DNA of 64,000 nucleotides from Brevibacterium sp. CS2 (GTDB lineage: Bacteria; Actinomycetota; Actinomycetes; Actinomycetales; Brevibacteriaceae). The translations under genes were made by a program, and so were the position numbers. Below the pieces are notes generated by a model. It had not been told where the DNA came from. It was given only the letters and a program-made list of their open reading frames with translations, and did no database searches. The stretch lies in the NCBI RefSeq assembly GCF_005280295.1, contig NZ_CP040020.1, positions 248,001 to 312,000 on the forward strand, read 5' to 3'. Within the stretch, counting starts at the first letter, position 1. Every line of letters starts with the position of its first letter. Below are positions 1 through 64,000 of the stretch, piece by piece.

Positions 1-16
1 CGGTATCGAAGAGCAT
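1..16 (-). CDS. Start of an acyl-CoA carboxylase alpha subunit (partial)
   Basis: On the minus strand an ATG lies at 16-14, one base after the stop codon of the carboxyltransferase gene, and opens a frame reading MLFDT up to the window edge. Biotin carboxylase/BCCP subunits commonly start with a similar sequence (M-F-D-T-V-L-V-A-N-R-G-E), and alpha and beta subunits are normally adjacent, so this is inferred to be the 5' end of the biotin-carrying partner subunit. Only five codons are visible, so the identification rests mainly on context. Confidence 0.5.
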
Positions 17-17
17 G

Positions 18-1631
18 TCACATCCTGAAGACGCCGTAGCCGGGCGCATCGAGTGGGCGGGTCAGCGGTGAGTAGCGGCACGCCTCGAGGGCGAGCGCGA
101 GGACGCGGCGGGTGTCACCGGGTTCGATGATCCCGTCGTCCCACAGCCGGGCGGTCGAGTAGTAGGGGTTGCCCTGCTGCTCGTACTGCTCGAGGATCGG
201 GGCCTTGAACGCTGCCTCCTCCTCGGCCGGCCAGTCCTCGCCGCGGGCGGTCTTCTGGTCGCGGGTGACGGTGGCGAGCACACCGGCGGCCTGCTCCCCG
301 CCCATGACGGAGATCCGGGCGTTGGGCCACATCCACAGGAAGCGCGGGGAGTAGGCGCGCCCGCACATCGAGTAGTTGCCGGCCCCGTAGGAGCCGCCGA
401 TGACCACGGTGAACTTCGGCACGCGGGCGGTGGCGACGGCGTTGACCATCTTCGCCCCGTGCTTGGCGATGCCGCCGGCCTCGTAGTCGCGGCCGACCAT
501 GAACCCGGAGATGTTCTGGAGGAACACGAGCGGGGTGTCGCGCTGGTCGCACAGCTCGATGAAGTGCGCGCCCTTCATCGCCGACTCCCCGAACAGCACG
601 CCGTTGTTCGCGATGATCCCCACGGGGTGGCCGTCGATGCGGGCGAACCCGGTGACGAGCGTGGTGCCGTACTCGGCCTTGAACTCGTGGAACTGCGAGC
701 CGTCGACCACGCGGGCGATGGCCTCGCGCACGTCGTAGGGGACCTTCGAGTCGACGGGGACCACCGCGGTGAGCTCCTCAGGGTCCCAGGCGGGTGATTC
801 GGGGGTGGCCCGCTCCCAGGCCGGGGCCGGCCGGGGTGCAAGGGTGGTGACGATATCGCGCATGATCTCGAGCGCGTGCGGGTCGTTCGCCGCGAGGTGG
901 TCGGTCACGCCGGAGGTGCGGGAGTGGAGCACTCCCCCGCCGAGCTCCTCGGCGGAGACGACCTCTCCGGTGGCGGCCTTGACCAGGGGCGGGCCGCCGA
1001 GGAAGATCGTCCCCTGCTCGTTGACGATGATCGATTCGTCCGCCATCGCCGGGACGTAGGCGCCGCCGGCGGTGCAGGAGCCCATGACCGCCGCGAGCTG
1101 CGGGATGCCCGCGGCGGACAGGGTGGCCTGGTTGTAGAAGATCCGGCCGAAGTGCTCGCGGTCGGGGAACACCTCGTCCTGGTTGGGCAGGTTCGCGCCC
1201 CCGGAGTCGACGAGGTAGATGCAGGGCAGCCGGTTGTCCTTGGCGACCTCCTGCGCGCGGAGGTGCTTCTTCACGGTGATCGGGTAGTAGGTGCCGCCCT
1301 TGACGGTGGCGTCGTTGGCGACGATGACGCACTCCCGACCGGCGACCCGGCCGATCCCGGTGATGATGCCGGCCCCGGGCGAGGCGTCGTCGTACATCCC
1401 GTTCGCCGCGAGCGGGGAGAGCTCGAGGAACGGCGAGCCGGGGTCGAGGAGCTGCTCGACGCGGTCGCGCGGCAGGAGCTTGCCGCGGTCGAGGTGCCGC
1501 TGCCGGGACTTCTCGGACCCGCCGCGCGCGGTGGCGGCGATCCGTTCGCGGAGCTCGGCGATGAGCTCGGAATGCGCCGAGGCGTGGGCGGCGCCAGTGG
1601 TCGTGTTCAGCGGTGAACCGATCACTTTCAT
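18..1631 (-). CDS. Acyl-CoA carboxylase beta subunit (methylcrotonyl-CoA carboxylase type)
   Basis: This 537-residue protein is a carboxyltransferase subunit. It moves CO2 from carboxybiotin to an acyl-CoA, most likely 3-methylcrotonyl-CoA in leucine breakdown. The N- and C-terminal crotonase-like halves are both present. Typical signatures are the [13 protein letters not shown] block in the first half and [16 protein letters not shown] followed by [13 protein letters not shown] in the second, an arrangement characteristic of MCC-beta rather than AccD/PccB. Length fits the family (about 535). The partner alpha subunit appears to start one base after the stop. The gene is divergent from a TetR regulator with a 54-bp gap, suggesting local control. 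A relaxed-specificity acyl-CoA carboxylase is the main alternative. Confidence 0.92.
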
Positions 1632-1647
1632 GGATGATCCCCATTTC

Positions 1648-1665
1648 AGTTAATTGAGGCTAACT
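1648..1665. promoter_or_regulatory. Candidate TetR operator between divergent genes
   Basis: An AGTTA / TAACT inverted repeat (1648-1652 and 1661-1665, 8-bp spacer) sits in the 54-bp gap between the carboxylase operon and the tetR gene. Its place in a short divergent intergenic region is what is expected of a self-regulating TetR operator. The arms are short, so this is an inference from position and symmetry. Confidence 0.4.
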
Positions 1666-1685
1666 CAGTTGGTATCGTAGCGAGC

Positions 1686-2399
1686 ATGAGCACGATGGAC
1701 AAGGGAACGGGCGCGACGATGCGGCAGACCGCGAAGGCGCGGCGGCGGCAGGCGATCCTCGACCACGCCAAGCGGCTGTTCGCGGCCTCCGGGTTCCGGG
1801 CGGTGTCGATCGAGGAGATCGGGGCGGGCGCGGGGATCTCCGGGCCGGCGGTCTACCGGCACTTCGGGTCGAAGGAGGACATCCTCGCCGAGCTGCTCGT
1901 CGGGATCTCGGAGTACCTCCATGCCGGGGGTGCGGAGATCGCAGGTATTGGGGGTGGGTCGGAAGGTGCGGGCGGGTCGGAAGATGCGGGCGCCTCGGTC
2001 GGGGTCGGTGAGTCGGCCGGGGTCGGCGCGGAGGCAAGGGAGGGCGATCCGGCGGGCGTCCTGCGGCGGCTCGTCGACTTCCACCTCGCGTTCGCGCTCG
2101 GCGAGCCCGAGCTCATCCGGATCCAGGACCGGGACCTCAGCGCGCTTCCCGCCGAGGCGCGCAGCAGCCTGCGCCGCCTCCAGCGGCAGTACGTGTCGCT
2201 GTGGGTCGCCGCACTCCGGCGGCACGCGCCCGGGTTGTCGGAGGAGGCTGCGACCGTGACGATCCACGCGGTGTTCGGCATGGTGAACTCGACGCCCTAC
2301 GTCGTGCGCCGGATCGACACGGCGGTGGTCGCCGAACGTCTCCGCACCGCGGCCCTGGCGACGCTGGGGGTCGCCGACGTGGTTGCTTACCGGAAGTGA
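1686..2399 (+). CDS. TetR/AcrR-family transcriptional regulator
   Basis: This 237-residue regulator has an N-terminal TetR HTH at about residues 15-62 (RRQAILDHAKRLFAASGF, then ISGPAVYRHFGSKEDIL). The C-terminal half is helical and probably binds an acyl-CoA-like ligand. The divergent carboxylase operon is the obvious target. Between the two domains (about residues 79-118) is a low-complexity Gly/Ser/Ala/Glu-rich insertion encoded by imperfect repeats, which is unusual for a TetR and probably forms a flexible linker. ATG 1686 follows a TATCGT hexamer at 1673-1678 by seven bases, so the message may be leaderless; Met4 and Met12 are alternative starts without a clear ribosome-binding site. Confidence 0.88.
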   Translation: MSTMDKGTGATMRQTAKARRRQAILDHAKRLFAASGFRAVSIEEIGAGAGISGPAVYRHFGSKEDILAELLVGISEYLHAGGAEIAGIGGGSEGAGGSEDAGASVGVGESAGVGAEAREGDPAGVLRRLVDFHLAFALGEPELIRIQDRDLSALPAEARSSLRRLQRQYVSLWVAALRRHAPGLSEEAATVTIHAVFGMVNSTPYVVRRIDTAVVAERLRTAALATLGVADVVAYRK

Positions 2400-2648
2400 T
2401 TGTGGGCCGGCGACTCACGGTCGACGAGGACTCAGGACACATGGCCCTTCTCATCCGCCTCCGGAGCAGGGGCGGCGCTCGCTGGCGAACACAGCCGCCG
2501 GGGGCCGGCGTCGGCCGGGACATCGCCGGTATTCACGATTTCCTGCCAGGTGAGCTCGTCGGTGAAGGTGAGGAGCGGCACCTCGCTCGAGCAAGGAGAA
2601 GGTGACACCCAGCCTCACCTCGGTCCCCGGGAACCAGCACCAGAACCT
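2400..2648. other. Non-coding gap with a possible decayed reading frame
   Basis: No convincing gene lies between tetR and the toxin promoter. Base composition is slightly less G+C-rich than its neighbours. On the minus strand a short frame ending at TGA 2434-2432 includes a protein-like stretch (VPLLTFTDELTWQEIVNTGD, about 2579-2520) without a proper upstream start, possibly the remnant of an old gene. Nothing else stands out. Confidence 0.4.
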
Positions 2649-2677
2649 TTGACGATAGAACCCGGGAGTTCTATAAT
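2649..2677 (+). promoter_or_regulatory. Near-consensus vegetative promoter of the toxin-antitoxin operon
   Basis: TTGACG (2649-2654), a 17-bp spacer and a perfect TATAAT (2672-2677) form the clearest -35/-10 pair in the window. The predicted start of transcription falls at or within a base or two of the ATG at 2684, so the toxin mRNA should be leaderless. Confidence 0.85.
2655..2674. promoter_or_regulatory. Palindromic operator inside the TA promoter
   Basis: A perfect 7-bp inverted repeat, ATAGAAC (2655-2661) and GTTCTAT (2668-2674) with a 6-bp spacer, fills the space between the -35 and -10 boxes and overlaps the first three bases of the -10. Bound antitoxin here would exclude RNA polymerase, the usual autoregulation of type II TA modules. 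Which protein binds is inferred from the adjacent XRE gene. Confidence 0.75.
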
Positions 2678-2683
2678 TTGGCC

Positions 2684-3034
2684 ATGTGGGTCGTCGACAT
2701 CGAACTGATCTCAGAATGGCTCGCGTCACTCGATGACGACTCCCGCGAACACGTCGTCGCAGCTGTCGAACTTCTCGAGGAACACGGTCCGCACCTGGGG
2801 CGTCCACTTGTGGACACCGTGGTCGCATCTCGCCACCGGAACATGAAGGAACTGCGACCGGGCTCGAGCGGCCGGTCGGAGCTGCGAATCCTCTTCGCCT
2901 TCGACCCGCGTCGCCACGCGATCCTCTTGATCGCTGGAGACAAGGCGGGACGCTGGAAGAGCTGGTATCGGAGACACATCCCGAGTGCCGACGACCTCTT
3001 CGATGAACATCTGCGCACCATGGAAGGAAAGTGA
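2684..3034 (+). CDS. RelE/HigB-like toxin of a type II toxin-antitoxin system
   Basis: This 116-residue protein resembles the phage-derived Gp49-like/HigB branch of RelE toxins, ribosome-dependent or free mRNA endonucleases. Family features are the N-terminal helical segment, a central HRNMKELRPGSSGRSELRI core and the IRLLFAFDP-like strand (LRILFAFDPRRHAILLIAGDKAG) followed by a Trp/Tyr/Arg-rich C-terminus (KSWYRRHIP). ATG 2684 is preferred over the in-frame TTG at 2678, which lies between the -10 box and the predicted +1. The stop overlaps the antitoxin GTG by four bases (GTGA), giving the toxin-first order typical of HigBA systems. Catalytic residues cannot be assigned with certainty by eye. 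Confidence 0.85.
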   Translation: MWVVDIELISEWLASLDDDSREHVVAAVELLEEHGPHLGRPLVDTVVASRHRNMKELRPGSSGRSELRILFAFDPRRHAILLIAGDKAGRWKSWYRRHIPSADDLFDEHLRTMEGK

Positions 3035-3345
3035 CCATTATGGCAATGAAGATCAACGAGTTCCTTGCCGAGCACCCGATCGATCGCGAACGCGTCGATG
3101 CGCACAAGGAACGGATGCTCAGCGAAGTGCGCGCCTACCGACTCCGTGAACTGCGGGCCGATGCTGGTCTGACTCAAGTGGAGGTGGCACAACGGATCGG
3201 CGTCTCACAGCGCCAGGTCTCGAAGATCGAGCGCGGCGACCTCGAGAGTACGAAGATCGGCACGATTCGCCGCTACCTGGAAGCGGTGGGCGGCGACCTC
3301 GCCATCGAATTCGTCACCGGAGACTCACGGGTTCAGGTCGCCTGA
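3031..3345 (+). CDS. XRE-family HTH antitoxin
   Basis: The 104-residue product contains a Cro/C1-type helix-turn-helix at about residues 37-90 (LRADAGLTQVEVAQRIGVSQ, then VSKIERGDLESTKIGTIRRY). It is the presumed antitoxin and repressor, neutralising the HigB-like protein encoded just upstream and binding the 20-bp palindrome in the promoter. The GTG at 3031 overlaps the toxin stop. In-frame ATGs at 3040 and 3046 are alternative starts, with AAGGAAA upstream as a possible ribosome-binding site. The N-terminal 30 residues are charged and helical and could contact the toxin. Confidence 0.88.
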   Translation: MTIMAMKINEFLAEHPIDRERVDAHKERMLSEVRAYRLRELRADAGLTQVEVAQRIGVSQRQVSKIERGDLESTKIGTIRRYLEAVGGDLAIEFVTGDSRVQVA

Positions 3346-3361
3346 CACCCGTTCCCACCAC

Positions 3362-3952
3362 TCAGGCGGCGATGCAGGACCGGAGGTGCGTCTCGATGGT
3401 GTCGGCGGTCCACCCGTGGGCCTCGCGCAGGCCGTTGCTCAGCATCGACAGGTACGGGGTCGAGGGCACGGTGTGCTCGACGGCGGCACTGCCGTGGGGT
3501 GCGGTGAAGGTGAGCATCGGGGTGCCCTCGCGGCGACCGACATCGATGAGCGTCTCGTAGTGGCCGGGGCCGGCCCGGTGGCGGGCATTCTCCTCCAGGC
3601 CGACGACGATCTCCTCGATCGGGTCATCGGGGTCCGGGATGCGGTGCATCTCCTGCGCGGCGATGTCGGCGAACTGCCCGGCGGTCACCAGGTAGGCCTT
3701 GGCCGGGGTGGGGCCGGGCACGTCGTGGTCGTAGAACGCCATTCCGCCACCGCCCCACACGCGGGACTCACCGGCGAAGTAGAGGCTGCCCGGCAGGTCG
3801 ACGCCCGCCTCGGCGCGGGGCATCGAGGGGTCGCGCGCTCCCCGGTAGGTCACCTGCGCGCCCGGCGGCCGGCCGCCCTGCAGATAGCAGGCGAGGCGCT
3901 CGCGCGACATGTTGGATCCATAGCTGACGTACCAGACAAGTGTTTCAGACAC
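3362..3952 (-). CDS. Gamma-glutamylcyclotransferase-like fold protein
   Basis: The 196-residue protein begins VSETLVWYVSYGSNMSRERL. The YGSNM motif near the N-terminus is the hallmark of the gamma-glutamylcyclotransferase/AIG2 fold, where it forms the substrate loop. Actinobacterial relatives share the following LACYLQGGRPPGA and RVWGGGGMAFYD stretches and are often mislabelled as histone deacetylases. GTG 3952 is chosen because the motif follows at once and AGAGAG precedes it; the upstream extension has no protein-like pattern. The substrate is unknown. The catalytic Glu expected in this fold cannot be fixed by eye. It stands alone, with 230 bp of non-coding DNA upstream. Confidence 0.7.
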   Translation of the reverse strand: MSETLVWYVSYGSNMSRERLACYLQGGRPPGAQVTYRGARDPSMPRAEAGVDLPGSLYFAGESRVWGGGGMAFYDHDVPGPTPAKAYLVTAGQFADIAAQEMHRIPDPDDPIEEIVVGLEENARHRAGPGHYETLIDVGRREGTPMLTFTAPHGSAAVEHTVPSTPYLSMLSNGLREAHGWTADTIETHLRSCIAA

Positions 3953-4183
3953 TCTCTCTACGCTGGTGGCTCGGACGGCGTCGTTCAAGCTCACACGGGG
4001 TTTCGGCGTCGATGACCAGACGATTCCCACCGGCCTCGGATGGAGCACGGCGTTCCTCAAAGATTGCTCAACGCCTTTCGGTGGCGCGTGGATGCACCCC
4101 CGTGAATCGCCTGCCCGCGGCTCCGAGCCCACGGCGCGGCACGCTGTTCTTCATGCGCAGCACGCAGCGCCAGGACGGGCCGC

Positions 4184-5659
4184 TCACCGCCCGAAGGTGA
4201 GCTCCCCACTCGCGACGTCCACCGCGGTGAGCTCGAGTGCGATCCGGCTGCCCACCTCGGCCGCGCCCTCGACGAAGGCGACGACCGCGGGCTCGGGGAA
4301 GTGCACCTCGTAGCGCGGCGGGCGGTCCCGGTTGGCCTCGCGCTGGGACACGACGACGCCCTCGAAGGTCTCCCCCAACCGGTCGGCAAGCAGCACGGCC
4401 TCGGTGGCCTCGATGACGGCGTTCTCGATCTTCCGCGAGCGCGATCCGGCCGTGCTCATGAGGTCCGGCAGCTCGGGCAGCGCGGCGAGCGCCCACTCGG
4501 GTGCCGCGATCCCCTGGGCGGCGGCCCAGGCGATCGGCAGGACGAACCGGTCGACGAGCCGGCGCAGGGGCGCGGTGGTGTGGGCGTAGGGTGCGCCGAC
4601 CGCGGCCTGCACTGCGGTCTCGGGGTCCATGCCGGGTTCGATGACGGTGTAGCCGGCGCCGCGGAACAGCATGGGCGAGGCGTAGTGGACGGCGAGCGCG
4701 GCGGGGTCGGCGCCGGTGTGGTCGATCCGTTCGAGGATCTCCTGGTAGGTGCCATCCGCCTCGAAGCCGAGCGATCGCACCACGGCGGTGAACTCCGCGA
4801 TCGTCTCCCGATTAGGGCGGGGCAGGGTGCGGAGGATCCCCTCGCCATCGGAGAGCATGAGGTCGGCGGCCACCCGGCCGGCGAGCAGCGAGATCTGCGC
4901 GTTGGCGTCCTCGATCTCCCGGCGCGGCCGGAACGCCAGCGTGTAGGTGTCCTCGTCGCTGCGGGCGACCTCCTGGTCGGGGATCGCGAGGTCGATGCCG
5001 CCGCGCTCGTGCTGCTGGGCGAGCAGGGCGGCGCCGAGCGCGGGGAGGGCGGCCATGCTCGGGTGCAGCGGGCGGCCGGCGTCGTGGTCGGCCTGGACGG
5101 TGTCGTAGTCGAGCTGCGCGACCGAGGCGATGACGGCCCGCACGAGGTCCTGGGCGACGACGGACCCGGATTCGGCGACGTCGACGACGAACACGTAGGC
5201 GGCCTTCGCAGCTCCCGGCAGGAGCGAGGCGGCATCTTCGGAGATCACCGGCGGGTGCAGGGGGATGCGGCGGTCGGGCAGGTAGTCGGTGAGGCCGCGG
5301 GCGCGGGTCTCCGCGTCGAGCGCGCCGCCGGGCCGGATGAACCGGCCGACGTCGGCGATCGCGTAGCGCACCCGCCAGCGGGCGCCCTCGATGGGGCTGT
5401 CGCCGAGGTGCATCGCCTGGTCGAGATCCGTCGCCCCGTCCGGGTCGATGGTGACGAAAGCGAGCTCGGTGAGGTCCTCCCGCTCACCGTCGATGCCGTC
5501 GCGACCGGCCGCAGTGGGGTCGGTGAGCTCGGCGACGGCGGCCTGCGCCTCGGCGAGGGCTTCCGGAGGGTACTCCTGCGGGAGGTCGGCGACGATCCGG
5601 TCATACGCCTGCTCGAGTGCGGTCGTCGGGCGGGGCGCGCGCATCCGGTGGGAGATCAT
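4184..5659 (-). CDS. RNB-domain ribonuclease (RNase II/R family)
   Basis: This 491-residue protein is a 3'-5' exoribonuclease. The RNB catalytic domain begins near residue 60 with FVTIDPDGATDLDQAMHL, whose Asp residues correspond to the Mg2+ ligands of RNase II. It continues with the LPDRRIPLHPPVIS segment and ends around YAHTTAPLRRLVDRF, matching the family YxHFTSPIRRYxDL block. There is little room for N-terminal cold-shock domains, and only a short C-terminal S1-like segment follows, as in the compact actinobacterial forms. It is the last gene of a same-strand run with the NrtR-like regulator (22-bp gap) and universal stress protein. Substrates are not known. Confidence 0.9.
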   Translation of the reverse strand: MISHRMRAPRPTTALEQAYDRIVADLPQEYPPEALAEAQAAVAELTDPTAAGRDGIDGEREDLTELAFVTIDPDGATDLDQAMHLGDSPIEGARWRVRYAIADVGRFIRPGGALDAETRARGLTDYLPDRRIPLHPPVISEDAASLLPGAAKAAYVFVVDVAESGSVVAQDLVRAVIASVAQLDYDTVQADHDAGRPLHPSMAALPALGAALLAQQHERGGIDLAIPDQEVARSDEDTYTLAFRPRREIEDANAQISLLAGRVAADLMLSDGEGILRTLPRPNRETIAEFTAVVRSLGFEADGTYQEILERIDHTGADPAALAVHYASPMLFRGAGYTVIEPGMDPETAVQAAVGAPYAHTTAPLRRLVDRFVLPIAWAAAQGIAAPEWALAALPELPDLMSTAGSRSRKIENAVIEATEAVLLADRLGETFEGVVVSQREANRDRPPRYEVHFPEPAVVAFVEGAAEVGSRIALELTAVDVASGELTFGR

Positions 5660-5681
5660 GACAGCACCCTACTGCCGGTCC

Positions 5682-6320
5682 CTACGTCCGGTGCACGAAC
5701 AGCCGGGAGGGGCGGCCGCGGCGGCCGTCGGTCATCTCCCCGGTGGGCTGGAGCAGCGGTTCCATGCGGCGGCGGAAGGCGTCGCGCTGCAGCTCCTCGC
5801 CGAGGATCGCCTCGTGGAGCAGCTGGAGGTCGCGCAGGGTGAAGGAGCCGGGCAGGAGCCGCCACGGGTCCGGGGTGTCGGCGTAGTCGGCGCGCACCCG
5901 GGCGAGCGCCTCGGCGACGACGCGCGGCTGGTCGTAGGGCAGGCTGATCGACCCGCCGGGGGCCGCCTCGACGGCGGGGACGAGGGTGATGCGGCCGGCG
6001 GCGATCCCGGCGCGGACCACCTCGGCCTCGACGACGTCGAGGTGGGCGACGGTGACGACCCAGCCGCGCTGGTCGCGGTCCGGGTCGTCGAACACCTTGA
6101 GCTGCTGGGGTTCGCGCCCGGAGATCCCCGCTTTCTGCGCCTGGCTGCGCAGCACTGCGGCGGCGAGGCGCTCACGCTCGTGGACGAAGGTCCCGGGGAG
6201 CACGAGCCGGCCGTGCCGGTCGGTGACGAGCACGACGTGGAGGGCCCCCTCGGCCACGGAGAAGGTGGCGGTGTCGACGGCGAGGGACGGCCGCGGGAAC
6301 GCGGTGAGATCCGATGTCAT
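5682..6320 (-). CDS. NrtR-type regulator with a degenerate Nudix domain
   Basis: The 212-residue protein has an N-terminal Nudix fold (about 15-140) and a C-terminal winged helix (about 150-212) with the NrtR signature FTLRDLQLLHEAILGEEL and GRRGRPSRLF. NrtR proteins sense ADP-ribose and repress NAD-salvage or related genes. The position of the Nudix box reads RSQAQKAG instead of REUxEExG, so all catalytic glutamates are gone. This supports a regulator rather than a hydrolase. ATG 6320 is used because it starts the domain; the longer frame upstream is low-complexity noise. Neighbouring genes are a universal stress protein and an RNase, not obvious NAD genes, so the target is unknown. Confidence 0.8.
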   Translation of the reverse strand: MTSDLTAFPRPSLAVDTATFSVAEGALHVVLVTDRHGRLVLPGTFVHERERLAAAVLRSQAQKAGISGREPQQLKVFDDPDRDQRGWVVTVAHLDVVEAEVVRAGIAAGRITLVPAVEAAPGGSISLPYDQPRVVAEALARVRADYADTPDPWRLLPGSFTLRDLQLLHEAILGEELQRDAFRRRMEPLLQPTGEMTDGRRGRPSRLFVHRT

Positions 6321-6361
6321 GGGGACGCAGGTGTCATGGGGCGCGAGGGTCGAGCCGGGGC

Positions 6362-7237
6362 TCAGTCGGCGCTGCGCCGGTGCTCGAGCGCCGGGTCGTC
6401 GCGGAAGGGCACGAGCAGCAGCGAGCACTGCGCGGCGTCGAGCACCTGGGAGCTCGTGCGTCCGAGCTGCACGCGCATGCTCGAGAACCGGCCGAGGCCG
6501 CGCTTGCCCATGACGAGCAGGTCCGCGCCGGCAGAGCATTCGGTGAGGACGTCGACGGGGTCGCCCTCGACGAACTCGGTGCGCACGCTCAGCCCGGGGA
6601 CCTGCGAGCGCAGCCAGGCCATGTCGAGCTCGGTCTGGGCGCGCACGCGGGCGTCGTCGCGCAGCGGCGTGGTGACGACGACGATGGTGAGCTCCGCGCC
6701 GGTGCGGGCGGCGTAGGCGGCGGCGTCGAGTGCGGCGACCCCGGCGTAGTCCGAGGTGTCCTGGCCGACGACGACCCCTCCCCCGCCGGTGACGTGGGCG
6801 TCGGCGGAGTCGAACTCGCTGGCCTCGGTGTCGCGGTAGATGAGGACGGGGCACAGGGCGTGGCCGGGCAGGCCGGAGGAGATCGTGCCGATCCGCCCAC
6901 CGGTGCGCTGGTCGGAGCCGTGCTGGCCGATGACGACGAGGCCGGCGTGCTCGGACAGCGCGGCGAGCACCTCGGCGGGATCGCCGGTCTCGAGCACGGT
7001 GTCGAACCGGGCGTCGGGCAGGAGTTCGCTCAGCTGCGCGGCGACCGAGTCGAGCGCCTGCTGGGCGGCGGCACGGGCCTCATCGGAGGGGGCAGCGCCG
7101 GGTGCGGCCGGGGCGACGACGGAGACGAGGCGCACGCCGACGCCGTGGTGGCGGGCCTCCTTGAGGGCCCAGGCGGCGGCCTCGCGGCAGGCGCGGGATC
7201 CGTCGATGCCGACGATGATCTCGCCGTTGATCTGCAT
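6362..7237 (-). CDS. Tandem-domain universal stress protein
   Basis: Two UspA domains occupy residues 1-145 and 155-285 of this 291-residue protein. Each carries the ATP-binding pattern G-x2-G-x9-G-S/T: VVIGQHGSDQRTGGRIGTIS in the first and VMGKRGLGRFSSMRVQLGRT in the second. Such proteins bind ATP and accumulate under starvation, hypoxia or redox stress in actinobacteria. It probably heads a transcript with the NrtR-like and RNase genes (41-bp gap). The start ATG is preceded by GAGGTGGAGCA, a good ribosome-binding site. Confidence 0.92.
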   Translation of the reverse strand: MQINGEIIVGIDGSRACREAAAWALKEARHHGVGVRLVSVVAPAAPGAAPSDEARAAAQQALDSVAAQLSELLPDARFDTVLETGDPAEVLAALSEHAGLVVIGQHGSDQRTGGRIGTISSGLPGHALCPVLIYRDTEASEFDSADAHVTGGGGVVVGQDTSDYAGVAALDAAAYAARTGAELTIVVVTTPLRDDARVRAQTELDMAWLRSQVPGLSVRTEFVEGDPVDVLTECSAGADLLVMGKRGLGRFSSMRVQLGRTSSQVLDAAQCSLLLVPFRDDPALEHRRSAD

Positions 7238-7377
7238 TGCTCCACCTCGCTTCCCGGTGCGCGGACCGGGAATGACCTCGCCGAACGTCTGTTCCCCCGA
7301 TCCTAGAGAACAAAGCGGTCCGGTGGTAGTCGCAAGCGCCGGTGTGCGTCGGGCCGGCAGTGGGTGCGAGGAACGGG

Positions 7378-7411
7378 CGAGGCCCCGTCACCGGGTGGTG
7401 ACGGGGCCTCG
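7378..7411 (-). terminator. Strong hairpin terminator after tRNA-Thr
   Basis: Fifteen perfectly paired bases (7378-7392 and 7397-7411) enclose a GGGT loop just downstream of the minus-strand tRNA gene. There is no clear T run, which is common for actinobacterial terminators. Confidence 0.75.
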
Positions 7412-7417
7412 GCTGCG

Positions 7418-7490
7418 AGCCTCCTGCCGGAATCGAACCGGCGACCTTCTTATTACGAGTAAGACGCTCTGCCGACTGAGCTAAGGAGGC
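7418..7490 (-). tRNA. tRNA-Thr (anticodon CGT)
   Basis: Read on the minus strand, the acceptor arms GCCTCCT and AGGAGGC pair perfectly. The D arm, the anticodon arm TCTTA-CTCGTAA-TAAGA and the T arm with GGTTCGATTCC are all intact. The anticodon is CGT, which reads ACG codons. CCA is not encoded. The gene is 73 bases and stands alone. Confidence 0.95.
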
Positions 7491-7596
7491 AACCAGTACA
7501 GGGTAACCGGCGGCCCTGAACCGGTCAAAACCGCGGGTGCCGCGACCCCGAGCGGTAGAGTGGGGTGGCGCCCCACCCCGAAAGGACCCAGCCGTC

Positions 7597-8709
7597 GTGG
7601 CCATAGATCTGCAGCGATTCACCCGTGAGTTCGAGGAGCTCATCGAGTGCGAATCGCCGTCCTCGGACCCGGCATCGCTCGTCCGCTCGGCGAACCTCCT
7701 CTCCCGCATCGGCACCGAGCTGCTCGGCGTCGCCCCGCGCATCGTCACCGTCGAGGGCTGCCCGCACGTGCTGTGGCGGTTCGGCGAGGGCCCGCGCCGC
7801 GTGGTGCTCATCGGCCACCACGACACCGTGTGGCCGCTCGGCACGATCCGCCGCCTGCCGTTCTCCGACGTCGAGGGCATCATCCGCGGTCCCGGCGCCG
7901 ACGACATGAAGGGCGGCGTGCTCGTCGCCCTCTACGCCCTGGCCGCCCTGCAGGAGCGCGGCGCCACGCTCGAGGGCGTGAGCCTGCTCGTCACCGGCGA
8001 CGAGGAACTCGGCTCGCTCACCTCCCGCCCCCTCATCGAGGCCGAGGCGGAGGGCGCCCGTGCGGCCCTCGTGTTCGAGAGCGGCGGCGGCGACGGGGCG
8101 GTGAAGATCGCCCGCAAGGGAGTCGCGATCTACGAGCTCGAGGTGCGCGGCCGCGCCGCCCACGCCGGCGTCGAGCCGGAGAAGGGCATCAACGCCACGA
8201 CCGAGGTGGCCCACCAGGTGCTGAAGATCGCGCAGATGGGCGATGCGAAGGCCGGTACCTCCGTGGTGCCGACGGTGCTGCACTCCGGGACGACGTCGAA
8301 CACCGTGCCGGCGCTCGCGAAGGTCGGGATCGATTCCCGGGCCACGAACGTCACCGAGCAGCTCCGCGTCGACGCCGCGCTCCGCTCGCTCACACCGGTC
8401 CACCCGAGCGCCCGCCTGCTGCTGCGCGGCGGGATCAACCGCGCCCCGCTCGAACCGCGCCAGTCGATGGGCCTCTACGGCCGTGCGCAGCGGATCGCCG
8501 GCCGGCTGGGGCACCCGCCGCTGCGGTCGATCGCGGTGGGCGGCGGCTCCGACGGGAACTTCACCGCCGGCATCGGCACGCCCACGCTCGACGGGCTCGG
8601 CACTGTGGGCGGCGGTTCGCACGCCGACAGCGAGCATGCCGTGAAGACGTGGATCCCGCGGCGGGTCGAGCTCGTCCGCGACCTCGTCGGTGAGCTCATC
8701 CTCGACTGA
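7597..8709 (+). CDS. M20-family metallopeptidase (carboxypeptidase G2-like)
   Basis: The 370-residue protein is a zinc-dependent amidohydrolase of the M20A/ArgE/CPG2 family, likely cleaving C-terminal glutamate or a related acyl-amino acid. Zinc-ligand and catalytic motifs appear in order: GHHDTVWP (His and catalytic Asp), GPGADDMKGG (bridging Asp), GDEELGS (Glu pair) and GGGSHADSEH (final His). The dimerisation domain lies between about 165 and 280 and contains the typical RGRAAHAG. GTG 7597 is chosen because AAAGGA (7581-7586) sits ten bases upstream and homology begins there. No operon partner is evident and no signal peptide is seen, so it is probably cytoplasmic. Confidence 0.88.
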   Translation: MAIDLQRFTREFEELIECESPSSDPASLVRSANLLSRIGTELLGVAPRIVTVEGCPHVLWRFGEGPRRVVLIGHHDTVWPLGTIRRLPFSDVEGIIRGPGADDMKGGVLVALYALAALQERGATLEGVSLLVTGDEELGSLTSRPLIEAEAEGARAALVFESGGGDGAVKIARKGVAIYELEVRGRAAHAGVEPEKGINATTEVAHQVLKIAQMGDAKAGTSVVPTVLHSGTTSNTVPALAKVGIDSRATNVTEQLRVDAALRSLTPVHPSARLLLRGGINRAPLEPRQSMGLYGRAQRIAGRLGHPPLRSIAVGGGSDGNFTAGIGTPTLDGLGTVGGGSHADSEHAVKTWIPRRVELVRDLVGELILD

Positions 8710-8757
8710 TCGGTTTGGGGCGAGTGCCGGCCGGCCCGTTCCGGCGCCCGCGTGCGT

Positions 8758-9924
8758 TCAGTCCGCGGTGAGCCAGGGGTTCGACAGCCCGATGAAGGCG
8801 GCCTCGACGATGAGCAGCGGGGTCATGTTCGTGCTCAGCCGGGTCCGGGCCTGCCCGATGACGTCGATCCGGCGCAGGGTGCTCAGCGCGTCCGAGGCAG
8901 CTGCCTGCTCCCGGATCCGCTCCTCATCACCGCGGTTGATCCAGCCCTCGGTGAGTCCGAGCTGGCACAGCAGCACGTCGCGGTAGAGCGAGAGCAGCTC
9001 GAGGAGCATCGCGTCGATCTCGTCGTTGCGCGCCCGGGTGGAGCGTCGCTTCTGCTCCTCCTCGAGCCGTTTGACCTGTCCGCGCACCGCGGGCGGCACG
9101 GCCTTGCCCGGTTCCACCCCGAGGGTCTCGAGGAGGGCGGCGCGCTCGTGTGCGTCGCGTTCGGCGGAGCGCTCCTTGGCGCTCTCGGTCGCCTCTTCGA
9201 CGATCCGTCCGGCCATGCGCACGGTGGAGCCGAGCGAGGTGAGTGTCTGCGGGATGTCGAGGATCCGGGCCCGCCGGGTGCGGGCGTCGTCGTTCGTCGC
9301 GAGGTGCTTGGCCCGCCCGATGTGGTTCTGCGCGGCGGCTGCCGCCCACAGTGCGGTCTCGGAGTCGACGCCGTCGCGGGTCTGTAGGAGTTCGGCGATC
9401 GCCTCGGTGGGCGGGATGCGCAGAGTGACGCTGCGGCAGCGCGAGCGGATGGTGGTCAGCACGTCCTGCGGGCTCGGCGCGCAGAGGATCCACACCGTGG
9501 CCGGCGGGGGCTCCTCGATCGCTTTGAGGAGGACGTTCGAGGTGCGTTCGGCCATCCGGTCCGCGTCCTCGATGATCATCACCCGCCACGGGGCGTTCAC
9601 CGGGGCGCTCTGCGCCTGGGACACGAGCTCGCGCACTTCGTCGATGGTGATGAGGGACTTCTGGGTGGCCATGATCGTCATCGACTCGTGCGTCCCGGCG
9701 AGTGCCCGCTGCGCAGCGGGGCTGCGGGATTCGCCGCGGTCCGGGCTCAGCAGCGCGGCGGCGAAGGCGCGCGCGGCGTTCGAGCGGCCGGAGCCGGGCG
9801 GGCCGGTGATGAGCCAGGCGTGCGTCATCGCCGCCGAGGCGCCGCCGGTGTCGGTGGCCCGGGCGGCCTGCCGGAGCTGCTCGATCGCGGTGTCCTGGCC
9901 GACGAGCTCGTCCCAGACGCTCAC
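8758..9924 (-). CDS. holB: DNA polymerase III delta-prime subunit
   Basis: This 388-residue AAA+ protein is a clamp-loader subunit. It has the RuvB-like N-terminus (VGQDTAIEQLRQA), a modified Walker A GPPGSGRS in which Arg replaces the catalytic Lys, and the conserved LLKAIEEPPP and TIRSRC (SRC motif) segments. Delta-prime does not hydrolyse ATP, so the altered P-loop is in keeping with the role. The GTG start overlaps TGA of the frame that encodes the displaced tail of the upstream kinase fusion (GTGA), suggesting translational coupling in a tmk-holB operon, a common bacterial pairing. tau/gamma is encoded by dnaX elsewhere in the window. Confidence 0.92.
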   Translation of the reverse strand: MSVWDELVGQDTAIEQLRQAARATDTGGASAAMTHAWLITGPPGSGRSNAARAFAAALLSPDRGESRSPAAQRALAGTHESMTIMATQKSLITIDEVRELVSQAQSAPVNAPWRVMIIEDADRMAERTSNVLLKAIEEPPPATVWILCAPSPQDVLTTIRSRCRSVTLRIPPTEAIAELLQTRDGVDSETALWAAAAAQNHIGRAKHLATNDDARTRRARILDIPQTLTSLGSTVRMAGRIVEEATESAKERSAERDAHERAALLETLGVEPGKAVPPAVRGQVKRLEEEQKRRSTRARNDEIDAMLLELLSLYRDVLLCQLGLTEGWINRGDEERIREQAAASDALSTLRRIDVIGQARTRLSTNMTPLLIVEAAFIGLSNPWLTAD

Positions 9925-10382
9925 CGGGAGCCGCCGTTCGGGTCGTGCCCGCCGCGGTCGCGCGGCTGCTCCCGGCCGGAGCGGCGGAGGCGGGACTGGC
10001 GGAGCCGTTCGCGGGCCTGCCGCTCGAGCTCCGCCTGTGCGACGAGCCGGTCGCGGCTCACACGCTGGTGGAAGTGCGGCAGCGGCATCTCCCGGGCGTT
10101 CTCAGCCTCCGGATCGGCGGCAGCGTCCCCGCCGGTTCCCGCGGCCGGACCGGCACCCACGGCAGGACCGGCCGCGGCAGGCCCGGCAGCCGGGCCGGTA
10201 CCCGCGGCAGGGTCGACGACCGGCATCCGAGCGGTCTGACTCGCCGCGGGGCCCGCGGGCTGCCGGGGCACTGCGTGCGAGTTCGGCTCCGGCGCCCGGG
10301 ATCCCAGCGGCGGCTGGGAGCCGGGTGCCGAACGGTTCGCGTGGCGGGCCGGGAGCACGGTCGTGGGATCGTCCTCACCGAA
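9921..10382 (-). CDS. Frame-displaced C-terminal extension of the kinase fusion
   Basis: After the kinase ORF stops at 10375, another minus-strand frame continues with GEDDPTTVLPARHAN, repeating the EDDPTTVLP unit found just before the stop. It ends with a basic helical segment (HQRVSRDRLVAQAELERQ and onward) about 150 residues later. Its stop at 9923-9921 overlaps the holB GTG by four bases. Removing one C from the run at 10383-10387 joins the two frames as ...GGTGFGEDDPTTVLP. It lacks its own credible start. The simplest reading is that this is the true C-terminus of the upstream protein, displaced by a one-base frameshift or a sequence error. Confidence 0.65.
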   Translation of the reverse strand, partial: FGEDDPTTVLPARHANRSAPGSQPPLGSRAPEPNSHAVPRQPAGPAASQTARMPVVDPAAGTGPAAGPAAAGPAVGAGPAAGTGGDAAADPEAENAREMPLPHFHQRVSRDRLVAQAELERQARERLRQSRLRRSGREQPRDRGGHDPNGGSR

Positions 10383-12801
10383 CCCCCGTGCCGCCGGGGA
10401 CCGCCGGCGGTAGGACCGTGGTGGGGTCGTCCTCACCGGGAGCCCCGCGGCCGGGTGCCGAGGCGGGCAGCACCGTGGTCTCCGCTTCGGACGGGTCGCT
10501 GCCGGCAGTGGCGCTGCCCGCCGGTGGGGCGCCGAGCACGGTGGTCTCCGCCTCGTCCGAGGCAGGCGCAGGCACCCGCGACGCCGATGCCGATGGGCCG
10601 GGCTGGGCTGCGTTACCGGCCTGCTCGGCTGCGTTACCGGGCTGTTGGGCTGTGCTGCCGGGATGCTGGGTTGCACTGCCGTGCCGCTGCCCTGCGGTGC
10701 CGGGAAGTGAGGTGTCGGAAGGTGCAGTGCCGCGGGGTGCTGTGCCGGGAGCTCCAGTGCCGCGGGGTGCGGTGTCACCAGGCGCGGCTAGTCCTCCGGC
10801 GTGCGGGTGGTTCTGCGACCGGTGGTCGCCGCGGGAGGACATGTGCGCGTCGACAGCCGCGGCGATGTCCGCGGCGACGGCGGCAGGTTCCCGGTTCGCG
10901 TCGATGACGGCGTAGCGGGAGGGTTCGCGGGAGGCGAGTACCAGGAAAGCCTCCTGCACCCGGCGGCGGAAGGCGAGGTCCTCGCGGTCGAGGTGGTTCT
11001 CCTCGCCGCGGGCGGCGGTGCGCTGCGCGGCGGTCTCCGGGTCGATGTCGAGGACGAGCGTGAGGTGCGGCACCAGGCCTTCGGTGGCCCAGCGCGACAG
11101 CCCGGCGATGTCCTCGGTGGAGAGCTCACGGCCCGCCGACTGGTAGCCGAGCGAGGAGTCGATGTAGCGGTCGGTGATGACGGTCTCACCGCGCTCGAGC
11201 GCCGGGCCGATGAGCGAGGCGACGTGGTGGGCGCGGTCGGCGGCGAACAGCAGCGCCTCGCTGCGCGGCGCCACCCCGGAGCCGCCGAGCACGACCTCGC
11301 GGATGGCGCGCCCCGCGTCGGTGCCGCCGGGTTCCCGGGTGAGGACGACCGGGCCGATGCCGCGGGCGCGCAGGTGCTCGTCGAGGAGCTGGATCTGGGT
11401 GGTCTTCCCCGAGCCGTCCCCGCCCTCGACGGCGATGAAGAATCCCGGCCCGGTGACGTGCTCGGTGGCGTGAGCTGCGAGTTCCGAGGCGGCGGGCACC
11501 TCGGCCCGTTCAGCGGCGACCGCGGGGGTGCGGAAGGCGTGGACGAGGTCGACGCCGAGTCCCTGGATGCCGTGCGGGGAGAAGGTGAAGAGCGCGATGA
11601 TGCCGCCGACGAGCGCCACCAGCCCGACCACGGAGTAGGCCACGGTGGTGGCGCTGATGTTCCAGGAGGCGTTCTCGCTGAGCGCGACGACGGTGTCGAG
11701 GTCGAGCATGGTGAGCAGGAGCGCTGCGACCACGCCGGCGCCGACCCCGATGCTGCGGGAGAAGTCGTACCGCTGGGCGCGGACGCCCACGCCGACGGCG
11801 AAGGTGACGATCGCGGTGAGGACGGCCTTGCCGGACAGCTCCTCGATGATCCCGAGCGCCAGGGTGAGCACTCCGGCGGTGAGCAGTGCCAGGGAGGTCA
11901 GGCGGGGGCGCGACATGCCGGGGGCGAACGTCGGACCGGCCTCGTAGCCGACCGCCCAGCCGAGGAACGCGGCGCACACGATGACGGCGAATCCGGCCTG
12001 CCCGAACCGGTGGTCCGCCACGGCGGGCTGCGCGAGGGCGAGGACGGCGCCGAGCACGCCGAAGAGCAGGTAGCACGCCCACGGCCGGGCGATCGGGGTG
12101 GGACCGCGCAGCGCCTGGCCGGCCGACCCGGCGGGGAACGCCCCGGTGACCGGGTCTCCGGCACCGGCAGGTGCGCGCATGGCGAGGGCGGAGGACACGA
12201 AGAGCAGCACCGCGCCGATGAGCAGGTACCAGCGCACACCACTGATGCCGGCCTGGGTGCCGCCGACGATCTGGAAGGCGTAGGTGGTGAGCAGGAGCAG
12301 GACCGCGGCGACCCCGGCGGTGCGCCAGGGCTTGCGGTGCAGGTGCGGGGCCTGGAGGACGAGGAGCGCGGTGGTGATCCCGAGGAACAGCGCGGTGATC
12401 CAGATGAGCCAGACGACCGGGAAGAAGAACACGCACACCGATGCCACGGCGGTCGCGGCCGCCCCGCCGGCGAGCAGCCCGCGGCCGGCCGGTGTGCTCA
12501 GCCTGCTGAACACCGAGTGCGGGACGAACACCCCGGCGGCGACGAGCACGAACACGACGAGCAGGGCGCCGGCGGCCTGCGGCAGGGAGAAGGAGGTGTC
12601 CGCGAAGGACTCCGCGATCCGGTGCGCGGCACCCGGGTCGAGCACCCGCCGGACCCCGTGGAGACCGGCGATCCCGAAGCCGAGCGCGGTGAGGGCGAAC
12701 ATCACCATCCACCCGGTGACCTCCACGGCGACCGGGCCGAGCGAGGCCGGGGGCGCTGCGGAATCCGGCCGGGAGGCAGAGCGGTGATCCGTAGTATTCA
12801 C
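10375..12801 (-). CDS. tmk: Thymidylate kinase fused to an N-terminal membrane domain
   Basis: The 808-residue product (GTG start) joins three parts. Residues 30-415 contain about ten to twelve hydrophobic helices resembling a transporter-like membrane domain. Residues 451-655 are a complete dTMP kinase with P-loop EGGDGSGKTT (459-468), LTREPGGTDAGRAI, the DRYIDSSLGYQ segment and a lid. Residues 656-808 are a Pro/Ala/Thr-rich tail with repeated ETTVL/DPTTVLP units. Similar membrane-kinase fusions are annotated in some actinobacteria. The kinase makes dTDP for DNA synthesis; the membrane part's role is unknown. The tail is probably cut short by a frameshift at 10383-10387. holB lies downstream. 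Confidence 0.88.
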   Translation of the reverse strand: MNTTDHRSASRPDSAAPPASLGPVAVEVTGWMVMFALTALGFGIAGLHGVRRVLDPGAAHRIAESFADTSFSLPQAAGALLVVFVLVAAGVFVPHSVFSRLSTPAGRGLLAGGAAATAVASVCVFFFPVVWLIWITALFLGITTALLVLQAPHLHRKPWRTAGVAAVLLLLTTYAFQIVGGTQAGISGVRWYLLIGAVLLFVSSALAMRAPAGAGDPVTGAFPAGSAGQALRGPTPIARPWACYLLFGVLGAVLALAQPAVADHRFGQAGFAVIVCAAFLGWAVGYEAGPTFAPGMSRPRLTSLALLTAGVLTLALGIIEELSGKAVLTAIVTFAVGVGVRAQRYDFSRSIGVGAGVVAALLLTMLDLDTVVALSENASWNISATTVAYSVVGLVALVGGIIALFTFSPHGIQGLGVDLVHAFRTPAVAAERAEVPAASELAAHATEHVTGPGFFIAVEGGDGSGKTTQIQLLDEHLRARGIGPVVLTREPGGTDAGRAIREVVLGGSGVAPRSEALLFAADRAHHVASLIGPALERGETVITDRYIDSSLGYQSAGRELSTEDIAGLSRWATEGLVPHLTLVLDIDPETAAQRTAARGEENHLDREDLAFRRRVQEAFLVLASREPSRYAVIDANREPAAVAADIAAAVDAHMSSRGDHRSQNHPHAGGLAAPGDTAPRGTGAPGTAPRGTAPSDTSLPGTAGQRHGSATQHPGSTAQQPGNAAEQAGNAAQPGPSASASRVPAPASDEAETTVLGAPPAGSATAGSDPSEAETTVLPASAPGRGAPGEDDPTTVLPPAVPGGTGVR

Positions 12802-12873
12802 GCCATCCACTCTACGACCCGGCACGGACACGGCGTCACAGCCGACTGTCGGATTCGCACCTATCCTGGACGG

Positions 12874-13620
12874 GTGCCGATCACGCTCACCGCCCTCGAC
12901 GACGTCTCCCCCGACCCGACCATCGCGCTCGCACAGGCGCGCGCGCTCCTCGACGAGGTCAAGGCCGGCCGCCGCGCAGGTGTGCTGCGCCTCTACCGTC
13001 CGGAGCCCACGGCTGCGTTCGGCGCCCGCGACCGGTTCCTCCCCGGCTTCCCCGCTGCGGTGGCCGCCGCCCGCGACCACGGTTTCACCCCGGTGCTGCG
13101 TTCGCTGGGCGGGCGGGTGGCCGTCTACCACCGCGACAGTCTCGTCATCGACCACCTCGAGCCCGCCGCCGGTCTGCTGTCCGGCACACAGGAGCGGTTC
13201 ACCGGGTTCGGCGACTGGTACACCGCGATCCTCCGGGGCCTGGGCGTCGATGCGCGGCTCGGCGAGATCCCCGGCGAGTACTGCCCGGGCGAGCACAGCG
13301 TCAACGTCGCCGGTCGGATCAAGGCGATCGGCACCGCCCAGCGGGTGACCCACAGCGGCTGGCTGTTCTCGTCCTCCATCGTCGTCGCCGACCCGGATCC
13401 GATCCGTGCGGTGCTCACCGACATCCAGTCGGCACTCGGCGTCGACTGGGACCCGACCACCGGCGGGGCGATCAGCGAGGTGCACCCGGACGTCACCGCC
13501 GATGCCGTCGAGGCCGCATTCCGCACCGCGTATTCCGAGCGATTCACCGTGGAGCCGGGCACCCTCACCGCGGTCGAGGCGCGCGCCGCCGAGGGGTACG
13601 TCGAGCAGCACCGGCTCTGA
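12874..13620 (+). CDS. Lipoate/biotin protein ligase family protein
   Basis: The 248-residue protein matches the lipoate-protein ligase A/biotinyl ligase fold. The substrate-loop motif appears as RSLGGRVAVYHRDSLVIDH, equivalent to RRxSGGGAVYHD in LplA. Further on, VNVAGRIKAIGTAQRV carries the lysine expected to contact the acyl adenylate. It may attach lipoate or octanoate to E2 or GcvH proteins, but the arginine-for-glycine change in the loop makes the substrate uncertain. GTG 12874 follows a TATCCT hexamer (12862-12867) by six bases, so the transcript may be leaderless. It is convergent with topA and divergent from the kinase fusion gene. Confidence 0.78.
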   Translation: MPITLTALDDVSPDPTIALAQARALLDEVKAGRRAGVLRLYRPEPTAAFGARDRFLPGFPAAVAAARDHGFTPVLRSLGGRVAVYHRDSLVIDHLEPAAGLLSGTQERFTGFGDWYTAILRGLGVDARLGEIPGEYCPGEHSVNVAGRIKAIGTAQRVTHSGWLFSSSIVVADPDPIRAVLTDIQSALGVDWDPTTGGAISEVHPDVTADAVEAAFRTAYSERFTVEPGTLTAVEARAAEGYVEQHRL

Positions 13621-13652
13621 CTCACGCGGGCCGGTCACGCGGCAGGAGAACG

Positions 13653-13718
13653 CGAACTGCGCGGTATCCGAAACCGGACGCGCAATTGCGCGCTCGGTTC
13701 GGGATACCGCGCAGTTCG
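13653..13718. repeat. Long hairpin repeat, copy 1 (also at 42688)
   Basis: Arms of about 24 bases beginning CGAACTGCGCGGTATCC pair with a near-perfect complement ending GGATACCGCGCAGTTCG. The centre contains the palindrome GCGCAATTGCGC. It lies between the convergent lplA-like and topA genes, three bases from the topA stop, where it may act as a two-way terminator. A clearly related element occurs 29 kb away, so it is a dispersed repeat rather than a private terminator. Confidence 0.8.
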
Positions 13719-13720
13719 GA

Positions 13721-16567
13721 TCAGGCGGTGGTCGGCTTGCCGGTCGACTTCGTCGCCGTGGCCTTCTTCGCAGTCGTCTTCTTCGCCGCGGTGGTCCGCG
13801 CCGTCGTCGACTTGGCCGCCGGCTTCTTCGCAGCCGTGGTCTTCGAGCCTGCCGTCTTCGACACCGTGCTCTTGGCCGTCGTCGACTTCTTCGCGGCAGG
13901 CTTCTTGGCTGCGGTCTTCTTGGCCGGGGCCTTCTTCGCGGTCGTCTTCTTCTTCGCAGGCCCCTTGGCCCGCTTCTCCGCGAGGAGTTCGAAGGCGCGC
14001 GCCGGGGTGATGCCCTCGACGGAGTCGTCCTTGCGCAGGGTTGCGTTCGTGTCCCCGTCGGTGACGTAGGGCCCGAACCGCCCGTCCTTGACGACGACCG
14101 GCTTCTTCGACTCCGGGTCCTCGCCGAGCTCCTTGAGCGGGGGTGCGGCGGCACGGCGGCCGCGCTGCTTGGGCTGGGAGTAGATCTCGAGCGCCTCGTC
14201 GAGGGTGATCGAGAAGATCTGCTCCTCCTCGGTGAGCGAGCGCGAATCGGTGCCCTTCTTGAGGTAGGGCCCGTAGCGGCCGTTCTGCGCGGTGATGACC
14301 GTCCCCTCGGCGTCGGTCCCGACCTCGCGCGGCAGGCTCAGCAGCTTGAGCGCCTGCTCGAGGTCGACGGTCGAGAGGTCCATGGACTTGAACAGGGAGC
14401 CGGTGCGCGGCTTGACCTTCTTGCGGCCCTTCGTCTCCTCGGCCTCGGGCAGCACCTCGGTGACGTAGGGGCCGAACCGACCGGACTTCGCGACGATCGT
14501 GTGCCCGGTCTCCGGATCGGTGCCGAGCTCGCGGTCCCCGTCGCCGTGGCTGGCGATGAGTTCGCGGGCCTTCTCCGCGGTGAGCTCGTCGGGGGCGAGG
14601 TCCTCCGGCACGGACACGCGCTTGGGATCCTCGCCGTCCTGCGCCACCTCGAGGTAGGGGCCGTAGCGGCCCACCCGCAGGTCGATGCCCTCGGCGATCT
14701 CGATCGTGTTGATCTCGCGGGCGTCGATGTCGCCGAGGTCGTCGACGGTCGGCTTGAGACCGGGATGATCCTCGGTCCGGTCGCCGAAGTAGAACGCGGT
14801 CAGCCAGTCGTTGCGGTCCTCCTCGCCGGAGGCGATCCGGTCGAGGTCGGACTCCATGCCGGCGGTGAACTGGTAGTCGATGAGCCCGCGGAAGTGGAGC
14901 TCGAGGAGCCGCACCACGGAGAACGCGACCCAGGTGGGGACGAGCGCATTGCCGCGGGTGCGGACGTAGCCGCGGTCCTGGATCGTGGAGATGATCGCGG
15001 CATAGGTCGAGGGGCGCCCGATCCCGAGCTCCTCCATGGTCTTGACCAGGCTCGCCTCGGTGTAGCGCGGCGGCGGAGCGGTGGTATGGCCGGCGGCCTC
15101 GGCGCGATCGACGGTGAGCTGCTGACCCTCGGACACCTCGGGCAGGCGCGATTCGCCGGCCCCGGTGTCGTAGCGGTCGACGTCCTTGCCCTCCTCGTAG
15201 GCGGCGAGGAACCCGCGGAAGGTGATGACCGTGCCCGAGGCGGTGAAGCCCGCCGTCTTGTCCTCACCGAGGTCGGCGGTGATCCGCATCGTGGCCGTCT
15301 TGCCCTTGGCATCGGCCATCTGGGAGGCGACGGTGCGCTTCCAGATGAGGTCGTAGAGGCGGAACTCGTCGCCGGAGAGCTTCCCGGACACCTGGGCGGG
15401 CGTGCGGAAGGAGTCGCCGGCGGGTCGGATCGCCTCGTGCGCCTCCTGCGCTGACTTCTGCTTGCCGGAGTACATGCGCGGCGTGTCCGGCACGTATTCG
15501 GGACCGTACAGCTCCGAGACCTGACGGCGGGCGGCGGAGACCGCCTGGCCCGACAGCGCCGAGGAGTCGGTGCGCATGTAGGTGATGTAGCCGTTCTCGT
15601 AGAGCGACTGGGCCACGCGCATCGCCTGGCGGGAGGACAGGCGCAGCTTGCGGCCGGCCTCCTGCTGCAGGGTCGAGGTGGTGAAGGGGGCGGCGGGTCG
15701 GCGGGAGTAGGGCTTGGTCTCCAGCGCGGAGACGGTGAGCCGATCCTTGGCCGTGGTGTTGAGGGTGTTCGCGAGCGCGGTCGCCATCTCCTCGTCGAGC
15801 ACGACGACGTCGCTCTTGCCCTTGAGTTTGCCGGCGTCGTCGAAGTCGCGGCCGCTGGCGACCTTGGTGCCGTGGTAGGTGGCGAGACGGGCGGAGAAGG
15901 CATTGCCCTTGCCCGGCACCGCGAGGTCGATGTCGAGGTCCCAGTAGTCGGCGGACACGAACGCCATGCGCTCGCGCTCGCGCTCGACGACGAGGCGGGT
16001 CGCCACGGACTGCACGCGGCCGGCGGACAGGCCGCGGTTGACCTTGCGCCACAGCACCGGGGAGACCTCGTAGCCGTAGAGGCGGTCGAGGATGCGGCGG
16101 GTCTCCTGGGCGTCGACGAGCGAGGTGTCGAGCTCGCGGGTGTTCTCGAGCGCCCGGGCGATCGCCTCGGGGGTGATCTCGTGGAACACCATGCGCTTGA
16201 CCGGGATCTTGGGCTTGAGGACCTCGAGGAGGTGCCAGGCGATCGCCTCGCCCTCCCGGTCCTCATCGGTGGCGAGGAAGAGTTCGTCGGCGTCCTTGAG
16301 GAGCGCCTTGAGCTCGGAGACCTTCTTCTTCTTGCCCGGGTCCACGCGGTAGTAGGGGGCGAAGCCGTTGTCGACGTCGACGGCGAACTTGCCGTAGGGC
16401 CCCTTCTTCATGTCGGCGGGCAGCTCGGAGGGCTGCGGGAGGTCGCGGATGTGGCCCACGGAGGCTTCGACGTCGTAGCCGTCACCCAGGTACCCCACGA
16501 TCGTGCGGGCCTTGGTCGGCGACTCGACGATGACGAGTCGGCGCGGCTGCGAGGTGGAGGATGCCAC
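13721..16567 (-). CDS. topA: DNA topoisomerase I
   Basis: This 948-residue type IA topoisomerase relaxes negative supercoils. The N-terminal Toprim domain carries LVIVESPTKA and the metal-binding DEDREGEAIAWHL (101-113). The catalytic tyrosine is Tyr330 in GYITYMRTDS. Four repeated C-terminal domains with GRYGPYL/GRFGPYV signatures replace zinc fingers, as in other actinobacteria, and a Lys/Ala-rich tail (about 870-948, KKTTAK-type repeats) should bind DNA. GTG 16567 is preferred, with AAAGGA six bases upstream; the longer frame upstream is non-coding. It ends next to a long hairpin. Confidence 0.97.
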   Translation of the reverse strand: MASSTSQPRRLVIVESPTKARTIVGYLGDGYDVEASVGHIRDLPQPSELPADMKKGPYGKFAVDVDNGFAPYYRVDPGKKKKVSELKALLKDADELFLATDEDREGEAIAWHLLEVLKPKIPVKRMVFHEITPEAIARALENTRELDTSLVDAQETRRILDRLYGYEVSPVLWRKVNRGLSAGRVQSVATRLVVERERERMAFVSADYWDLDIDLAVPGKGNAFSARLATYHGTKVASGRDFDDAGKLKGKSDVVVLDEEMATALANTLNTTAKDRLTVSALETKPYSRRPAAPFTTSTLQQEAGRKLRLSSRQAMRVAQSLYENGYITYMRTDSSALSGQAVSAARRQVSELYGPEYVPDTPRMYSGKQKSAQEAHEAIRPAGDSFRTPAQVSGKLSGDEFRLYDLIWKRTVASQMADAKGKTATMRITADLGEDKTAGFTASGTVITFRGFLAAYEEGKDVDRYDTGAGESRLPEVSEGQQLTVDRAEAAGHTTAPPPRYTEASLVKTMEELGIGRPSTYAAIISTIQDRGYVRTRGNALVPTWVAFSVVRLLELHFRGLIDYQFTAGMESDLDRIASGEEDRNDWLTAFYFGDRTEDHPGLKPTVDDLGDIDAREINTIEIAEGIDLRVGRYGPYLEVAQDGEDPKRVSVPEDLAPDELTAEKARELIASHGDGDRELGTDPETGHTIVAKSGRFGPYVTEVLPEAEETKGRKKVKPRTGSLFKSMDLSTVDLEQALKLLSLPREVGTDAEGTVITAQNGRYGPYLKKGTDSRSLTEEEQIFSITLDEALEIYSQPKQRGRRAAAPPLKELGEDPESKKPVVVKDGRFGPYVTDGDTNATLRKDDSVEGITPARAFELLAEKRAKGPAKKKTTAKKAPAKKTAAKKPAAKKSTTAKSTVSKTAGSKTTAAKKPAAKSTTARTTAAKKTTAKKATATKSTGKPTTA

Positions 16568-16853
16568 GGCGGTCCTTTCGTGGGCGACTGTCGCCGACGC
16601 GTCCGTCGGGCAGTCCCGCTGTTGCTGGTGAGAAACTCTGAGAAATGTAGCACTTGCCTCTTCTACCGTCTCACATGTCGATGTACGGGGTCCGGGCGGG
16701 AGGCGGAGCGGGGTGGTGCGGTGCGGGTGCTGCGGGTGCGGATGCCGTGGTGCGGGTGCGGGAGTCGCGCCGGGCGCCGGAGCCGGGCCGCGCTGCCGGT
16801 GCGGCTGCGCCTGCAGCTGCGCCTGCACCGCGGGATAGGTCAGCGTTCGGTGT

Positions 16854-16875
16854 ATGGTCAGTGCATGCTGACCAT
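16854..16875. promoter_or_regulatory. Palindromic operator over the cmtR start codon
   Basis: ATGGTCAG (16854-16861) and CTGACCAT (16868-16875) form a perfect 8-bp inverted repeat around TGCATG, which contains the ATG. A TATGGT hexamer (16853-16858) fits a -10 box that would place transcription at about the ATG, a leaderless arrangement. A bound ArsR-type repressor would block the promoter and start site together. The 16568-16852 stretch upstream holds no evident gene. Confidence 0.65.
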
Positions 16876-17320
16876 TGCCTCTCGCCTCGACGTGATGAAC
16901 CGCCTCGGCCGCGCGATGGCCGACCCCACGCGCTCCCGGATCCTCCTCTCCCTCCTCGAGTCACCCGGGTACCCGGCGGAGCTCGCCCGCATGCTCGGCC
17001 TCACCCGCACGAACGTGTCGAACCACCTCACCTGCCTGCGCGACTGCGGGATCGTCGTCGCCGAGGTCGAGGGCCGCCGCACCCGCTACGAGATCGCCGA
17101 CGGCCACCTCGCCCGCGCGCTCGACGCGCTCCTCGACACCACCCTCGCCGTCGACGCCGACGCCCCGTGCCTCGACCCGCAGTGCCCGGTGGCCGGATGC
17201 TGCGAGGACGGCGCAGGGGAAGGTACGGGCACCGCTGCGGACGGCGGCTCTGCAGGCGAGCCGGATGCCGGAGGAGGCGCCGGCAGCGATGCAGCCGTCG
17301 TCACCGGGGCGCGATCGTGA
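16865..17320 (+). CDS. cmtR: CmtR-type ArsR-family cadmium/lead sensor
   Basis: The 151-residue repressor has the ArsR winged helix (about 15-85, DPTRSRILLSLLESPGYPAE and RTNVSNHLTCLRDCGIVV). Cysteines at 57 and 61 in the recognition helix and at 102 (DAPCLD) occupy the same numbered positions as the Cd(II)/Pb(II) ligands described for M. tuberculosis CmtR. An extra Cys-rich patch (CPVAGCC) and an acidic/Gly-rich tail follow. Metal binding should release DNA and switch on the adjacent efflux ATPase, whose GTG overlaps this stop (GTGA). A palindrome over the start codon is the likely operator. Confidence 0.9.
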   Translation: MLTIASRLDVMNRLGRAMADPTRSRILLSLLESPGYPAELARMLGLTRTNVSNHLTCLRDCGIVVAEVEGRRTRYEIADGHLARALDALLDTTLAVDADAPCLDPQCPVAGCCEDGAGEGTGTAADGGSAGEPDAGGGAGSDAAVVTGARS

Positions 17321-19311
17321 GCGGGTCCGCGTGCGGGTGCGAGGCACCCTCACCCGCCGACGCCGGTCCCACCGAGTCCGAGGAGCACACTCCGTGGTGG
17401 CGCAGGACCTCGGTGATCATCCCGGTCCTCTCCGGCGTCGCGCTCGTCGCAGGCCTCGCGCTCGAGTGGTCCGACCCCGGCTCCCTGGCGGAGCCAGCGG
17501 CGCAGGTGCTGTTCTGGGCCTCGCTGCTCCTCGGCGCCTCGCAGTTCGCACCGGGCGCGCTGCGGGGCCTCGTCACCCGTGGCAGGCTGGGCATCGGCCT
17601 GCTCATGACGATCAGTGCGATCGGCGCGGTCGTCCTCGGCTTCGTCGAGGAGGCGGCCGCACTCGCCTTCCTCTATTCCATCGTCGAGGCGCTCGAGGAC
17701 ATCGCGATGGACCGCGCCCGCACCGGCCTGCGGTCGCTGCTCACGCTCATCCCCGCGAATGCCACGTTCGTCGCACCCGACGGCACGACGCGCACGGTCC
17801 CCGTCTCCCAGCTCGCGGCGGGCGACAGGTTCCGGCTCTTCGCCGGTGAGCGCAGCGCCACCGACGGCGTCGTGCGCGCCGGGCGCAGCAGCCTCGACGT
17901 CTCGGCGATCACCGGCGAGTCCATCCCGGTGGAGGTCGGTCCCGGGGACGAGGTGCTCGCCGGTTCGATCAACACCTCGGGCGTGCTCGAGGTCGAGGCG
18001 ACCGCCCCCGGGGCGGACAACTCGCTGACCACGGTCGTCGGGCTCGTCGAGCAGGCGCAGGCGCGGAAGGGCGAACGGGCCCGCATCGCCGATCGTCTCG
18101 CCCGGCCGCTCGTGCCCGGCGTGCTCGTCCTGGCACTGCTCGTCGCGGTGGTCGGCTCACTGCTCGGCGACCCCGGCCTGTGGATCGAGCGGGCGCTCGT
18201 CGTGCTCGTCGCGGCCTCGCCGTGCGCGCTCGCGATCTCCGTGCCGATCACCGTCGTCTCGGCGATCGGCGCGGCCACGCGGTTCGGAGTCGTCGTCAAG
18301 TCCGGCGCGGCGTTCGAGCGCCTGGGCGGAATCCGCCACCTCGCGCTCGACAAGACCGGCACCCTGACCCGCAACCGACCCGCCGTCGCCCGGATCCTCA
18401 CCGTGGACGGGTTCACCGAGGCCGAGGTGCTCGGCTGGGCGGCCGCGCTCGAATCCCACAGCTCCCACCCGCTCGCCGCCGCGATCACCGCCGCCGCACC
18501 CGGTTCGGTGCGCGCCGAGGAGCCTGCTGCGGCCGGAAAGGAGACCGGCCGGGCCCAGGAGATCACCGAGACCGCCGGACAGGGGATCACCGGTGTGATC
18601 GATGGCGCCCGGATCGCGGCCGGCAGTCCGCGGTGGCTCGATCCCGGCGTCTGCGCGGCGGAGGTCGCTGAGCTCGAGGGCCGAGGCATGACCGTCGTCG
18701 TCGTCCACCGGGACGGCCGGATGGCCGGCGCCATCGGGGTGCGCGACGAGCTCCGACCGGAGGCCCGCGAGGTCATCGCCTCGCTCGGCGAGCGCGGACT
18801 GGGGACGACGATGCTCACCGGCGACAACGCTCGAACGGCCGAGGCGCTGGCCGGAGAGGCCGGGATCACCGACGTGCGCGCGGAGCTGCGGCCGGAGGAG
18901 AAGGCGCGCGCCGTGGCCGAGCTGCAGGAGAGCGGGCGCGGCCCGGTGGCGATGATCGGTGACGGGATCAACGACGCGCCGGCGCTCGCCTCGGCGGACA
19001 TCGGGATCGCGATGGGCGTCACGGGTACGGATGCGGCGATCGAATCTGCGGACGTGGCGTTCACCGGCGACGACCTGCGGCTCATCCCGCGCGCGGTGGA
19101 CCATGCGCGCCGGGGGCGGCGCATCATCAACGAGAACATCGTCCTGTCGCTGGCCATCATCGTGATCCTGCTGCCGCTCGCGATCACCGGCGTGCTCGGA
19201 CTCGCGGCGGTCGTCCTCGTCCACGAGATCGCCGAGGTCGTCGTCATCCTCAACGGCCTGCGCGCGGCCCGGGCACGGGGGCTCGGGGCAGTGGAACGCC
19301 GGTCGGCCTGA
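17317..19311 (+). CDS. cadA: Heavy-metal translocating P1B-type ATPase (CadA-like)
   Basis: This 664-residue ATPase exports soft divalent metals, probably Cd2+, Pb2+ or Zn2+. It shows the actuator TGES (199-202), the membrane CPx-type motif SPC (301-303), the phosphorylation site DKTGTLT (345-351), an SSHPLA ATP-binding segment and the hinge GDGINDAPAL. About six to eight membrane helices are visible. There is no full HMA domain; the N-terminus has only a short CGC pair (residues 6-8) that may pass metal. It is co-transcribed with the CmtR-like repressor by a 4-base overlap, making a self-contained resistance unit. Confidence 0.94.
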   Translation: MSGSACGCEAPSPADAGPTESEEHTPWWRRTSVIIPVLSGVALVAGLALEWSDPGSLAEPAAQVLFWASLLLGASQFAPGALRGLVTRGRLGIGLLMTISAIGAVVLGFVEEAAALAFLYSIVEALEDIAMDRARTGLRSLLTLIPANATFVAPDGTTRTVPVSQLAAGDRFRLFAGERSATDGVVRAGRSSLDVSAITGESIPVEVGPGDEVLAGSINTSGVLEVEATAPGADNSLTTVVGLVEQAQARKGERARIADRLARPLVPGVLVLALLVAVVGSLLGDPGLWIERALVVLVAASPCALAISVPITVVSAIGAATRFGVVVKSGAAFERLGGIRHLALDKTGTLTRNRPAVARILTVDGFTEAEVLGWAAALESHSSHPLAAAITAAAPGSVRAEEPAAAGKETGRAQEITETAGQGITGVIDGARIAAGSPRWLDPGVCAAEVAELEGRGMTVVVVHRDGRMAGAIGVRDELRPEAREVIASLGERGLGTTMLTGDNARTAEALAGEAGITDVRAELRPEEKARAVAELQESGRGPVAMIGDGINDAPALASADIGIAMGVTGTDAAIESADVAFTGDDLRLIPRAVDHARRGRRIINENIVLSLAIIVILLPLAITGVLGLAAVVLVHEIAEVVVILNGLRAARARGLGAVERRSA

Positions 19312-19314
19312 CCC

Positions 19315-21171
19315 TCACACCTGCGGGTAGACGACTCCGGCGGGCACGAGTGTGCGGACCTGGGCGATGAGCTGGGCGCGCAGCGCGGACTCCTCGACCT
19401 CGAGCAGGCCGGAGAGCGCGGCGGCCACCGCGCCGAGGGTGAGCGAGCCGTCGGCCACGCCGAGGAATCCGGACAGCGCCGCGTCGGAGGAGAATGTCCG
19501 TGCGAAGCCGGTGCCCTGCTCGATCGTGATCATCGTCGGCGCCTCCTGGCCCGGCATGAAATGCCGGTGCTCGGTGACGTCCCCGGAGCGGACGAACGCG
19601 GTCTCCGCGAGTTCGGCGTCGTCGGCCGCGGCGAGCCATTCGAGCATCGCCAGGCGGGTGTCGAGGTGCGCGGCGATACCGGCGGCGTTCGCGCCGAGCG
19701 GCTGATCGAGCTCCTCGAAATGCCGCACCGCTGCGTCGCTGCCCGGGTTTCCGTCGTCATTGCCCGCAGTGCCGGCTTCAGAATCGGCGTTCGCGGTGCC
19801 GGCATGACTGTTCGCGGTACCGGCCTCGGTGCCGGTACCCACCTCGGATCCGGCGCCGGGTGCCGTCGCGCCGAGCTCGGAGGCCTCGCCGGGGAGGCGG
19901 TGCATGCGCACCCACCCGAACCCGATCCGATCGACGGAGCGGGAGGCGAAGTCGGCGAGCCACGCCTCGGTGTCGGCGGCCCAGCGCTGGGTGGCGCGCG
20001 CGACTCCCCCGTCGCGGATCCACGTCTCCGCGTACGCCACCGGGTCGAGCCGCTCGCGTTCGATGACCATGATCGAGGTCTGCGCGTCGCCCACCCAGCC
20101 GGTGGGGTCGACGGTGTCCGGCCCGTACTCCCAGTTGCCGAGGAACACCGCGTGCCCATCGGGACGCAGGTGGCCGGGCGTCTGGGCGAGGAGGGTGCGC
20201 ATGATCCCGTCGCCCTCCATCCCGCCGTCGCGGTACTCGAGCTGGCCGTCGCGGCCCTGCGGGGTGATGACGAACGGCGGGTTGGACACGATGAGGTCGA
20301 AGGACTCCGGCACCGGGTCGAACAGGGAGCCGAGCCGGAACTCGATGCTCTCCTCGACCCCGTTGAGCTGCGCGGTGAGCGCCGCGAGGTGGAGGGCGCG
20401 GATCGAGAAGTCGGTGGCGACGACGCGGTCGGCGTGGCGGGCCAGGAGGATCGCCTGGATCCCGCAGCCGGTGCCGAGGTCGAGCGCGGAGTGCACGCGG
20501 TGGCGCGGGGTGATCTCCGCGAGCGTCCGGCCGGCTCCGCCGAGTCCGAGCACGAAGTCGTTGGACACCGGTTCGGACTGCGTGAGCGTGCCGTGGTCGG
20601 AGAACAGCCACACCGTCTCATCACCGGGGCACTGCCCCCGCGGCACCCCGGTGGGCACCGCGTAGGGGGTGAGTGCCAGGCGCGACATGAGCCGCGGCGG
20701 CGAGGCCGCCGGGCGGGCGGCGGACGGGGCCGGGTCGTCCTGCGCCGCAGGGACCGAGCTCGAATCACTCCGAGCAGCGGCGCCCGCCCCCGCAGCACCC
20801 GGCGCTGCAGCACGGACCAGGGGAAGCCCGGCACCGAGCGCAGGGGCCATGCCGGCGATCTGTACGAGCAGTCCGGATTCGGTGAGGGCATCGCAGAGCT
20901 CCTCGCCGAGCGCGGACCTCACCGCGGTGACCGGCTGCGGCACGCGGAGCACGAAGAGCCCGGCGAGCACGGCCTGCGGCTCGCTCCTCCCGCGGAGGCG
21001 GAGCCGGGCCGGGGTCGCGTTGTTGCGCTGCAGCGCGGCGTCGGCGTCGACGCCCCACAGTGCCCGCAGACCGGCCGGGGTGAATTGGGCGGCGCGGAGC
21101 CGCTCGGCGAGGGCACGGAGGCAGGCGACGTCGGGCTGGGGCAGCGGCGCGGAGGCAGGCGAGGGAGTCAC
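19315..21171 (-). CDS. Class I SAM-dependent methyltransferase with an N-terminal actinobacterial domain
   Basis: The 618-residue protein has an N-terminal domain (about 1-110) seen in actinobacterial relatives. A Rossmann methyltransferase core follows at about 215-370 with LDLGTGCGIQAILLA (motif I) and SNPPFV (motif IV), the catalytic tetrapeptide of N-methyltransferases acting on glutamine or nucleic acid bases. Linkers around 110-160 and 430-490 are low complexity; the second contains AGTAN-type repeats encoded by imperfect DNA repeats. The substrate is unknown. GTG 21171 follows a TAGCCT hexamer by a few bases, suggesting a leaderless transcript divergent from the helicase. Confidence 0.85.
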   Translation of the reverse strand: MTPSPASAPLPQPDVACLRALAERLRAAQFTPAGLRALWGVDADAALQRNNATPARLRLRGRSEPQAVLAGLFVLRVPQPVTAVRSALGEELCDALTESGLLVQIAGMAPALGAGLPLVRAAAPGAAGAGAAARSDSSSVPAAQDDPAPSAARPAASPPRLMSRLALTPYAVPTGVPRGQCPGDETVWLFSDHGTLTQSEPVSNDFVLGLGGAGRTLAEITPRHRVHSALDLGTGCGIQAILLARHADRVVATDFSIRALHLAALTAQLNGVEESIEFRLGSLFDPVPESFDLIVSNPPFVITPQGRDGQLEYRDGGMEGDGIMRTLLAQTPGHLRPDGHAVFLGNWEYGPDTVDPTGWVGDAQTSIMVIERERLDPVAYAETWIRDGGVARATQRWAADTEAWLADFASRSVDRIGFGWVRMHRLPGEASELGATAPGAGSEVGTGTEAGTANSHAGTANADSEAGTAGNDDGNPGSDAAVRHFEELDQPLGANAAGIAAHLDTRLAMLEWLAAADDAELAETAFVRSGDVTEHRHFMPGQEAPTMITIEQGTGFARTFSSDAALSGFLGVADGSLTLGAVAAALSGLLEVEESALRAQLIAQVRTLVPAGVVYPQV

Positions 21172-21260
21172 CGCACCAGGCTACGTGGTCGCACATCCGC
21201 CCGGCCGCCAGCCGTCGACTCCGCTGCTTCGGTGCAGGTGCCCGTGGGAGAATGTGCGCC

Positions 21261-23720
21261 ATGTCCGACTCCCGTTCCGCGCTCCTCGATCTCATCGGCG
21301 ACTTCGGGGCGCGCGAGGACCGGATCCGGCACATCGAGCACTTCCCGGCCCGCGTCGGCACCACTGCGGACTGGCCGGAGTGGGCGGACGACGAGGTGGT
21401 CGCAGCCCTGCGGTCGACGGGCATCGACCGGCCGTGGACGCATCAGGTGGCGGCCGCGGACGCGGCACACCGGGGTGAGGACGTGGTCATCGCCAGCGGC
21501 ACCGCCTCGGGCAAGTCCCTGGGGTTCTGGCTGCCGGTGCTCGACTCGGTGGTCCGCACCCGGGATGAGATCCCCACCCGCGCGGCGACGACGCTCTACC
21601 TCTCCCCCACGAAGGCACTCGCCGCCGACCAGTACGAGAAGCTCCGCTCGGTGGTGCTGCGGGGCCTGCGGCCGGGCACCTTCGACGGCGACACCTCGCA
21701 GGCGAACAAGGCCTGGGCGCGCAAGCATGCGAACGTCCTGTTCACGAACCCGGACATGCTCCACCGATCGGTGCTGCCGCGGCACGGGTACTTCACCCGC
21801 TGGTTCAAGACGCTGCGCTTCATCGTCGTCGACGAGGCGCACCGGTACCGCGGGGTGTTCGGCTCCCACGTCGCGCTGATCCTCCGCCGGCTGGTGCGGG
21901 TCGCCCGGCACTACGGCGCCGACCCGGTGATCGTCGGGGCCTCGGCGACGATGGCCGACCCCGCCGCGGCGTTCGCCCGGATCACCGGGCGCGAGGCGAT
22001 CGCGATCACCGAGGACGCCTCGCCCCGGGCGGCCGGGGACTTCGTCCTCTGGGAGCCGCCCCTCCTGCCGGAGCCGTGGGGCCTGGAATGGGAGGATCCT
22101 GATCCCGCCGTCGTCGGTGGCCCGGGGCACGACCCGTTCGCGGACTCGCGCGGCCCATCCGCCCGGGAGTCGGCCTTCACACCTGCCTCCGGCAATGCTC
22201 TGGGGTCTGACCCGGAACGGGCCCAGGAGCCCACCGGCACGGATGCGTCCCGGCGGAGCACGATCGCGGAGTCCGCCAACCTCCTCACCGACCTCACCTG
22301 CGCGGGCTTCCGCTCGATCGCGTTCATCGCCTCCCGCCGCGGCACCGAGGCGCTCGCCGAGGCGGTCCGCGACCAGGTGGCGCGCGTCGACTCCACTCTG
22401 CCGCGCACCGTCGCCGCCTACCGCGGCGGCTACCTGCCCGAGGAGCGCCGGCTGCTCGAGACCGGCCTGCGCAACGGCCGGCTCCGCACGGTCGCCTCGA
22501 CGAACGCGCTCGAGCTCGGGATCGACATCGCCGGTCTCGACGCGGTGGTCATGGCCGGATGGCCGGGCACGCTCGCCTCGCTGTGGCAGCAGGCCGGGCG
22601 CGCCGGCCGGGCCGGACAGCAGTGGGCGGCGGTGCTCATCGCGCGCGACAACCCGCTCGACACCTATGTGGTCAACCACCCGGAGGCGGTGTTCGGCGCA
22701 CCCGTGGACGGCGGGGTGATCGATCCCGGCAATCCGTTCGTGCTCGCCGGGCACCTGTGCGCGGCCGCGGCCGAGATCCCGCTCACCGAGGCCGATCTGC
22801 CGCAGTTCGGCGACACCGCGGAGCAGGTCCTCGCCTCGCTCGCCGAGGCCCGCATGCTCCGGCGGCGCCCGGCAGGCTGGTTCTGGGCGAAGGCCGAGGA
22901 TGCCGCAGCGCTCACCGACATCCGCGGCTCCGGCGGCGGACAGGTGCGGATCGTCGAGGAGTCCACCGGCACGCTGCTCGGCACCATCGAGGACGCCGGG
23001 GCGCACACGCAGAGCCACACCGGGGCGGTGTACATGCACCAGGGGCGCACCTTCACCGTGCGCGAGCTCGACCTCGATGCCCGCGTGGCGTTCGTCGAGG
23101 CGGCGAACGTCGACTACTCGACGCAGGCGAAGTCGGTGACGGAGATCAGCATCGAGTCGACCGACCGCTCGATCACGCTGCCGTCCGGCGCGCGGGTGTT
23201 CACCGGGATGGTCGAGGTCGTCGACCAGGTGGTCGCCTACCAGATGCGGCAGCAGCGCACGGGGGTGGTGCTCGCCGAGCACCCCCTCGAGCTGCCCGAG
23301 CGCACGCTGCGCACCCAGGCGGTGTGGTTCACGGCCCCGCCGGAGCTCCTTGCCGATGCCGAGGTGGAGCGCGCCGACGTGCCGGGCACGGTGCACGCCG
23401 CCGAACACGCCGCGATCGGCCTGCTGCCGCTGTTCGCCGGCTGCGACCGCTGGGACGTGGGCGGGGTGTCGACCGTGATGCACGCCGACACGGGCATGAC
23501 GACGGTGTTCGTCTACGACGGACAGCCCGGCGGTGCCGGGTTCGCCGAGCGGGGCTTCGACTGCTTCACCGACTGGCACCGGGCGACGCTGGAGGCGATC
23601 GAGTCCTGCGAGTGCATCTCCGGCTGTCCCTCGTGCATCCAGTCGCCCAAGTGCGGCAACGGCAACGAGCCGCTCGACAAGGCCGGCGCGGTGCGCATCC
23701 TGCGCGCACTCCTCGGCTGA
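21261..23720 (+). CDS. DEAD/DEAH helicase with DUF1998 (MrfA/YprA-like)
   Basis: The 819-residue SF2 helicase has Walker A GTASGKS, DEAH box VVDEAHRY and motif VI QQAGRAGRAG. A DUF1998 domain follows, with the four-cysteine cluster CECISGCPSCIQSPKCGNGN near the C-terminus. Bacillus MrfA and yeast Hrq1 relatives act in DNA repair, including mitomycin-type damage. A low-complexity insert (about 280-340) separates the RecA folds. ATG 21261 is preferred to the in-frame ATG 21252 because GGGAG (21246-21250) is ten bases upstream. In actinobacteria this gene commonly neighbours the tad/flp cluster, as here. Confidence 0.92.
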   Translation: MSDSRSALLDLIGDFGAREDRIRHIEHFPARVGTTADWPEWADDEVVAALRSTGIDRPWTHQVAAADAAHRGEDVVIASGTASGKSLGFWLPVLDSVVRTRDEIPTRAATTLYLSPTKALAADQYEKLRSVVLRGLRPGTFDGDTSQANKAWARKHANVLFTNPDMLHRSVLPRHGYFTRWFKTLRFIVVDEAHRYRGVFGSHVALILRRLVRVARHYGADPVIVGASATMADPAAAFARITGREAIAITEDASPRAAGDFVLWEPPLLPEPWGLEWEDPDPAVVGGPGHDPFADSRGPSARESAFTPASGNALGSDPERAQEPTGTDASRRSTIAESANLLTDLTCAGFRSIAFIASRRGTEALAEAVRDQVARVDSTLPRTVAAYRGGYLPEERRLLETGLRNGRLRTVASTNALELGIDIAGLDAVVMAGWPGTLASLWQQAGRAGRAGQQWAAVLIARDNPLDTYVVNHPEAVFGAPVDGGVIDPGNPFVLAGHLCAAAAEIPLTEADLPQFGDTAEQVLASLAEARMLRRRPAGWFWAKAEDAAALTDIRGSGGGQVRIVEESTGTLLGTIEDAGAHTQSHTGAVYMHQGRTFTVRELDLDARVAFVEAANVDYSTQAKSVTEISIESTDRSITLPSGARVFTGMVEVVDQVVAYQMRQQRTGVVLAEHPLELPERTLRTQAVWFTAPPELLADAEVERADVPGTVHAAEHAAIGLLPLFAGCDRWDVGGVSTVMHADTGMTTVFVYDGQPGGAGFAERGFDCFTDWHRATLEAIESCECISGCPSCIQSPKCGNGNEPLDKAGAVRILRALLG

Positions 23721-23728
23721 GACCCTAC

Positions 23729-24103
23729 TCACCTGCTCTCCCCGGTCGGGGATCCGGCGACCGCTGTCGCGCTGACCTTCCCGAGCGGAGCTGGGAGGTC
23801 GACCTCGGTGACGACCTTCGCGGTGCCGAGGTCCGGCCGGGCGATGCACTCGGTGACCTCCACTCCGCTGCGCTCCGCGGTCTCCGCAGCGATCTCGCAC
23901 GGGTCACCGGGGGTGATGCCGCGGGCGGCATCGGCGGCGGCGATCGCGGCGAGGTCAGCCGCACCGTCGGCGCGGGCGTGGGCGAGGAAGGCCTGGGCGC
24001 CGAGCCCCAGGCCGGCGACGAGGGTGAGTGCCGCTGCGCCGAGCGACACTGCGAGCACCGTCGAGGAGCCCCGGTCGTCGCGGAGGTGCCCGGGCCGGAT
24101 CAC
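23729..24103 (-). CDS. TadE/TadF-like pilus-locus protein (Rv3654c-like)
   Basis: The 124-residue protein begins with a short charged segment (RDDRGSSTVLAVSL) followed by one hydrophobic helix of about 20 residues and a periplasmic tail with two cysteines (DPCEIA, TECIAR). This matches the helicase/secretion-neighbourhood TadE-like family in actinobacteria. It is probably processed as a minor pseudopilin. It overlaps the upstream TadE gene by four bases (ATGA) and ends eight bases from the convergent helicase stop. Confidence 0.8.
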   Translation of the reverse strand: MIRPGHLRDDRGSSTVLAVSLGAAALTLVAGLGLGAQAFLAHARADGAADLAAIAAADAARGITPGDPCEIAAETAERSGVEVTECIARPDLGTAKVVTEVDLPAPLGKVSATAVAGSPTGESR

Positions 24104-24450
24104 CGGATGCCCTCCGTCCGCGCGGTGGCGGTGGCGCTCACCGATTCCTGGACGAAGCGCAGGGTTTCCGGCAGCGGCAGCGTGACCTCGACCGTGGTGT
24201 ACCCGCCCTCGTGGCGGACGGCGACCGTGGATCCGTCACCGGCCTTCTCCGTCGCCTCGTGGCGCACCGTGCGTTCGGGTTCGCCGCGCGCGGCCTCCCG
24301 GGCGGCGGCGCGTGCGGCGTCGTGGGCGCGCAGCTGGGACAGGCCGATCGTGCCGGCACCCGTGATGAGCGCGATGAGGAGCACGAGCGCGGGCATGAGC
24401 ATGGCGAACTCCGCGGTCGCGGCACCGCGGTCATCACGGGCGGCCGACAT
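24100..24450 (-). CDS. TadE-family minor pseudopilin
   Basis: The 116-residue protein has the TadE signature DRGAATAEFAMLMPALVLLI, where the Glu is the conserved residue near the prepilin cleavage site, then a single membrane helix and a soluble domain. It is a likely minor pilin or pilus-assembly factor. It lies four bases downstream of the DUF4244 pilin-like gene and is translationally coupled to the next gene. Confidence 0.88.
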   Translation of the reverse strand: MSAARDDRGAATAEFAMLMPALVLLIALITGAGTIGLSQLRAHDAARAAAREAARGEPERTVRHEATEKAGDGSTVAVRHEGGYTTVEVTLPLPETLRFVQESVSATATARTEGIR

Positions 24451-24454
24451 CGGT

Positions 24455-24703
24455 TCAGGCCCCCAGTCCGAGGGCGGTGGAGATCACGCCGGTGATCGCC
24501 TCCTTGATCGGGTCGGACTTGAGGACGACGACGAGGAGCGCGGCGAAGCCGCAGGCTGCGAGCGTGGTGATCGCGTACTCCGCTGTCGTCGCTCCGCGGT
24601 CGTCCTCGAGCACGGCGAGTGCTGCGCTGCGGGTCGGTACGAGTGCCGCGGCGGGGTCGTCTGCGGGTGGGGTGGTCGTCGGGGTGTGTGCGGTGGTGTC
24701 CAT
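24455..24703 (-). CDS. DUF4244 Flp-pilin-like protein
   Basis: The 82-residue product has a 35-residue charged, Thr/Pro-rich leader followed by DDRGATTAEYAITTLAACGF and a hydrophobic helix, the layout of Flp pilins. The E-Y pair after the cleavage region is typical. It is the probable major structural subunit of the locus. ATG 24703 follows AAAGGA. A 157-bp gap separates it from tadC, so it may have its own promoter for high expression. No dedicated prepilin peptidase is seen in the window. Confidence 0.85.
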   Translation of the reverse strand: MDTTAHTPTTTPPADDPAAALVPTRSAALAVLEDDRGATTAEYAITTLAACGFAALLVVVLKSDPIKEAITGVISTALGLGA

Positions 24704-24860
24704 CGTGGGTCCTTTCCGTGAGATCCGATGGTCCTCCGATCCTCTGCCGCCGCCGCACCGCGGACCAGAGCCCATCTGCGCCTGTGGATGGCGGCGGGCT
24801 GTCCACAGGCCGGAGGTCGCAGCCGCGGGAGCCCCTGTGACCAGCCGCCGCGGGCCCGGC

Positions 24861-25529
24861 TCAGCCGAAGAGCACTCCGAGGTCGTCGACGAGGCTGAGG
24901 ACCACCGGGACGACGCCGAGCAGGAGGAACGCCGGGAGCACGCACACACCGAGCGGCACGACGAGCTCGACACCCAGGCGGGCGGCCGCGATCTGCCGCC
25001 GCCGGTGCTCCGCGCGCCGCAGGTCCCCGGCGAGGCCGCGCAGCAGCGGGGCGAGTGCGACGCCGGTGGAGCGGGAGAAGAGGACGAGCCGGCTGACCGC
25101 GGCGAGCTCCTCGTTCGAGTCGTCGATCTCCCCGAGCGCAAGGGACCGGCCGAGCCGGTCGAGCCCGGTCCGGTCGCCCCCGGCGGCTGCGGCGAGCGAC
25201 AGCGCCCGCTCCGTCGGCAACCCGGTCTGCAGACAGATCGAGACGAGGTCGAGGTCGAAGGCGAGCGCGTCCACAGCACTCATCGCCGAGGTCGGCGACG
25301 GGCCCGGCTCTCCGGCACCCGCCACCCTCTCGCCCGAGCCTTCCGCAACCCGACTTCCCATTGCACCGCTGCGCGCACCTCGGCCCCGGTCCGAATCCCC
25401 GACGCTCTTCCCACGACCGCCCCGCGGTGCCCCGAGAAGCGACTTCAGCCGGGTGTCCGCGCCGGGATCGAACAGCCACCAGCCGCATCCGACGAGCAGC
25501 CCGGCCACCGCTGCGATGAGGAGGATCAT
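24861..25529 (-). CDS. TadC-like type II secretion F-domain membrane protein
   Basis: The 222-residue inner-membrane platform protein has an N-terminal membrane helix (MILLIAAVAGLLVGCGWWLF), a basic low-complexity linker, and a GspF-type domain with SICLQTGLPTERALSLAA and two C-terminal helices. ATG 25529 overlaps the TadB stop (ATGA). TadB and TadC together form the membrane anchor for the ATPase during pilus assembly. Confidence 0.85.
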   Translation of the reverse strand: MILLIAAVAGLLVGCGWWLFDPGADTRLKSLLGAPRGGRGKSVGDSDRGRGARSGAMGSRVAEGSGERVAGAGEPGPSPTSAMSAVDALAFDLDLVSICLQTGLPTERALSLAAAAGGDRTGLDRLGRSLALGEIDDSNEELAAVSRLVLFSRSTGVALAPLLRGLAGDLRRAEHRRRQIAAARLGVELVVPLGVCVLPAFLLLGVVPVVLSLVDDLGVLFG

Positions 25530-26218
25530 GCCGTCGCCCTCCGCAGCAGGGACCGCATCCACAGCCGGCCGACGAGGAGGAGCACCGCTCCCCCGCCCAG
25601 GCTGATGAGCCCGGGCACGGAGGACAGGAGTGCGGCGAGGTCGGTCCCGATGAGCAGTCCGAGTCCCAGTGACAGGAGCGGCAGCCAGGTGAGGACCTTG
25701 ACCGTCGAGGCGGGCCCGGCGAGCGCCACGGCTCTGTCACGGGCGGAGTCGGCCTTCTCCCGGCAGGTGTCGCCGTAGCGGGCGAGCATGTCGGCAGCCG
25801 GCGCCCCGGCGGTCTCCGCGACGAACCACACGGCCGCCATCCCGTCGAACACCTCGGCCGCTGCCGGGATGAGAGAGCCGGTGTGACGGCGGATCGCCTC
25901 GTGCGGCGGGTCGCCGAGCTCGAGCGAGCGGCTCATCCGCAGCAGTGCCTGCTCGAGGTCGGAATCCTCGGCGAGCCCGGCGAGCTGGGCCATGACGACG
26001 GACGGGGGCATGCCGACGCGGAGCAGCTCGACGGCCCGGTCGACGACGGCGACCGCGGCGGCGTGCCGGTCCTCCGGGGTGCGCCGGCGACGAGGTGCGC
26101 TCGCGCGGGGGCGCGGCGAGGTCAGCGCGCGCAGGCGCCGGGCACCGGCGGGATCGGCGAGCAGCCAGTACCCGCAGCCGACGAGCAGCCCGGTGACCAG
26201 GCCCAGCTGCCAGCTCAT
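25526..26218 (-). CDS. TadB-like type II secretion F-domain membrane protein
   Basis: The 230-residue protein has an N-terminal helix, a basic Arg-rich linker (residues 30-50), a GspF-type helical bundle (ELLRVGMPPSVVMAQLAG and GDPPHEAIRRHTG) and two closely spaced hydrophobic helices before a basic C-terminus. It partners with TadC. It follows the ATPase gene by 28 bases and overlaps tadC by four. Confidence 0.86.
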   Translation of the reverse strand: MSWQLGLVTGLLVGCGYWLLADPAGARRLRALTSPRPRASAPRRRRTPEDRHAAAVAVVDRAVELLRVGMPPSVVMAQLAGLAEDSDLEQALLRMSRSLELGDPPHEAIRRHTGSLIPAAAEVFDGMAAVWFVAETAGAPAADMLARYGDTCREKADSARDRAVALAGPASTVKVLTWLPLLSLGLGLLIGTDLAALLSSVPGLISLGGGAVLLLVGRLWMRSLLRRATA

Positions 26219-26246
26219 CGCGCCTCCCTCCAGTCCACGACCGGGC

Positions 26247-27404
26247 TCACGTCGCGGCCCGCTGCTCGAGGAGCCGGCGCACCGCCGTCACTCCCGCCTC
26301 GGAGAACCCGTCGCCGGCATCCCACACCGGCAGCATCTCGATCCGGGTGTCGCGGTGCGCGGCGGGCACCGCGATCTGCGCGATGCCGCGGGTGTTTCCC
26401 TCACGGCGGACGTGGATGACGAGGTCGATCGCTGTCGCCATCTGGGACCGCACAGCCGCCGGACTCATCCCGGCGAGCGCACCGAGCGCCTCGAGCCGGG
26501 CGGTGACGGCCTGCGCGGTGTTCGCGTGGATCGTCGCGCACCCGCCCTCGTGCCCGGTGTTGAGCGCGGTGAGCATGTCGCGGACCTCCGCACCGCGGCA
26601 CTCGCCGACGACGAGCCGGTCGGGGCGCATCCGCAGCGCATTGCGCACGAGGTCGGTCATCGCGACCTCGCCGACGCCCTCGACATTGCTCTGCCGGGCG
26701 GCGAGCTGCACGACGTGGGGGTGACTGATGAGGAGTTCGCGGGAGTCCTCGACGACGAGCAGCCGCTGATCCGCGGCGACCTCGGAGAGCAGCGCACCGA
26801 GGAGCACGGTCTTGCCCGAGCCGGTGCCCCCGGAGATGAGGAAGTTCGCCCTCCGGGCGAGCACCTCGAGGAGCAGCTCGTGGGCCGGCGCCGGCACGAA
26901 CCCGCCGGTGAGGAGTTCGTCGAGGCGGAAGCCGGAGGCGCGCGGAACGCGGAAGGACAGCACGGTGGTGTCCCCGGACAGCGGTGGGATCACGGCGTTG
27001 AGGCGCACCCCGTCCGGCAGCCGGACGTCGACGAGCGGGCTCGAGTCGTCGAGACGGCGGCCGCCCAGCCCCGCGAGCCGCACCGCGAGCGCCCGGACGT
27101 CGGATTCGGTGCCGAGCGAGATCGGCACCGGTTCGAGACCCGCCCCGCGATCGGCCCAGATGTCGCGCGGGCCGTTGACGAACACGTCGGTGGTACCCGG
27201 CGCGTCGAGGATCGGCTGGATCGGCCCGGCCCCGGCGAGCTGCGCGGAGATCCGGGACACGAGCTCGAGCAGGGCGCCGGCGCCGAGCACCCGGCCGGTG
27301 CGCTGCACGGCGGTGGCCACGGCCGAGGCGGTCACCGGCCCCGGGTTCTCGAGCAGGTGGTCGCGCACCTCGGCGATGAGGGCGGGCTCGATCCACTCGC
27401 TCAT
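26247..27404 (-). CDS. CpaF/TadA-family secretion ATPase
   Basis: This 385-residue type II/IV secretion ATPase powers pilus assembly. It has the N-terminal domain with DVFVNGPRDIWADRG, Walker A SGGTGSGKT (191-199), the Asp box LLVVEDSREL, the ECRGAEVRDML segment that holds the Walker B glutamate and a His box including TGHEGGCATIHANT. Length and motifs match actinobacterial TadA. The start ATG overlaps the Ssd stop (ATGA), so the two are co-translated. It should be a cytoplasmic hexamer docked on TadB/TadC. Confidence 0.94.
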   Translation of the reverse strand: MSEWIEPALIAEVRDHLLENPGPVTASAVATAVQRTGRVLGAGALLELVSRISAQLAGAGPIQPILDAPGTTDVFVNGPRDIWADRGAGLEPVPISLGTESDVRALAVRLAGLGGRRLDDSSPLVDVRLPDGVRLNAVIPPLSGDTTVLSFRVPRASGFRLDELLTGGFVPAPAHELLLEVLARRANFLISGGTGSGKTVLLGALLSEVAADQRLLVVEDSRELLISHPHVVQLAARQSNVEGVGEVAMTDLVRNALRMRPDRLVVGECRGAEVRDMLTALNTGHEGGCATIHANTAQAVTARLEALGALAGMSPAAVRSQMATAIDLVIHVRREGNTRGIAQIAVPAAHRDTRIEMLPVWDAGDGFSEAGVTAVRRLLEQRAAT

Positions 27405-28438
27405 GAGGCGATCCCGGCCGCCGCATCGAGGGCGAGGAGGTCTGCGAGGAGGTCCTCGGCGAACCGGCCCAGGCGGGTGCGACCGGCGGGGATCCCCTCC
27501 CCGCGGTCGATCCGGGCGGCGAGCCCGCCGTCGTCGGTGAGCGTCCCGGCGAGGTCGAGCCCGATGGTGTCGGCGACGAGGTGCGGGTCGAGGCCGAACC
27601 GGTCGGACTCCCGCACGACGAGGCGCACCCCGGGGTGGACCTCGGCGAGCCGGCGGGCGACGCGGGCGGCGGCGACCGCGGCGCGCACCCGGGCCGGGGT
27701 GACGAGCACGAGGTGGTGGCAGGCGCGCGCCCACGCGGCCGGGGCGTGGCGGGGCAGGTCGACGATGACGAGGTCGAAGGCCTGCTGGGAGGCGGTGAGG
27801 ACGGCGTCGAACACCTCCCCGGTGAGCTCCTCACGGCCCTCCCGGTCCCAGGACAGGATCGCGAGGTCGTCGAAGCGCGGCAGCGCCTGCGTCAGCGTCG
27901 AGGGTCGCAGTCGGCCCTTCGAGGCGGTGAGCGCCGGCCAGCGCAGCCCCGGGATGTCCTCGCAGCCGAGCACGAGGTCGAGGCCCCCGCCCAACGGGTC
28001 CGCGTCGAGGAGGACGGTCGCGATCGACTGGCCGGCGGCCTGCCGGGCGAGCGCGCAGGCGAGCACCGAGGCGCCCGCCCCGCCGGACCCGGCGACGACG
28101 CCGATCGTCGTGGCCGGGGCGGCCGGGGGTTCGACCGCGGTGATCATCCGCTGGGTCAGCCATTCCCCGGCCGCCGGCAGGAGGGCGACGTGGTCCGCGC
28201 CGAGCCGGGCGGCGTTCGACCAGGCGTCGTGCGCCTCGGCCGGGGCGATGAGCACGGTGGGCACGCCGGCGGCCTGGGGCGGGTCGACGACGTCCTCACC
28301 GAGCAGGATGAGGACGGCGCCCTGCCACCCGCCGGACTGCGGGGCGAGCACGTCGAGGGTGATGCCGATGCTGTCGGCGATCGCTGCGCAGTGGTCGACG
28401 AGGCTGGGGAGCTGGGTGAGGAGCGCGATGCGGGGCAT
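27401..28438 (-). CDS. Ssd/CpaE-like P-loop protein
   Basis: The 345-residue MinD/ParA-superfamily protein has an N-terminal receiver-like domain (1-100) and a P-loop domain with GSGGAGAS (117-124), a deviant Walker A without the usual lysines. It then shows LLDADPLGGGLDLVLG and VIVDLPRHAPAAWAR. It resembles septum-site-determining protein Ssd (Rv3660c) and CpaE, which position pilus machines or affect division. It heads the tad operon. The weak P-loop suggests altered or absent ATP hydrolysis, as in the mycobacterial homologue. Confidence 0.87.
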   Translation of the reverse strand: MPRIALLTQLPSLVDHCAAIADSIGITLDVLAPQSGGWQGAVLILLGEDVVDPPQAAGVPTVLIAPAEAHDAWSNAARLGADHVALLPAAGEWLTQRMITAVEPPAAPATTIGVVAGSGGAGASVLACALARQAAGQSIATVLLDADPLGGGLDLVLGCEDIPGLRWPALTASKGRLRPSTLTQALPRFDDLAILSWDREGREELTGEVFDAVLTASQQAFDLVIVDLPRHAPAAWARACHHLVLVTPARVRAAVAAARVARRLAEVHPGVRLVVRESDRFGLDPHLVADTIGLDLAGTLTDDGGLAARIDRGEGIPAGRTRLGRFAEDLLADLLALDAAAGIAS

Positions 28439-28487
28439 GCTCCCACGGTGCGCCGACGGCCGCCGAGGCGCACGCCGGGACCACCGA

Positions 28488-28549
28488 CCTGTGGACGGAC
28501 CGGCGCCAGCGAGCGACCTGTGACCTCACGTCGACGGCCTGTGACCTGA
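28488..28549. repeat. Three spaced CCTGTG direct repeats upstream of the tad operon
   Basis: CCTGTGGACGGA (28488-28499), CCTGTGACCTCA (28517-28528) and CCTGTGACCTGA (28538-28549) recur in the 138-bp gap upstream of the ssd gene. The last two are 21 bp apart, two helical turns, which suits a regulator binding on one face of the DNA. No promoter was recognised with confidence. Confidence 0.4.
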
Positions 28550-28576
28550 GGACGAACCGCGCGGTGTCGTCACTGG

Positions 28577-29419
28577 TCAGATGTTCTGCGGGATCTTCCC
28601 GGACTGGACGGCCTGGCACACGGTGCGGCCCTCCCCGGCGCCCTTCTCCACAGCCGTGGCGCAGGAGACGATCCACCCGGGCACGTCGGAACCGGAGGTG
28701 TAGGCCGCCCCGCCCTGGCCGTAGCCCTGCACATCGGAGAGGAACGCGGCCTCGGGCACGCCCACCCCGGTGGGGTCGACGCCGGAGGACACGAGCTGGA
28801 TCCGGAACAGGGCGCGGGCGATGAGCCCGTTGCCGATCACGAACGGGCGCAGGGCGATGATCTCGCCCTGGAGGATCGCGGCGACGACGAGTCCGGGCAG
28901 GGTCGGGTCGGCCAGCAGCGCGTCGAGCTGCCCGAGGCGGTCGGCGAGCTCCTCGGGCCCCGGGGCCGGCGGCAGCCCGCCGAGGTCGCCGGGCACCTCG
29001 CCGGCGAGCCGGGGGCGGCCGAGCTGCTCGTCGGGCACGAGACCGGCGCCGGCCGCGAGCGAGAGCTTGGAGAGGATGTGAGCGAGCCCGCCGCGCAGCG
29101 CGTCGGGCCGCTCCGAGTACTCCTGGGCGACCGCGGCGACGCGCACGGCGGCGGACAGCTGGGTGCCGGACATGTCATCGGGCACCTCGCGCCCGGCGCC
29201 GATCACCTCGCGCACGTAGGCGATGGGATAGCGGGCACCCTCGAGCGCGGACGAGGCGCGGGCGGCGCGCACCGTGGATTCGACGCGGCACTCGGGCATC
29301 CGCTTGCGCAGCGCGTTGTGCCAGCGCAGCTCCGTGCACGCATTGCGTGCCCTGGTCACGGCCTCGTCCACCGGGTCGAGAGCGGCCAGGGCACGCAGCG
29401 CGGAGCCGAGCTCACTCAT
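28577..29419 (-). CDS. Fic-fold protein with a degenerate active site
   Basis: The 280-residue protein has the layout of a Fic-domain protein. An inhibition-type motif SSALEG (S-x-x-x-E-G) occurs near residue 56 and the core motif sits near residue 190. The expected HPFx(D/E)GNGRxxR reads RPFVIGNGLIAR: the catalytic His is Arg, the acidic residue is Ile and the phosphate-binding first Arg is Leu. AMP transfer is therefore unlikely, so this may be a pseudoenzyme or binding protein. It lies between the tad locus and a large membrane protein on the same strand, three bases from the latter. Relatives near Ssd in actinobacteria are often called oxidoreductase without support. Confidence 0.6.
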   Translation of the reverse strand: MSELGSALRALAALDPVDEAVTRARNACTELRWHNALRKRMPECRVESTVRAARASSALEGARYPIAYVREVIGAGREVPDDMSGTQLSAAVRVAAVAQEYSERPDALRGGLAHILSKLSLAAGAGLVPDEQLGRPRLAGEVPGDLGGLPPAPGPEELADRLGQLDALLADPTLPGLVVAAILQGEIIALRPFVIGNGLIARALFRIQLVSSGVDPTGVGVPEAAFLSDVQGYGQGGAAYTSGSDVPGWIVSCATAVEKGAGEGRTVCQAVQSGKIPQNI

Positions 29420-29421
29420 GC

Positions 29422-31908
29422 TCAGCCACGCTGGATGCCCTCGGTGTTGCGGAGGATGCCTTCGCGGCCGTCGGTGTTGCGGACGGTGAACTCCCCGCCG
29501 TTGTCCGACAGCGCGAGGAACCACTCACCGGGGGTGACGGTGAACGCCGGGAACCCGGTCGCGGGGTCGACGGCGTCGCGGGGCTCCGGCACGGCGAACC
29601 AGAAGGCCTGCTGGACCGGCTGCGCCTGGTCCTGCTGCGCCTGGTCCTGCTGGGCGGCCTGGTCCTGTTGCTGGTCCTGTTGGGCGGCTTGGTCCTGTTG
29701 CTGGTCCTGTTGGGCGGCTTGGTCCTGCTGGGCGGCCTGGTATCCGTACTGCGACTGCTGGGCCTGGTCCCCACCGGCGGGCGCGGCGGAATCGACGGCG
29801 GTGGCGTCCGTGTCCTCGATCCGGGTGAAGCCCTTCTCCGAGTAGTCGAAGGCCTTGAACCACTGGGTGGGCTCCTCGGCGGCCTCGCGCTGCGCCTGTT
29901 CCGGGGCACCCGGCTTCTCCCAGCCCTGGCGCGCGGTGTCGTCCGCCGAGGTGGCGGCCGAGGTGCTCTCACCGACGGCGGGTGCCGGGGCGGAGTCGCC
30001 GGTGGGCGAAGCCGACTCCGGCGCGGGGTCGCCCTCGCCGGTGGCGTTCTGCAGGTCTGCGGCCGACATCATCACCGTGGACTCGCCGTCGGTGCCGGTA
30101 TCGGCAGTCGGGGCGTCGGTGGTCGACGAGTCGGTCGTGGGGTCTTCCGCGGATCCACCGCTGTCGGAGGTCTCGCGATCTCCTGCAGGGGCCTCGGCGG
30201 TCGCCCCATCGGTCACTGCGGAGTCGTCGGCGAGTGCACCGTCGGCTGCGGGAACGGGGCCGTCGGTCTCCGGGCGGACGTCGGCGGCACCGGCCGCGGT
30301 CGAACCGCTGCCGTACCTCGGAGAGCCGGTGTCCGCCTCGGCGTCGCGCGAGAAGTCGCCGGACATGAAGGACTGGGTGGGCTCGTTCTGGGCGTGCGCC
30401 GGGGCGTCGGCCGAGCGACGGCCGAGATAGGCCTGGTCATCGCCCGACACCTGCTGCACCGGGCCGTCGGAGTCCGGCGCGCCCGATCCTGCGGCGGCAC
30501 CTGCGCCCACCGCGCCTCCTCCGGCGACCGCACCGAAGCTCGGCGCGGCGTCGGAGAGTGCAGGAGCGGAGGCACCCTGCGGGCCCGATCCGAACTGCTG
30601 GCCCTGCGCCTGCTGCCCGTATCCCTCCGGGCCGGAGCCGTACTGCTGGCCGACGGGGCCGGAGCCGTAGGGCTGAGCCTGGTGCTGGGCGTCGACGCCG
30701 AACTGACCGGAACCGTAGCCCTGCGGACCGGAACCGTACTGCTGGCCGACAGTGCCCGGGCCGTACTGGTTGCCCGCCGGACCGGAGCCGTACTGGTCGC
30801 CGGCGACTGCGCCGCTGTGGCCGAGTGCCCCGAAGCCCTGCGCCGACTCGCCCTGCTGGCCGTGCGCCTGCTGGCCCTGCTGGCCATAGGCCTGCGGGGC
30901 GGAACCGTAGGGCTGGGCGCCGGCGTTCGCAGCGGTGCTGCGGGTGACCGGGCGGGCCTTGGGGTGGGCGGGCGCTTCGGCGCGGGCGGTGAACTCGGAG
31001 CCGAGGAACGGGATCACGGTGAGCACCCCGGCGAAGAACGCGATGAGCGAACCGAGGAAGGCGAACCATCCGCCGACGTGGAAATGCTGCACCGAGGTGA
31101 CGAGGACGAGGAAGTTCGTCGCGAAGCCCACGGCGGTGAGCACCGCGATGAGCTGATCGGGGCTGAGCGAGCCGATCCGCTGCGGGAAGCCGCGGACCAC
31201 CTTGTTGAGCAGGGTGAGGATTCCGGCGGCGAGGATCGTCAGCATGCCGAGGATGAGCCACATCAGGGCGAATCCATTCCAGGAGAAGTTCGGCATCCAG
31301 GACCAGATCCATGTCCTCTCCCGGAAGCCCTCGCCGAATGCGAATCCGAGCACCGGGGTGACGAGTGCGATGAGCGCGAACAGGGAGCCGACGAGAAGGA
31401 GGATGTCGCGCAGCGTGAGCGGACCGATGATCCCGGCGCCGGGTTTCTTCTCCTTGACCGGCGCCTGCCCGTAACCCGCCTGCCCGTAACCGGGCTGGCC
31501 GTAGCCGGCGGGACCACCGGCCTGCTGAGCATCGTAGGGACCCGGCTGGGAGCCGTAGGCCTGCACTGGACCCGAACCATAGGCCTGACCGGGCTGGGAA
31601 CCATACTGTCCGGCAGGCTGGGAACCATACGCCTGTCCCGGCTGGGAGCCATAGGCCTGGGCAGGCTGGGAGCCGTACTGCCCGGCGGGCTGCGAACCGT
31701 ACGCCTGTCCCGCCTGGGAACCGTACGCTGGGCCGGGGCCGCCGGTCTGGTCACCGTGGACGTCGGACTGCGGGCCCGGAGTTCCGGGCTGCGCACCGCA
31801 CGGGCCCGGCTGCTGGGCGCCGGAGGACTGGGGACCGGGTGCTCCGTAGGGACCGGGCTGCTGGCCCCACTGCGGCTCGGAGCCGGAGGGCTGATAGGGG
31901 GTGCTCAT
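29422..31908 (-). CDS. Four-helix membrane protein flanked by long low-complexity repeats
   Basis: The 828-residue protein has an N-terminal Gly/Tyr/Gln/Pro region (about 1-155) with some ten AYGSQPxQ repeats. Four hydrophobic helices (about 165-310, [20 protein letters not shown] and others) follow, then a second YGSGP-rich stretch, an acidic Thr/Ser/Ala linker and a Gln-rich block of repeated QQDQAA units (about 735-770). A short folded-looking end contains [14 protein letters not shown] and [12 protein letters not shown]. The 4-TM core resembles DUF5336/34-kDa antigen-type actinobacterial proteins. Function is unknown; an envelope or polar scaffold is possible. The Gln repeat tract (about 29600-29745) is prone to copy-number change. 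Confidence 0.75.
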
Positions 31909-32100
31909 CGTTCGAAACTCCTTCGGAGGCTTCCGGCGGCCGTGACCGGTCCCGGGACGTTCTCGCTCACATCCTGACAAACTACCCCGAGTCTTGCACA
32001 CCGGATGCGGCACCCAGGCCCGGATTCCGCACTCGCGGGAGGGCACCTCGGGAGCGGGACCCGATCCGACCCGACAGCCGTTCGGGAACCGTGTGCGGGC

Positions 32101-32130
32101 TTAACCCGTGTCCGGGACTCGTTGTACAGT
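32101..32130 (+). promoter_or_regulatory. Possible acs promoter
   Basis: TTAACC (32101-32106) and TACAGT (32125-32130) are separated by 18 bp and lie about 80 bp upstream of acs. The match to a vegetative promoter is moderate. The rest of the 299-bp gap (31909-32207) shows no gene and no clear Crp-type site. Confidence 0.35.
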
Positions 32131-32207
32131 GCGAACGTGCCCGGCAACGCCGCCGGGGCGTGAGCGCGGGTACCCCGGGCCTCTCACTCTCACCGTCGGA
32201 GGGAAGC

Positions 32208-34178
<1,971 letters not shown>

Positions 34179-34188
34179 GGCCCCGGTC

Positions 34189-34231
34189 CTCGCCCGGCCG
34201 CACCGTGCAAGTGGGTGCGCGGTCGGGCGAG
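34189..34231 (+). terminator. Hairpin terminator after acs
   Basis: CCTCGCCCG-type arms (from 34188) pair with CGGGCGAGG (to 34232) around an imperfect GC-rich stem, about ten bases after the acs stop. Confidence 0.6.
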
Positions 34232-34285
34232 GGATTAGTCTAGGATCAGATCCGTACGTTTCGCACCGAATTCAAAGGAGCCTCC

Positions 34286-34693
34286 ATGCCCGAGCGGTCG
34301 ATCTCGCAGCTCATCAAGGACATCAAGGCGGATACTCAGGCCCTGGCCCAGGAGGAGTCCGCGCTCGCGAAGTCGGAGATCCAGGCCGGCGCGAAGAACC
34401 TCGGCATCGGAGCCGGGCTCGCCGGCGCCGGGGTCTTCCTCCTGTTCCTCGCCTCGATCATGGCGATCTTCGCCGGCGCCGCGGCCTTCCACGAGGGCCT
34501 CGGCTGGCCGTGGTGGGGCAGCTTCCTCATCGTGTTCGGGATCCTCGCACTCATCGCGCTCATCCTCGTCGCGATCGCGATTCCGCTGTTCAAGAAGGGC
34601 AACCCGACCCCCACCTCGGCGATCAACGGTGGGAAGTCCGCCGTCGAGGCGCTCAAGCGCTCGCTCACCAACCCGAGCGGCCCCCGCTACTGA
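34286..34693 (+). CDS. Phage-holin-superfamily-III-like membrane protein (DUF1469)
   Basis: The 135-residue protein has an amphipathic N-terminus (SISQLIKDIKADTQALAQEE), typical of Actinobacterial holin-family/DUF1469 proteins, then two hydrophobic helices (about 43-67 and 75-100) and a basic C-terminal tail. Despite the name, there are no phage genes nearby, and relatives are housekeeping envelope proteins of unknown function. AAAGGAG lies upstream of the start. A long hairpin follows, shared with the convergent Nudix gene. Confidence 0.8.
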   Translation: MPERSISQLIKDIKADTQALAQEESALAKSEIQAGAKNLGIGAGLAGAGVFLLFLASIMAIFAGAAAFHEGLGWPWWGSFLIVFGILALIALILVAIAIPLFKKGNPTPTSAINGGKSAVEALKRSLTNPSGPRY

Positions 34694-34777
34694 GCCCACG
34701 GCCGGCTCCCGGCCGGGCGCGTCCGACGGCACTGCCCCGGTTCGGTCACGCCCGAGCGAATCGCTGATCGGGCGGTG

Positions 34778-34834
34778 CGAGATTGCGATATCCCGCGGAT
34801 TCCTTCACAGGAACCGCGGGATATCGCTGTCTCG
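34778..34834. repeat. Long hairpin between convergent genes
   Basis: GCGATATCCCGCGG (34785-34798) pairs perfectly with CCGCGGGATATCGC. The stem extends outward through CGAGA/TCTCG with a two-base mismatch and inward through TTCC/GGAA. It lies between the stops of the holin-like gene and the Nudix gene and probably terminates both. Its size and layout resemble the hairpins at 13653, 42688 and 46162 but the sequence differs. Confidence 0.7.
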
Positions 34835-34842
34835 GGTGGGTG

Positions 34843-35559
34843 TCAGAGCTGGATGTGGATGTAGGCCTCGCGGTCCCAGTCGCTCGCCCAGCCGAGCTCC
34901 TCGAGGGCGAACTCGAGCAGTCCCGCGGTGAAGCCCCACACGCGCAGCACGCCGACGTCGAACGCCGGGGTCGAATAGGCCCGGTCCGGCGGTGAGAAGG
35001 TGCCGCGGTTCGCCGGGGCCACGAGGTCGGCGATCGGCACGCGGTACACCCGGGCGGACTCCCCGTGGTCCATCACCCGCACCTCGGTGGGGTCCGGCCA
35101 CCAGGCGATGACCGGGGTCACGTCGAAGCGGCTCACCGGGATGAACAGCGGGTCCATGGTGCCGATGACGTCGATGCCGTGCGGGTCGAGCCCGGTCTCC
35201 TCCTCCGCCTCGCGCAGGGCGACGGCCACGGCGTCCACGTCCTCGGGGTCCCGGCCGCCGCCGGGGAACGCGACCTGCCCGGGGTGGTGCCGCAGGGTCG
35301 AGGCGCGCTCGAGGAGCAGCACGTCGACGTCGGCGACCCCGAGCGCGTCGAGGCGCTCCGCCTCCGCCTGTCCGGCCGGGGTGCGCGGCGGCACCCCGCG
35401 GCCGAACAGCATGAGGACCGAGGCCTCGCGCACGATCTCGTCCGGCTGGGCATGCCGACGGCGCAGCCACTGCTCGTTGCCCATCGAGCCGGGCAGCGCC
35501 TCGAGCGCGCGGCGGGCCGGGTCCGGGTGCGGACGCGGATCTGTGGGTTCGGTCGTCAT
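34843..35559 (-). CDS. Nudix hydrolase, CoA pyrophosphatase type
   Basis: The 238-residue protein contains an intact Nudix box of the CoA-diphosphatase form, FPGGGRDPEDVDAVAVALRE continuing AEEETGLD at about residues 99-126, with all catalytic glutamates. A preceding VLLLERASTLRHHPGQVAFP strand matches the UPF0035/CoAse signature. It likely splits CoA or its derivatives into phosphopantetheine and 3',5'-ADP. The start overlaps the nth stop (ATGA), the same nth-Nudix order as M. tuberculosis Rv3674c-Rv3672c. Confidence 0.9.
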   Translation of the reverse strand: MTTEPTDPRPHPDPARRALEALPGSMGNEQWLRRRHAQPDEIVREASVLMLFGRGVPPRTPAGQAEAERLDALGVADVDVLLLERASTLRHHPGQVAFPGGGRDPEDVDAVAVALREAEEETGLDPHGIDVIGTMDPLFIPVSRFDVTPVIAWWPDPTEVRVMDHGESARVYRVPIADLVAPANRGTFSPPDRAYSTPAFDVGVLRVWGFTAGLLEFALEELGWASDWDREAYIHIQL

Positions 35560-36404
35560 GCGGACGCGTCTCCTCTCGGCCCGGCACCGGACGGTGCGGA
35601 TCCCCGTGCCGCCGGCTCCCCCGGCGCCCGTCCCGCCGCGTCCGGTCCCGTCCGCGCGGCGCGGTCGAGCTGCACCGCCGTCGCGGTGCGCACGAGTGCC
35701 TGGGCGTTCTCCGGGTCGGGCTCGCCGATCCCGAAGCTCGGGCACAGCCGCATGAGCGGGCAGGCGCCGCAGGCCGGGCGGCGCGAGTGGCAGATCCGAC
35801 GGCCGTGGAAGATCAGTCGGTGCGACAGCATGGTGAGGTCGCGCGGCGGGTAGAGAGCGGCGACGTCCCGCTCGACGGCCACCGGGTCGGTCGCGGCGGT
35901 GAGGCCGAGGCGTCGCACGAGCCGGCCGACGTGGGTGTCGACGGTGAGCCCGGGCACGCCGAAGGCGTTGCCGAGCACGACGAGCGCGGTCTTCCGGCCC
36001 GTCCCCGGCAGCGCGACGAGCGCGTCGAGGTCGGCGGGCACCTCGCCGTCGTGGTCGTCGACGAGGTCCCGTGCCAGGGCGACGATGTTGCGGGCCTTGG
36101 CGCGGAAGAAGCCGGTGGGGCGGATGATCTCCTCGACGTCGGGGAGTTCGGCGGCGGCCAACGCGGGGGCGTCCGGGTAGGCGGCGAACAGCACCGGGGT
36201 CACCCGATTCACCCGCACGTCCGTGGTCTGGGCGGAGAGCACGGTGGCGACGAGGAGCTGGAACGGCGTGTCGAAATCGAGCTCGCAGGCGGCGTCGGGG
36301 TGCGCCTCGGCCAGGACCCGGTTGATCCTCCGAGCACGTCGGGTCCGTCCCAGCGGCGTCTCGGCGGCGAACCGGCGCGCGCTCTTCTCCGCAACTGTCA
36401 GCAC
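35556..36404 (-). CDS. nth: Endonuclease III
   Basis: The 282-residue DNA glycosylase/AP lyase removes oxidised pyrimidines. It shows the helix-hairpin-helix LPGTGRKTA with catalytic Lys138, the TVDTHVGRL motif with Asp156, and a four-cysteine 4Fe-4S loop (CHSRRPACGACPLMRLC). A proline/alanine-rich C-terminal extension of about 50 residues is extra compared with the E. coli enzyme. It is divergent from crp (155-bp gap). Confidence 0.96.
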   Translation of the reverse strand: MLTVAEKSARRFAAETPLGRTRRARRINRVLAEAHPDAACELDFDTPFQLLVATVLSAQTTDVRVNRVTPVLFAAYPDAPALAAAELPDVEEIIRPTGFFRAKARNIVALARDLVDDHDGEVPADLDALVALPGTGRKTALVVLGNAFGVPGLTVDTHVGRLVRRLGLTAATDPVAVERDVAALYPPRDLTMLSHRLIFHGRRICHSRRPACGACPLMRLCPSFGIGEPDPENAQALVRTATAVQLDRAARTGPDAAGRAPGEPAARGSAPSGAGPRGDASA

Positions 36405-36559
36405 GGATCCCAGCTTAGGCCACCGTGCGGCGGGCCGGCCGACGGTCCGGCGGGAGCATCGCCTGCGGTGATGCCCGCCGGAACTCTCTTCCGCCGATCG
36501 TGTCCGAATCCGCTACCAGCCTGTAGATTTGAGAGCAGGGAACCTAGAGGAGGAAATCA

Positions 36560-37237
36560 GTGGACATCGAAGTAGTGCGGAACGCCAGTCTGTTCAACGG
36601 TCTCGACGACGAGTCGACCAGTGCGCTGGTGAAGATCATGAAGCCGCGCAGCCTGCGCCGCGGCACCGCGCTGTTCCACGAGGGCGACCCGGACGACGAG
36701 CTCTACATCGTGTCGACCGGCAAGCTCAAGATCGGACGCGAATCCCCCGACGGCCGCGAGAACCTGCTCAGCGTCGTGGGCCCCGGCGAGATCATCGGCG
36801 AGCTCACCCTCTTCGATCCGGGCGCCCGGTCGACCACGGCCACCGCCGTGTCCCAGACCGAGCTGCTCAGCCTCAAGCACGAGGACCTCATGACCTGGCT
36901 GCGGGAGCGCCCGCAGGCTGCGATGAACCTGCTCAAGTCGCTCGCCCAGCGCCTGCGCCGCACCAACGACATCGTCGGCGACCTCGTGTTCTCCGACGTG
37001 CCCGGTCGCGTCGCCAAGTCGCTGCTCGACCTCGCCGAGCGATTCGGCAAGCAGGCGCCCGATGGCACCCTCGTCGCCCACGATCTCACGCAGGAGGAGC
37101 TCGCCCAGCTCGTCGGCGCCTCCCGAGAGACGGTGAACAAGGCGCTGGCCGACTTCGCGGCCCGCGGCTGGCTGCGCCTCGAGGCGCGCGCCGTCGTCAT
37201 CCTCGACTTCGACCGGCTGCGCAACCGCGCGCACTGA
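36560..37237 (+). CDS. crp: Crp/Fnr-family global regulator (GlxR/Crp type)
   Basis: The 225-residue protein has a cyclic-nucleotide-binding domain (about 10-125) with the phosphate-binding cassette GEIIGELTLFDPGARSTTAT, a dimer helix and a winged helix (LTQEELAQLVGASRETVNKA, about 175-195). It corresponds in order and sequence to M. tuberculosis Crp (Rv3676) and corynebacterial GlxR, cAMP-responsive regulators of carbon and respiratory genes. GTG 36560 is preceded by GAGGAGGAAATCA. TAGATT (36524-36529) is a possible -10 box. Confidence 0.95.
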   Translation: MDIEVVRNASLFNGLDDESTSALVKIMKPRSLRRGTALFHEGDPDDELYIVSTGKLKIGRESPDGRENLLSVVGPGEIIGELTLFDPGARSTTATAVSQTELLSLKHEDLMTWLRERPQAAMNLLKSLAQRLRRTNDIVGDLVFSDVPGRVAKSLLDLAERFGKQAPDGTLVAHDLTQEELAQLVGASRETVNKALADFAARGWLRLEARAVVILDFDRLRNRAH

Positions 37238-37306
37238 GCACCTGCCGGCGCCGGCCGCGCGGCCAGTGTGCGCCCGGCCGGCTGAAGCCGCAGCCTCGTC
37301 CACGTC

Positions 37307-37340
37307 CAGCGGCCCCGGACCACTCGGTCCGGGGCCGCTG
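37307..37340. terminator. Bidirectional terminator between crp and the MBL gene
   Basis: A perfect 15-bp inverted repeat (37307-37321 and 37326-37340) with an ACTC loop lies between the convergent crp and metallo-hydrolase genes. It is GC-rich and lacks a T tract. Confidence 0.8.
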
Positions 37341-37456
37341 TCGCGCTCCGTGTGCCCGCCCGGTGGATCTGCTGGGATCACCGGGCGGATGCTCTGGGTT
37401 CACCGCGGTCCGGCGTCTTCGCGGAGGGCGCCATCCGAGCCGACCGAGACCTCGGC

Positions 37457-38206
37457 TCAGAGACGCCCGAGGTAGTCGAGCTGCGCCTTGACGATCTGGA
37501 GGGCGGCGCCCCGGACGTCGTCGGGCACGTCGTGGTAGACGGCGTCGCGCACCTCCTCGGGCGTGCGGGCGCCGGCTTCGAGTGCATCGCGGACCTGCTC
37601 GATGCGCTCCGCACGGTGTGCGGCGTAGTGGGCGAGCACCTCGGCGGGGTTCTCGATCGTCGGCCCGTGCGCGGGCTCGATGACCTCGACCCGCCCGGTG
37701 TCGACGAGTCGGCGCAGCGCTTCGATGCTGCCGAGGTAGTCCCGGATCGACCCCTCCGGGTGGGTGACGACGGTGGTGCCGCGGCCCAGCACGGTGTCCC
37801 CGGAGTACAGGGTGGCGCCGTGGATGAGGCTGATGCTGTCGGAGGTGTGGCCCGGGGTGGCGACGACCTCGACCACGTCCTCCGGGGCGTCGCCGAAGGT
37901 GATCTCCTGCCCGTGGACCACCGGCTCCGTGTGCCGGGCGAAGCGCTCGAGCACGGCGTGGACGGGCACCTCGGGCGCCCAGTCGTCGATCGAGCCGAGC
38001 ATCTCCGAATGGTCGGCGTGCTGGTGGGTGAGCACGATCGCGCGGAGCTCTCGCTCGCCGATCTCGGTGAGGAACGCCTCGCGGTGGGCGGCGAGCTCGG
38101 GGCCCGGGTCGATGAGCAGCGCGCCGGAGTCGTCGGCGCTGAGGAGCACGTAGGTGTTCGTCCCGTCGAGGGTCATGGGCGAGGGGTTGTCGGCTCGGAT
38201 GCGCAT
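37457..38206 (-). CDS. MBL-fold metallo-hydrolase (LACTB2/Rv3677c-like)
   Basis: The 249-residue protein is a metallo-beta-lactamase-fold hydrolase with THQHADH as the zinc-binding HxHxDH motif, VVATPGHTSDS, YSGDTVLG and a late PAHGPTIENP motif. A C-terminal winged-helix-like segment (about 200-249) is typical of the LACTB2 branch, whose human member is an endoribonuclease. ATG 38206 begins right at the conserved MRIRADNPSPMTLDGTNTY. The position next to crp, Nudix and ridA genes matches mycobacteria (Rv3677c). The substrate is not known. Confidence 0.88.
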   Translation of the reverse strand: MRIRADNPSPMTLDGTNTYVLLSADDSGALLIDPGPELAAHREAFLTEIGERELRAIVLTHQHADHSEMLGSIDDWAPEVPVHAVLERFARHTEPVVHGQEITFGDAPEDVVEVVATPGHTSDSISLIHGATLYSGDTVLGRGTTVVTHPEGSIRDYLGSIEALRRLVDTGRVEVIEPAHGPTIENPAEVLAHYAAHRAERIEQVRDALEAGARTPEEVRDAVYHDVPDDVRGAALQIVKAQLDYLGRL

Positions 38207-38273
38207 GGGGCCTCTCGTCGTCGAGGAAGGTGCGGATGGCCCCAGTCTATCGAGGTGCGACGAGCTGCCGGGC

Positions 38274-39242
38274 TCAGGCACACGATTCGTCGATGACCGG
38301 CTCGTCCTCCTCGTCGTCGACGAGCGAGGCGGATTCCTCCTCCGGCGGCTCCTGGAGGTCCGTCGCCTCGCTGTCGCGCTGTGCGCGGCGCGCCGGCTCA
38401 CCGGGGGCACGCACGGTCGCCCACCACCGGTCGTCGTGGCGCACGATCTCCGGGTGCATGGGACGCACGTCGCGCACCCGCGCCATCGCCGCACCCACCG
38501 TCGGCACGGCGGCGAGGCTCTCGCAGACGAGGCGCATCGCCACGGAGATGTGTTCGCCCCCTGAGGGGCCGATCGCCTCGAGCACCTCGGCCGGGGTCAT
38601 CCAGCCGCCCCAGGAGTCGTTCCGGGAGCGGAACTCGAGCGTCTGCACGTGCGGCAGCGCGGCGACGAAGAACACGGTGTCGAAGCGCCGCAGCTGCCAG
38701 GGTGTGTTGACCCAGCGCAGCCACGGATGGAGGAGGTCCGGGCGGAACCGCAGGCTGCGGTCGTCGAGCAGCTGAGGGAAGGTCAGCCGGCGTTCGGCGA
38801 GCTCGGACCGCCCGTCGTCCCAGTCGGGGGCGTCCACGGTCGTCACCACGCGCCCGTCGATGTCCTCGGCGAGCAGGATGCCGGTGGTGAGGAGCGCGGC
38901 CCGGGCGGCGCCGGCGAAGTACGACAGCGCCCGTCCGGAGCTGCTCATCTGCAGCTGCTCGGCGCACTTCCCCGGCGACCAGCCCGCCAGGGGGAGCCTC
39001 CGCAGGTCGCTCGGGCTGAGCTCGACGCTGGGGAACGACCACCGGTTCCGGTCGGCGTTGCCGCGGGCATCGGACTGGCGGGTGACGAAAACCTGCACCC
39101 CGGCCGCCGTGTCGCGGATGAGCGCGATCGCGGCGGCCGGGGTGGGGGTGTCCGGGTGCGGGGGCCGGTCACCGGCGGCGAACAGGCTGAGCAGACGCTC
39201 GAGCTCGCGCGAGACCGGGAACTCCCTGTCAGACGACGGCAT
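38274..39242 (-). CDS. Nudix-fold protein with a degenerate catalytic box
   Basis: The 322-residue protein aligns by eye with the Nudix family found beside MBL and RidA genes in actinobacteria. Strand segments such as AAAIALIRDTAAGVQVFVTRQ and the C-terminal TPWQLRRFDTVFFVAALP are retained. Where relatives read AAxRETFEExGxLLA, this protein has AARAALLTTGILLA: each catalytic glutamate is replaced. It is probably not a pyrophosphatase. The acidic C-terminus is low complexity. Its start overlaps the end of ridA by 14 bases. Confidence 0.7.
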   Translation of the reverse strand: MPSSDREFPVSRELERLLSLFAAGDRPPHPDTPTPAAAIALIRDTAAGVQVFVTRQSDARGNADRNRWSFPSVELSPSDLRRLPLAGWSPGKCAEQLQMSSSGRALSYFAGAARAALLTTGILLAEDIDGRVVTTVDAPDWDDGRSELAERRLTFPQLLDDRSLRFRPDLLHPWLRWVNTPWQLRRFDTVFFVAALPHVQTLEFRSRNDSWGGWMTPAEVLEAIGPSGGEHISVAMRLVCESLAAVPTVGAAMARVRDVRPMHPEIVRHDDRWWATVRAPGEPARRAQRDSEATDLQEPPEEESASLVDDEEDEPVIDESCA

Positions 39243-39708
39243 CCAGGCGGCGCACCTTGACGATGAGCTCGATCTCCACCGGGGTGTTCATCGGCAGGGC
39301 GGCCACGCCGACGGCGCTGCGGGCGTGCGCGCCGCGCTGGCCGAACACCTCGTGGAGGAACTCCGAGGCGCCGTTGATGACCTTCGGGTGGTCGGTGAAG
39401 TCCGGGGCCGAATTCACGAACCCGGTCATCTTGACGACCTGCTCGATGTTGTCGAGGTCGCCGATCACCGACTTGATCGCGGCGAGCGCGTTGAGGGCGG
39501 CGATCCGGGCGGCGTCGTAACCCTTCGCGACGTCGACCTCGGCACCGAGGGTGCCGGTCACGGCGAGCTCGCCGTCGACGATCGGGAGCTGCCCGGAGGT
39601 GTAGACGAGGTCGCCGACCTCGAGGGCGGGGACGTAGGCGCCGGCGGGTGCGGCGACCTCGGGCAGGGTGAGGCCGATCTCGGAGATCCGGGTCTCGATG
39701 CGGGTCAT
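39229..39708 (-). CDS. ridA: RidA family protein
   Basis: The 159-residue YjgF/RidA-like protein would hydrolyse reactive enamine/imine intermediates. It includes GDLVYTSGQLPIVDGELA, a central NALAAIKSVIGDLDNIEQVV helix and the arginine in AHARSAVGVAALP that corresponds to the catalytic/carboxylate-binding Arg. The length (about 155) fits the longer YjgF-like subgroup seen in actinobacteria (Rv3678c) rather than classical 128-residue RidA. It is co-directional with and overlaps the degenerate Nudix gene. Confidence 0.88.
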   Translation of the reverse strand: MTRIETRISEIGLTLPEVAAPAGAYVPALEVGDLVYTSGQLPIVDGELAVTGTLGAEVDVAKGYDAARIAALNALAAIKSVIGDLDNIEQVVKMTGFVNSAPDFTDHPKVINGASEFLHEVFGQRGAHARSAVGVAALPMNTPVEIELIVKVRRLDAVV

Positions 39709-39790
39709 ATGAGCCTCCTCGCTCAGGGTGTCGGTGCTGATGTCGTCGCAGCTGCTGCGGCCGGCGCGGCTGTTGCAGCCGGGCCCGTCG

Positions 39791-39946
39791 TCACTGCTTG
39801 GGGCGCTTGAGGTAGGCGACCAGGCCGTTGTTGTCCGGTCCCGGGATCACCTGGACGAGCTCGTAGCCGTCCTCGCCCCACTGGTCGAGGATCTGCTTGG
39901 TCGCGTGGACGATGAGCGGAACGGTGACGTACTCCCACTTCTGCAT
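39791..39946 (-). CDS. DUF4177-type small protein
   Basis: A 51-residue protein starting MQKWEYVTVPLIVHATKQIL and containing LDQWGEDGYELVQVIPG, the usual DUF4177-like WEY/GxxGYELV pattern. AAAGG lies upstream of ATG 39946. Function is unknown; relatives sit next to ridA in many actinobacteria. It is 82 bp upstream of ridA and likely co-transcribed. Confidence 0.82.
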   Translation of the reverse strand: MQKWEYVTVPLIVHATKQILDQWGEDGYELVQVIPGPDNNGLVAYLKRPKQ

Positions 39947-40121
39947 GTCTGGTGCCTTTCTGTCGCTGTCGTGGTGCGGTGTCAGGTGTCTGCTGCCACG
40001 GTACCCGGTGTCGCCGTGTCGGGGCTCCGGGTCTCCCCCACCGGACCGCCGCGGTGCGGGCCGGGTGGCGTGCTGCCGCCGAGGTGTGCGGCGCGCCGGT
40101 TCCGTGCCGGTCCGGTCGAGG

Positions 40122-42509
40122 TCAGCCGCCGATGGCCGGAGCGAGGTCGTTGCCGCCCTCGTCCTCCTGGCCGCCGCCACCGCCACCGGTGTCGCCACCG
40201 CCGCCGTTGCCACCGCCGCCGTTTCCTCCACCGTTGCCGCCGCCGTTGTCCGGGGCAGGTGCCGGTGCCGGGCGGTTGTTGCCGCCTCCGCCGCCACCGC
40301 CGCCGGTGCCGCCGCCCCCGCCTCCACGACGGTTGCGCGGGCCGGATTCGCCCCCGCCCCCGCCGGAGCCGCCGCCGCGCATGATCGAGGGATCGGGCCG
40401 GGCGAAGGACGTGTTGCCGTCGGTGTGGTCGACAGCCTTGCTCATGTAGGACTGCCAGGTCTTGCCGGAGAAGGTCGCGCCATAGACGAAGCCGCGGACC
40501 TTGCCCTTGCGGTTCTTGCGCCAGTCCATGCTCTTGTCCGGGTGACCGGTCCACACGGCGGTGGAGATCGACTTGGTGAACCCGGCGAGCCAGGTGTGGC
40601 CGACCTCGAAGTTCGTCGTACCGGTCTTGGCGCCGGCCGGCTTGCCGATCTTGAGCGAGGACGTGGTGCCGCCATTGAAGGTCTGGGTCAGCGCATAGGC
40701 GACGCCCTGGGCGACCTTCTTGTCGAGCACCTCGTGGCAGTCGGCGTTCGGGATCTCCACCTTCTCACCCTTGCGATCAGTGATCTCGGTGATCGGGGTG
40801 GGGCGGCAGTAGGTGCCACCGGAGGCGAACACCGCGTAGGCGCTGGCGAGGTCGATCGGGGCGACCTCGACGGTGCCGAGAACCGAGGACGGCAGCAGGG
40901 CCAGGGTGAGGCCGCTCTCCGTCGTGGTGTCGAGCTGCTCGCCGGTGCCGTACTTGAGCCCCATGTCCATCGCGGTCTTCATGGTCCCGCACATGTTGAG
41001 CTGATTCGCCATCGCCGCGTAGCCGGTGTTGACCGAGCTCTTCGTCGCCTGCAGCGCGGTCATGCTCGAATTGCGCTTGCCGTCGCCGGCGTTGTTCGGG
41101 TTCCAGTTCGCGCCGTTGTTGTCGCAGCCGTCGTACTTCCACGATCCGGCCGCATATTCGCGCTTGGTGCCGTTGACGGTGGTGTTGAGGCTCTTGCCCT
41201 CCTTGAGCCATTCGGTGAGCACGAAGGGCTTCCACGTCGATCCCACCTGGAAGCCGTTGGCCCCGTTGTGCTTGCGGTCGACGTTGTAGTTGATCTGGGT
41301 GTCCGAGCCCTTCTCGCCCTCCGTCACCGTGTAGTTGCGGTTCTGGGCCATCGCGATGACCTGACCGGTGCCGGGTTCGACGGACACGATCGAGTGGCCC
41401 GCACCCGAGGGGTCGCCGACGGGGATCCGCTTCTTGACCTCTTTGTCCGCGATCTTCTGGATCTCGGGGTTGATGCTCGTCTTGATCTCGAGCCCGCCGC
41501 GCTGGAGGAAGTTGATGCGCTCCTCGTCGGTCTCGCCGAAGGCCGGATCGGTCTCGATGACGCGCTGCACGAAGTCGCAGAAGTACGCCATGTTCCCGGC
41601 GGACGCGCAACCGTTCGGAGTCGTGTGGATGTCGAGGTCGAGACCGGAGTCGACGGCTTCGTCGTACTGCTCCTGGGTGATCTTCTCCTGGTCGAGCATG
41701 AGCCCGAGCACGACGTTGCGGCGCTCGATCGTCTGCTCCTCGAACCGCTCCGGGTTGAACGCCGAGGGGTTCTTCACGATCCCGGCGAGCATCGCGGACT
41801 GCTGGATGTCGAGCTCGCTCGCGGACTTGCCCCAGTAGCGGTAGGCGGCGGCTTCGACGCCGTACACGTTCGGGGAGCCGGAGTAGTTGTTGATGTTGAG
41901 GTAGCGGTTGAGGATCTCGTCCTTGGAGTACTTGTTCTCCACCGCGACGGCGAGCTTGGCCTCGCGGAGCTTACGGGCGTAGCCGGCGGTCCCCTCGCTC
42001 TCCTTGGCCGCGTCGACACCCTCGGCGTCGTCCACGGCGTGGGCGTTCTCCGCCAGCACGTTCTTCACGTACTGCTGCGTCAGCGTCGACCCGCCCTGGG
42101 TCTCGTCGGAGATGAGGTTGTGGACGACGGCGCGGGCGATGCCCTGCACGTCGACGCCGCCGTGCTCGTAGAAGCGGGCGTCCTCGACGGCGACGGTGGC
42201 GTCGCGCATCTCCTGCGAGATGTCCTCGAGCGGGACCTCGCGGCGGTTCTGCCAGTAGAACGTCGCGATCTCGGAGCCGTCGGCGGCGAGCATGCGCGAC
42301 TGCTCGGCGAGCGGACGCTCCTCGAGCTCGGCGGGCAGGGCGTTGAACACGTCGACCGCGGTCTCCGCGCCGGCGGAGACCGCACCGACCGAGGGAATCG
42401 CCAGACCGGCACCGACGACACCGGCGATCACGCTGACCGCGATGAATTGGAACCAGGCCCGGACCTTGTTCTGCTGGGGATCTGACGCAGGAGACACCAT
42501 GCTCGCCAT
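40122..42509 (-). CDS. Class A penicillin-binding protein (PonA2-like)
   Basis: This 795-residue bifunctional peptidoglycan synthase has one N-terminal membrane helix (about 20-45). The glycosyltransferase domain has catalytic Glu109 in VAVEDARFYEHGG and GGSTLTQQYVKN. The transpeptidase domain has Ser424-x-x-Lys (STWK), SVN (492-494) and KTG (628-630). Unlike mycobacterial PonA2 it has no PASTA domain; the C-terminus (711-795) is a Gly/Asn-rich run encoded by GGC/GGT-type repeats. It acts outside the membrane in cell-wall growth. ATG 42509 and ATG 42500 are both possible starts. The adjacent phosphoesterase matches the Rv3682-Rv3683 order. Confidence 0.94.
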   Translation of the reverse strand: MASMVSPASDPQQNKVRAWFQFIAVSVIAGVVGAGLAIPSVGAVSAGAETAVDVFNALPAELEERPLAEQSRMLAADGSEIATFYWQNRREVPLEDISQEMRDATVAVEDARFYEHGGVDVQGIARAVVHNLISDETQGGSTLTQQYVKNVLAENAHAVDDAEGVDAAKESEGTAGYARKLREAKLAVAVENKYSKDEILNRYLNINNYSGSPNVYGVEAAAYRYWGKSASELDIQQSAMLAGIVKNPSAFNPERFEEQTIERRNVVLGLMLDQEKITQEQYDEAVDSGLDLDIHTTPNGCASAGNMAYFCDFVQRVIETDPAFGETDEERINFLQRGGLEIKTSINPEIQKIADKEVKKRIPVGDPSGAGHSIVSVEPGTGQVIAMAQNRNYTVTEGEKGSDTQINYNVDRKHNGANGFQVGSTWKPFVLTEWLKEGKSLNTTVNGTKREYAAGSWKYDGCDNNGANWNPNNAGDGKRNSSMTALQATKSSVNTGYAAMANQLNMCGTMKTAMDMGLKYGTGEQLDTTTESGLTLALLPSSVLGTVEVAPIDLASAYAVFASGGTYCRPTPITEITDRKGEKVEIPNADCHEVLDKKVAQGVAYALTQTFNGGTTSSLKIGKPAGAKTGTTNFEVGHTWLAGFTKSISTAVWTGHPDKSMDWRKNRKGKVRGFVYGATFSGKTWQSYMSKAVDHTDGNTSFARPDPSIMRGGGSGGGGGESGPRNRRGGGGGGTGGGGGGGGNNRPAPAPAPDNGGGNGGGNGGGGNGGGGDTGGGGGGQEDEGGNDLAPAIGG

Positions 42510-42659
42510 GATAGCGAAGCCGCGCGCCCGGAGCTTTCAGCGCGCGCCCAGCCCGATCGCGGGATTCCGGCCCTCCTGATGAGGCGCTGGTGAGGCGCCT
42601 GCGGACCCTTGCTCGAACTCCCGAAGCCCTGCTCGACCTCCTGAGCCCCCTGAGGCCCC

Positions 42660-42687
42660 GTGCTCCATGCTCCGTGCTCCATGCTCC
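42660..42687. repeat. Two 14-bp tandem repeats
   Basis: GTGCTCCATGCTCC occurs twice in a row and directly abuts the second copy of the long hairpin repeat. No gene is visible in 42510-42805. Confidence 0.7.
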
Positions 42688-42750
42688 AACTGCGCGGTAT
42701 CCGACAGCAGCCGCGCAATTGAGCGCCGATCTTCGGATACTGCGCAGTTC
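42688..42750. repeat. Long hairpin repeat, copy 2 (also at 13653)
   Basis: AACTGCGCGGTATCCGA (42688-42704) pairs with TCGGATACTGCGCAGTT (42733-42749) with one mismatch; the centre holds GCGCAATTGAGCGC. The arm and centre sequences match the element at 13653-13718 almost exactly. It lies downstream of the phosphoesterase gene and upstream of the PBP gene, both on the minus strand. Confidence 0.8.
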
Positions 42751-42805
42751 GCGCGGCCGACGCCCGGACAACGCCCGAGCCCGGGCCCGCCTGCGGTGGT
42801 GGCCG

Positions 42806-46058
<3,253 letters not shown>

Positions 46059-46091
46059 GGCTGTCACTTTCCTCGGGGTGCGTTCGCGACC

Positions 46092-46097
46092 ATTGTA
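46092..46097 (-). promoter_or_regulatory. Likely -10 box of lysC
   Basis: TACAAT read on the minus strand lies about 34 bp upstream of the chosen start. No good -35 box accompanies it. Confidence 0.35.
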
Positions 46098-46161
46098 CGG
46101 TCGGCCCCGCGCACGGTGCGGACCCGCCCGGCATGCGGATCCACGGGCAGGAACGGAGCGA

Positions 46162-46227
46162 ACTGTGGGGCGTTCGGCGGAGAGTGCGACCGTTGATGGT
46201 CCTACTCTTCGCCGAACGCCCCACAGT
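46162..46227. repeat. Long hairpin upstream of lysC
   Basis: ACTGTGGGGCGTTCGGCG (46162-46179) pairs perfectly with its complement at 46210-46227, and the inner arms (GAGAGTGCGACC and GGTCCTACTCTT) are mostly complementary. It lies between the XRE gene stop and the lysC promoter and may terminate the former. Confidence 0.75.
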
Positions 46228-46233
46228 CGGGTG

Positions 46234-46313
46234 GTGCCGGGGTCGAGGGGTGTGCGGGTGGGTGTGCTTCCGGGTCGAGGGGTGCCGGTGGGGAAGGTGC
46301 CGGGGTCGAGGGG
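46234..46313. repeat. Imperfect GGGTCGAGGGG repeats
   Basis: Three copies of a core (C)GGGTCGAGGGG occur at about 46239, 46271 and 46303, two inside a longer GTGCCGGGGTCGAGGGG unit (46234-46250 and 46297-46313), spaced about 32 bp. No gene is seen in 46059-46344. Confidence 0.5.
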
Positions 46314-46344
46314 CTCGCCGCCTCGGGTCACTCGATCGGGTCGG

Positions 46345-46566
46345 TCATTCGACGGTGAAGATGTCTCCGGGCTGGCAGTCGAGGGCGCTGCACAGGCTCA
46401 CCAGGGTGGTGTAGCGGATCGCCTTGGCCCGGTTGTTCTTGAGGACCGACAGGTTGGCGACGGTGACGCCGACCTCGGTGGAGAGCTCCGTGAGGGTCTT
46501 GCCGCGCTCCGCGAGCAGGCTGTCGAGGTGGCAGCGGACGCTGTGGGTGCCGATGTCGACGCTCAT
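46345..46566 (-). CDS. YozG-like XRE/Cro HTH regulator
   Basis: The 73-residue protein is almost entirely one Cro/C1 helix-turn-helix ([20 protein letters not shown] then [20 protein letters not shown] and PGDIFTVE), typical of the short YozG/Cro-like partners of DUF2975 membrane proteins. Its ATG shares one base with the upstream stop (TGATG), so translation is coupled. It probably represses its own operon. Confidence 0.9.
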
Positions 46567-47213
46567 CAGATGACCCCTTCGAGCTCGTCCTCGACGCGGG
46601 CACCGCGATCGAGGAGCAGGCCGATGACGCCGATGCCGCCGAGGACCGCGAGCCAGCCCCAGATCAGTCCGCTCTGGATGCTGTTGTCGATCGGGAGCTC
46701 GGCCAGACCGAGGTCGCGGATCACGAGGTTGTCGCCGAGCATCTGCACGATGCCGGACACCGCGCCGGCGGCGAAGACGGAGAAGAACAGTCCGCGCATC
46801 GAGCGTCGCGTGCGGGGGTCGAAGGCCAGCCCCTTGGACACGAGGCCGATCGCGCGCACGGCGCACCAGCCGGCCAGCAGCAGCCCGAGGACGAGGATGA
46901 TGTCGGCTGCGATGAGGAAGCCCTGGGTCGCACCGGCGAGGTCGTCGGCCGGCAGCCGGAAGTCGATGACGCCCCGGGCGAGCACCTCATGGTCGCCGAG
47001 CTGCGTGGTGACCGGCTCCTCGCCGCGCAGGGCGAGATCGACCTCGAAGGTCCGGTCGATGAAGGCCCGGAACAGCTCGGTGACCCGTCCGCCGATGATG
47101 AGGATGACGACGACGAGGGGGTAGATCTCCAGTCCCGTCCAGGTGCGCTTCGATCCGCTCGGCGCGGAGGTCTCCGGAGTGGGTGATGCGGGGGTGGGTG
47201 AGGGGGTGCTCAT
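46566..47213 (-). CDS. DUF2975 membrane protein
   Basis: The 215-residue protein has four hydrophobic helices (about 27-45, 95-120, 135-155, 185-205), the DUF2975/YoaS-like layout, with a polar Thr/Pro-rich N-terminus. Such proteins pair with a tiny XRE regulator in Bacillus and actinobacteria; the function is unknown, perhaps membrane-signal sensing. ATG 47213 has AAGGAG five bases upstream, placed inside the overlapping leader ORF whose stop overlaps this start (ATGA). Confidence 0.85.
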   Translation of the reverse strand: MSTPSPTPASPTPETSAPSGSKRTWTGLEIYPLVVVILIIGGRVTELFRAFIDRTFEVDLALRGEEPVTTQLGDHEVLARGVIDFRLPADDLAGATQGFLIAADIILVLGLLLAGWCAVRAIGLVSKGLAFDPRTRRSMRGLFFSVFAAGAVSGIVQMLGDNLVIRDLGLAELPIDNSIQSGLIWGWLAVLGGIGVIGLLLDRGARVEDELEGVI

Positions 47214-47284
47214 GGTGACTCCTTGTCTTCGATGGACTCGATGTCTTCGATGGACTCGATGTCTTCGATGGACTCGATCGACAT
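47210..47284 (-). CDS. Tandem-repeat leader peptide coupled to DUF2975
   Basis: A 24-codon ORF starts at ATG 47284 and encodes Met-Ser followed by three ESIEDI-type units (I-E-S-I-E-D x3), then KESP. Its TGA overlaps the DUF2975 ATG by four bases, and it contains that gene's ribosome-binding site. The frame is open through all three 18-bp DNA repeats. There is no obvious ribosome-binding site for the leader, and a promoter at 47311 might start downstream of its ATG, so translation is uncertain. Confidence 0.45.
   Translation of the reverse strand: MSIESIEDIESIEDIESIEDKESP
47225..47278. repeat. Three exact 18-bp tandem repeats
   Basis: GTCTTCGATGGACTCGAT is repeated three times without a break (47225-47242, 47243-47260, 47261-47278). 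It forms the coding core of the candidate leader peptide upstream of DUF2975. Confidence 0.95.
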
Positions 47285-47367
47285 ATCGATTTTCGATGTA
47301 TCGATAGTCAATATCCTTATCGAGATTCGATATGGAGTCAAGCGGTTCGAGGTATCGATTTTCGATA
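47284..47367. promoter_or_regulatory. Array of three TATCGA-N3-TCGATA operators with promoter elements
   Basis: Inverted repeats TATCGATTTTCGATG (47284-47298), TATCGAGATTCGATA (47318-47332) and TATCGATTTTCGATA (47353-47367) are spaced 34-35 bp; the last two are perfect. An extra TATCGATA lies at 47299-47306. Two TTGACT hexamers on the minus strand (47311-47306 and 47341-47336) could be -35 boxes pointing at the DUF2975 operon. The stretch is much more A+T-rich than its surroundings. The co-transcribed XRE protein is the likeliest ligand. Confidence 0.75.
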
Positions 47368-47472
47368 CGTGTGAAGGTGCAGGTGAGGCGGGGCCACGCG
47401 ATCGATCCCGGCCCACCTGCGCGCGGTCGTCCTCGGCCGCGACAGGCGGGCGGCCGGAGCCGAGGTGCGGGC

Positions 47473-48078
47473 TCAGGTGACGGAGCGGCGGCCCTCGAAG
47501 GCGCGACCCAGGGTGACCTCGTCGGCGTACTCGAGGTCACCGCCCACGGGCAGGCCCGAGGCCAGGCGGCTCACCGTGATGCCGACGCTCGAGAGGAGCC
47601 GCACGAGGTAGGTCGCGGTCGCCTCGCCCTCGAGGTTGGGGTCGGTGGCGATGACGCACTCGGTGACCTCGCCGGACTGGAGGCGTGGCAGGAGCTCCTT
47701 GATCCGCAGATCGTCGGGGCCTACTCCGGCCATCGGGTCGATCGACCCGCCGAGCACGTGATAGAGGCCCCGGAACTCGCGGGTGCGCTCGATCGCAACG
47801 ACGTCCTTGGGCTCCTCGACGACGCAGATGAGCGTCTGATCGCGGCGCGGGTCCTTGCAGATCACGCACTGCGTGTCCTCGGACACATTGCCGCAGGTCT
47901 CGCAGAAGCGCACGCGCTTCTTGACCTCGGTGAGCGCCGAGCTCAGCGCCTCGACGTCCTCCGACGGGCTCTGCAGGACATGGAAGGCGAGACGCTGAGC
48001 GGACTTCGGACCGATCCCGGGGAGCTTGCCGAACTCCTCGACGAGGTCCTGCAGGGCGCCTTCGTAGAGCATGCTCAT
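47473..48078 (-). CDS. recR: Recombination protein RecR
   Basis: The 201-residue protein has an HhH motif ([15 protein letters not shown]), a four-cysteine zinc finger (CETCGN...CVICKD) and a Toprim domain ([17 protein letters not shown]). It works with RecO and RecF to load RecA at gaps. Its ATG overlaps the dnaX stop (ATGA), the standard dnaX-recR operon. Confidence 0.97.
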
Positions 48079-51000
48079 TCGTTGACCTCCTCGATGACGA
48101 CGCCGCCGAGGAGGCGCTCGACCACAGGCACGCCGAACTCCGGCGCCTCGCTGATGTCGATGTCGCCCTCGGTGTCGTAGTCGACGTAGTTCTCCACCGG
48201 GTCGGGCTCCGGTTCGGCGGGTGCGGGTGCGGCGGCGGGTGCGGAACCCTGGCCGCGGCGGGCGGCGAGGTGCGCGAACCGGTGGTCGGCAGGGGGTTCG
48301 GAATCGTCCCGGGCGGCTTCGCCAGGGGCCGGTTCGGTCCCGGTGTTGCTCGTGAACGCGATGTCGGGGTCCGCGTAGGCCCCGAGGAAGTCGAGGTCGT
48401 CGTCGAGGCCGCCTGCGGTATCGGTGTCGCCGGAGCCGGTGTCCGGGGCGCCCGCGCCTGCGGGGTCGGTGTCGTTGGGGCCGACCCGGTGGGTTTCGGG
48501 CGGCCCCGGGTCACCCGGACCGTCGCCATGATCGGGCCCGTCGTAGGGCTCGCCGTAGTCCTCGCCGTAGGGGTAGTCCGGGATGTCGGAGGGAGGCGGG
48601 ACCGCGACGAAGGGAGCGTCGACCGCACCGCTGCCGGCGCTGGTGTCGACGTCCCTGGCCATGCTCTCCATGGGAAGTCCATTGTCGGTCTGCCCGCCGC
48701 CGGCCGGTCCGCCGTCCTCGGTGCCTCCGTCGCCGCCGGCCTCTGCGGCGCCCTCGACAGGCGCGGAGTCCCGAGCGCGCTCGTCTCCGGTGGAAGGCAC
48801 CCTGTTGTCAGGGGACCCGCCGTCTGCAGGCTCCGCACCAGTGGGTCCGGTGTCAGGGTCCGATTCGCGCCCACCCTCGAGCGCAGCGGTCTCCCTGCGA
48901 GCAGGGTCCGAGTCCCCGGGGGCGAGGTCGGAGCTCCCCGGTACGAGGTCGGAGCCCGCGGCGGGCCCATGATCGGCGTCGATCGAGTGGTCAGCCGGCG
49001 GGTCGCCCTCCGCGTCGTCGTCGCCGGAGTCCTCGGTGCTCCAGGCACCCGCGGGGGGTGGGGTCTGCCAGAACCGGTCGTGGTCGACGGGCTCACGGTC
49101 GGCCTCGCGCAAGCCGACGACCGAGTCGACCTCCTCACGGCTGGGACGGCGCGCGGCCGGACCGCGGTTCGGCTCGCCGCCGGGTCCCGGCGCGGTACGG
49201 CCGACGGTGGCGCCGACCTCGCCGACCTCGACGCGAGCCTCGATGCCGAGGACCTCGGCGACGGATTCGGCGAGCTTCACAGCGTTGGCTCCGCGGGTGA
49301 ACCCGGAGACCGAGCCCTGGTTGTTGAAGCCGAGGGTGAGGACGCCGGCGGCGAAGGCCTGCGGCACCGCGTTCGAGCTCACGATGGCGCGCGCGAGCTT
49401 GCTCCGCCGACCGAGGGCTTCCAGGATGTCCGGCCAGGCGCGACGGATCGCATCGATCTCCGCACCCGCCGCGGCACCGGGAGCCGCAGGCTCCGCGGCC
49501 CGCGGACCCGGCTGCTGCTGCGAGGTCGGCCGCTGTGGTGCGGCCCCTTGCTGCTGCGCCGCCGGCTGCGGTGAACGCTCCGTCGAGCGCTCCGGCGCCT
49601 CGCCCTGTTCCTGGCGCGGGGGCGCCGCTGGTCCCTGCGCGCCGGTTGCGGGCTCTCCCCGCCGGACGGAATCCGCCCGGCTCGCAGCCGGATCTGCTGC
49701 GCGTGCCGCACCCGGCCCCGGCGCAGGTGCAGGCGCAGGCTCAGGTGCAGGTGCAGGGGCAGGGGCAGGTGCTTGTTCCGCACGGGACGAGGGCTCACCG
49801 CCGGCAGGACCCCCAGCGGACGGTGCCCCATCGTTCGCAGTCCGTCCGCCGCTCGAGGCCGGCCCGGCATCCACGCCCGACCCGGCATCCACGCTCGCTC
49901 CGGCACGTGCGGCCGGCCGGGCCGTCGGCGTGGGCCCGGCGGGGTCCTCTTCGAGGAAGGATTCGGCTGCGGCCGCCGCTGCCGCGAAGTCGCCCAGCGC
50001 GTCATCGACCTGCCGGGCCGCGGGGGTGGTGGGTCGGCCCGCCTGCTGCGTCATGCCCCGGCCGTGCGCGGTCTCCTCCGGCGCACCGGGGCCCGTGGCC
50101 GCCGGGCCCGGGGACCCGGCCTGTCGTCCGGGAACCGGACCACCGGCTCCGGCCCCGTCGGCCACCGTTCCACCGCCGGCCGCGCCTCCGGCACCCGAAC
50201 CGCCGGCTTCCGATGCTGCAGGGATCGCGCTGCCCGGGACCACGCCGGCGGGGGTCATGCCGATCCGTCGTTCGAGCCGCTCCACCCGGGAGAGTGCTGA
50301 GCGGCGGGAGTCCTCCGCACCGGGGAGCAGGATGCGGGCGCACATGAGTTCGAGCTGCAGACGCGGCGAGGTCGCCCCCGACATCTCCGTCAGCCCGGTG
50401 TTGAGAAGGTCCGCGGCGCGCGACAGCTCAGCCTGTCCGTAGATACGGGCCTGCTGGACGAGCCGCTCGAGCCGGTCCGCGGGCACCTCGGGCAGGAATG
50501 CCGCCGCGTGCTCCTGGGCCGCGCCGATGACCACGAGGTCGCGGAACCGCTCGAGCAGGTCCTCGACGAAGCGGCGCGGGTCCTGACCGGATTCGATGAC
50601 CCGGTCGACGACCCGGAACACCCCGGCGCCGTCGCCGGCGGCGAATGCGTCGACGATGTCGCCGAGGAGCGAGTCCGGGGTGTAGCCGAGCAGCGCGACC
50701 GCCGTCCGGTAGTCGATGCCGTCCGCGGTGGAGCCGGCCATGAGCTGGTCGAGCACGGACAGGGAGTCGCGCACCGAGCCGCCGCCGGCGCGCACGACGA
50801 GCGGCAGCACACCCTTGCCCACCGGCACCGACTCCCGTTCGCAGAGCTCGGACAGGTAGCGGGTGAGGATCTCCGGGGGGACGAGCCGGAACGGGTAGTG
50901 GTGGGTGCGTGAGCGGATGGTGCCGATGACTTTCTCCGGCTCCGTCGTCGCGAACACGAACTTCACATGCTCCGGCGGCTCCTCGACGAGCTTGAGCAGG

Positions 51001-51416
51001 GCGTTGAAGCCCTGGGTGGTGACCATGTGCGCCTCGTCGAGGATGAACACCTTGTACCGGTCGCGCGCCGGGGCGTAGACCGCACGCTCGCGCAGGTCGC
51101 GGGCATCGTCCACGCCGTTGTGGCTGGCCGCGTCGATCTCCACGACGTCGAGCGAACCCGGGCCGCCGTTGGCGAGGTCGCGGCAGCTGGGACACTCTCC
51201 ACAGGGCTGCGGAGTGGGCCCCTGCTCGCAGTTGAGGCAGCGGGCGAGGATCCGCGCCGAGGTGGTCTTGCCGCAGCCGCGCGGGCCGGAGAACAGATAG
51301 GCATGGTTGATGCGGCCGTTGTCGATGGCGGCCTGGAGCGGCCCGGTGACATGGTCCTGTCCGATGACTTCGTCGAAGGACTCCGGGCGGTAGCGGCGAT
51401 ACAGTGCGGTGGACAC
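48075..51416 (-). CDS. dnaX: DNA polymerase III tau/gamma subunit
   Basis: This 1113-residue AAA+ clamp loader has Walker A GPRGCGKT (44-51), a zinc-binding CLNC...CGECPSC module (60-78), DEAH Walker B and the SRT sensor. The clamp-loader part ends near residue 375. A very long Pro/Ala/Gly-rich linker (about 400-640) and acidic tail (about 780-1060) make it much longer than the E. coli protein (643), though long tails are common in actinobacteria. A conserved patch ([20 protein letters not shown]) lies between them and may bind polymerase. GTG 51416 opens [10 protein letters not shown], the family start. Confidence 0.95.
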
Positions 51417-51526
51417 ATCGACCACCCTACTGGGTGCCGCGGACACGGCCCACCGAACGCTGATCCGCGCCCGGCCGCCCGCCGCGAATGCTTGAGGCGG
51501 CCCGCCGCCTCGGGCAGGATGGTCCC

Positions 51527-52219
51527 ATGACGACACCCCCCGCCCGCTCCCCCGAACCTCCCGAGAACACGCCGGCCGACCCGGCCCGGACCATGCGGAT
51601 CGGCCACGCCGAGCGCGACGAGGTCATCGAGGTGCTGCGGGAGGCCGCGGGCGAAGGCCGCCTCACCACCGAGGAGCTCACCGAGCGGATCGAGCTCACC
51701 GCGGCCGCGAAGTTCTACGTCGACCTCGACGCGATCGTCGCCGACCTGCCGGTGCCTCCGCCCTCGGATCGGATCCGCCCGACCCAGCGTCCGCCGCGGG
51801 CCGCACCCGGGCCTTCCGACGCCCCCGGTCACCACCCCTTCGACCCGCTCGTCCTGCGCGCCTCCTGGGACAACGCCAAGCGCAAGGGCCGCTGGACTCC
51901 CCCGCCCTTCATCCGGCTCGAAGCCGTCGGGGCGACCGCAGAGGTGAATTTCCTCGAGGCGACCACCGACCTGCCCGAGATCGACGTCGAGGTCTCCGGC
52001 GGCATGGGCAACGCCGTGGTCGTCGTACCCGAGGACTGGGGCGTCAACATCGATCGCCTGAGCTCCAGCTGGGGCACCGTGCGCTCGAAGGTCGCCGCCG
52101 ACCCGCAGCCGGGCAAGCCCCTCGTCCGCGTGCACGGCTCGATGGGCATGGGCGCCTTCACCGCCCGCCACGCGGGCTACTTCGAACGCAAACGGCTGGA
52201 GAGCAGCGGGAATGGATGA
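51527..52219 (+). CDS. DUF1707 (SHOCT-like) domain protein
   Basis: The 230-residue protein has an N-terminal DUF1707 domain at about residues 20-75 (MRIGHAERDEVIEVLREAAG, LTTEELTERIE) and a C-terminal beta-rich domain like the LiaF/YvqF cell-wall response module (AEVNFLEATTDLPEIDVEVS, then VVVVPEDWGVNIDRLSSSWG). No membrane helix is present. It may sense or bind at the envelope; the function is unproven. ATG 51527 is preferred to the upstream ATG. The last eight bases overlap the next gene. Confidence 0.82.
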   Translation: MTTPPARSPEPPENTPADPARTMRIGHAERDEVIEVLREAAGEGRLTTEELTERIELTAAAKFYVDLDAIVADLPVPPPSDRIRPTQRPPRAAPGPSDAPGHHPFDPLVLRASWDNAKRKGRWTPPPFIRLEAVGATAEVNFLEATTDLPEIDVEVSGGMGNAVVVVPEDWGVNIDRLSSSWGTVRSKVAADPQPGKPLVRVHGSMGMGAFTARHAGYFERKRLESSGNG

Positions 52220-52466
52220 GCCCCAGATCCTGGTCGTCCTCATCGTCATCGCGTTCTTCGCAGTGGCGCTGTTCGGCGGGGGCTACCTCATCTTCCGGGT
52301 GATGAACCGGCCGGACTCCTACATCGGCTCGCACCTTCCCGGTGACCGGGCGGAGGAGACGACGCCCCACTTCGTCGACGACGACACCACGGACGACACC
52401 CCCGACGGGTCCCCGCAGGGTCCCGAGGAGCCGCACGAGGACACCGACCGCGGTCCGGGCTACTGA
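52212..52466 (+). CDS. Small single-helix membrane protein
   Basis: The 84-residue protein has one N-terminal helix (ILVVLIVIAFFAVALFGGGY) and a polar acidic tail (DDDTTDDTPDG). It overlaps the DUF1707 gene by eight bases, so the two are likely co-translated and may act together at the membrane. No family was recognised. Confidence 0.72.
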   Translation: MDEPQILVVLIVIAFFAVALFGGGYLIFRVMNRPDSYIGSHLPGDRAEETTPHFVDDDTTDDTPDGSPQGPEEPHEDTDRGPGY

Positions 52467-52602
52467 GCGCCGCCACCGGTTCCGGCGGTCCCCGAATCCG
52501 ACAGGCCCCCACATCCGATGAGGACCCCCGCCCGGCGTGCCCGCATCCGGCAGGATCCGCGTCCGGGCGTGTCCCGTGCCGTCGCGGAGCCGAGGCGCGG
52601 GC

Positions 52603-53226
52603 TCAGTCCGCCGCGGACTCGCTGACCTCGACCCGCGCATGCTCGTCGCGGCCGAACAGCCACAGCAGGAGCTCCACCGGCGTGCCGCGCAGCGTGGTCG
52701 AGGCCGCGCCGGTGCGTCCGGCCGAGGTCATCCCGAACCCGGGCGCCTCCACCACGAGGTGGGTGCCGGACTTGAGGCTCGCCGGCAGGATCATCGCCTT
52801 GACGAGCGCGAAGCAGCGGGAGTGGAGCTCCCAGGGCAGGTCGCGCGGCTCCCAACCGGGCTGGGCGCGGCGGACGTCCTCGTGGTGGACGAGGAACTCC
52901 GCAGTATTCATGAGCCGGTCCACCGGACCCCAGCTCGCCGGGTTCCAGACCGGAGCACCCTCGGCCACACGGCCGACGAGCTGTTCCCAGGGCAGTGCGG
53001 TGAGTTCCGCCTCGGCGCCGGCGGCCCGCTCCTCCAGGAGCTGCGACTTCCCTGCGAGCGCGGGGAACGCATTGCCGACGAGGGCGTCCGGCCGACGGTC
53101 GCGGATCACGATGTGCACGGCGAGGTCCCGGGTCGTCCACCCCTCGCACAGGGTCGGGGCATCGGGGCCGATGGTGCGGAGCAGGGCGGCGAGGGAGCGG
53201 CGCTCGGAGCGGGCGAAGTTCGTCAT
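52603..53226 (-). CDS. TIGR03085-family DinB-like protein
   Basis: The 207-residue protein begins TNFARSERRSLAALL and has PDAPTLCEGWTTRDLAVHIV with RDRRPDALVG, signatures of the actinobacterial TIGR03085 family related to mycothiol-dependent maleylpyruvate isomerase/DinB folds. The His in LAVHIV and the HH in EFLVHHEDVRR are likely metal ligands. It may be a mycothiol-linked enzyme, but the reaction is unknown. A run of GCGGGCT heptamers lies just upstream of the coding region, in 53255-53300. Confidence 0.85.
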   Translation of the reverse strand: MTNFARSERRSLAALLRTIGPDAPTLCEGWTTRDLAVHIVIRDRRPDALVGNAFPALAGKSQLLEERAAGAEAELTALPWEQLVGRVAEGAPVWNPASWGPVDRLMNTAEFLVHHEDVRRAQPGWEPRDLPWELHSRCFALVKAMILPASLKSGTHLVVEAPGFGMTSAGRTGAASTTLRGTPVELLLWLFGRDEHARVEVSESAAD

Positions 53227-53299
53227 CCGTCCAGTCTGCCCTGCCCGTGGGCGCCTGTCGACGCGGCGGGCTTGCGGGCTGCGGGCTGCGGGCTTGCGA

Positions 53300-54196
53300 T
53301 CAGCCTGCGCCCTCCAGCGCGCCCTCCCAGGCCGCGAGGAAGTCCGCGACGCGGCTGACCGAGCGCAGCACCGGGAGCTCGTCGGCGCGCGTGGGGCCGT
53401 CGGTGACGACGACGACCGGCATCCCGGCCTTGACGGCCGCGCGCACGAACCGCAGCCCGGAGTGCACCGCGAGCGAGGTGCCGAGCACCGCCAGGCCCGC
53501 GGCCTCCTCGACGAGGGCGAAGGCCGCGTCGACCCGGGGCCGGGGCACCGATTCGCCGAAGTACACGACATCGGGCTTGAGGAGGCCGCCGCAGCGCGGG
53601 CAGTCGTAGACCCGGAAGCCCGCCGTGTGCTCGAGCTCGACGTCGCCGTCTGGCGCGGTCTCGAGCGTCTCCGGGGACACCGCGAGCTCGGCGAGGAAGT
53701 CGGGGTTGAGCGCGTCGAGCTCCTCCTGCACGCGGTCGCGGCCGAGGGTGAGCCCGCAGTCGAGGCACACCACTCGGTCGAGGCGCCCGTGGAGATCGAT
53801 GACCGGTTCCGACCCGGCCGCCTGGTGGAGGCCGTCGACGTTCTGCGTGATGATGCCCAGCGGTGCGATCCGGGCCAGTGCCCGGTGCCCGGCGTTCGGA
53901 TGGACCGCGGTCATCCGCTTCCAGCCGATCCACCCGCGCGCCCAGTACCGCGCGCGCTGCGCGGGGTGGGAGAGGAAGGTCTGCACGGTCATCGGGGTGC
54001 GCGCCGGGGAACCGGGCCCGCGGTAGTCGGGGATGCCGGAGTCGGTGCTGATCCCGGCACCGGTGAGAACCGCCCAGCGTGCGGGCGGGATCGGCGACAT
54101 GGCGGCGACGATCTGCCCGTCCGTGTGCTCCGGTTCGGGGCGCACACGCCCGCGCAGCGGGTCCCGGACGACTCCCACTGCACCCTCCTCGCACAT
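53300..54196 (-). CDS. NAD-dependent protein deacetylase (sirtuin)
   Basis: This 298-residue SIR2-family enzyme removes acyl groups from lysines using NAD+. It contains TGAGISTDSGIPDYRG (NAD site), TQNVDGLHQAAG, the catalytic His in DLHGRLDRV and a zinc finger of four Cys (CLDC and CPRC). GTSLAVHSGL closes the nucleotide site. Met33 (MSPIPPARW) is an alternative start, which would better match family length. It is divergent from the aminopropyltransferase operon (174-bp gap). Acs regulation by deacetylation is a known sirtuin role; an acs gene lies 20 kb away. Confidence 0.92.
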   Translation of the reverse strand: MCEEGAVGVVRDPLRGRVRPEPEHTDGQIVAAMSPIPPARWAVLTGAGISTDSGIPDYRGPGSPARTPMTVQTFLSHPAQRARYWARGWIGWKRMTAVHPNAGHRALARIAPLGIITQNVDGLHQAAGSEPVIDLHGRLDRVVCLDCGLTLGRDRVQEELDALNPDFLAELAVSPETLETAPDGDVELEHTAGFRVYDCPRCGGLLKPDVVYFGESVPRPRVDAAFALVEEAAGLAVLGTSLAVHSGLRFVRAAVKAGMPVVVVTDGPTRADELPVLRSVSRVADFLAAWEGALEGAG

Positions 54197-54370
54197 CGTG
54201 GTGCGGCGCTCGGCGCCGCCGGATCCCGCGCTCGGGGACCCCGGACCAGCCTACGGCCTCTGCGGTTGCCCGCACGCGTTCCAGGACCGCAACACCGACC
54301 CCGCTCGTGTGTCCGCACCGCACGGTAGTCTTGGTTCGGTCAGCCGCCCCCGAACCCGACCGGAGCCGTC

Positions 54371-54988
54371 ATGGGAGACTTCCTCTCCACCCTTGTCACC
54401 GCCGTCATCGCCATCGGGATCGTGCTGGTGATCATCCTCGTCGTCAAGCGGATGCGCGCCTCCGATCGCCCGGTGCACGTCGATGCCGGCCCGCGCGCCC
54501 ACGACCCGTTCGCGCCCGGGCAGGACACCGGCGGGGACCCGCTGAAGATCCACGCCGGCGACATCCTTGAGTTCGGCTCGGAGAAGCACTTCGTGCGCGG
54601 CACCCTGCGGATCGCGGAGGGCGGCTACACCTGGGCGGAGCACTTCTTCCAGGCCGACGGCAGCGCCCAGCGGCAGTGGCTCACCGTGGAGGAGGACCCC
54701 GACCTCCAGCTCTCGATCTGGAAGGACCGCCCGGACCTCGACATCGAGCCGCGCTCCGAGCAGATCGACCTCGAGGGCACCTCGTACACGCTCGTCGAGC
54801 ACGGCACCGCGACCTACCGCTCCGAGGGCACCACCGGGCTGCGGCCGCAGGGCGCGCTCGACTACGTCGACTACGAGGCCGGCGACGGCACCCACCTCTC
54901 CTTCGAGCGGTTCGACCACGGCCGCTGGGAGGTCAGCACCGGACGACCCGTGACCCCCGGCTCCTTCACGATCTACCCGGGCAGCTGA
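54371..54988 (+). CDS. DUF4178 protein with an N-terminal membrane helix
   Basis: The 205-residue protein starts with one hydrophobic helix (VTAVIAIGIVLVIILVVKR) followed by a soluble beta-rich DUF4178 domain (about 55-205) including EFGSEKHFVRGTLRIAEGGY, WLTVEEDPDLQLSIWK and YRSEGTTGL. Function is unknown; DUF4178 recurs with DUF350 and aminopropyltransferases. TAGTCT (54326-54331) is a possible -10 box for the operon. Confidence 0.85.
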   Translation: MGDFLSTLVTAVIAIGIVLVIILVVKRMRASDRPVHVDAGPRAHDPFAPGQDTGGDPLKIHAGDILEFGSEKHFVRGTLRIAEGGYTWAEHFFQADGSAQRQWLTVEEDPDLQLSIWKDRPDLDIEPRSEQIDLEGTSYTLVEHGTATYRSEGTTGLRPQGALDYVDYEAGDGTHLSFERFDHGRWEVSTGRPVTPGSFTIYPGS

Positions 54989-54989
54989 G

Positions 54990-55640
54990 ATGCACAGCCT
55001 CGACGTCCCCTTCGCCGACACCGCGGCGGCCGACCTCACCTTCTCCCTCGCCCAGGGACGGCTCCCGTCCGTCCACAGCACCGTCGCCCGCCTCACCGCG
55101 CGCTCCGGCCACGCCCTGCGGGTCGAGCTCGCCGTGCTCGGCTGCTCCCACCAGGTGATCGTCACCGGCGGCGGTGCCGAGCTCATCGAGACGCTCGCCT
55201 GCCTCCCCACCGCGGACCCGACGCTGCCGGAGAGCCGCCTCACCGCTGGGATCGCCGGGACCGGGGTCCATGACTTCCGCTCCCGTGTCGACCATGTGGG
55301 GACCGATCGGTTCCTCGCGGCGGTGGACGACATCGTCGCGGGGGCACAGCGGGCCGCGCACCACGCCGTCGTCGACTTCCCCGGGCACCCCGGCGCCGTC
55401 ACCGCCCTCGCACTGGGTCCCTCCGCGGCCGCCGGGACCGAGGCAGGAGCCGGGGCCGAGGCCGGAGCCGACGGCACGCAGCGGGTGGGCGATGCGCTGT
55501 CCTGGCAGACCTGGCACTGCTACCCGCAGCACGGTGAGATCGTGCACACCCGCACCGCCCTCACCGGCCTCGAGCACGCCTTCCGACCGACCGCCGGCGC
55601 CCACCCGTGCCCGGCTCGACCGAGCGAGGTCTCGATATGA
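54990..55640 (+). CDS. DUF2617 protein
   Basis: The 216-residue protein begins one base after the DUF4178 stop. It has DLTFSLAQGRLPSVHSTVA, HQVIVTGGGAELIETLACLP and a C-terminal SWQTWHCYPQHGEIVHT stretch characteristic of DUF2617. An Ala/Gly/Glu-rich insert occurs near 145-165. No catalytic residues can be assigned. It overlaps the next gene by ATGA. Confidence 0.82.
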   Translation: MHSLDVPFADTAAADLTFSLAQGRLPSVHSTVARLTARSGHALRVELAVLGCSHQVIVTGGGAELIETLACLPTADPTLPESRLTAGIAGTGVHDFRSRVDHVGTDRFLAAVDDIVAGAQRAAHHAVVDFPGHPGAVTALALGPSAAAGTEAGAGAEAGADGTQRVGDALSWQTWHCYPQHGEIVHTRTALTGLEHAFRPTAGAHPCPARPSEVSI

Positions 55641-56218
55641 GCTTCCCGCCCCCGAACCCGCAGTCCGGGCCCGGCGACCGCATCCCGCTCCCCGGTTCCG
55701 GCCGGCCCGGCCCAGGACAGTCCGACCGTGGCCAGTCGGGCCCACGGCAGTCCGGACCCGGCCGCCCCCGGGTGACGATGAGCGGCCGGGGCTTCGACTT
55801 CGATGCGGAGAACCGCCGCGGCGGCTCCGGCGGCGGCCACCAGGCATGGACACCGGGCGAGAACGAGTCGGCCAAGCGCGGCGGCAAGGGCTGCGGCTGC
55901 ATCATCGGCCTGCTCGTCGTCCTCTTTCTCCTGCTCTCGCTCATCGGCTCGTGCTCGAGCTCGGCGACGTCGGGTTCGGCGCAGTGCGGCGACTACGACC
56001 TCGTCGACGGTGAGTACGTCAGCGCCCCGAACCGCGGCGACTACGACAAGCAGGGCGAGAACTACACCTACGTCGGGTGCGACTCCTCCTCCCGCTCCGG
56101 CGGAGGCGGCGGATTCTGGTTCTTCCCGTTCATCTTCGGCGGCGGCTCCTCCGGCTCCGACTCGAACTACGGCGGCGGCTCCGGCTACCGCGGCGGCGGC
56201 TCGGGCACCGGCAAATGA
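55637..56218 (+). CDS. DUF4247-like membrane or lipoprotein-like protein
   Basis: The 193-residue protein has a Pro/Gly-rich cytoplasmic N-terminus, a membrane helix after basic residues (GCGCIIGLLVVLFLLLSLIG), then SCSSSATSGSAQCGDYDLVD with two cysteines and a short conserved-looking domain (DYDKQGENYTYVGCDSS). The end is Gly/Ser/Tyr-rich. The position between DUF2617 and DUF350 is that of DUF4247 in related operons; the domain match itself is only suggestive. ATG 55637 overlaps the DUF2617 stop. Confidence 0.6.
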   Translation: MSFPPPNPQSGPGDRIPLPGSGRPGPGQSDRGQSGPRQSGPGRPRVTMSGRGFDFDAENRRGGSGGGHQAWTPGENESAKRGGKGCGCIIGLLVVLFLLLSLIGSCSSSATSGSAQCGDYDLVDGEYVSAPNRGDYDKQGENYTYVGCDSSSRSGGGGGFWFFPFIFGGGSSGSDSNYGGGSGYRGGGSGTGK

Positions 56219-56331
56219 CCGGCGCTCCCGCACCCGCCGGAATCGGTGAGCACATATCCGCAGCGACCTCTGCCGCGCACCCGGCACCCGACGACCACCT
56301 CAGCTGACATCCACCGTCCGAAAGGCCCCTC

Positions 56332-56757
56332 ATGATCGTCCCCCTCCTCATCGAATCCGGAGTCGTCCTGGCGTACGCGGTGGCCGGCCTCCTCCTCATG
56401 CTCGTCGGCTACGGCGTCGTCGACCTCATCACCCCGGGCAAGCTCCACGAGCTGCTGTGGACGGAGAAGTCCCGCAACGCCTCGATCCTCGTCGCCTCGA
56501 ACCTGCTCGGCGTGGCGATCATCGTCGCGGTCGCGATCCGTGCGAGCGCCGGCGACCTCGTCTGGGGTCTCGTCTCGACGATCGTCTACGGCGTCATCGG
56601 GATCATCATCATGGCGGCGAGCTTCCTCATCGTCGACGCCCTGACCCCGGGCCGGCTGGGCGAGATCGTCCACTCCGAGACCATCCACCCCGCGGTGTGG
56701 GTCAACGCCTCGGCGCACTTCGGCATCGCCCTCATCATGGCCTCCGCCCTCCTGTGA
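56332..56757 (+). CDS. DUF350 membrane protein
   Basis: The 141-residue protein has four hydrophobic helices in two similar halves, each with a VDLITPGKL / VDALTPGRL motif and an acidic pair following, the internal repeat of DUF350 (YjfL-like). Function is unknown. AAAGGCCCC precedes the start. A 113-bp gap follows the previous gene but the order is conserved in comparable operons. Confidence 0.9.
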   Translation: MIVPLLIESGVVLAYAVAGLLLMLVGYGVVDLITPGKLHELLWTEKSRNASILVASNLLGVAIIVAVAIRASAGDLVWGLVSTIVYGVIGIIIMAASFLIVDALTPGRLGEIVHSETIHPAVWVNASAHFGIALIMASALL

Positions 56758-56777
56758 TCGGCTGACCCGCGACCTCC

Positions 56778-58358
56778 GTGAGCACCGCCGCCGACCCGGA
56801 GTCCATGCGCCTGCCGGTGCGCCCCGGGCCGGCGCGATTCCTCGTCCTCTTCGCCGTCTTCCTGTGCGCCTCGTGCGGCATGGTCTACGAGCTCGCACTC
56901 GTGGCGCTCGGCTCGTTCCTGCTCGGCGACACCATCGTGCAGGCCTCGATCGTGCTGTCGGTCATGGTCTTCGCGATGGGCGTCGGATCGATCCTCACCA
57001 AGCGGCTGACCCATCTCGCCGCGGTGTCGTTCGCCCTCATCGAGGCCGCGCTCGGGATCATCGGCGGCCTGTCCGTCCTCTCCCTCTACCTCGCGTTCGC
57101 CTACCTCGACCTCTACACCGCGGCGATGATCGTCATCGCCTTCGTCATCGGCGTCCTCATCGGGGCGGAGATCCCGCTCCTCATGGAGCTCATCCAGCGC
57201 ATCCGCGCCCAGCGCGCCTCGGCCGCGGTCGCCGACCTCTTCGCGGTGGACTACGTGGGCGGGCTCATCGGCGGCCTCGCCTTCCCGTTCCTCCTGCTGC
57301 CGCTGCTCGGGCTGCCCCGCGGCGTGCTCGCCGTCGGGATCGTCAACGCCGTCACCGGCATCCTCATCGTCGTGTGGCTGTTCCGGCACGAGCTCTCCCG
57401 CCGCGTGCGCACCGGGCTGACCCTGCTCCTCGTCCTCATCGTCGGGGTGCTCACCGCCGCCTGGGTCTACACGGATGCGATCGAGGTGACCTCGCGGCAG
57501 AAGATCTACCGGGATCCGATCGTCACCGCCGAGCGCAGCGCCTACCAGGACATCGTCGTCACCCGCCATCCGCGCACCGGCGACACCCGGCTGTTCCTCA
57601 ACGGCGACCTGCAGTTCGCCTCGAACGACGAGCACCGCTATCACGAGTCGCTCGTGCACCCGGTGCTCGACGGCCCGCGCACCCGGGTGCTCGTGCTCGG
57701 CGGCGGCGACGGCATGGCGCTCCGGGAGGTGCTCAGGTACCCCGACGTCGAGGAGGTCACGCTCGTCGACCTCGACCCCGCCGTCGTCGAGCTCGCCCGG
57801 ACGGACGAGGCGTTCACCGAGTTCAACGGGGAGTCGTTCGCCGACCGCCGGGTCGACTACGTGCCCGCCGACGCCTTCACGTGGCTGCGGGAGGAGAACG
57901 ACCGGGCCTACGACGTCGTCATCGCCGACCTCCCCGACCCGGACGACGTGTCGACCTCGAAGCTCTACACCATCGAGTTCTACGGCCTCGTCGAACGCGC
58001 GATGAACCCCGGGGCGCGGCTCGTCGTGCAGGCCGGGTCCCCGTTCTTCGCGCCCGAGGCGTACTGGGGCATCGGGGAGAGCATCGCGCAGGCCGGATTC
58101 GCCACCACCCCCTATCACGTCGATGTCCCGAGCTTCGGCGACTGGGGTTACTTCCTCGCCGCGACCGGCGAGGCGCCGGAGGTCGAGGTGCCCGTCGATG
58201 CGCCGGACGACCTGCGCTTCCTCACCCCCGAGGTGGCCCGCGCCTCCCTCGTGTTCCCGCCGGACCGCGACCGCGACTCCGTCGGCGCGGTGGAGCCGTC
58301 CTCCCTGCTCCACCCGCGGGTGATCGATCAGCAGCGCGGCGCCTGGGTGGGGTACTGA
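56778..58358 (+). CDS. Membrane-anchored polyamine aminopropyltransferase-like protein
   Basis: The 526-residue protein has about seven N-terminal membrane helices (1-230). A spermidine synthase-like domain (about 240-480) follows, with NGDLQFASNDEHRYHESLVH, the SAM-binding VLGGGDGMALREVL, VTLVDLDPAVVELA and the substrate-side VIADLPDPDD. Substrate Tyr/Asp positions look intact. Soluble SpeE transfers an aminopropyl group from decarboxylated SAM; no speD is seen here. The membrane form, fused to helices and grouped with DUF350, DUF4178 and DUF2617, may modify a lipid, wall or protein amine rather than putrescine. GTG 56778. Confidence 0.88.
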   Translation: MSTAADPESMRLPVRPGPARFLVLFAVFLCASCGMVYELALVALGSFLLGDTIVQASIVLSVMVFAMGVGSILTKRLTHLAAVSFALIEAALGIIGGLSVLSLYLAFAYLDLYTAAMIVIAFVIGVLIGAEIPLLMELIQRIRAQRASAAVADLFAVDYVGGLIGGLAFPFLLLPLLGLPRGVLAVGIVNAVTGILIVVWLFRHELSRRVRTGLTLLLVLIVGVLTAAWVYTDAIEVTSRQKIYRDPIVTAERSAYQDIVVTRHPRTGDTRLFLNGDLQFASNDEHRYHESLVHPVLDGPRTRVLVLGGGDGMALREVLRYPDVEEVTLVDLDPAVVELARTDEAFTEFNGESFADRRVDYVPADAFTWLREENDRAYDVVIADLPDPDDVSTSKLYTIEFYGLVERAMNPGARLVVQAGSPFFAPEAYWGIGESIAQAGFATTPYHVDVPSFGDWGYFLAATGEAPEVEVPVDAPDDLRFLTPEVARASLVFPPDRDRDSVGAVEPSSLLHPRVIDQQRGAWVGY

Positions 58359-58456
58359 GCGCGTTCGGCAAGCGCACTCCCCCAGGTGACCGGACATCAC
58401 TCCACCACGGGCCCGGACATGGAGCCGAGGCGCCCGCCGGCACCCTTCAGGTCACC

Positions 58457-58519
58457 GGCGGCGTCCGTCCGGAGGCCGGCGGCGTCCGTCCGGAGGCCGG
58501 CGGCGTCCGGACGGAGGCC
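58457..58519. repeat. Three 21-bp tandem repeats
   Basis: GGCGGCGTCCGTCCGGAGGC plus C is repeated at 58457, 58478 and, with an inverted core (CCGGACGG), 58499. It lies between the aminopropyltransferase gene and the flavodoxin-like gene. No gene reads through it convincingly. Confidence 0.85.
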
Positions 58520-58564
58520 GCCGGGACCATCGACCGCGGCGCGCTCGATGCGTAGAGTGACTGC

Positions 58565-59017
58565 ATGAGCACCGTTCTCCTCGTCCATCACTCGCCGTCC
58601 GATGCCACCGCCGCGCTCGCCGAGGCCGCGCGCGCCGGGCTGACCATGCCGGAGCTCGAGGGGGTGGAGCTCGTCGAGAAGGCCGCGCTCGAGGCGACCG
58701 TCGAGGACGTGCTCGCCGCCGATGCGTTCGTGCTCGGCACCACTGCGAACTTCGGCTACATCTCCGGGGCGCTCAAGCACTTCTTCGACACGACGTACTC
58801 CGCGACCCGGGAGCAGACCGCCGGCCGCCCGTTCTCCTACTGGATCCACGGCGGCTACGACACCACCGGCGCGGAGCGCGCGATGGAGTCGATCACCACC
58901 GGCTACGGCTGGGAGAAGGTGTGCGCACCGGTCGTCTTCACCGGGGAGGTCACCGAGGAGCACACCGCAGCGGTGACCGAGATGGCGGCCACGGTCGCCG
59001 CGACGACGATGGCCTGA
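58565..59017 (+). CDS. Flavodoxin/NAD(P)H-dependent FMN reductase-like protein
   Basis: The 150-residue protein has the flavodoxin-like fold: VLLVHHSPSDATAALAEA at the FMN-phosphate loop, AFVLGTTANFGYISGALKHF and SYWIHGGYDTTGAE. It may reduce quinones or act as a redox partner. It is convergent with the amine-oxidase-like gene. TAGAGT a few bases before the ATG may be a -10 box for a short leader. Confidence 0.8.
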   Translation: MSTVLLVHHSPSDATAALAEAARAGLTMPELEGVELVEKAALEATVEDVLAADAFVLGTTANFGYISGALKHFFDTTYSATREQTAGRPFSYWIHGGYDTTGAERAMESITTGYGWEKVCAPVVFTGEVTEEHTAAVTEMAATVAATTMA

Positions 59018-59027
59018 GCCGCCGACC

Positions 59028-60272
59028 TCAGCGGGAGCCGAGCAGGTACATCACCGAGTGGGCCGCGGCGGCGCCCGATTCGAGCGCTCCGTTGTGCGAG
59101 CTCGTCCGGTACCGGTCCCCGGCGACGACGATCGGCCCGTCGAGCGCGGGTTCGCGCCGGTCGAGCACCCCGACCCCGGAGGCGGGCAGGGCATGGGCGA
59201 TGCGGTCGACCGCGACGACCTCCCAGCGGGCGGCGTCCACCCCGGAGAGGTCGGCTGCGGCGGCGCGCACCTCGCCCTCGGTGGGCTCCCGGTGCTCGGC
59301 CTCGCCGCCGGGTCCGGTCTCCCCCAGCGGCACGTTCGCGGCGAGCAGATGGCGGCCGCGCGGTGCGGCCTCGGGCACGGGGGCGGTGACCTCGGCCAGG
59401 GTGGTCACCGGTCCGCGCGGGTGCCGGCCGTCGATGCCGAGCAGCCGCTGCCTCTGCGGCGGCTCGTCCGCGGCGAACCACCACGTGGTCATCCCGCGGG
59501 TCCGCACCGGCGGCAGCGCCAGGCCGAGGTCGGTGGTGAGCCCGGCGGCGACGACGACCGCCGCCGCCTCGCGCGGGCCCGCGCTCGTCTCGAGGCCCAC
59601 GCCGCTGCCCGTGCGCCGCACCCCGGTGACGCGGACGCCGGTCTCGATCACGGCGCCGGCCCGGTGCGCGACGGCGGCGAGCGCCTGCGCGAGAGCCTGC
59701 ATGCCGCCGGCCGGGAGCATGGGTGTGGCCGAGGCGAGGAGCTTGAGCTGCCACAGCAGGTACTGGGCGCTCGAGGTCCGCGCATCCTGGGCGACGAGGC
59801 CGGAGGCGAAGGGCTCGATGACGGCACTGCGCAGCGGGCCGGTGATGCGGTGCTCGTCGAGCCAGTCCGCGAACGGGATGTCGATGGCCGGTGCGCGGCC
59901 GAGCAGGGCGGTGAGCCGCGGGATCTCGCGCGGGGAGAGCAGCCCGGAGCGCAGGGTGCGGAAGGCGAGCTGCGGTTCCCGGGAGGGGTCGGCGAGGACG
60001 ACGCGGGACTTCGCGGTGCGCACCGACACCCCGGCGGGGAAGGCGGTGAGGTCGAGGGCGTCGACGTCGAGCGCCTCGCGGAGCGCCGGATAGGCGGGAT
60101 TGACGAGCTGGAAGCCGTGATCGGGCCGGAAGGGGCCGACCGTGCGCCCGCCGATCCGGCCGCCCACGCGCTCGGCGGCCTCGAGCACGCTCACCTCGTG
60201 CCCGGCCCGGGCGAGGTGCGCTGCGGCGCGCAGGCCGGCGGCACCGGCGCCGACGACGATGATCTCGCTCAC
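59028..60272 (-). CDS. FAD-dependent amine-oxidase/desaturase-like protein
   Basis: The 414-residue flavoprotein opens IIVVGAGAAGLRAAAHLARA (GxGxxG dinucleotide fold), followed by VLEAAERVGGRIGGR, the typical amine oxidase/phytoene desaturase FAD motif. The end has VVAGDRYRTSSHNGALESG, the second FAD segment. No membrane anchor is seen. It could be a protoporphyrinogen-oxidase-like or carotenoid-type enzyme; substrate unassigned. Confidence 0.87.
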   Translation of the reverse strand: MSEIIVVGAGAAGLRAAAHLARAGHEVSVLEAAERVGGRIGGRTVGPFRPDHGFQLVNPAYPALREALDVDALDLTAFPAGVSVRTAKSRVVLADPSREPQLAFRTLRSGLLSPREIPRLTALLGRAPAIDIPFADWLDEHRITGPLRSAVIEPFASGLVAQDARTSSAQYLLWQLKLLASATPMLPAGGMQALAQALAAVAHRAGAVIETGVRVTGVRRTGSGVGLETSAGPREAAAVVVAAGLTTDLGLALPPVRTRGMTTWWFAADEPPQRQRLLGIDGRHPRGPVTTLAEVTAPVPEAAPRGRHLLAANVPLGETGPGGEAEHREPTEGEVRAAAADLSGVDAARWEVVAVDRIAHALPASGVGVLDRREPALDGPIVVAGDRYRTSSHNGALESGAAAAHSVMYLLGSR

Positions 60273-60347
60273 GACTGTCCTCCCTCACGCGTGCGCGGCG
60301 CCGGCCGCGCCACGGGATCCAGCGTAGTCGGACTGCGGTGAATGGCG

Positions 60348-60383
60348 AACGGGCCGGACGACCTGGTGGTCGTCCGGCCCGTT
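60348..60383 (-). terminator. Terminator of the DUF4190-like gene
   Basis: A perfect 16-bp inverted repeat (60348-60363, 60368-60383) with TGGT loop lies 62 bp downstream of the 60446 stop on the minus strand. Confidence 0.75.
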
Positions 60384-60445
60384 GAGCGGTGCCGCGTTCC
60401 GGCGCGGTGCGGCCGGGACTCGGGGCCCGGCCGGGAGAGCGCGGG

Positions 60446-60823
60446 TCAGTACGTGTTGACCGAGGCGCTTCCCGCCGCGACGACGGCGATGATGATGGCA
60501 AGGATGATGCCGATGACACCGAGGATCAGGAAGATGATGCCGAGGATGAAGCCCCACTTGCCGAGCGTGTTGTCGGCCAGGCCGGCCTCACGCGACTTGG
60601 TGCGGGCCATCTTGCCGCAGATGATGCCGACGATCGGGCCGATGATGGCGAAGCCGATGAAGGTCGACAGCGAGGCGATGAGGGCGACGATGCCGAGGGT
60701 CTGTCCCGGATCCTACTGGCCCGCGCCCGCCGTTCCGGCCGGCTGCGAGTACTGGTTGGAGTAGGACGAGTTGTCCGAGTAGGACGAGTTGTCCGCCTGC
60801 TGGGGATTGTACTGATCGCTCAA
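60446..60823 (-). pseudogene. DUF4190-like membrane protein gene interrupted by a TAG codon
   Basis: TTG 60823 follows an excellent AAGGAGG ribosome-binding site and encodes 36 Gln/Ser/Tyr-rich residues (SDQYNPQQADNSS...), then TAG at 60715-60713. The same frame continues without any start codon as DPGQTLGIVALIASLSTFIG, with two membrane helices and GKMARTKSREAGLADNTLGK, ending NTY at 60448-60446. Together the 125 codons give a normal DUF4190-like protein. The downstream part has no own ribosome-binding site. Either a recent nonsense mutation, a sequence error or read-through explains it. An 18-bp repeat encodes SYSDNS twice. Confidence 0.8.
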
Positions 60824-60977
60824 GACGACCTCCTTGGATGGTGGTCCACCGCTGGTCTGCGGCGGTATTTCAGGGAATGCCAGGCTCATCGTAACGCCAC
60901 CGGGCGCCGGGTAGGAGTCACGACACTGTTCCGATCTCGTTACACCACCGGTGCAGGAGCGCACCCCGCGAGGGTGA

Positions 60978-61020
60978 GCGGACGGCCGCCGGGGCCGTCC
61001 GCCCGTCCCCGCGGGGACGG
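60978..61020 (-). terminator. Double-hairpin terminator after the surface protein
   Basis: Two adjacent GC-rich hairpins, GCGGACGGCC/GGCCGTCCGC (60978-61002) and CCGTCCCC/GGGGACGG (61003-61020), lie within two bases of the surface-protein stop. Confidence 0.7.
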
Positions 61021-61021
61021 A

Positions 61022-62614
61022 TCACTCGGCCCGGCGACGGGCGAGGAGCAGCAGCGCACCGCCGGCGAGGAGCAGGACCGCACCTGCGGCGAGTGCCGCA
61101 GTCGTCTCTCCGGCGCCCGTGCGCGGGAGCCGGTCGTCGCCACCCGGGTTCGTTCCCGGAGCCGGGTTCCCGGGCTCCTCACCCGGTGCGGGGCGGTTCG
61201 GCTCGTCACCGCCACCGGGTGCCGGAGCCTCCTCCGGCGCGGTCGTCGAGGGCTCCGGGGAAGCGGAGCCCGTGCCCGTCGGCGTCGGCGTCGCGGTCTC
61301 CGACGGGGACGGGGTCGCGGTCTCCGTCTCCGAAGGTGTGGGCGAAGCGGACTCGGACGGGGTCGGGGTCGCGGATTCCGAGGGAGTCGGGGTGGGCGAT
61401 GCCGTCTCCGAGGGAGTCGGCGACGGGGTGGGCGACGCGGTCTCCGGGGGCGTCGGCGACGGGGTGGGCGATGCGGTCTCCGAGGGGGTCGGGGTAGGCG
61501 ATGCCGATTCGGACGGGGTCGGTGATGCGCTCTCCGAGGGCGTCGGCGAAGCGGTCTCCGAAGGCGTCGGGGTCGGGGTCGGGCTGGGCGAGGCGGTGCC
61601 GGATCCGTCGCCGCTGCCGGACACCGTCACGACCTGGGTGTTCGTCGACCACTCATCGACCTCGTCGGCCGACAGGGTCGCGGTGTTCGTGTAATCGCCG
61701 TTGACGAGATTCGGGATCGTTCCGATGATCGGGTCGAAGGTCACCGTCGTGCCCGCGGGGAGGCGATCGATGCGGATCTCGAGCCGCTCCGGATCGCAGC
61801 TCATTGAGATCGTGCTGCGGTCGATCGACCCCTCCGGTGCGATCCGGGTGCTGCGCTCGGTGAGGAGGTTGGCCTCGATGTAGGCGCAGTTGAAGCTCCA
61901 CTTCTCATCGGTCGATTCGTCGACGATGACGACATTGTTGAGGTCGGTGTCGTACTTCGGGGTGATGATCCGCCAGCTCAGCGCGCGCTGCGGGTTGAAG
62001 TACTGGTGGTCGACGGGCAGGGTCAGCCAGCCGTCCTTGCGGAACAGATCCGCCGGCGGCGGGGCGAGACCCGGCCCGAGCTCGATGGTGATCGTCTTGA
62101 GGTCTTCGAACTCGATGGGGTACTCGGTCTGCCCCTCCAGGTGGTCGACGATGATCCGGGCCCGGAACCGCAGTGTGCCGGAGAAGTCCTGCTTGCCCTC
62201 GACCTGATCGTTGAAGACGGCGGTGACGAGCCCGCCGCTGGACACCTCGGCGCATCCGACGATCGCACCGGTGCCGGGGTCGATGATGTCGAAGGTCGGC
62301 ACGGCCTGCGCCCCGAGCGCATCGGCGGGCAGCTGGTAGGTGAACCAGTCGCCGCCCTGCGCGGCCTGCTTGAGCGAGTAGTCGAGGCGCAGGTTCGCGA
62401 CGTCGTTCTCACGGTAGGACGGGGCGTCGATGACGACGCCGTTCTCGTCGACGAAGTTGATGTCGTCGACGCTGTTCGCCAGTTGGGCGCCGGTCGGCAC
62501 GCAGTCGGCGGCTCGTGCCGGCGCGCCGGTCATGAGGATCAGGCCGCTGCCGAGCAGCCCGAGGATGAGGGTGATCACGAGGATCACTGCGCGTGGGTGG
62601 AAGGTTCTGACCAT
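61022..62614 (-). CDS. LPXTG-type cell-wall-anchored surface protein
   Basis: The 530-residue protein has an N-terminal signal peptide (about 1-35, ending GAPARAA), and an adhesin-like beta-sandwich region (about 40-335) with three Cys. A Ser/Thr/Pro stalk (about 345-460) built from SETASPTPS-type repeats follows, with a Pro/Gly/Glu stretch and the sortase signal LPRTG at about 494, then a membrane helix and RRRAE tail. It should be exported and linked to the wall by a sortase, which is not in the window. The stalk is a likely O-mannosylation substrate. TAGGAT (62678-62673) is a possible -10 box. Confidence 0.88.
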   Translation of the reverse strand: MVRTFHPRAVILVITLILGLLGSGLILMTGAPARAADCVPTGAQLANSVDDINFVDENGVVIDAPSYRENDVANLRLDYSLKQAAQGGDWFTYQLPADALGAQAVPTFDIIDPGTGAIVGCAEVSSGGLVTAVFNDQVEGKQDFSGTLRFRARIIVDHLEGQTEYPIEFEDLKTITIELGPGLAPPPADLFRKDGWLTLPVDHQYFNPQRALSWRIITPKYDTDLNNVVIVDESTDEKWSFNCAYIEANLLTERSTRIAPEGSIDRSTISMSCDPERLEIRIDRLPAGTTVTFDPIIGTIPNLVNGDYTNTATLSADEVDEWSTNTQVVTVSGSGDGSGTASPSPTPTPTPSETASPTPSESASPTPSESASPTPTPSETASPTPSPTPPETASPTPSPTPSETASPTPTPSESATPTPSESASPTPSETETATPSPSETATPTPTGTGSASPEPSTTAPEEAPAPGGGDEPNRPAPGEEPGNPAPGTNPGGDDRLPRTGAGETTAALAAGAVLLLAGGALLLLARRRAE

Positions 62615-62794
62615 GGGGTGTCCTCGTGCTCGCGTTCCAGGGGCGGCGCACCGCGCGCTACCCGCTGGGACGATCCTACGTCAATCGTCTGGTCATGCAC
62701 TCTCCGGGCTGATCAGATCGAACAGAAGTCCATACCGCGCCGCGGAGCGCGCTCGGCATCACTGGGATCACCGGGTCCACCGGGTCCACCGACA

Positions 62795-64000
62795 TCACCG
62801 GGGTCGGGGTCGCACACCGGAGCACGGACCCACGATTGACTCGACGACCTCGGCGACGGCGAGCAGCCGGGAGTCGCAGTCCCGCGGTCCGATGAGCTGC
62901 ACCCCGAGCGGCACCGGTCCCGGCGACTGCGCAGCGGGCAGGCTGAGCGCGGGGTGGCCGGAGAGATTGAACGGCGCGACCATGCGGGTGAGCGCGGCCG
63001 GGATCGGCATCCGGGTCGTCGTCAGTGCGGCGTCGACCTGCCCGATCTGCGGGGACAGGACCGGGAGTGTCGGGGTGAGCATGACATGGCACTCGGCGAA
63101 GGCCGCCTCGACCGCAGAGCCCCACCGCGCACCGACGTCGAGTGCGAGCGCATGGGCCTCGGCCGGGACGAGCAGGCCGGTCTCGAGCCGCAGTCGGACC
63201 GCTTCGGGCAGCACATCCGCGTCTGTCCGCAGGGTGGCGAGGTTCGACGCGAGGGCCTCGGCCCCCATCACCAGGCTCTGCGCGACCCCCGCAGCGCCGC
63301 CTGCCGTCAGCGCGACCTCGACGAGCCGGATCCGTTCGTCCTCCTCGAGCCGGAGCAGGACCGCATCGAAGGCCGTGCGGACCGCCGGCTCCAGCTCGTC
63401 GAGGAAGTACGCGCTCGGCATCCCGATGACGATCACAGCGCCGTCGTCGACCGCCGGGCCCCGGCCGGCCGCGCCGCGCGGATCGATCACCGAGAGCACT
63501 GCGGCGACGTCGGCCACCGTGCGAGCCAGGGGTCCCAGATGATCGAGCGAGGGTGCCAGGGGCATGACGCCGGCACCGGGGATGCGCCCGCGGGTGGGCT
63601 TGAGACCCACCACGCCGGTGAGGGCGGCGGGGATCCGGTTCGACCCGCCGGCGTCGGTGCCGAGGGAGAAGTCGACGAGCCCGGCCGCGACGGCGACTCC
63701 CGATCCGGAGCTCGAGCCCCCGGGGATCACAGCAGGATCGAGCGGATTGATCGCCGGGCCGAGCGCACTCGACATCCCGGTGGGCCCATAGGCCAGGGCA
63801 TCGAGATCCAGCATCCCCCTGATCCCGACACCGGCGTCGCGCAGGCGCTCCACCACCCACGCGTCCCGTTCCGCCACCGGCACCGGTGGCCGGCGCAGCC
63901 CCGCGCTCGAGGCGTGGCCGGCGACCGCGATCATGTCCTTGAGACCGACCGTCGGCACGCCCTCGGGAACGTCGTCGACGACCGCGGTGAACGCATGCAG
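62795..64000 (-). CDS. Amidase signature-family protein (5' end beyond the window)
   Basis: At least 401 residues of an amidase; the frame runs off the right edge with AFTAVVDDVPEGVPTVGLKD. The catalytic Lys is in GLKDMI, the bridging Ser in GGSSSGSG and the nucleophile Ser in TDAGGSNRIPA (normally GGSIRxPA). It hydrolyses amides; the substrate is unknown. The upstream start is missing. Between this gene and the surface protein (62615-62794) no gene is seen. Confidence 0.88.
   Translation of the reverse strand: MHAFTAVVDDVPEGVPTVGLKDMIAVAGHASSAGLRRPPVPVAERDAWVVERLRDAGVGIRGMLDLDALAYGPTGMSSALGPAINPLDPAVIPGGSSSGSGVAVAAGLVDFSLGTDAGGSNRIPAALTGVVGLKPTRGRIPGAGVMPLAPSLDHLGPLARTVADVAAVLSVIDPRGAAGRGPAVDDGAVIVIGMPSAYFLDELEPAVRTAFDAVLLRLEEDERIRLVEVALTAGGAAGVAQSLVMGAEALASNLATLRTDADVLPEAVRLRLETGLLVPAEAHALALDVGARWGSAVEAAFAECHVMLTPTLPVLSPQIGQVDAALTTTRMPIPAALTRMVAPFNLSGHPALSLPAAQSPGPVPLGVQLIGPRDCDSRLLAVAEVVESIVGPCSGVRPRPR

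What the first reader, a model, noticed from the sequence alone, without database searches (positions are those of the whole stretch)
54371..58358. Five-gene operon linking DUF4178, DUF2617, DUF4247-like, DUF350 and a membrane aminopropyltransferase
All five genes run in one direction with overlaps, four encode membrane proteins and the last keeps spermidine-synthase motifs fused to seven helices. No S-adenosylmethionine decarboxylase is seen. The set is best explained as an envelope-modification or stress system that transfers an aminopropyl-like group to an unknown target.
Basis: partly seen in the sequence, partly recalled or inferred. Interest (0 to 1): 0.75.

Follow-up and report, generated by a model that had tools for sequence, protein, structure and literature searches.

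The report
Missing SAM decarboxylase beside membrane aminopropyltransferase
A conserved bacterial operon pairs a predicted membrane protein, likely an enzyme that transfers aminopropyl groups, with a protein of unknown function (DUF2617) that occurs almost only in genomes without a recognisable S-adenosylmethionine decarboxylase and is itself predicted to be a distant form of that enzyme, which would explain how actinobacteria and salt-loving archaea without the known enzyme could make the donor molecule.

Summary
In detail: five genes at 54371-58358, kept in 7 of 7 related Brevibacterium loci. The operon type is in print (Ravi 2024). The new point is its second gene, DUF2617.
(1) In 301 genomes of one family, DUF2617 (96) and SpeD (37) never co-occur. 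Of 112 with operon-type membrane SpeE, 94 have DUF2617, 17 SpeD, and the one with neither has a stop in SpeE. Six SpeD-genome operons were read (one from another family); none holds DUF2617.
(2) At the locus, SpeD lies near such SpeE in 5 of 6 loci outside actinobacteria; DUF2617 lies beside SpeE in 8 of 8 haloarchaeal loci.
Against: two active-site Glu are mostly lost, two genomes hold both families, and some more distant 7TM SpeE-like proteins have neither.
Inferred: DUF2617 is a divergent AdoMet decarboxylase feeding the membrane aminopropyltransferase. The acceptor is unknown; nothing was tested at the bench.

The parts
54371..54988 (+). DUF4178 protein, 205 aa, one N-terminal TM segment
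   Evidence: Pfam PF13785 E=3.3e-37; hydropathy; found in 16 of 30 actinobacterial DUF2617 loci outside Brevibacterium
54990..55640 (+). DUF2617 protein, 216 aa, no TM segment; proposed divergent AdoMet decarboxylase
   Evidence: Pfam PF10936 E=3.9e-37; replaces SpeD across genomes and loci; profile match to SpeD; catalytic-type residues
55146..55151 (+). Codons of Ser53-His54, the proposed self-cleavage site and pyruvoyl serine
   Evidence: Invariant in 167 of 167 DUF2617 proteins, 8 archaeal ones included; in register with the SH of SpeD in the N-half alignment, which is not significant by itself
55200..55202 (+). Codon of Cys71, proposed proton-donor cysteine
   Evidence: Cys in 165 of 167 (1 gap, 1 Tyr in L046, whose SpeE is also split)
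55401..55403 (+). Codon of Thr138, proposed counterpart of the Ser229/Ser55 processing residue
   Evidence: 166 of 167, 1 gap; aligned with GVT of SpeD
55515..55517 (+). Codon of His176, proposed counterpart of the His243 processing residue
   Evidence: 166 of 167, 1 gap; aligned with HTYPE of SpeD
55637..56218 (+). DUF4247-slot protein, 193 aa, one TM segment, C-terminal RGGGSGTGK
   Evidence: No Pfam hit; aligned with PF14042 proteins of L086-L088
56332..56757 (+). DUF350 membrane protein, 141 aa
   Evidence: Pfam PF03994 E=1.3e-23
56778..58358 (+). 7TM polyamine aminopropyltransferase (SpeE, PRK03612 type), 526 aa, GTG start
   Evidence: NF002956 E=1.7e-195; 7 hydrophobic segments; GGGDG and DLPDP motifs, alignments to 3anx, 7xif and 1uir; site counts

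Best explanation
The operon encodes a predicted seven-helix membrane protein that likely acts as an aminopropyltransferase and, next to it, DUF2617, which is predicted to be a strongly diverged S-adenosylmethionine decarboxylase that would supply its decarboxylated-AdoMet donor. Inferred mechanism: the DUF2617 chain cuts itself before Ser53 with help from Thr138 and His176, and Ser53 becomes a pyruvoyl group. That group forms a Schiff base with AdoMet and removes its carboxyl group, and Cys71 reprotonates the product. The product is passed to the SpeE domain (Asp in GGGDG, two Asp in DLPDP), which transfers aminopropyl to an amine acceptor held at or in the membrane by the 7TM part. DUF4178, DUF350 and the DUF4247-slot protein are accessory membrane partners that many lineages lack. 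Shown by calls: the gene content, the exclusion of SpeD and DUF2617, the swap at the locus, the residue conservation and the profile similarity. Inferred: self-cleavage, decarboxylation, donor hand-over and the acceptor.
Confidence: 0.7

Rival explanations
1. The membrane SpeE uses AdoMet itself, as a 3-amino-3-carboxypropyl or methyl donor, and DUF2617 is an accessory that does not make the donor.
For: No PF02675 gene in the genome. A fungal 7TM protein annotated as spermidine synthase is a methyltransferase (PMC10349129, passages). The putrescine-binding residues of haloarchaeal 7TM SpeE are reported as not conserved (PMC5178350, passages), and the catalytic DxxDP motif is absent in 7 of 7 haloarchaeal SpeE.
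Against: The fungal enzyme lacks the acidic residue in GxG(D/E)G, whereas 52 of 52 rows and 7 of 7 archaeal ones have it. SpeD lies by the same kind of SpeE in 5 of 6 loci, and DUF2617 is absent where SpeD is present in the 301-genome family.
Confidence: 0.13
2. DUF2617 is an AdoMetDC-related pyruvoyl decarboxylase with another substrate (ornithine, arginine or other), so it supplies the acceptor amine and not the donor.
For: SpeD homologues that turned into ornithine or arginine decarboxylases are widespread (PMC10407285, abstract and passages). The ribose-binding Glu is mostly lost. No clear PLP ornithine or arginine decarboxylase of the PF02784 kind was found in this genome: one gene is LysA and the other a LysA-like protein under the cut-off; other decarboxylase families were not searched.
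Against: Then genomes without SpeD would have no known donor for SpeE, and it is unclear why SpeD+ genomes should lose DUF2617. In G289 a PLP decarboxylase-like gene beside SpeD could be the amine source (named by eye), which weakens this point for that genome.
Confidence: 0.11
3. The exclusion of SpeD and DUF2617 is a lineage accident, and DUF2617 is a binding or assembly subunit of the SpeE complex with an unrelated, PsbP/Mog1-like fold.
Against: The same swap recurs at the locus in Pseudomonadota and Gemmatimonadota against haloarchaea. At least 3 label changes are forced. The catalytic-type Ser, His and Cys are nearly invariant from archaea to actinobacteria.
Confidence: 0.06

Closest known systems
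AdoMet decarboxylase SpeD, class 1 (PF02675)
   Same: Found near membrane SpeE in loci that lack DUF2617. Shares SH...C and F.P.GVTxLA...HTYPExG motifs and the catalytic Ser, Thr/Ser, His and Cys.
   Different: No Pfam hit. DUF2617 has about 165-216 aa, its motif pieces are split between two halves, and the Glu before the Ser is mostly lost.
Eukaryotic class 2 AdoMet decarboxylase (human, potato)
   Same: Two half domains, with the pyruvoyl Ser in the N half and a Ser/Thr and a His in the C half (human Ser68, Ser229 and His243: PMC3975893, passages). Appears in the VIA list of the compact model.
PSP-associated 7TM spermine-synthase / DUF350 / DUF4178 operons (Ravi 2024, PMC11237479)
   Same: Same operon type. 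[quoted passage not shown]
   Different: That paper calls DUF2617 a predicted beta-sandwich enzyme. The passages I read do not propose that it replaces AdoMet decarboxylase or note their exclusion. No PspA is among the five genes here.
Soluble spermidine synthase SpeE
   Same: C-terminal catalytic domain with the aminopropyltransferase motifs.
   Different: N-terminal 7TM domain, different partners, unknown acceptor.
Fungal 7TM N-terminal histidine methyltransferase NHMT (PMC10349129)
   Same: 7TM domain plus spermidine-synthase-like domain.
   Different: NHMT has Ile where SpeE has the acidic residue of GxG(D/E)G, and it is a methyltransferase (passages).

Membership tests
AdoMet decarboxylase superfamily (DUF2617 protein) | Internal Ser that becomes the pyruvoyl group, within a conserved SH motif | tested here: met
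   Ser53-His54 in 167 of 167. Conservation only; cleavage not tested.
AdoMet decarboxylase superfamily (DUF2617 protein) | Catalytic Cys shortly after the pyruvoyl Ser | tested here: met
   Cys71 in 165 of 167; 18 residues after Ser53, against 20 in the Nocardia-type SpeD sequence
AdoMet decarboxylase superfamily (DUF2617 protein) | Processing residues Ser/Thr and His (human Ser229, His243) | tested here: met
   Thr138 and His176 in 166 of 167 each; aligned with GVT and HTYPE of SpeD
AdoMet decarboxylase superfamily (DUF2617 protein) | Glu just before the pyruvoyl Ser, and ribose-binding Glu after HTxP | tested here: not met
   Position 52 is Glu in 3 of 167; position 180 is Glu in 11 of 167 (8 of 8 archaeal). 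This counts against plain membership, not against the function.
AdoMet decarboxylase superfamily (DUF2617 protein) | Detectable profile similarity | tested here: inconclusive
   hhalign Prob 85-90, 0 of 150 shuffles with archaeal rows; Prob 33 and 2-4 of 150 shuffles without them; N half alone not significant; Pfam and PDB sequence searches negative
AdoMet decarboxylase superfamily (DUF2617 protein) | AdoMetDC fold | tested here: inconclusive
AdoMet decarboxylase superfamily (DUF2617 protein) | Self-cleavage and AdoMet decarboxylase activity | not testable with these tools
   Needs protein
Polyamine aminopropyltransferase (SpeE) | Spermine_synth domain and equivalog score | tested here: met
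   PF01564 119 bits; NF002956 650 bits against cut-off 472
Polyamine aminopropyltransferase (SpeE) | Acidic residue of GxG(D/E)G and the two catalytic Asp | tested here: met
   Window protein has all three; over 52 rows 52, 50 and 49 (the 52 include single pieces of two interrupted genes, L046 and L107, and exclude the archaeal SpeE, which have GGGD but no catalytic DxxDP in 7 of 7)
Polyamine aminopropyltransferase (SpeE) | Diamine or polyamine as acceptor | not testable with these tools
   Haloferax with related enzymes has no detectable spermidine (PMC5178350, passages)
PSP-linked operons of Ravi 2024 | PspA or CesT/Tir partner | tested here: not met
   No such gene among the five or among the neighbours scanned with Pfam. 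Ravi describes the DUF2617 variant as lacking the dyad. PspA elsewhere in the genome was not searched.

The most novel reading that the evidence does not exclude
DUF2617 is a third architecture of AdoMet decarboxylase: a compact two-half pyruvoyl enzyme spread over actinobacteria and haloarchaea, with its catalytic residues split between the halves as in the eukaryotic enzyme. It is dedicated to a membrane aminopropyltransferase that modifies an envelope component and not free putrescine. It would be the missing decarboxylase of these lineages and a candidate relative of the pre-eukaryotic two-domain enzyme, of which a fusion of two bona fide SpeD is said not to be extant in prokaryotes (PMC10407285, passages).
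Probability: 0.53. Interest if true: 0.9.

Novelty: new variant of a known kind. Interest (0 to 1): 0.82.

Why it matters
Many actinobacteria, and haloarchaea such as Haloferax, carry spermidine-synthase genes with no known source of decarboxylated AdoMet. The gap is stated in print for Haloferax (PMC5178350, passages) and M. tuberculosis (PMC1282579, passages). If DUF2617 is that source, a 'domain of unknown function' gets a precise, testable reaction and residues, many spermidine-synthase annotations gain their partner, and an unrecognised membrane or envelope modification becomes accessible. It also gives a prokaryotic two-half AdoMetDC to compare with the eukaryotic one.

Tried and rejected
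Plain spermidine synthesis by a soluble-type pathway: rejected as the sole account, because the genome has no PF02675 match and SpeE is fused to 7TM. Methyltransferase reading: kept only as a rival. In the phylum set of 198 the 58-90 bit SpeE-like proteins were read as possible exceptions in eight genomes (G192, G148, G060, G020, G048, G169, G185, G075) and set aside as another subfamily: our SpeE profile scores them 2e-21 to 2e-30 and no DUF350, DUF4178 or DUF2617 was found beside them, against 2e-186 or better for whole operon-type actinobacterial genes. This cut is one of degree: haloarchaeal SpeE score 1e-37 to 1e-49. By bits alone G192, G148, G169 and the incomplete G064 are 70 bits or more with neither partner. 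The set adds G121 and G162 (DUF2617 plus SpeE, no SpeD) and one sub-cut-off DUF2617 hit, G144, left uninterpreted. G573 (L108) has an orphan DUF2617 with no SpeE beside it. G372 SpeE is split over two frames and was not counted as strong. Bacterial DUF2617 queries found nothing in viral contigs or plasmids. PDB sequence searches with DUF2617 profiles found nothing credible. Fisher and hypergeometric values ignore kinship and are not used as proof. The thresholds for strong SpeE (70 and 92 bits) were set after seeing gaps in the scores. The list is cut at its weak end. (DUF4178 and DUF350 over the class set) did not complete, so co-occurrence of those families was not tabulated genome-wide. On the second check I lowered the best-explanation confidence from 0.72 to 0.70 and the novel-case odds from 0.55 to 0.53, because the archaeal SpeE lack the catalytic DxxDP and the profile match depends on archaeal rows.
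Full report
What is there. The window is a stretch of a 3.24 Mb single-contig genome. Its SpeE is 83% identical to that of Brevibacterium daeguense, and in the SpeE tree it groups with Brevibacterium. Five genes run on the + strand from 54371 to 58358: DUF4178, DUF2617, a DUF4247-slot protein, DUF350, and a GTG-started 526-aa protein with seven hydrophobic segments and a C-terminal spermidine-synthase domain. There is one 4-base overlap (genes 2 and 3); the other gaps are 1, 113 and 20 bases. All 7 Brevibacterium loci that one search returned hold the five genes in the same order.

What is known. The operon type is in print. Ravi and colleagues (PMC11237479; passages read) describe PspA-linked operons with a 7TM spermine-synthase protein, DUF350 and DUF4178, and a variant with DUF4247 and DUF2617, with accessions CCP45395.1 and CCP45394.1 (of M. 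tuberculosis, recalled). [quoted passage not shown] In the passages I read they do not say that DUF2617 replaces the decarboxylase. The only two other papers holding the word DUF2617 in the searched library are a Streptomyces synteny paper (passage) and an elephant serum proteomics paper (search listing only).

The core pair. In 30 actinobacterial loci outside Brevibacterium that hold DUF2617 (L025-L050, L095-L098), SpeE lies downstream on the same strand in 30 of 30 (split over two frames in L046). DUF350 is found in 20 and DUF4178 in 16. Ten loci of one genus (g6, unnamed; Streptomyces by my guess from genome size) show only the pair. In one of these (L031) SpeE has lost both catalytic Asp. 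So DUF2617 and SpeE are the constant part.

Exclusion of SpeD. In an even draw of 148 genomes of the window's class, DUF2617 is in 27, strong SpeE (70 bits or more, a cut set at a gap in the scores) in 30 and SpeD in 6. All 27 DUF2617 genomes have strong SpeE. The 3 SpeE genomes without DUF2617 (G050, G264, G289) are SpeD+, and their operons hold DUF4178, DUF4247, DUF350 and SpeE but no DUF2617. Two genomes of g6 (G193, G023) have both; the SpeD homologue of G193 reads SASHLSIHTWPEFSLANVDLLAYG, without the catalytic Cys, and that of G023 shows the same stretch. In 301 genomes of the family that holds Nocardia (the SpeD of G050 is 99% identical to one of Nocardia carnea), SpeD is in 37, DUF2617 in 96, both in none, and strong SpeE (92 bits or more) in 112: 94 with DUF2617, 17 with SpeD, 1 with neither. 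That one has a stop inside SpeE and no partner of the operon. Of the 17, five operons were read (L086, L087, L112, L113, L116); with G264 (L088) that makes six. None holds DUF2617, all hold DUF350 and SpeE, and four hold DUF4178; L112 and L116 show only DUF350 and SpeE. Two DUF2617 genomes lack a strong SpeE: in one it is split over two frames, the other keeps an orphan DUF2617. Within genus g235, G341 has DUF2617 and 7TM SpeE, while G365 has a fused SpeD-aminopropyltransferase and neither of these. Among the 14 control genomes, SpeE rings in 11 and SpeD in 8; of the three SpeE-ringing genomes without SpeD, two (C. glutamicum and Haloferax volcanii) have DUF2617 and Lactococcus has not.

Limits of the rule. 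In the phylum set of 198, SpeE-like 7TM proteins of another kind (G192, G148 and G169 at 70 bits or more, others below) have neither DUF2617 nor SpeD, while G060, G020 and G048 have SpeD. They score 2e-21 to 2e-30 with our SpeE profile and have none of the partner genes beside them, so I set them aside; haloarchaeal SpeE, at 1e-37 to 1e-49, lie between them and the operon type.

Swap at the locus. Outside actinobacteria I found 13 plasmid records with this SpeE type by a Novosphingobium query and read 6. SpeD lies within the 6 kb flanks in five of them: Gemmatirosa, Burkholderia (on the other strand), Novosphingobium, Ensifer and Alteromonas. It is directly after SpeE in Alteromonas. Tritonibacter has none in reach, and no locus has DUF2617. 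In haloarchaea the 12 records that hold DUF2617 are the same 12 that hold the 7TM SpeE, and in the 8 read, DUF2617 lies beside SpeE; in L144 that SpeE is unannotated and matches as separate pieces. One haloarchaeal plasmid (Halobaculum, L141) instead has SpeD next to a shorter SpeE. A tree of 57 SpeE proteins needs 4 changes of the DUF2617 label, at least 3 of them forced by starred branches; some deep branches are long.

How it likely works. DUF2617 self-cleaves before Ser53, decarboxylates AdoMet and feeds the catalytic domain of the 7TM SpeE. That domain has an acidic residue in GxG(D/E)G in 52 of 52 rows and the two catalytic Asp in 50 and 49 of 52. Archaeal SpeE were not in that count: 7 of 7 have GGGD but none has DxxDP in the catalytic part. 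The acidic residue separates these proteins from the fungal 7TM methyltransferase, which lacks it (PMC10349129, passages). The acceptor is unknown. The 7TM part, the membrane partners and the lack of detectable spermidine in Haloferax (PMC5178350, passages) favour a membrane-held acceptor over free putrescine; this is inference. In this genome the two PLP decarboxylase genes of PF02784 are LysA and a LysA-like protein of unknown substrate, so a putrescine source was not shown. PMC1282579 lists M. tuberculosis as lacking an identifiable SAM decarboxylase, and PMC11841054 (passage) names its spermidine synthase gene Rv2601. That the DUF2617 gene is Rv2598 is recalled.

Verdict. The gene set is a known kind of operon. 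The claim that its DUF2617 gene is the missing AdoMet decarboxylase is, as far as the listings show in the held library, not in print. It rests on genome-wide exclusion, a swap at the locus across bacteria and archaea, conserved catalytic-type residues and a moderate profile match. It can be settled by a simple expression test.

Noticed in passing
L107 (genome G533), 5620-6699: 7TM SpeE remnant with an in-frame stop and none of the operon partners found: a decaying copy, and the only strong-SpeE genome of 301 with neither DUF2617 nor SpeD.
   Followed up: partly
L108 (genome G573), 3883-4389: Orphan DUF2617 gene between ruvC-like and yebC-like genes (named by eye), with no SpeE beside it.
   Followed up: partly
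L046 (genome G309): SpeE is split over two frames and the same locus has Tyr in place of the otherwise conserved Cys71 of DUF2617: both seem to decay together.
   Followed up: no
L031 (genome G171): SpeE with Glu for the conserved Tyr and Ala for both catalytic Asp, beside a DUF2617 that keeps its residues.
   Followed up: no
L092 and L084 (genomes G193 and G023): SpeD homologue with SASH in place of ESH and without the catalytic Cys, coexisting with DUF2617; possibly inactive or with another substrate.
   Followed up: no
L089, 5758-8087: SpeD fused to an aminopropyltransferase (406 aa), followed by a PLP decarboxylase-like gene (named by eye), in genome G289.
   Followed up: partly
L141 (Halobaculum rubrum plasmid), 5080-6858: Haloarchaeon with an annotated S-adenosylmethionine decarboxylase and a short SpeE, although PMC5178350 reports no AdoMetDC homologue in sequenced halophiles.
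   Followed up: no
L142-L149: Haloarchaeal SpeE-DUF2617 pairs on plasmids share further unknown genes: one before SpeE (about 230 aa) and, in most loci, one after DUF2617 (about 317 aa); no Pfam hit over its cut-off in those scanned.
   Followed up: partly
L152, 1360-2661 (window's own genome, near 1555505): Second LysA-like PLP decarboxylase under the lysA cut-off; substrate unknown.
   Followed up: partly
window 51488-54196: Upstream of the operon: a DUF1707 protein gene on the + strand and a Sir2-family gene on the - strand; no link to the operon was tested.
   Followed up: no
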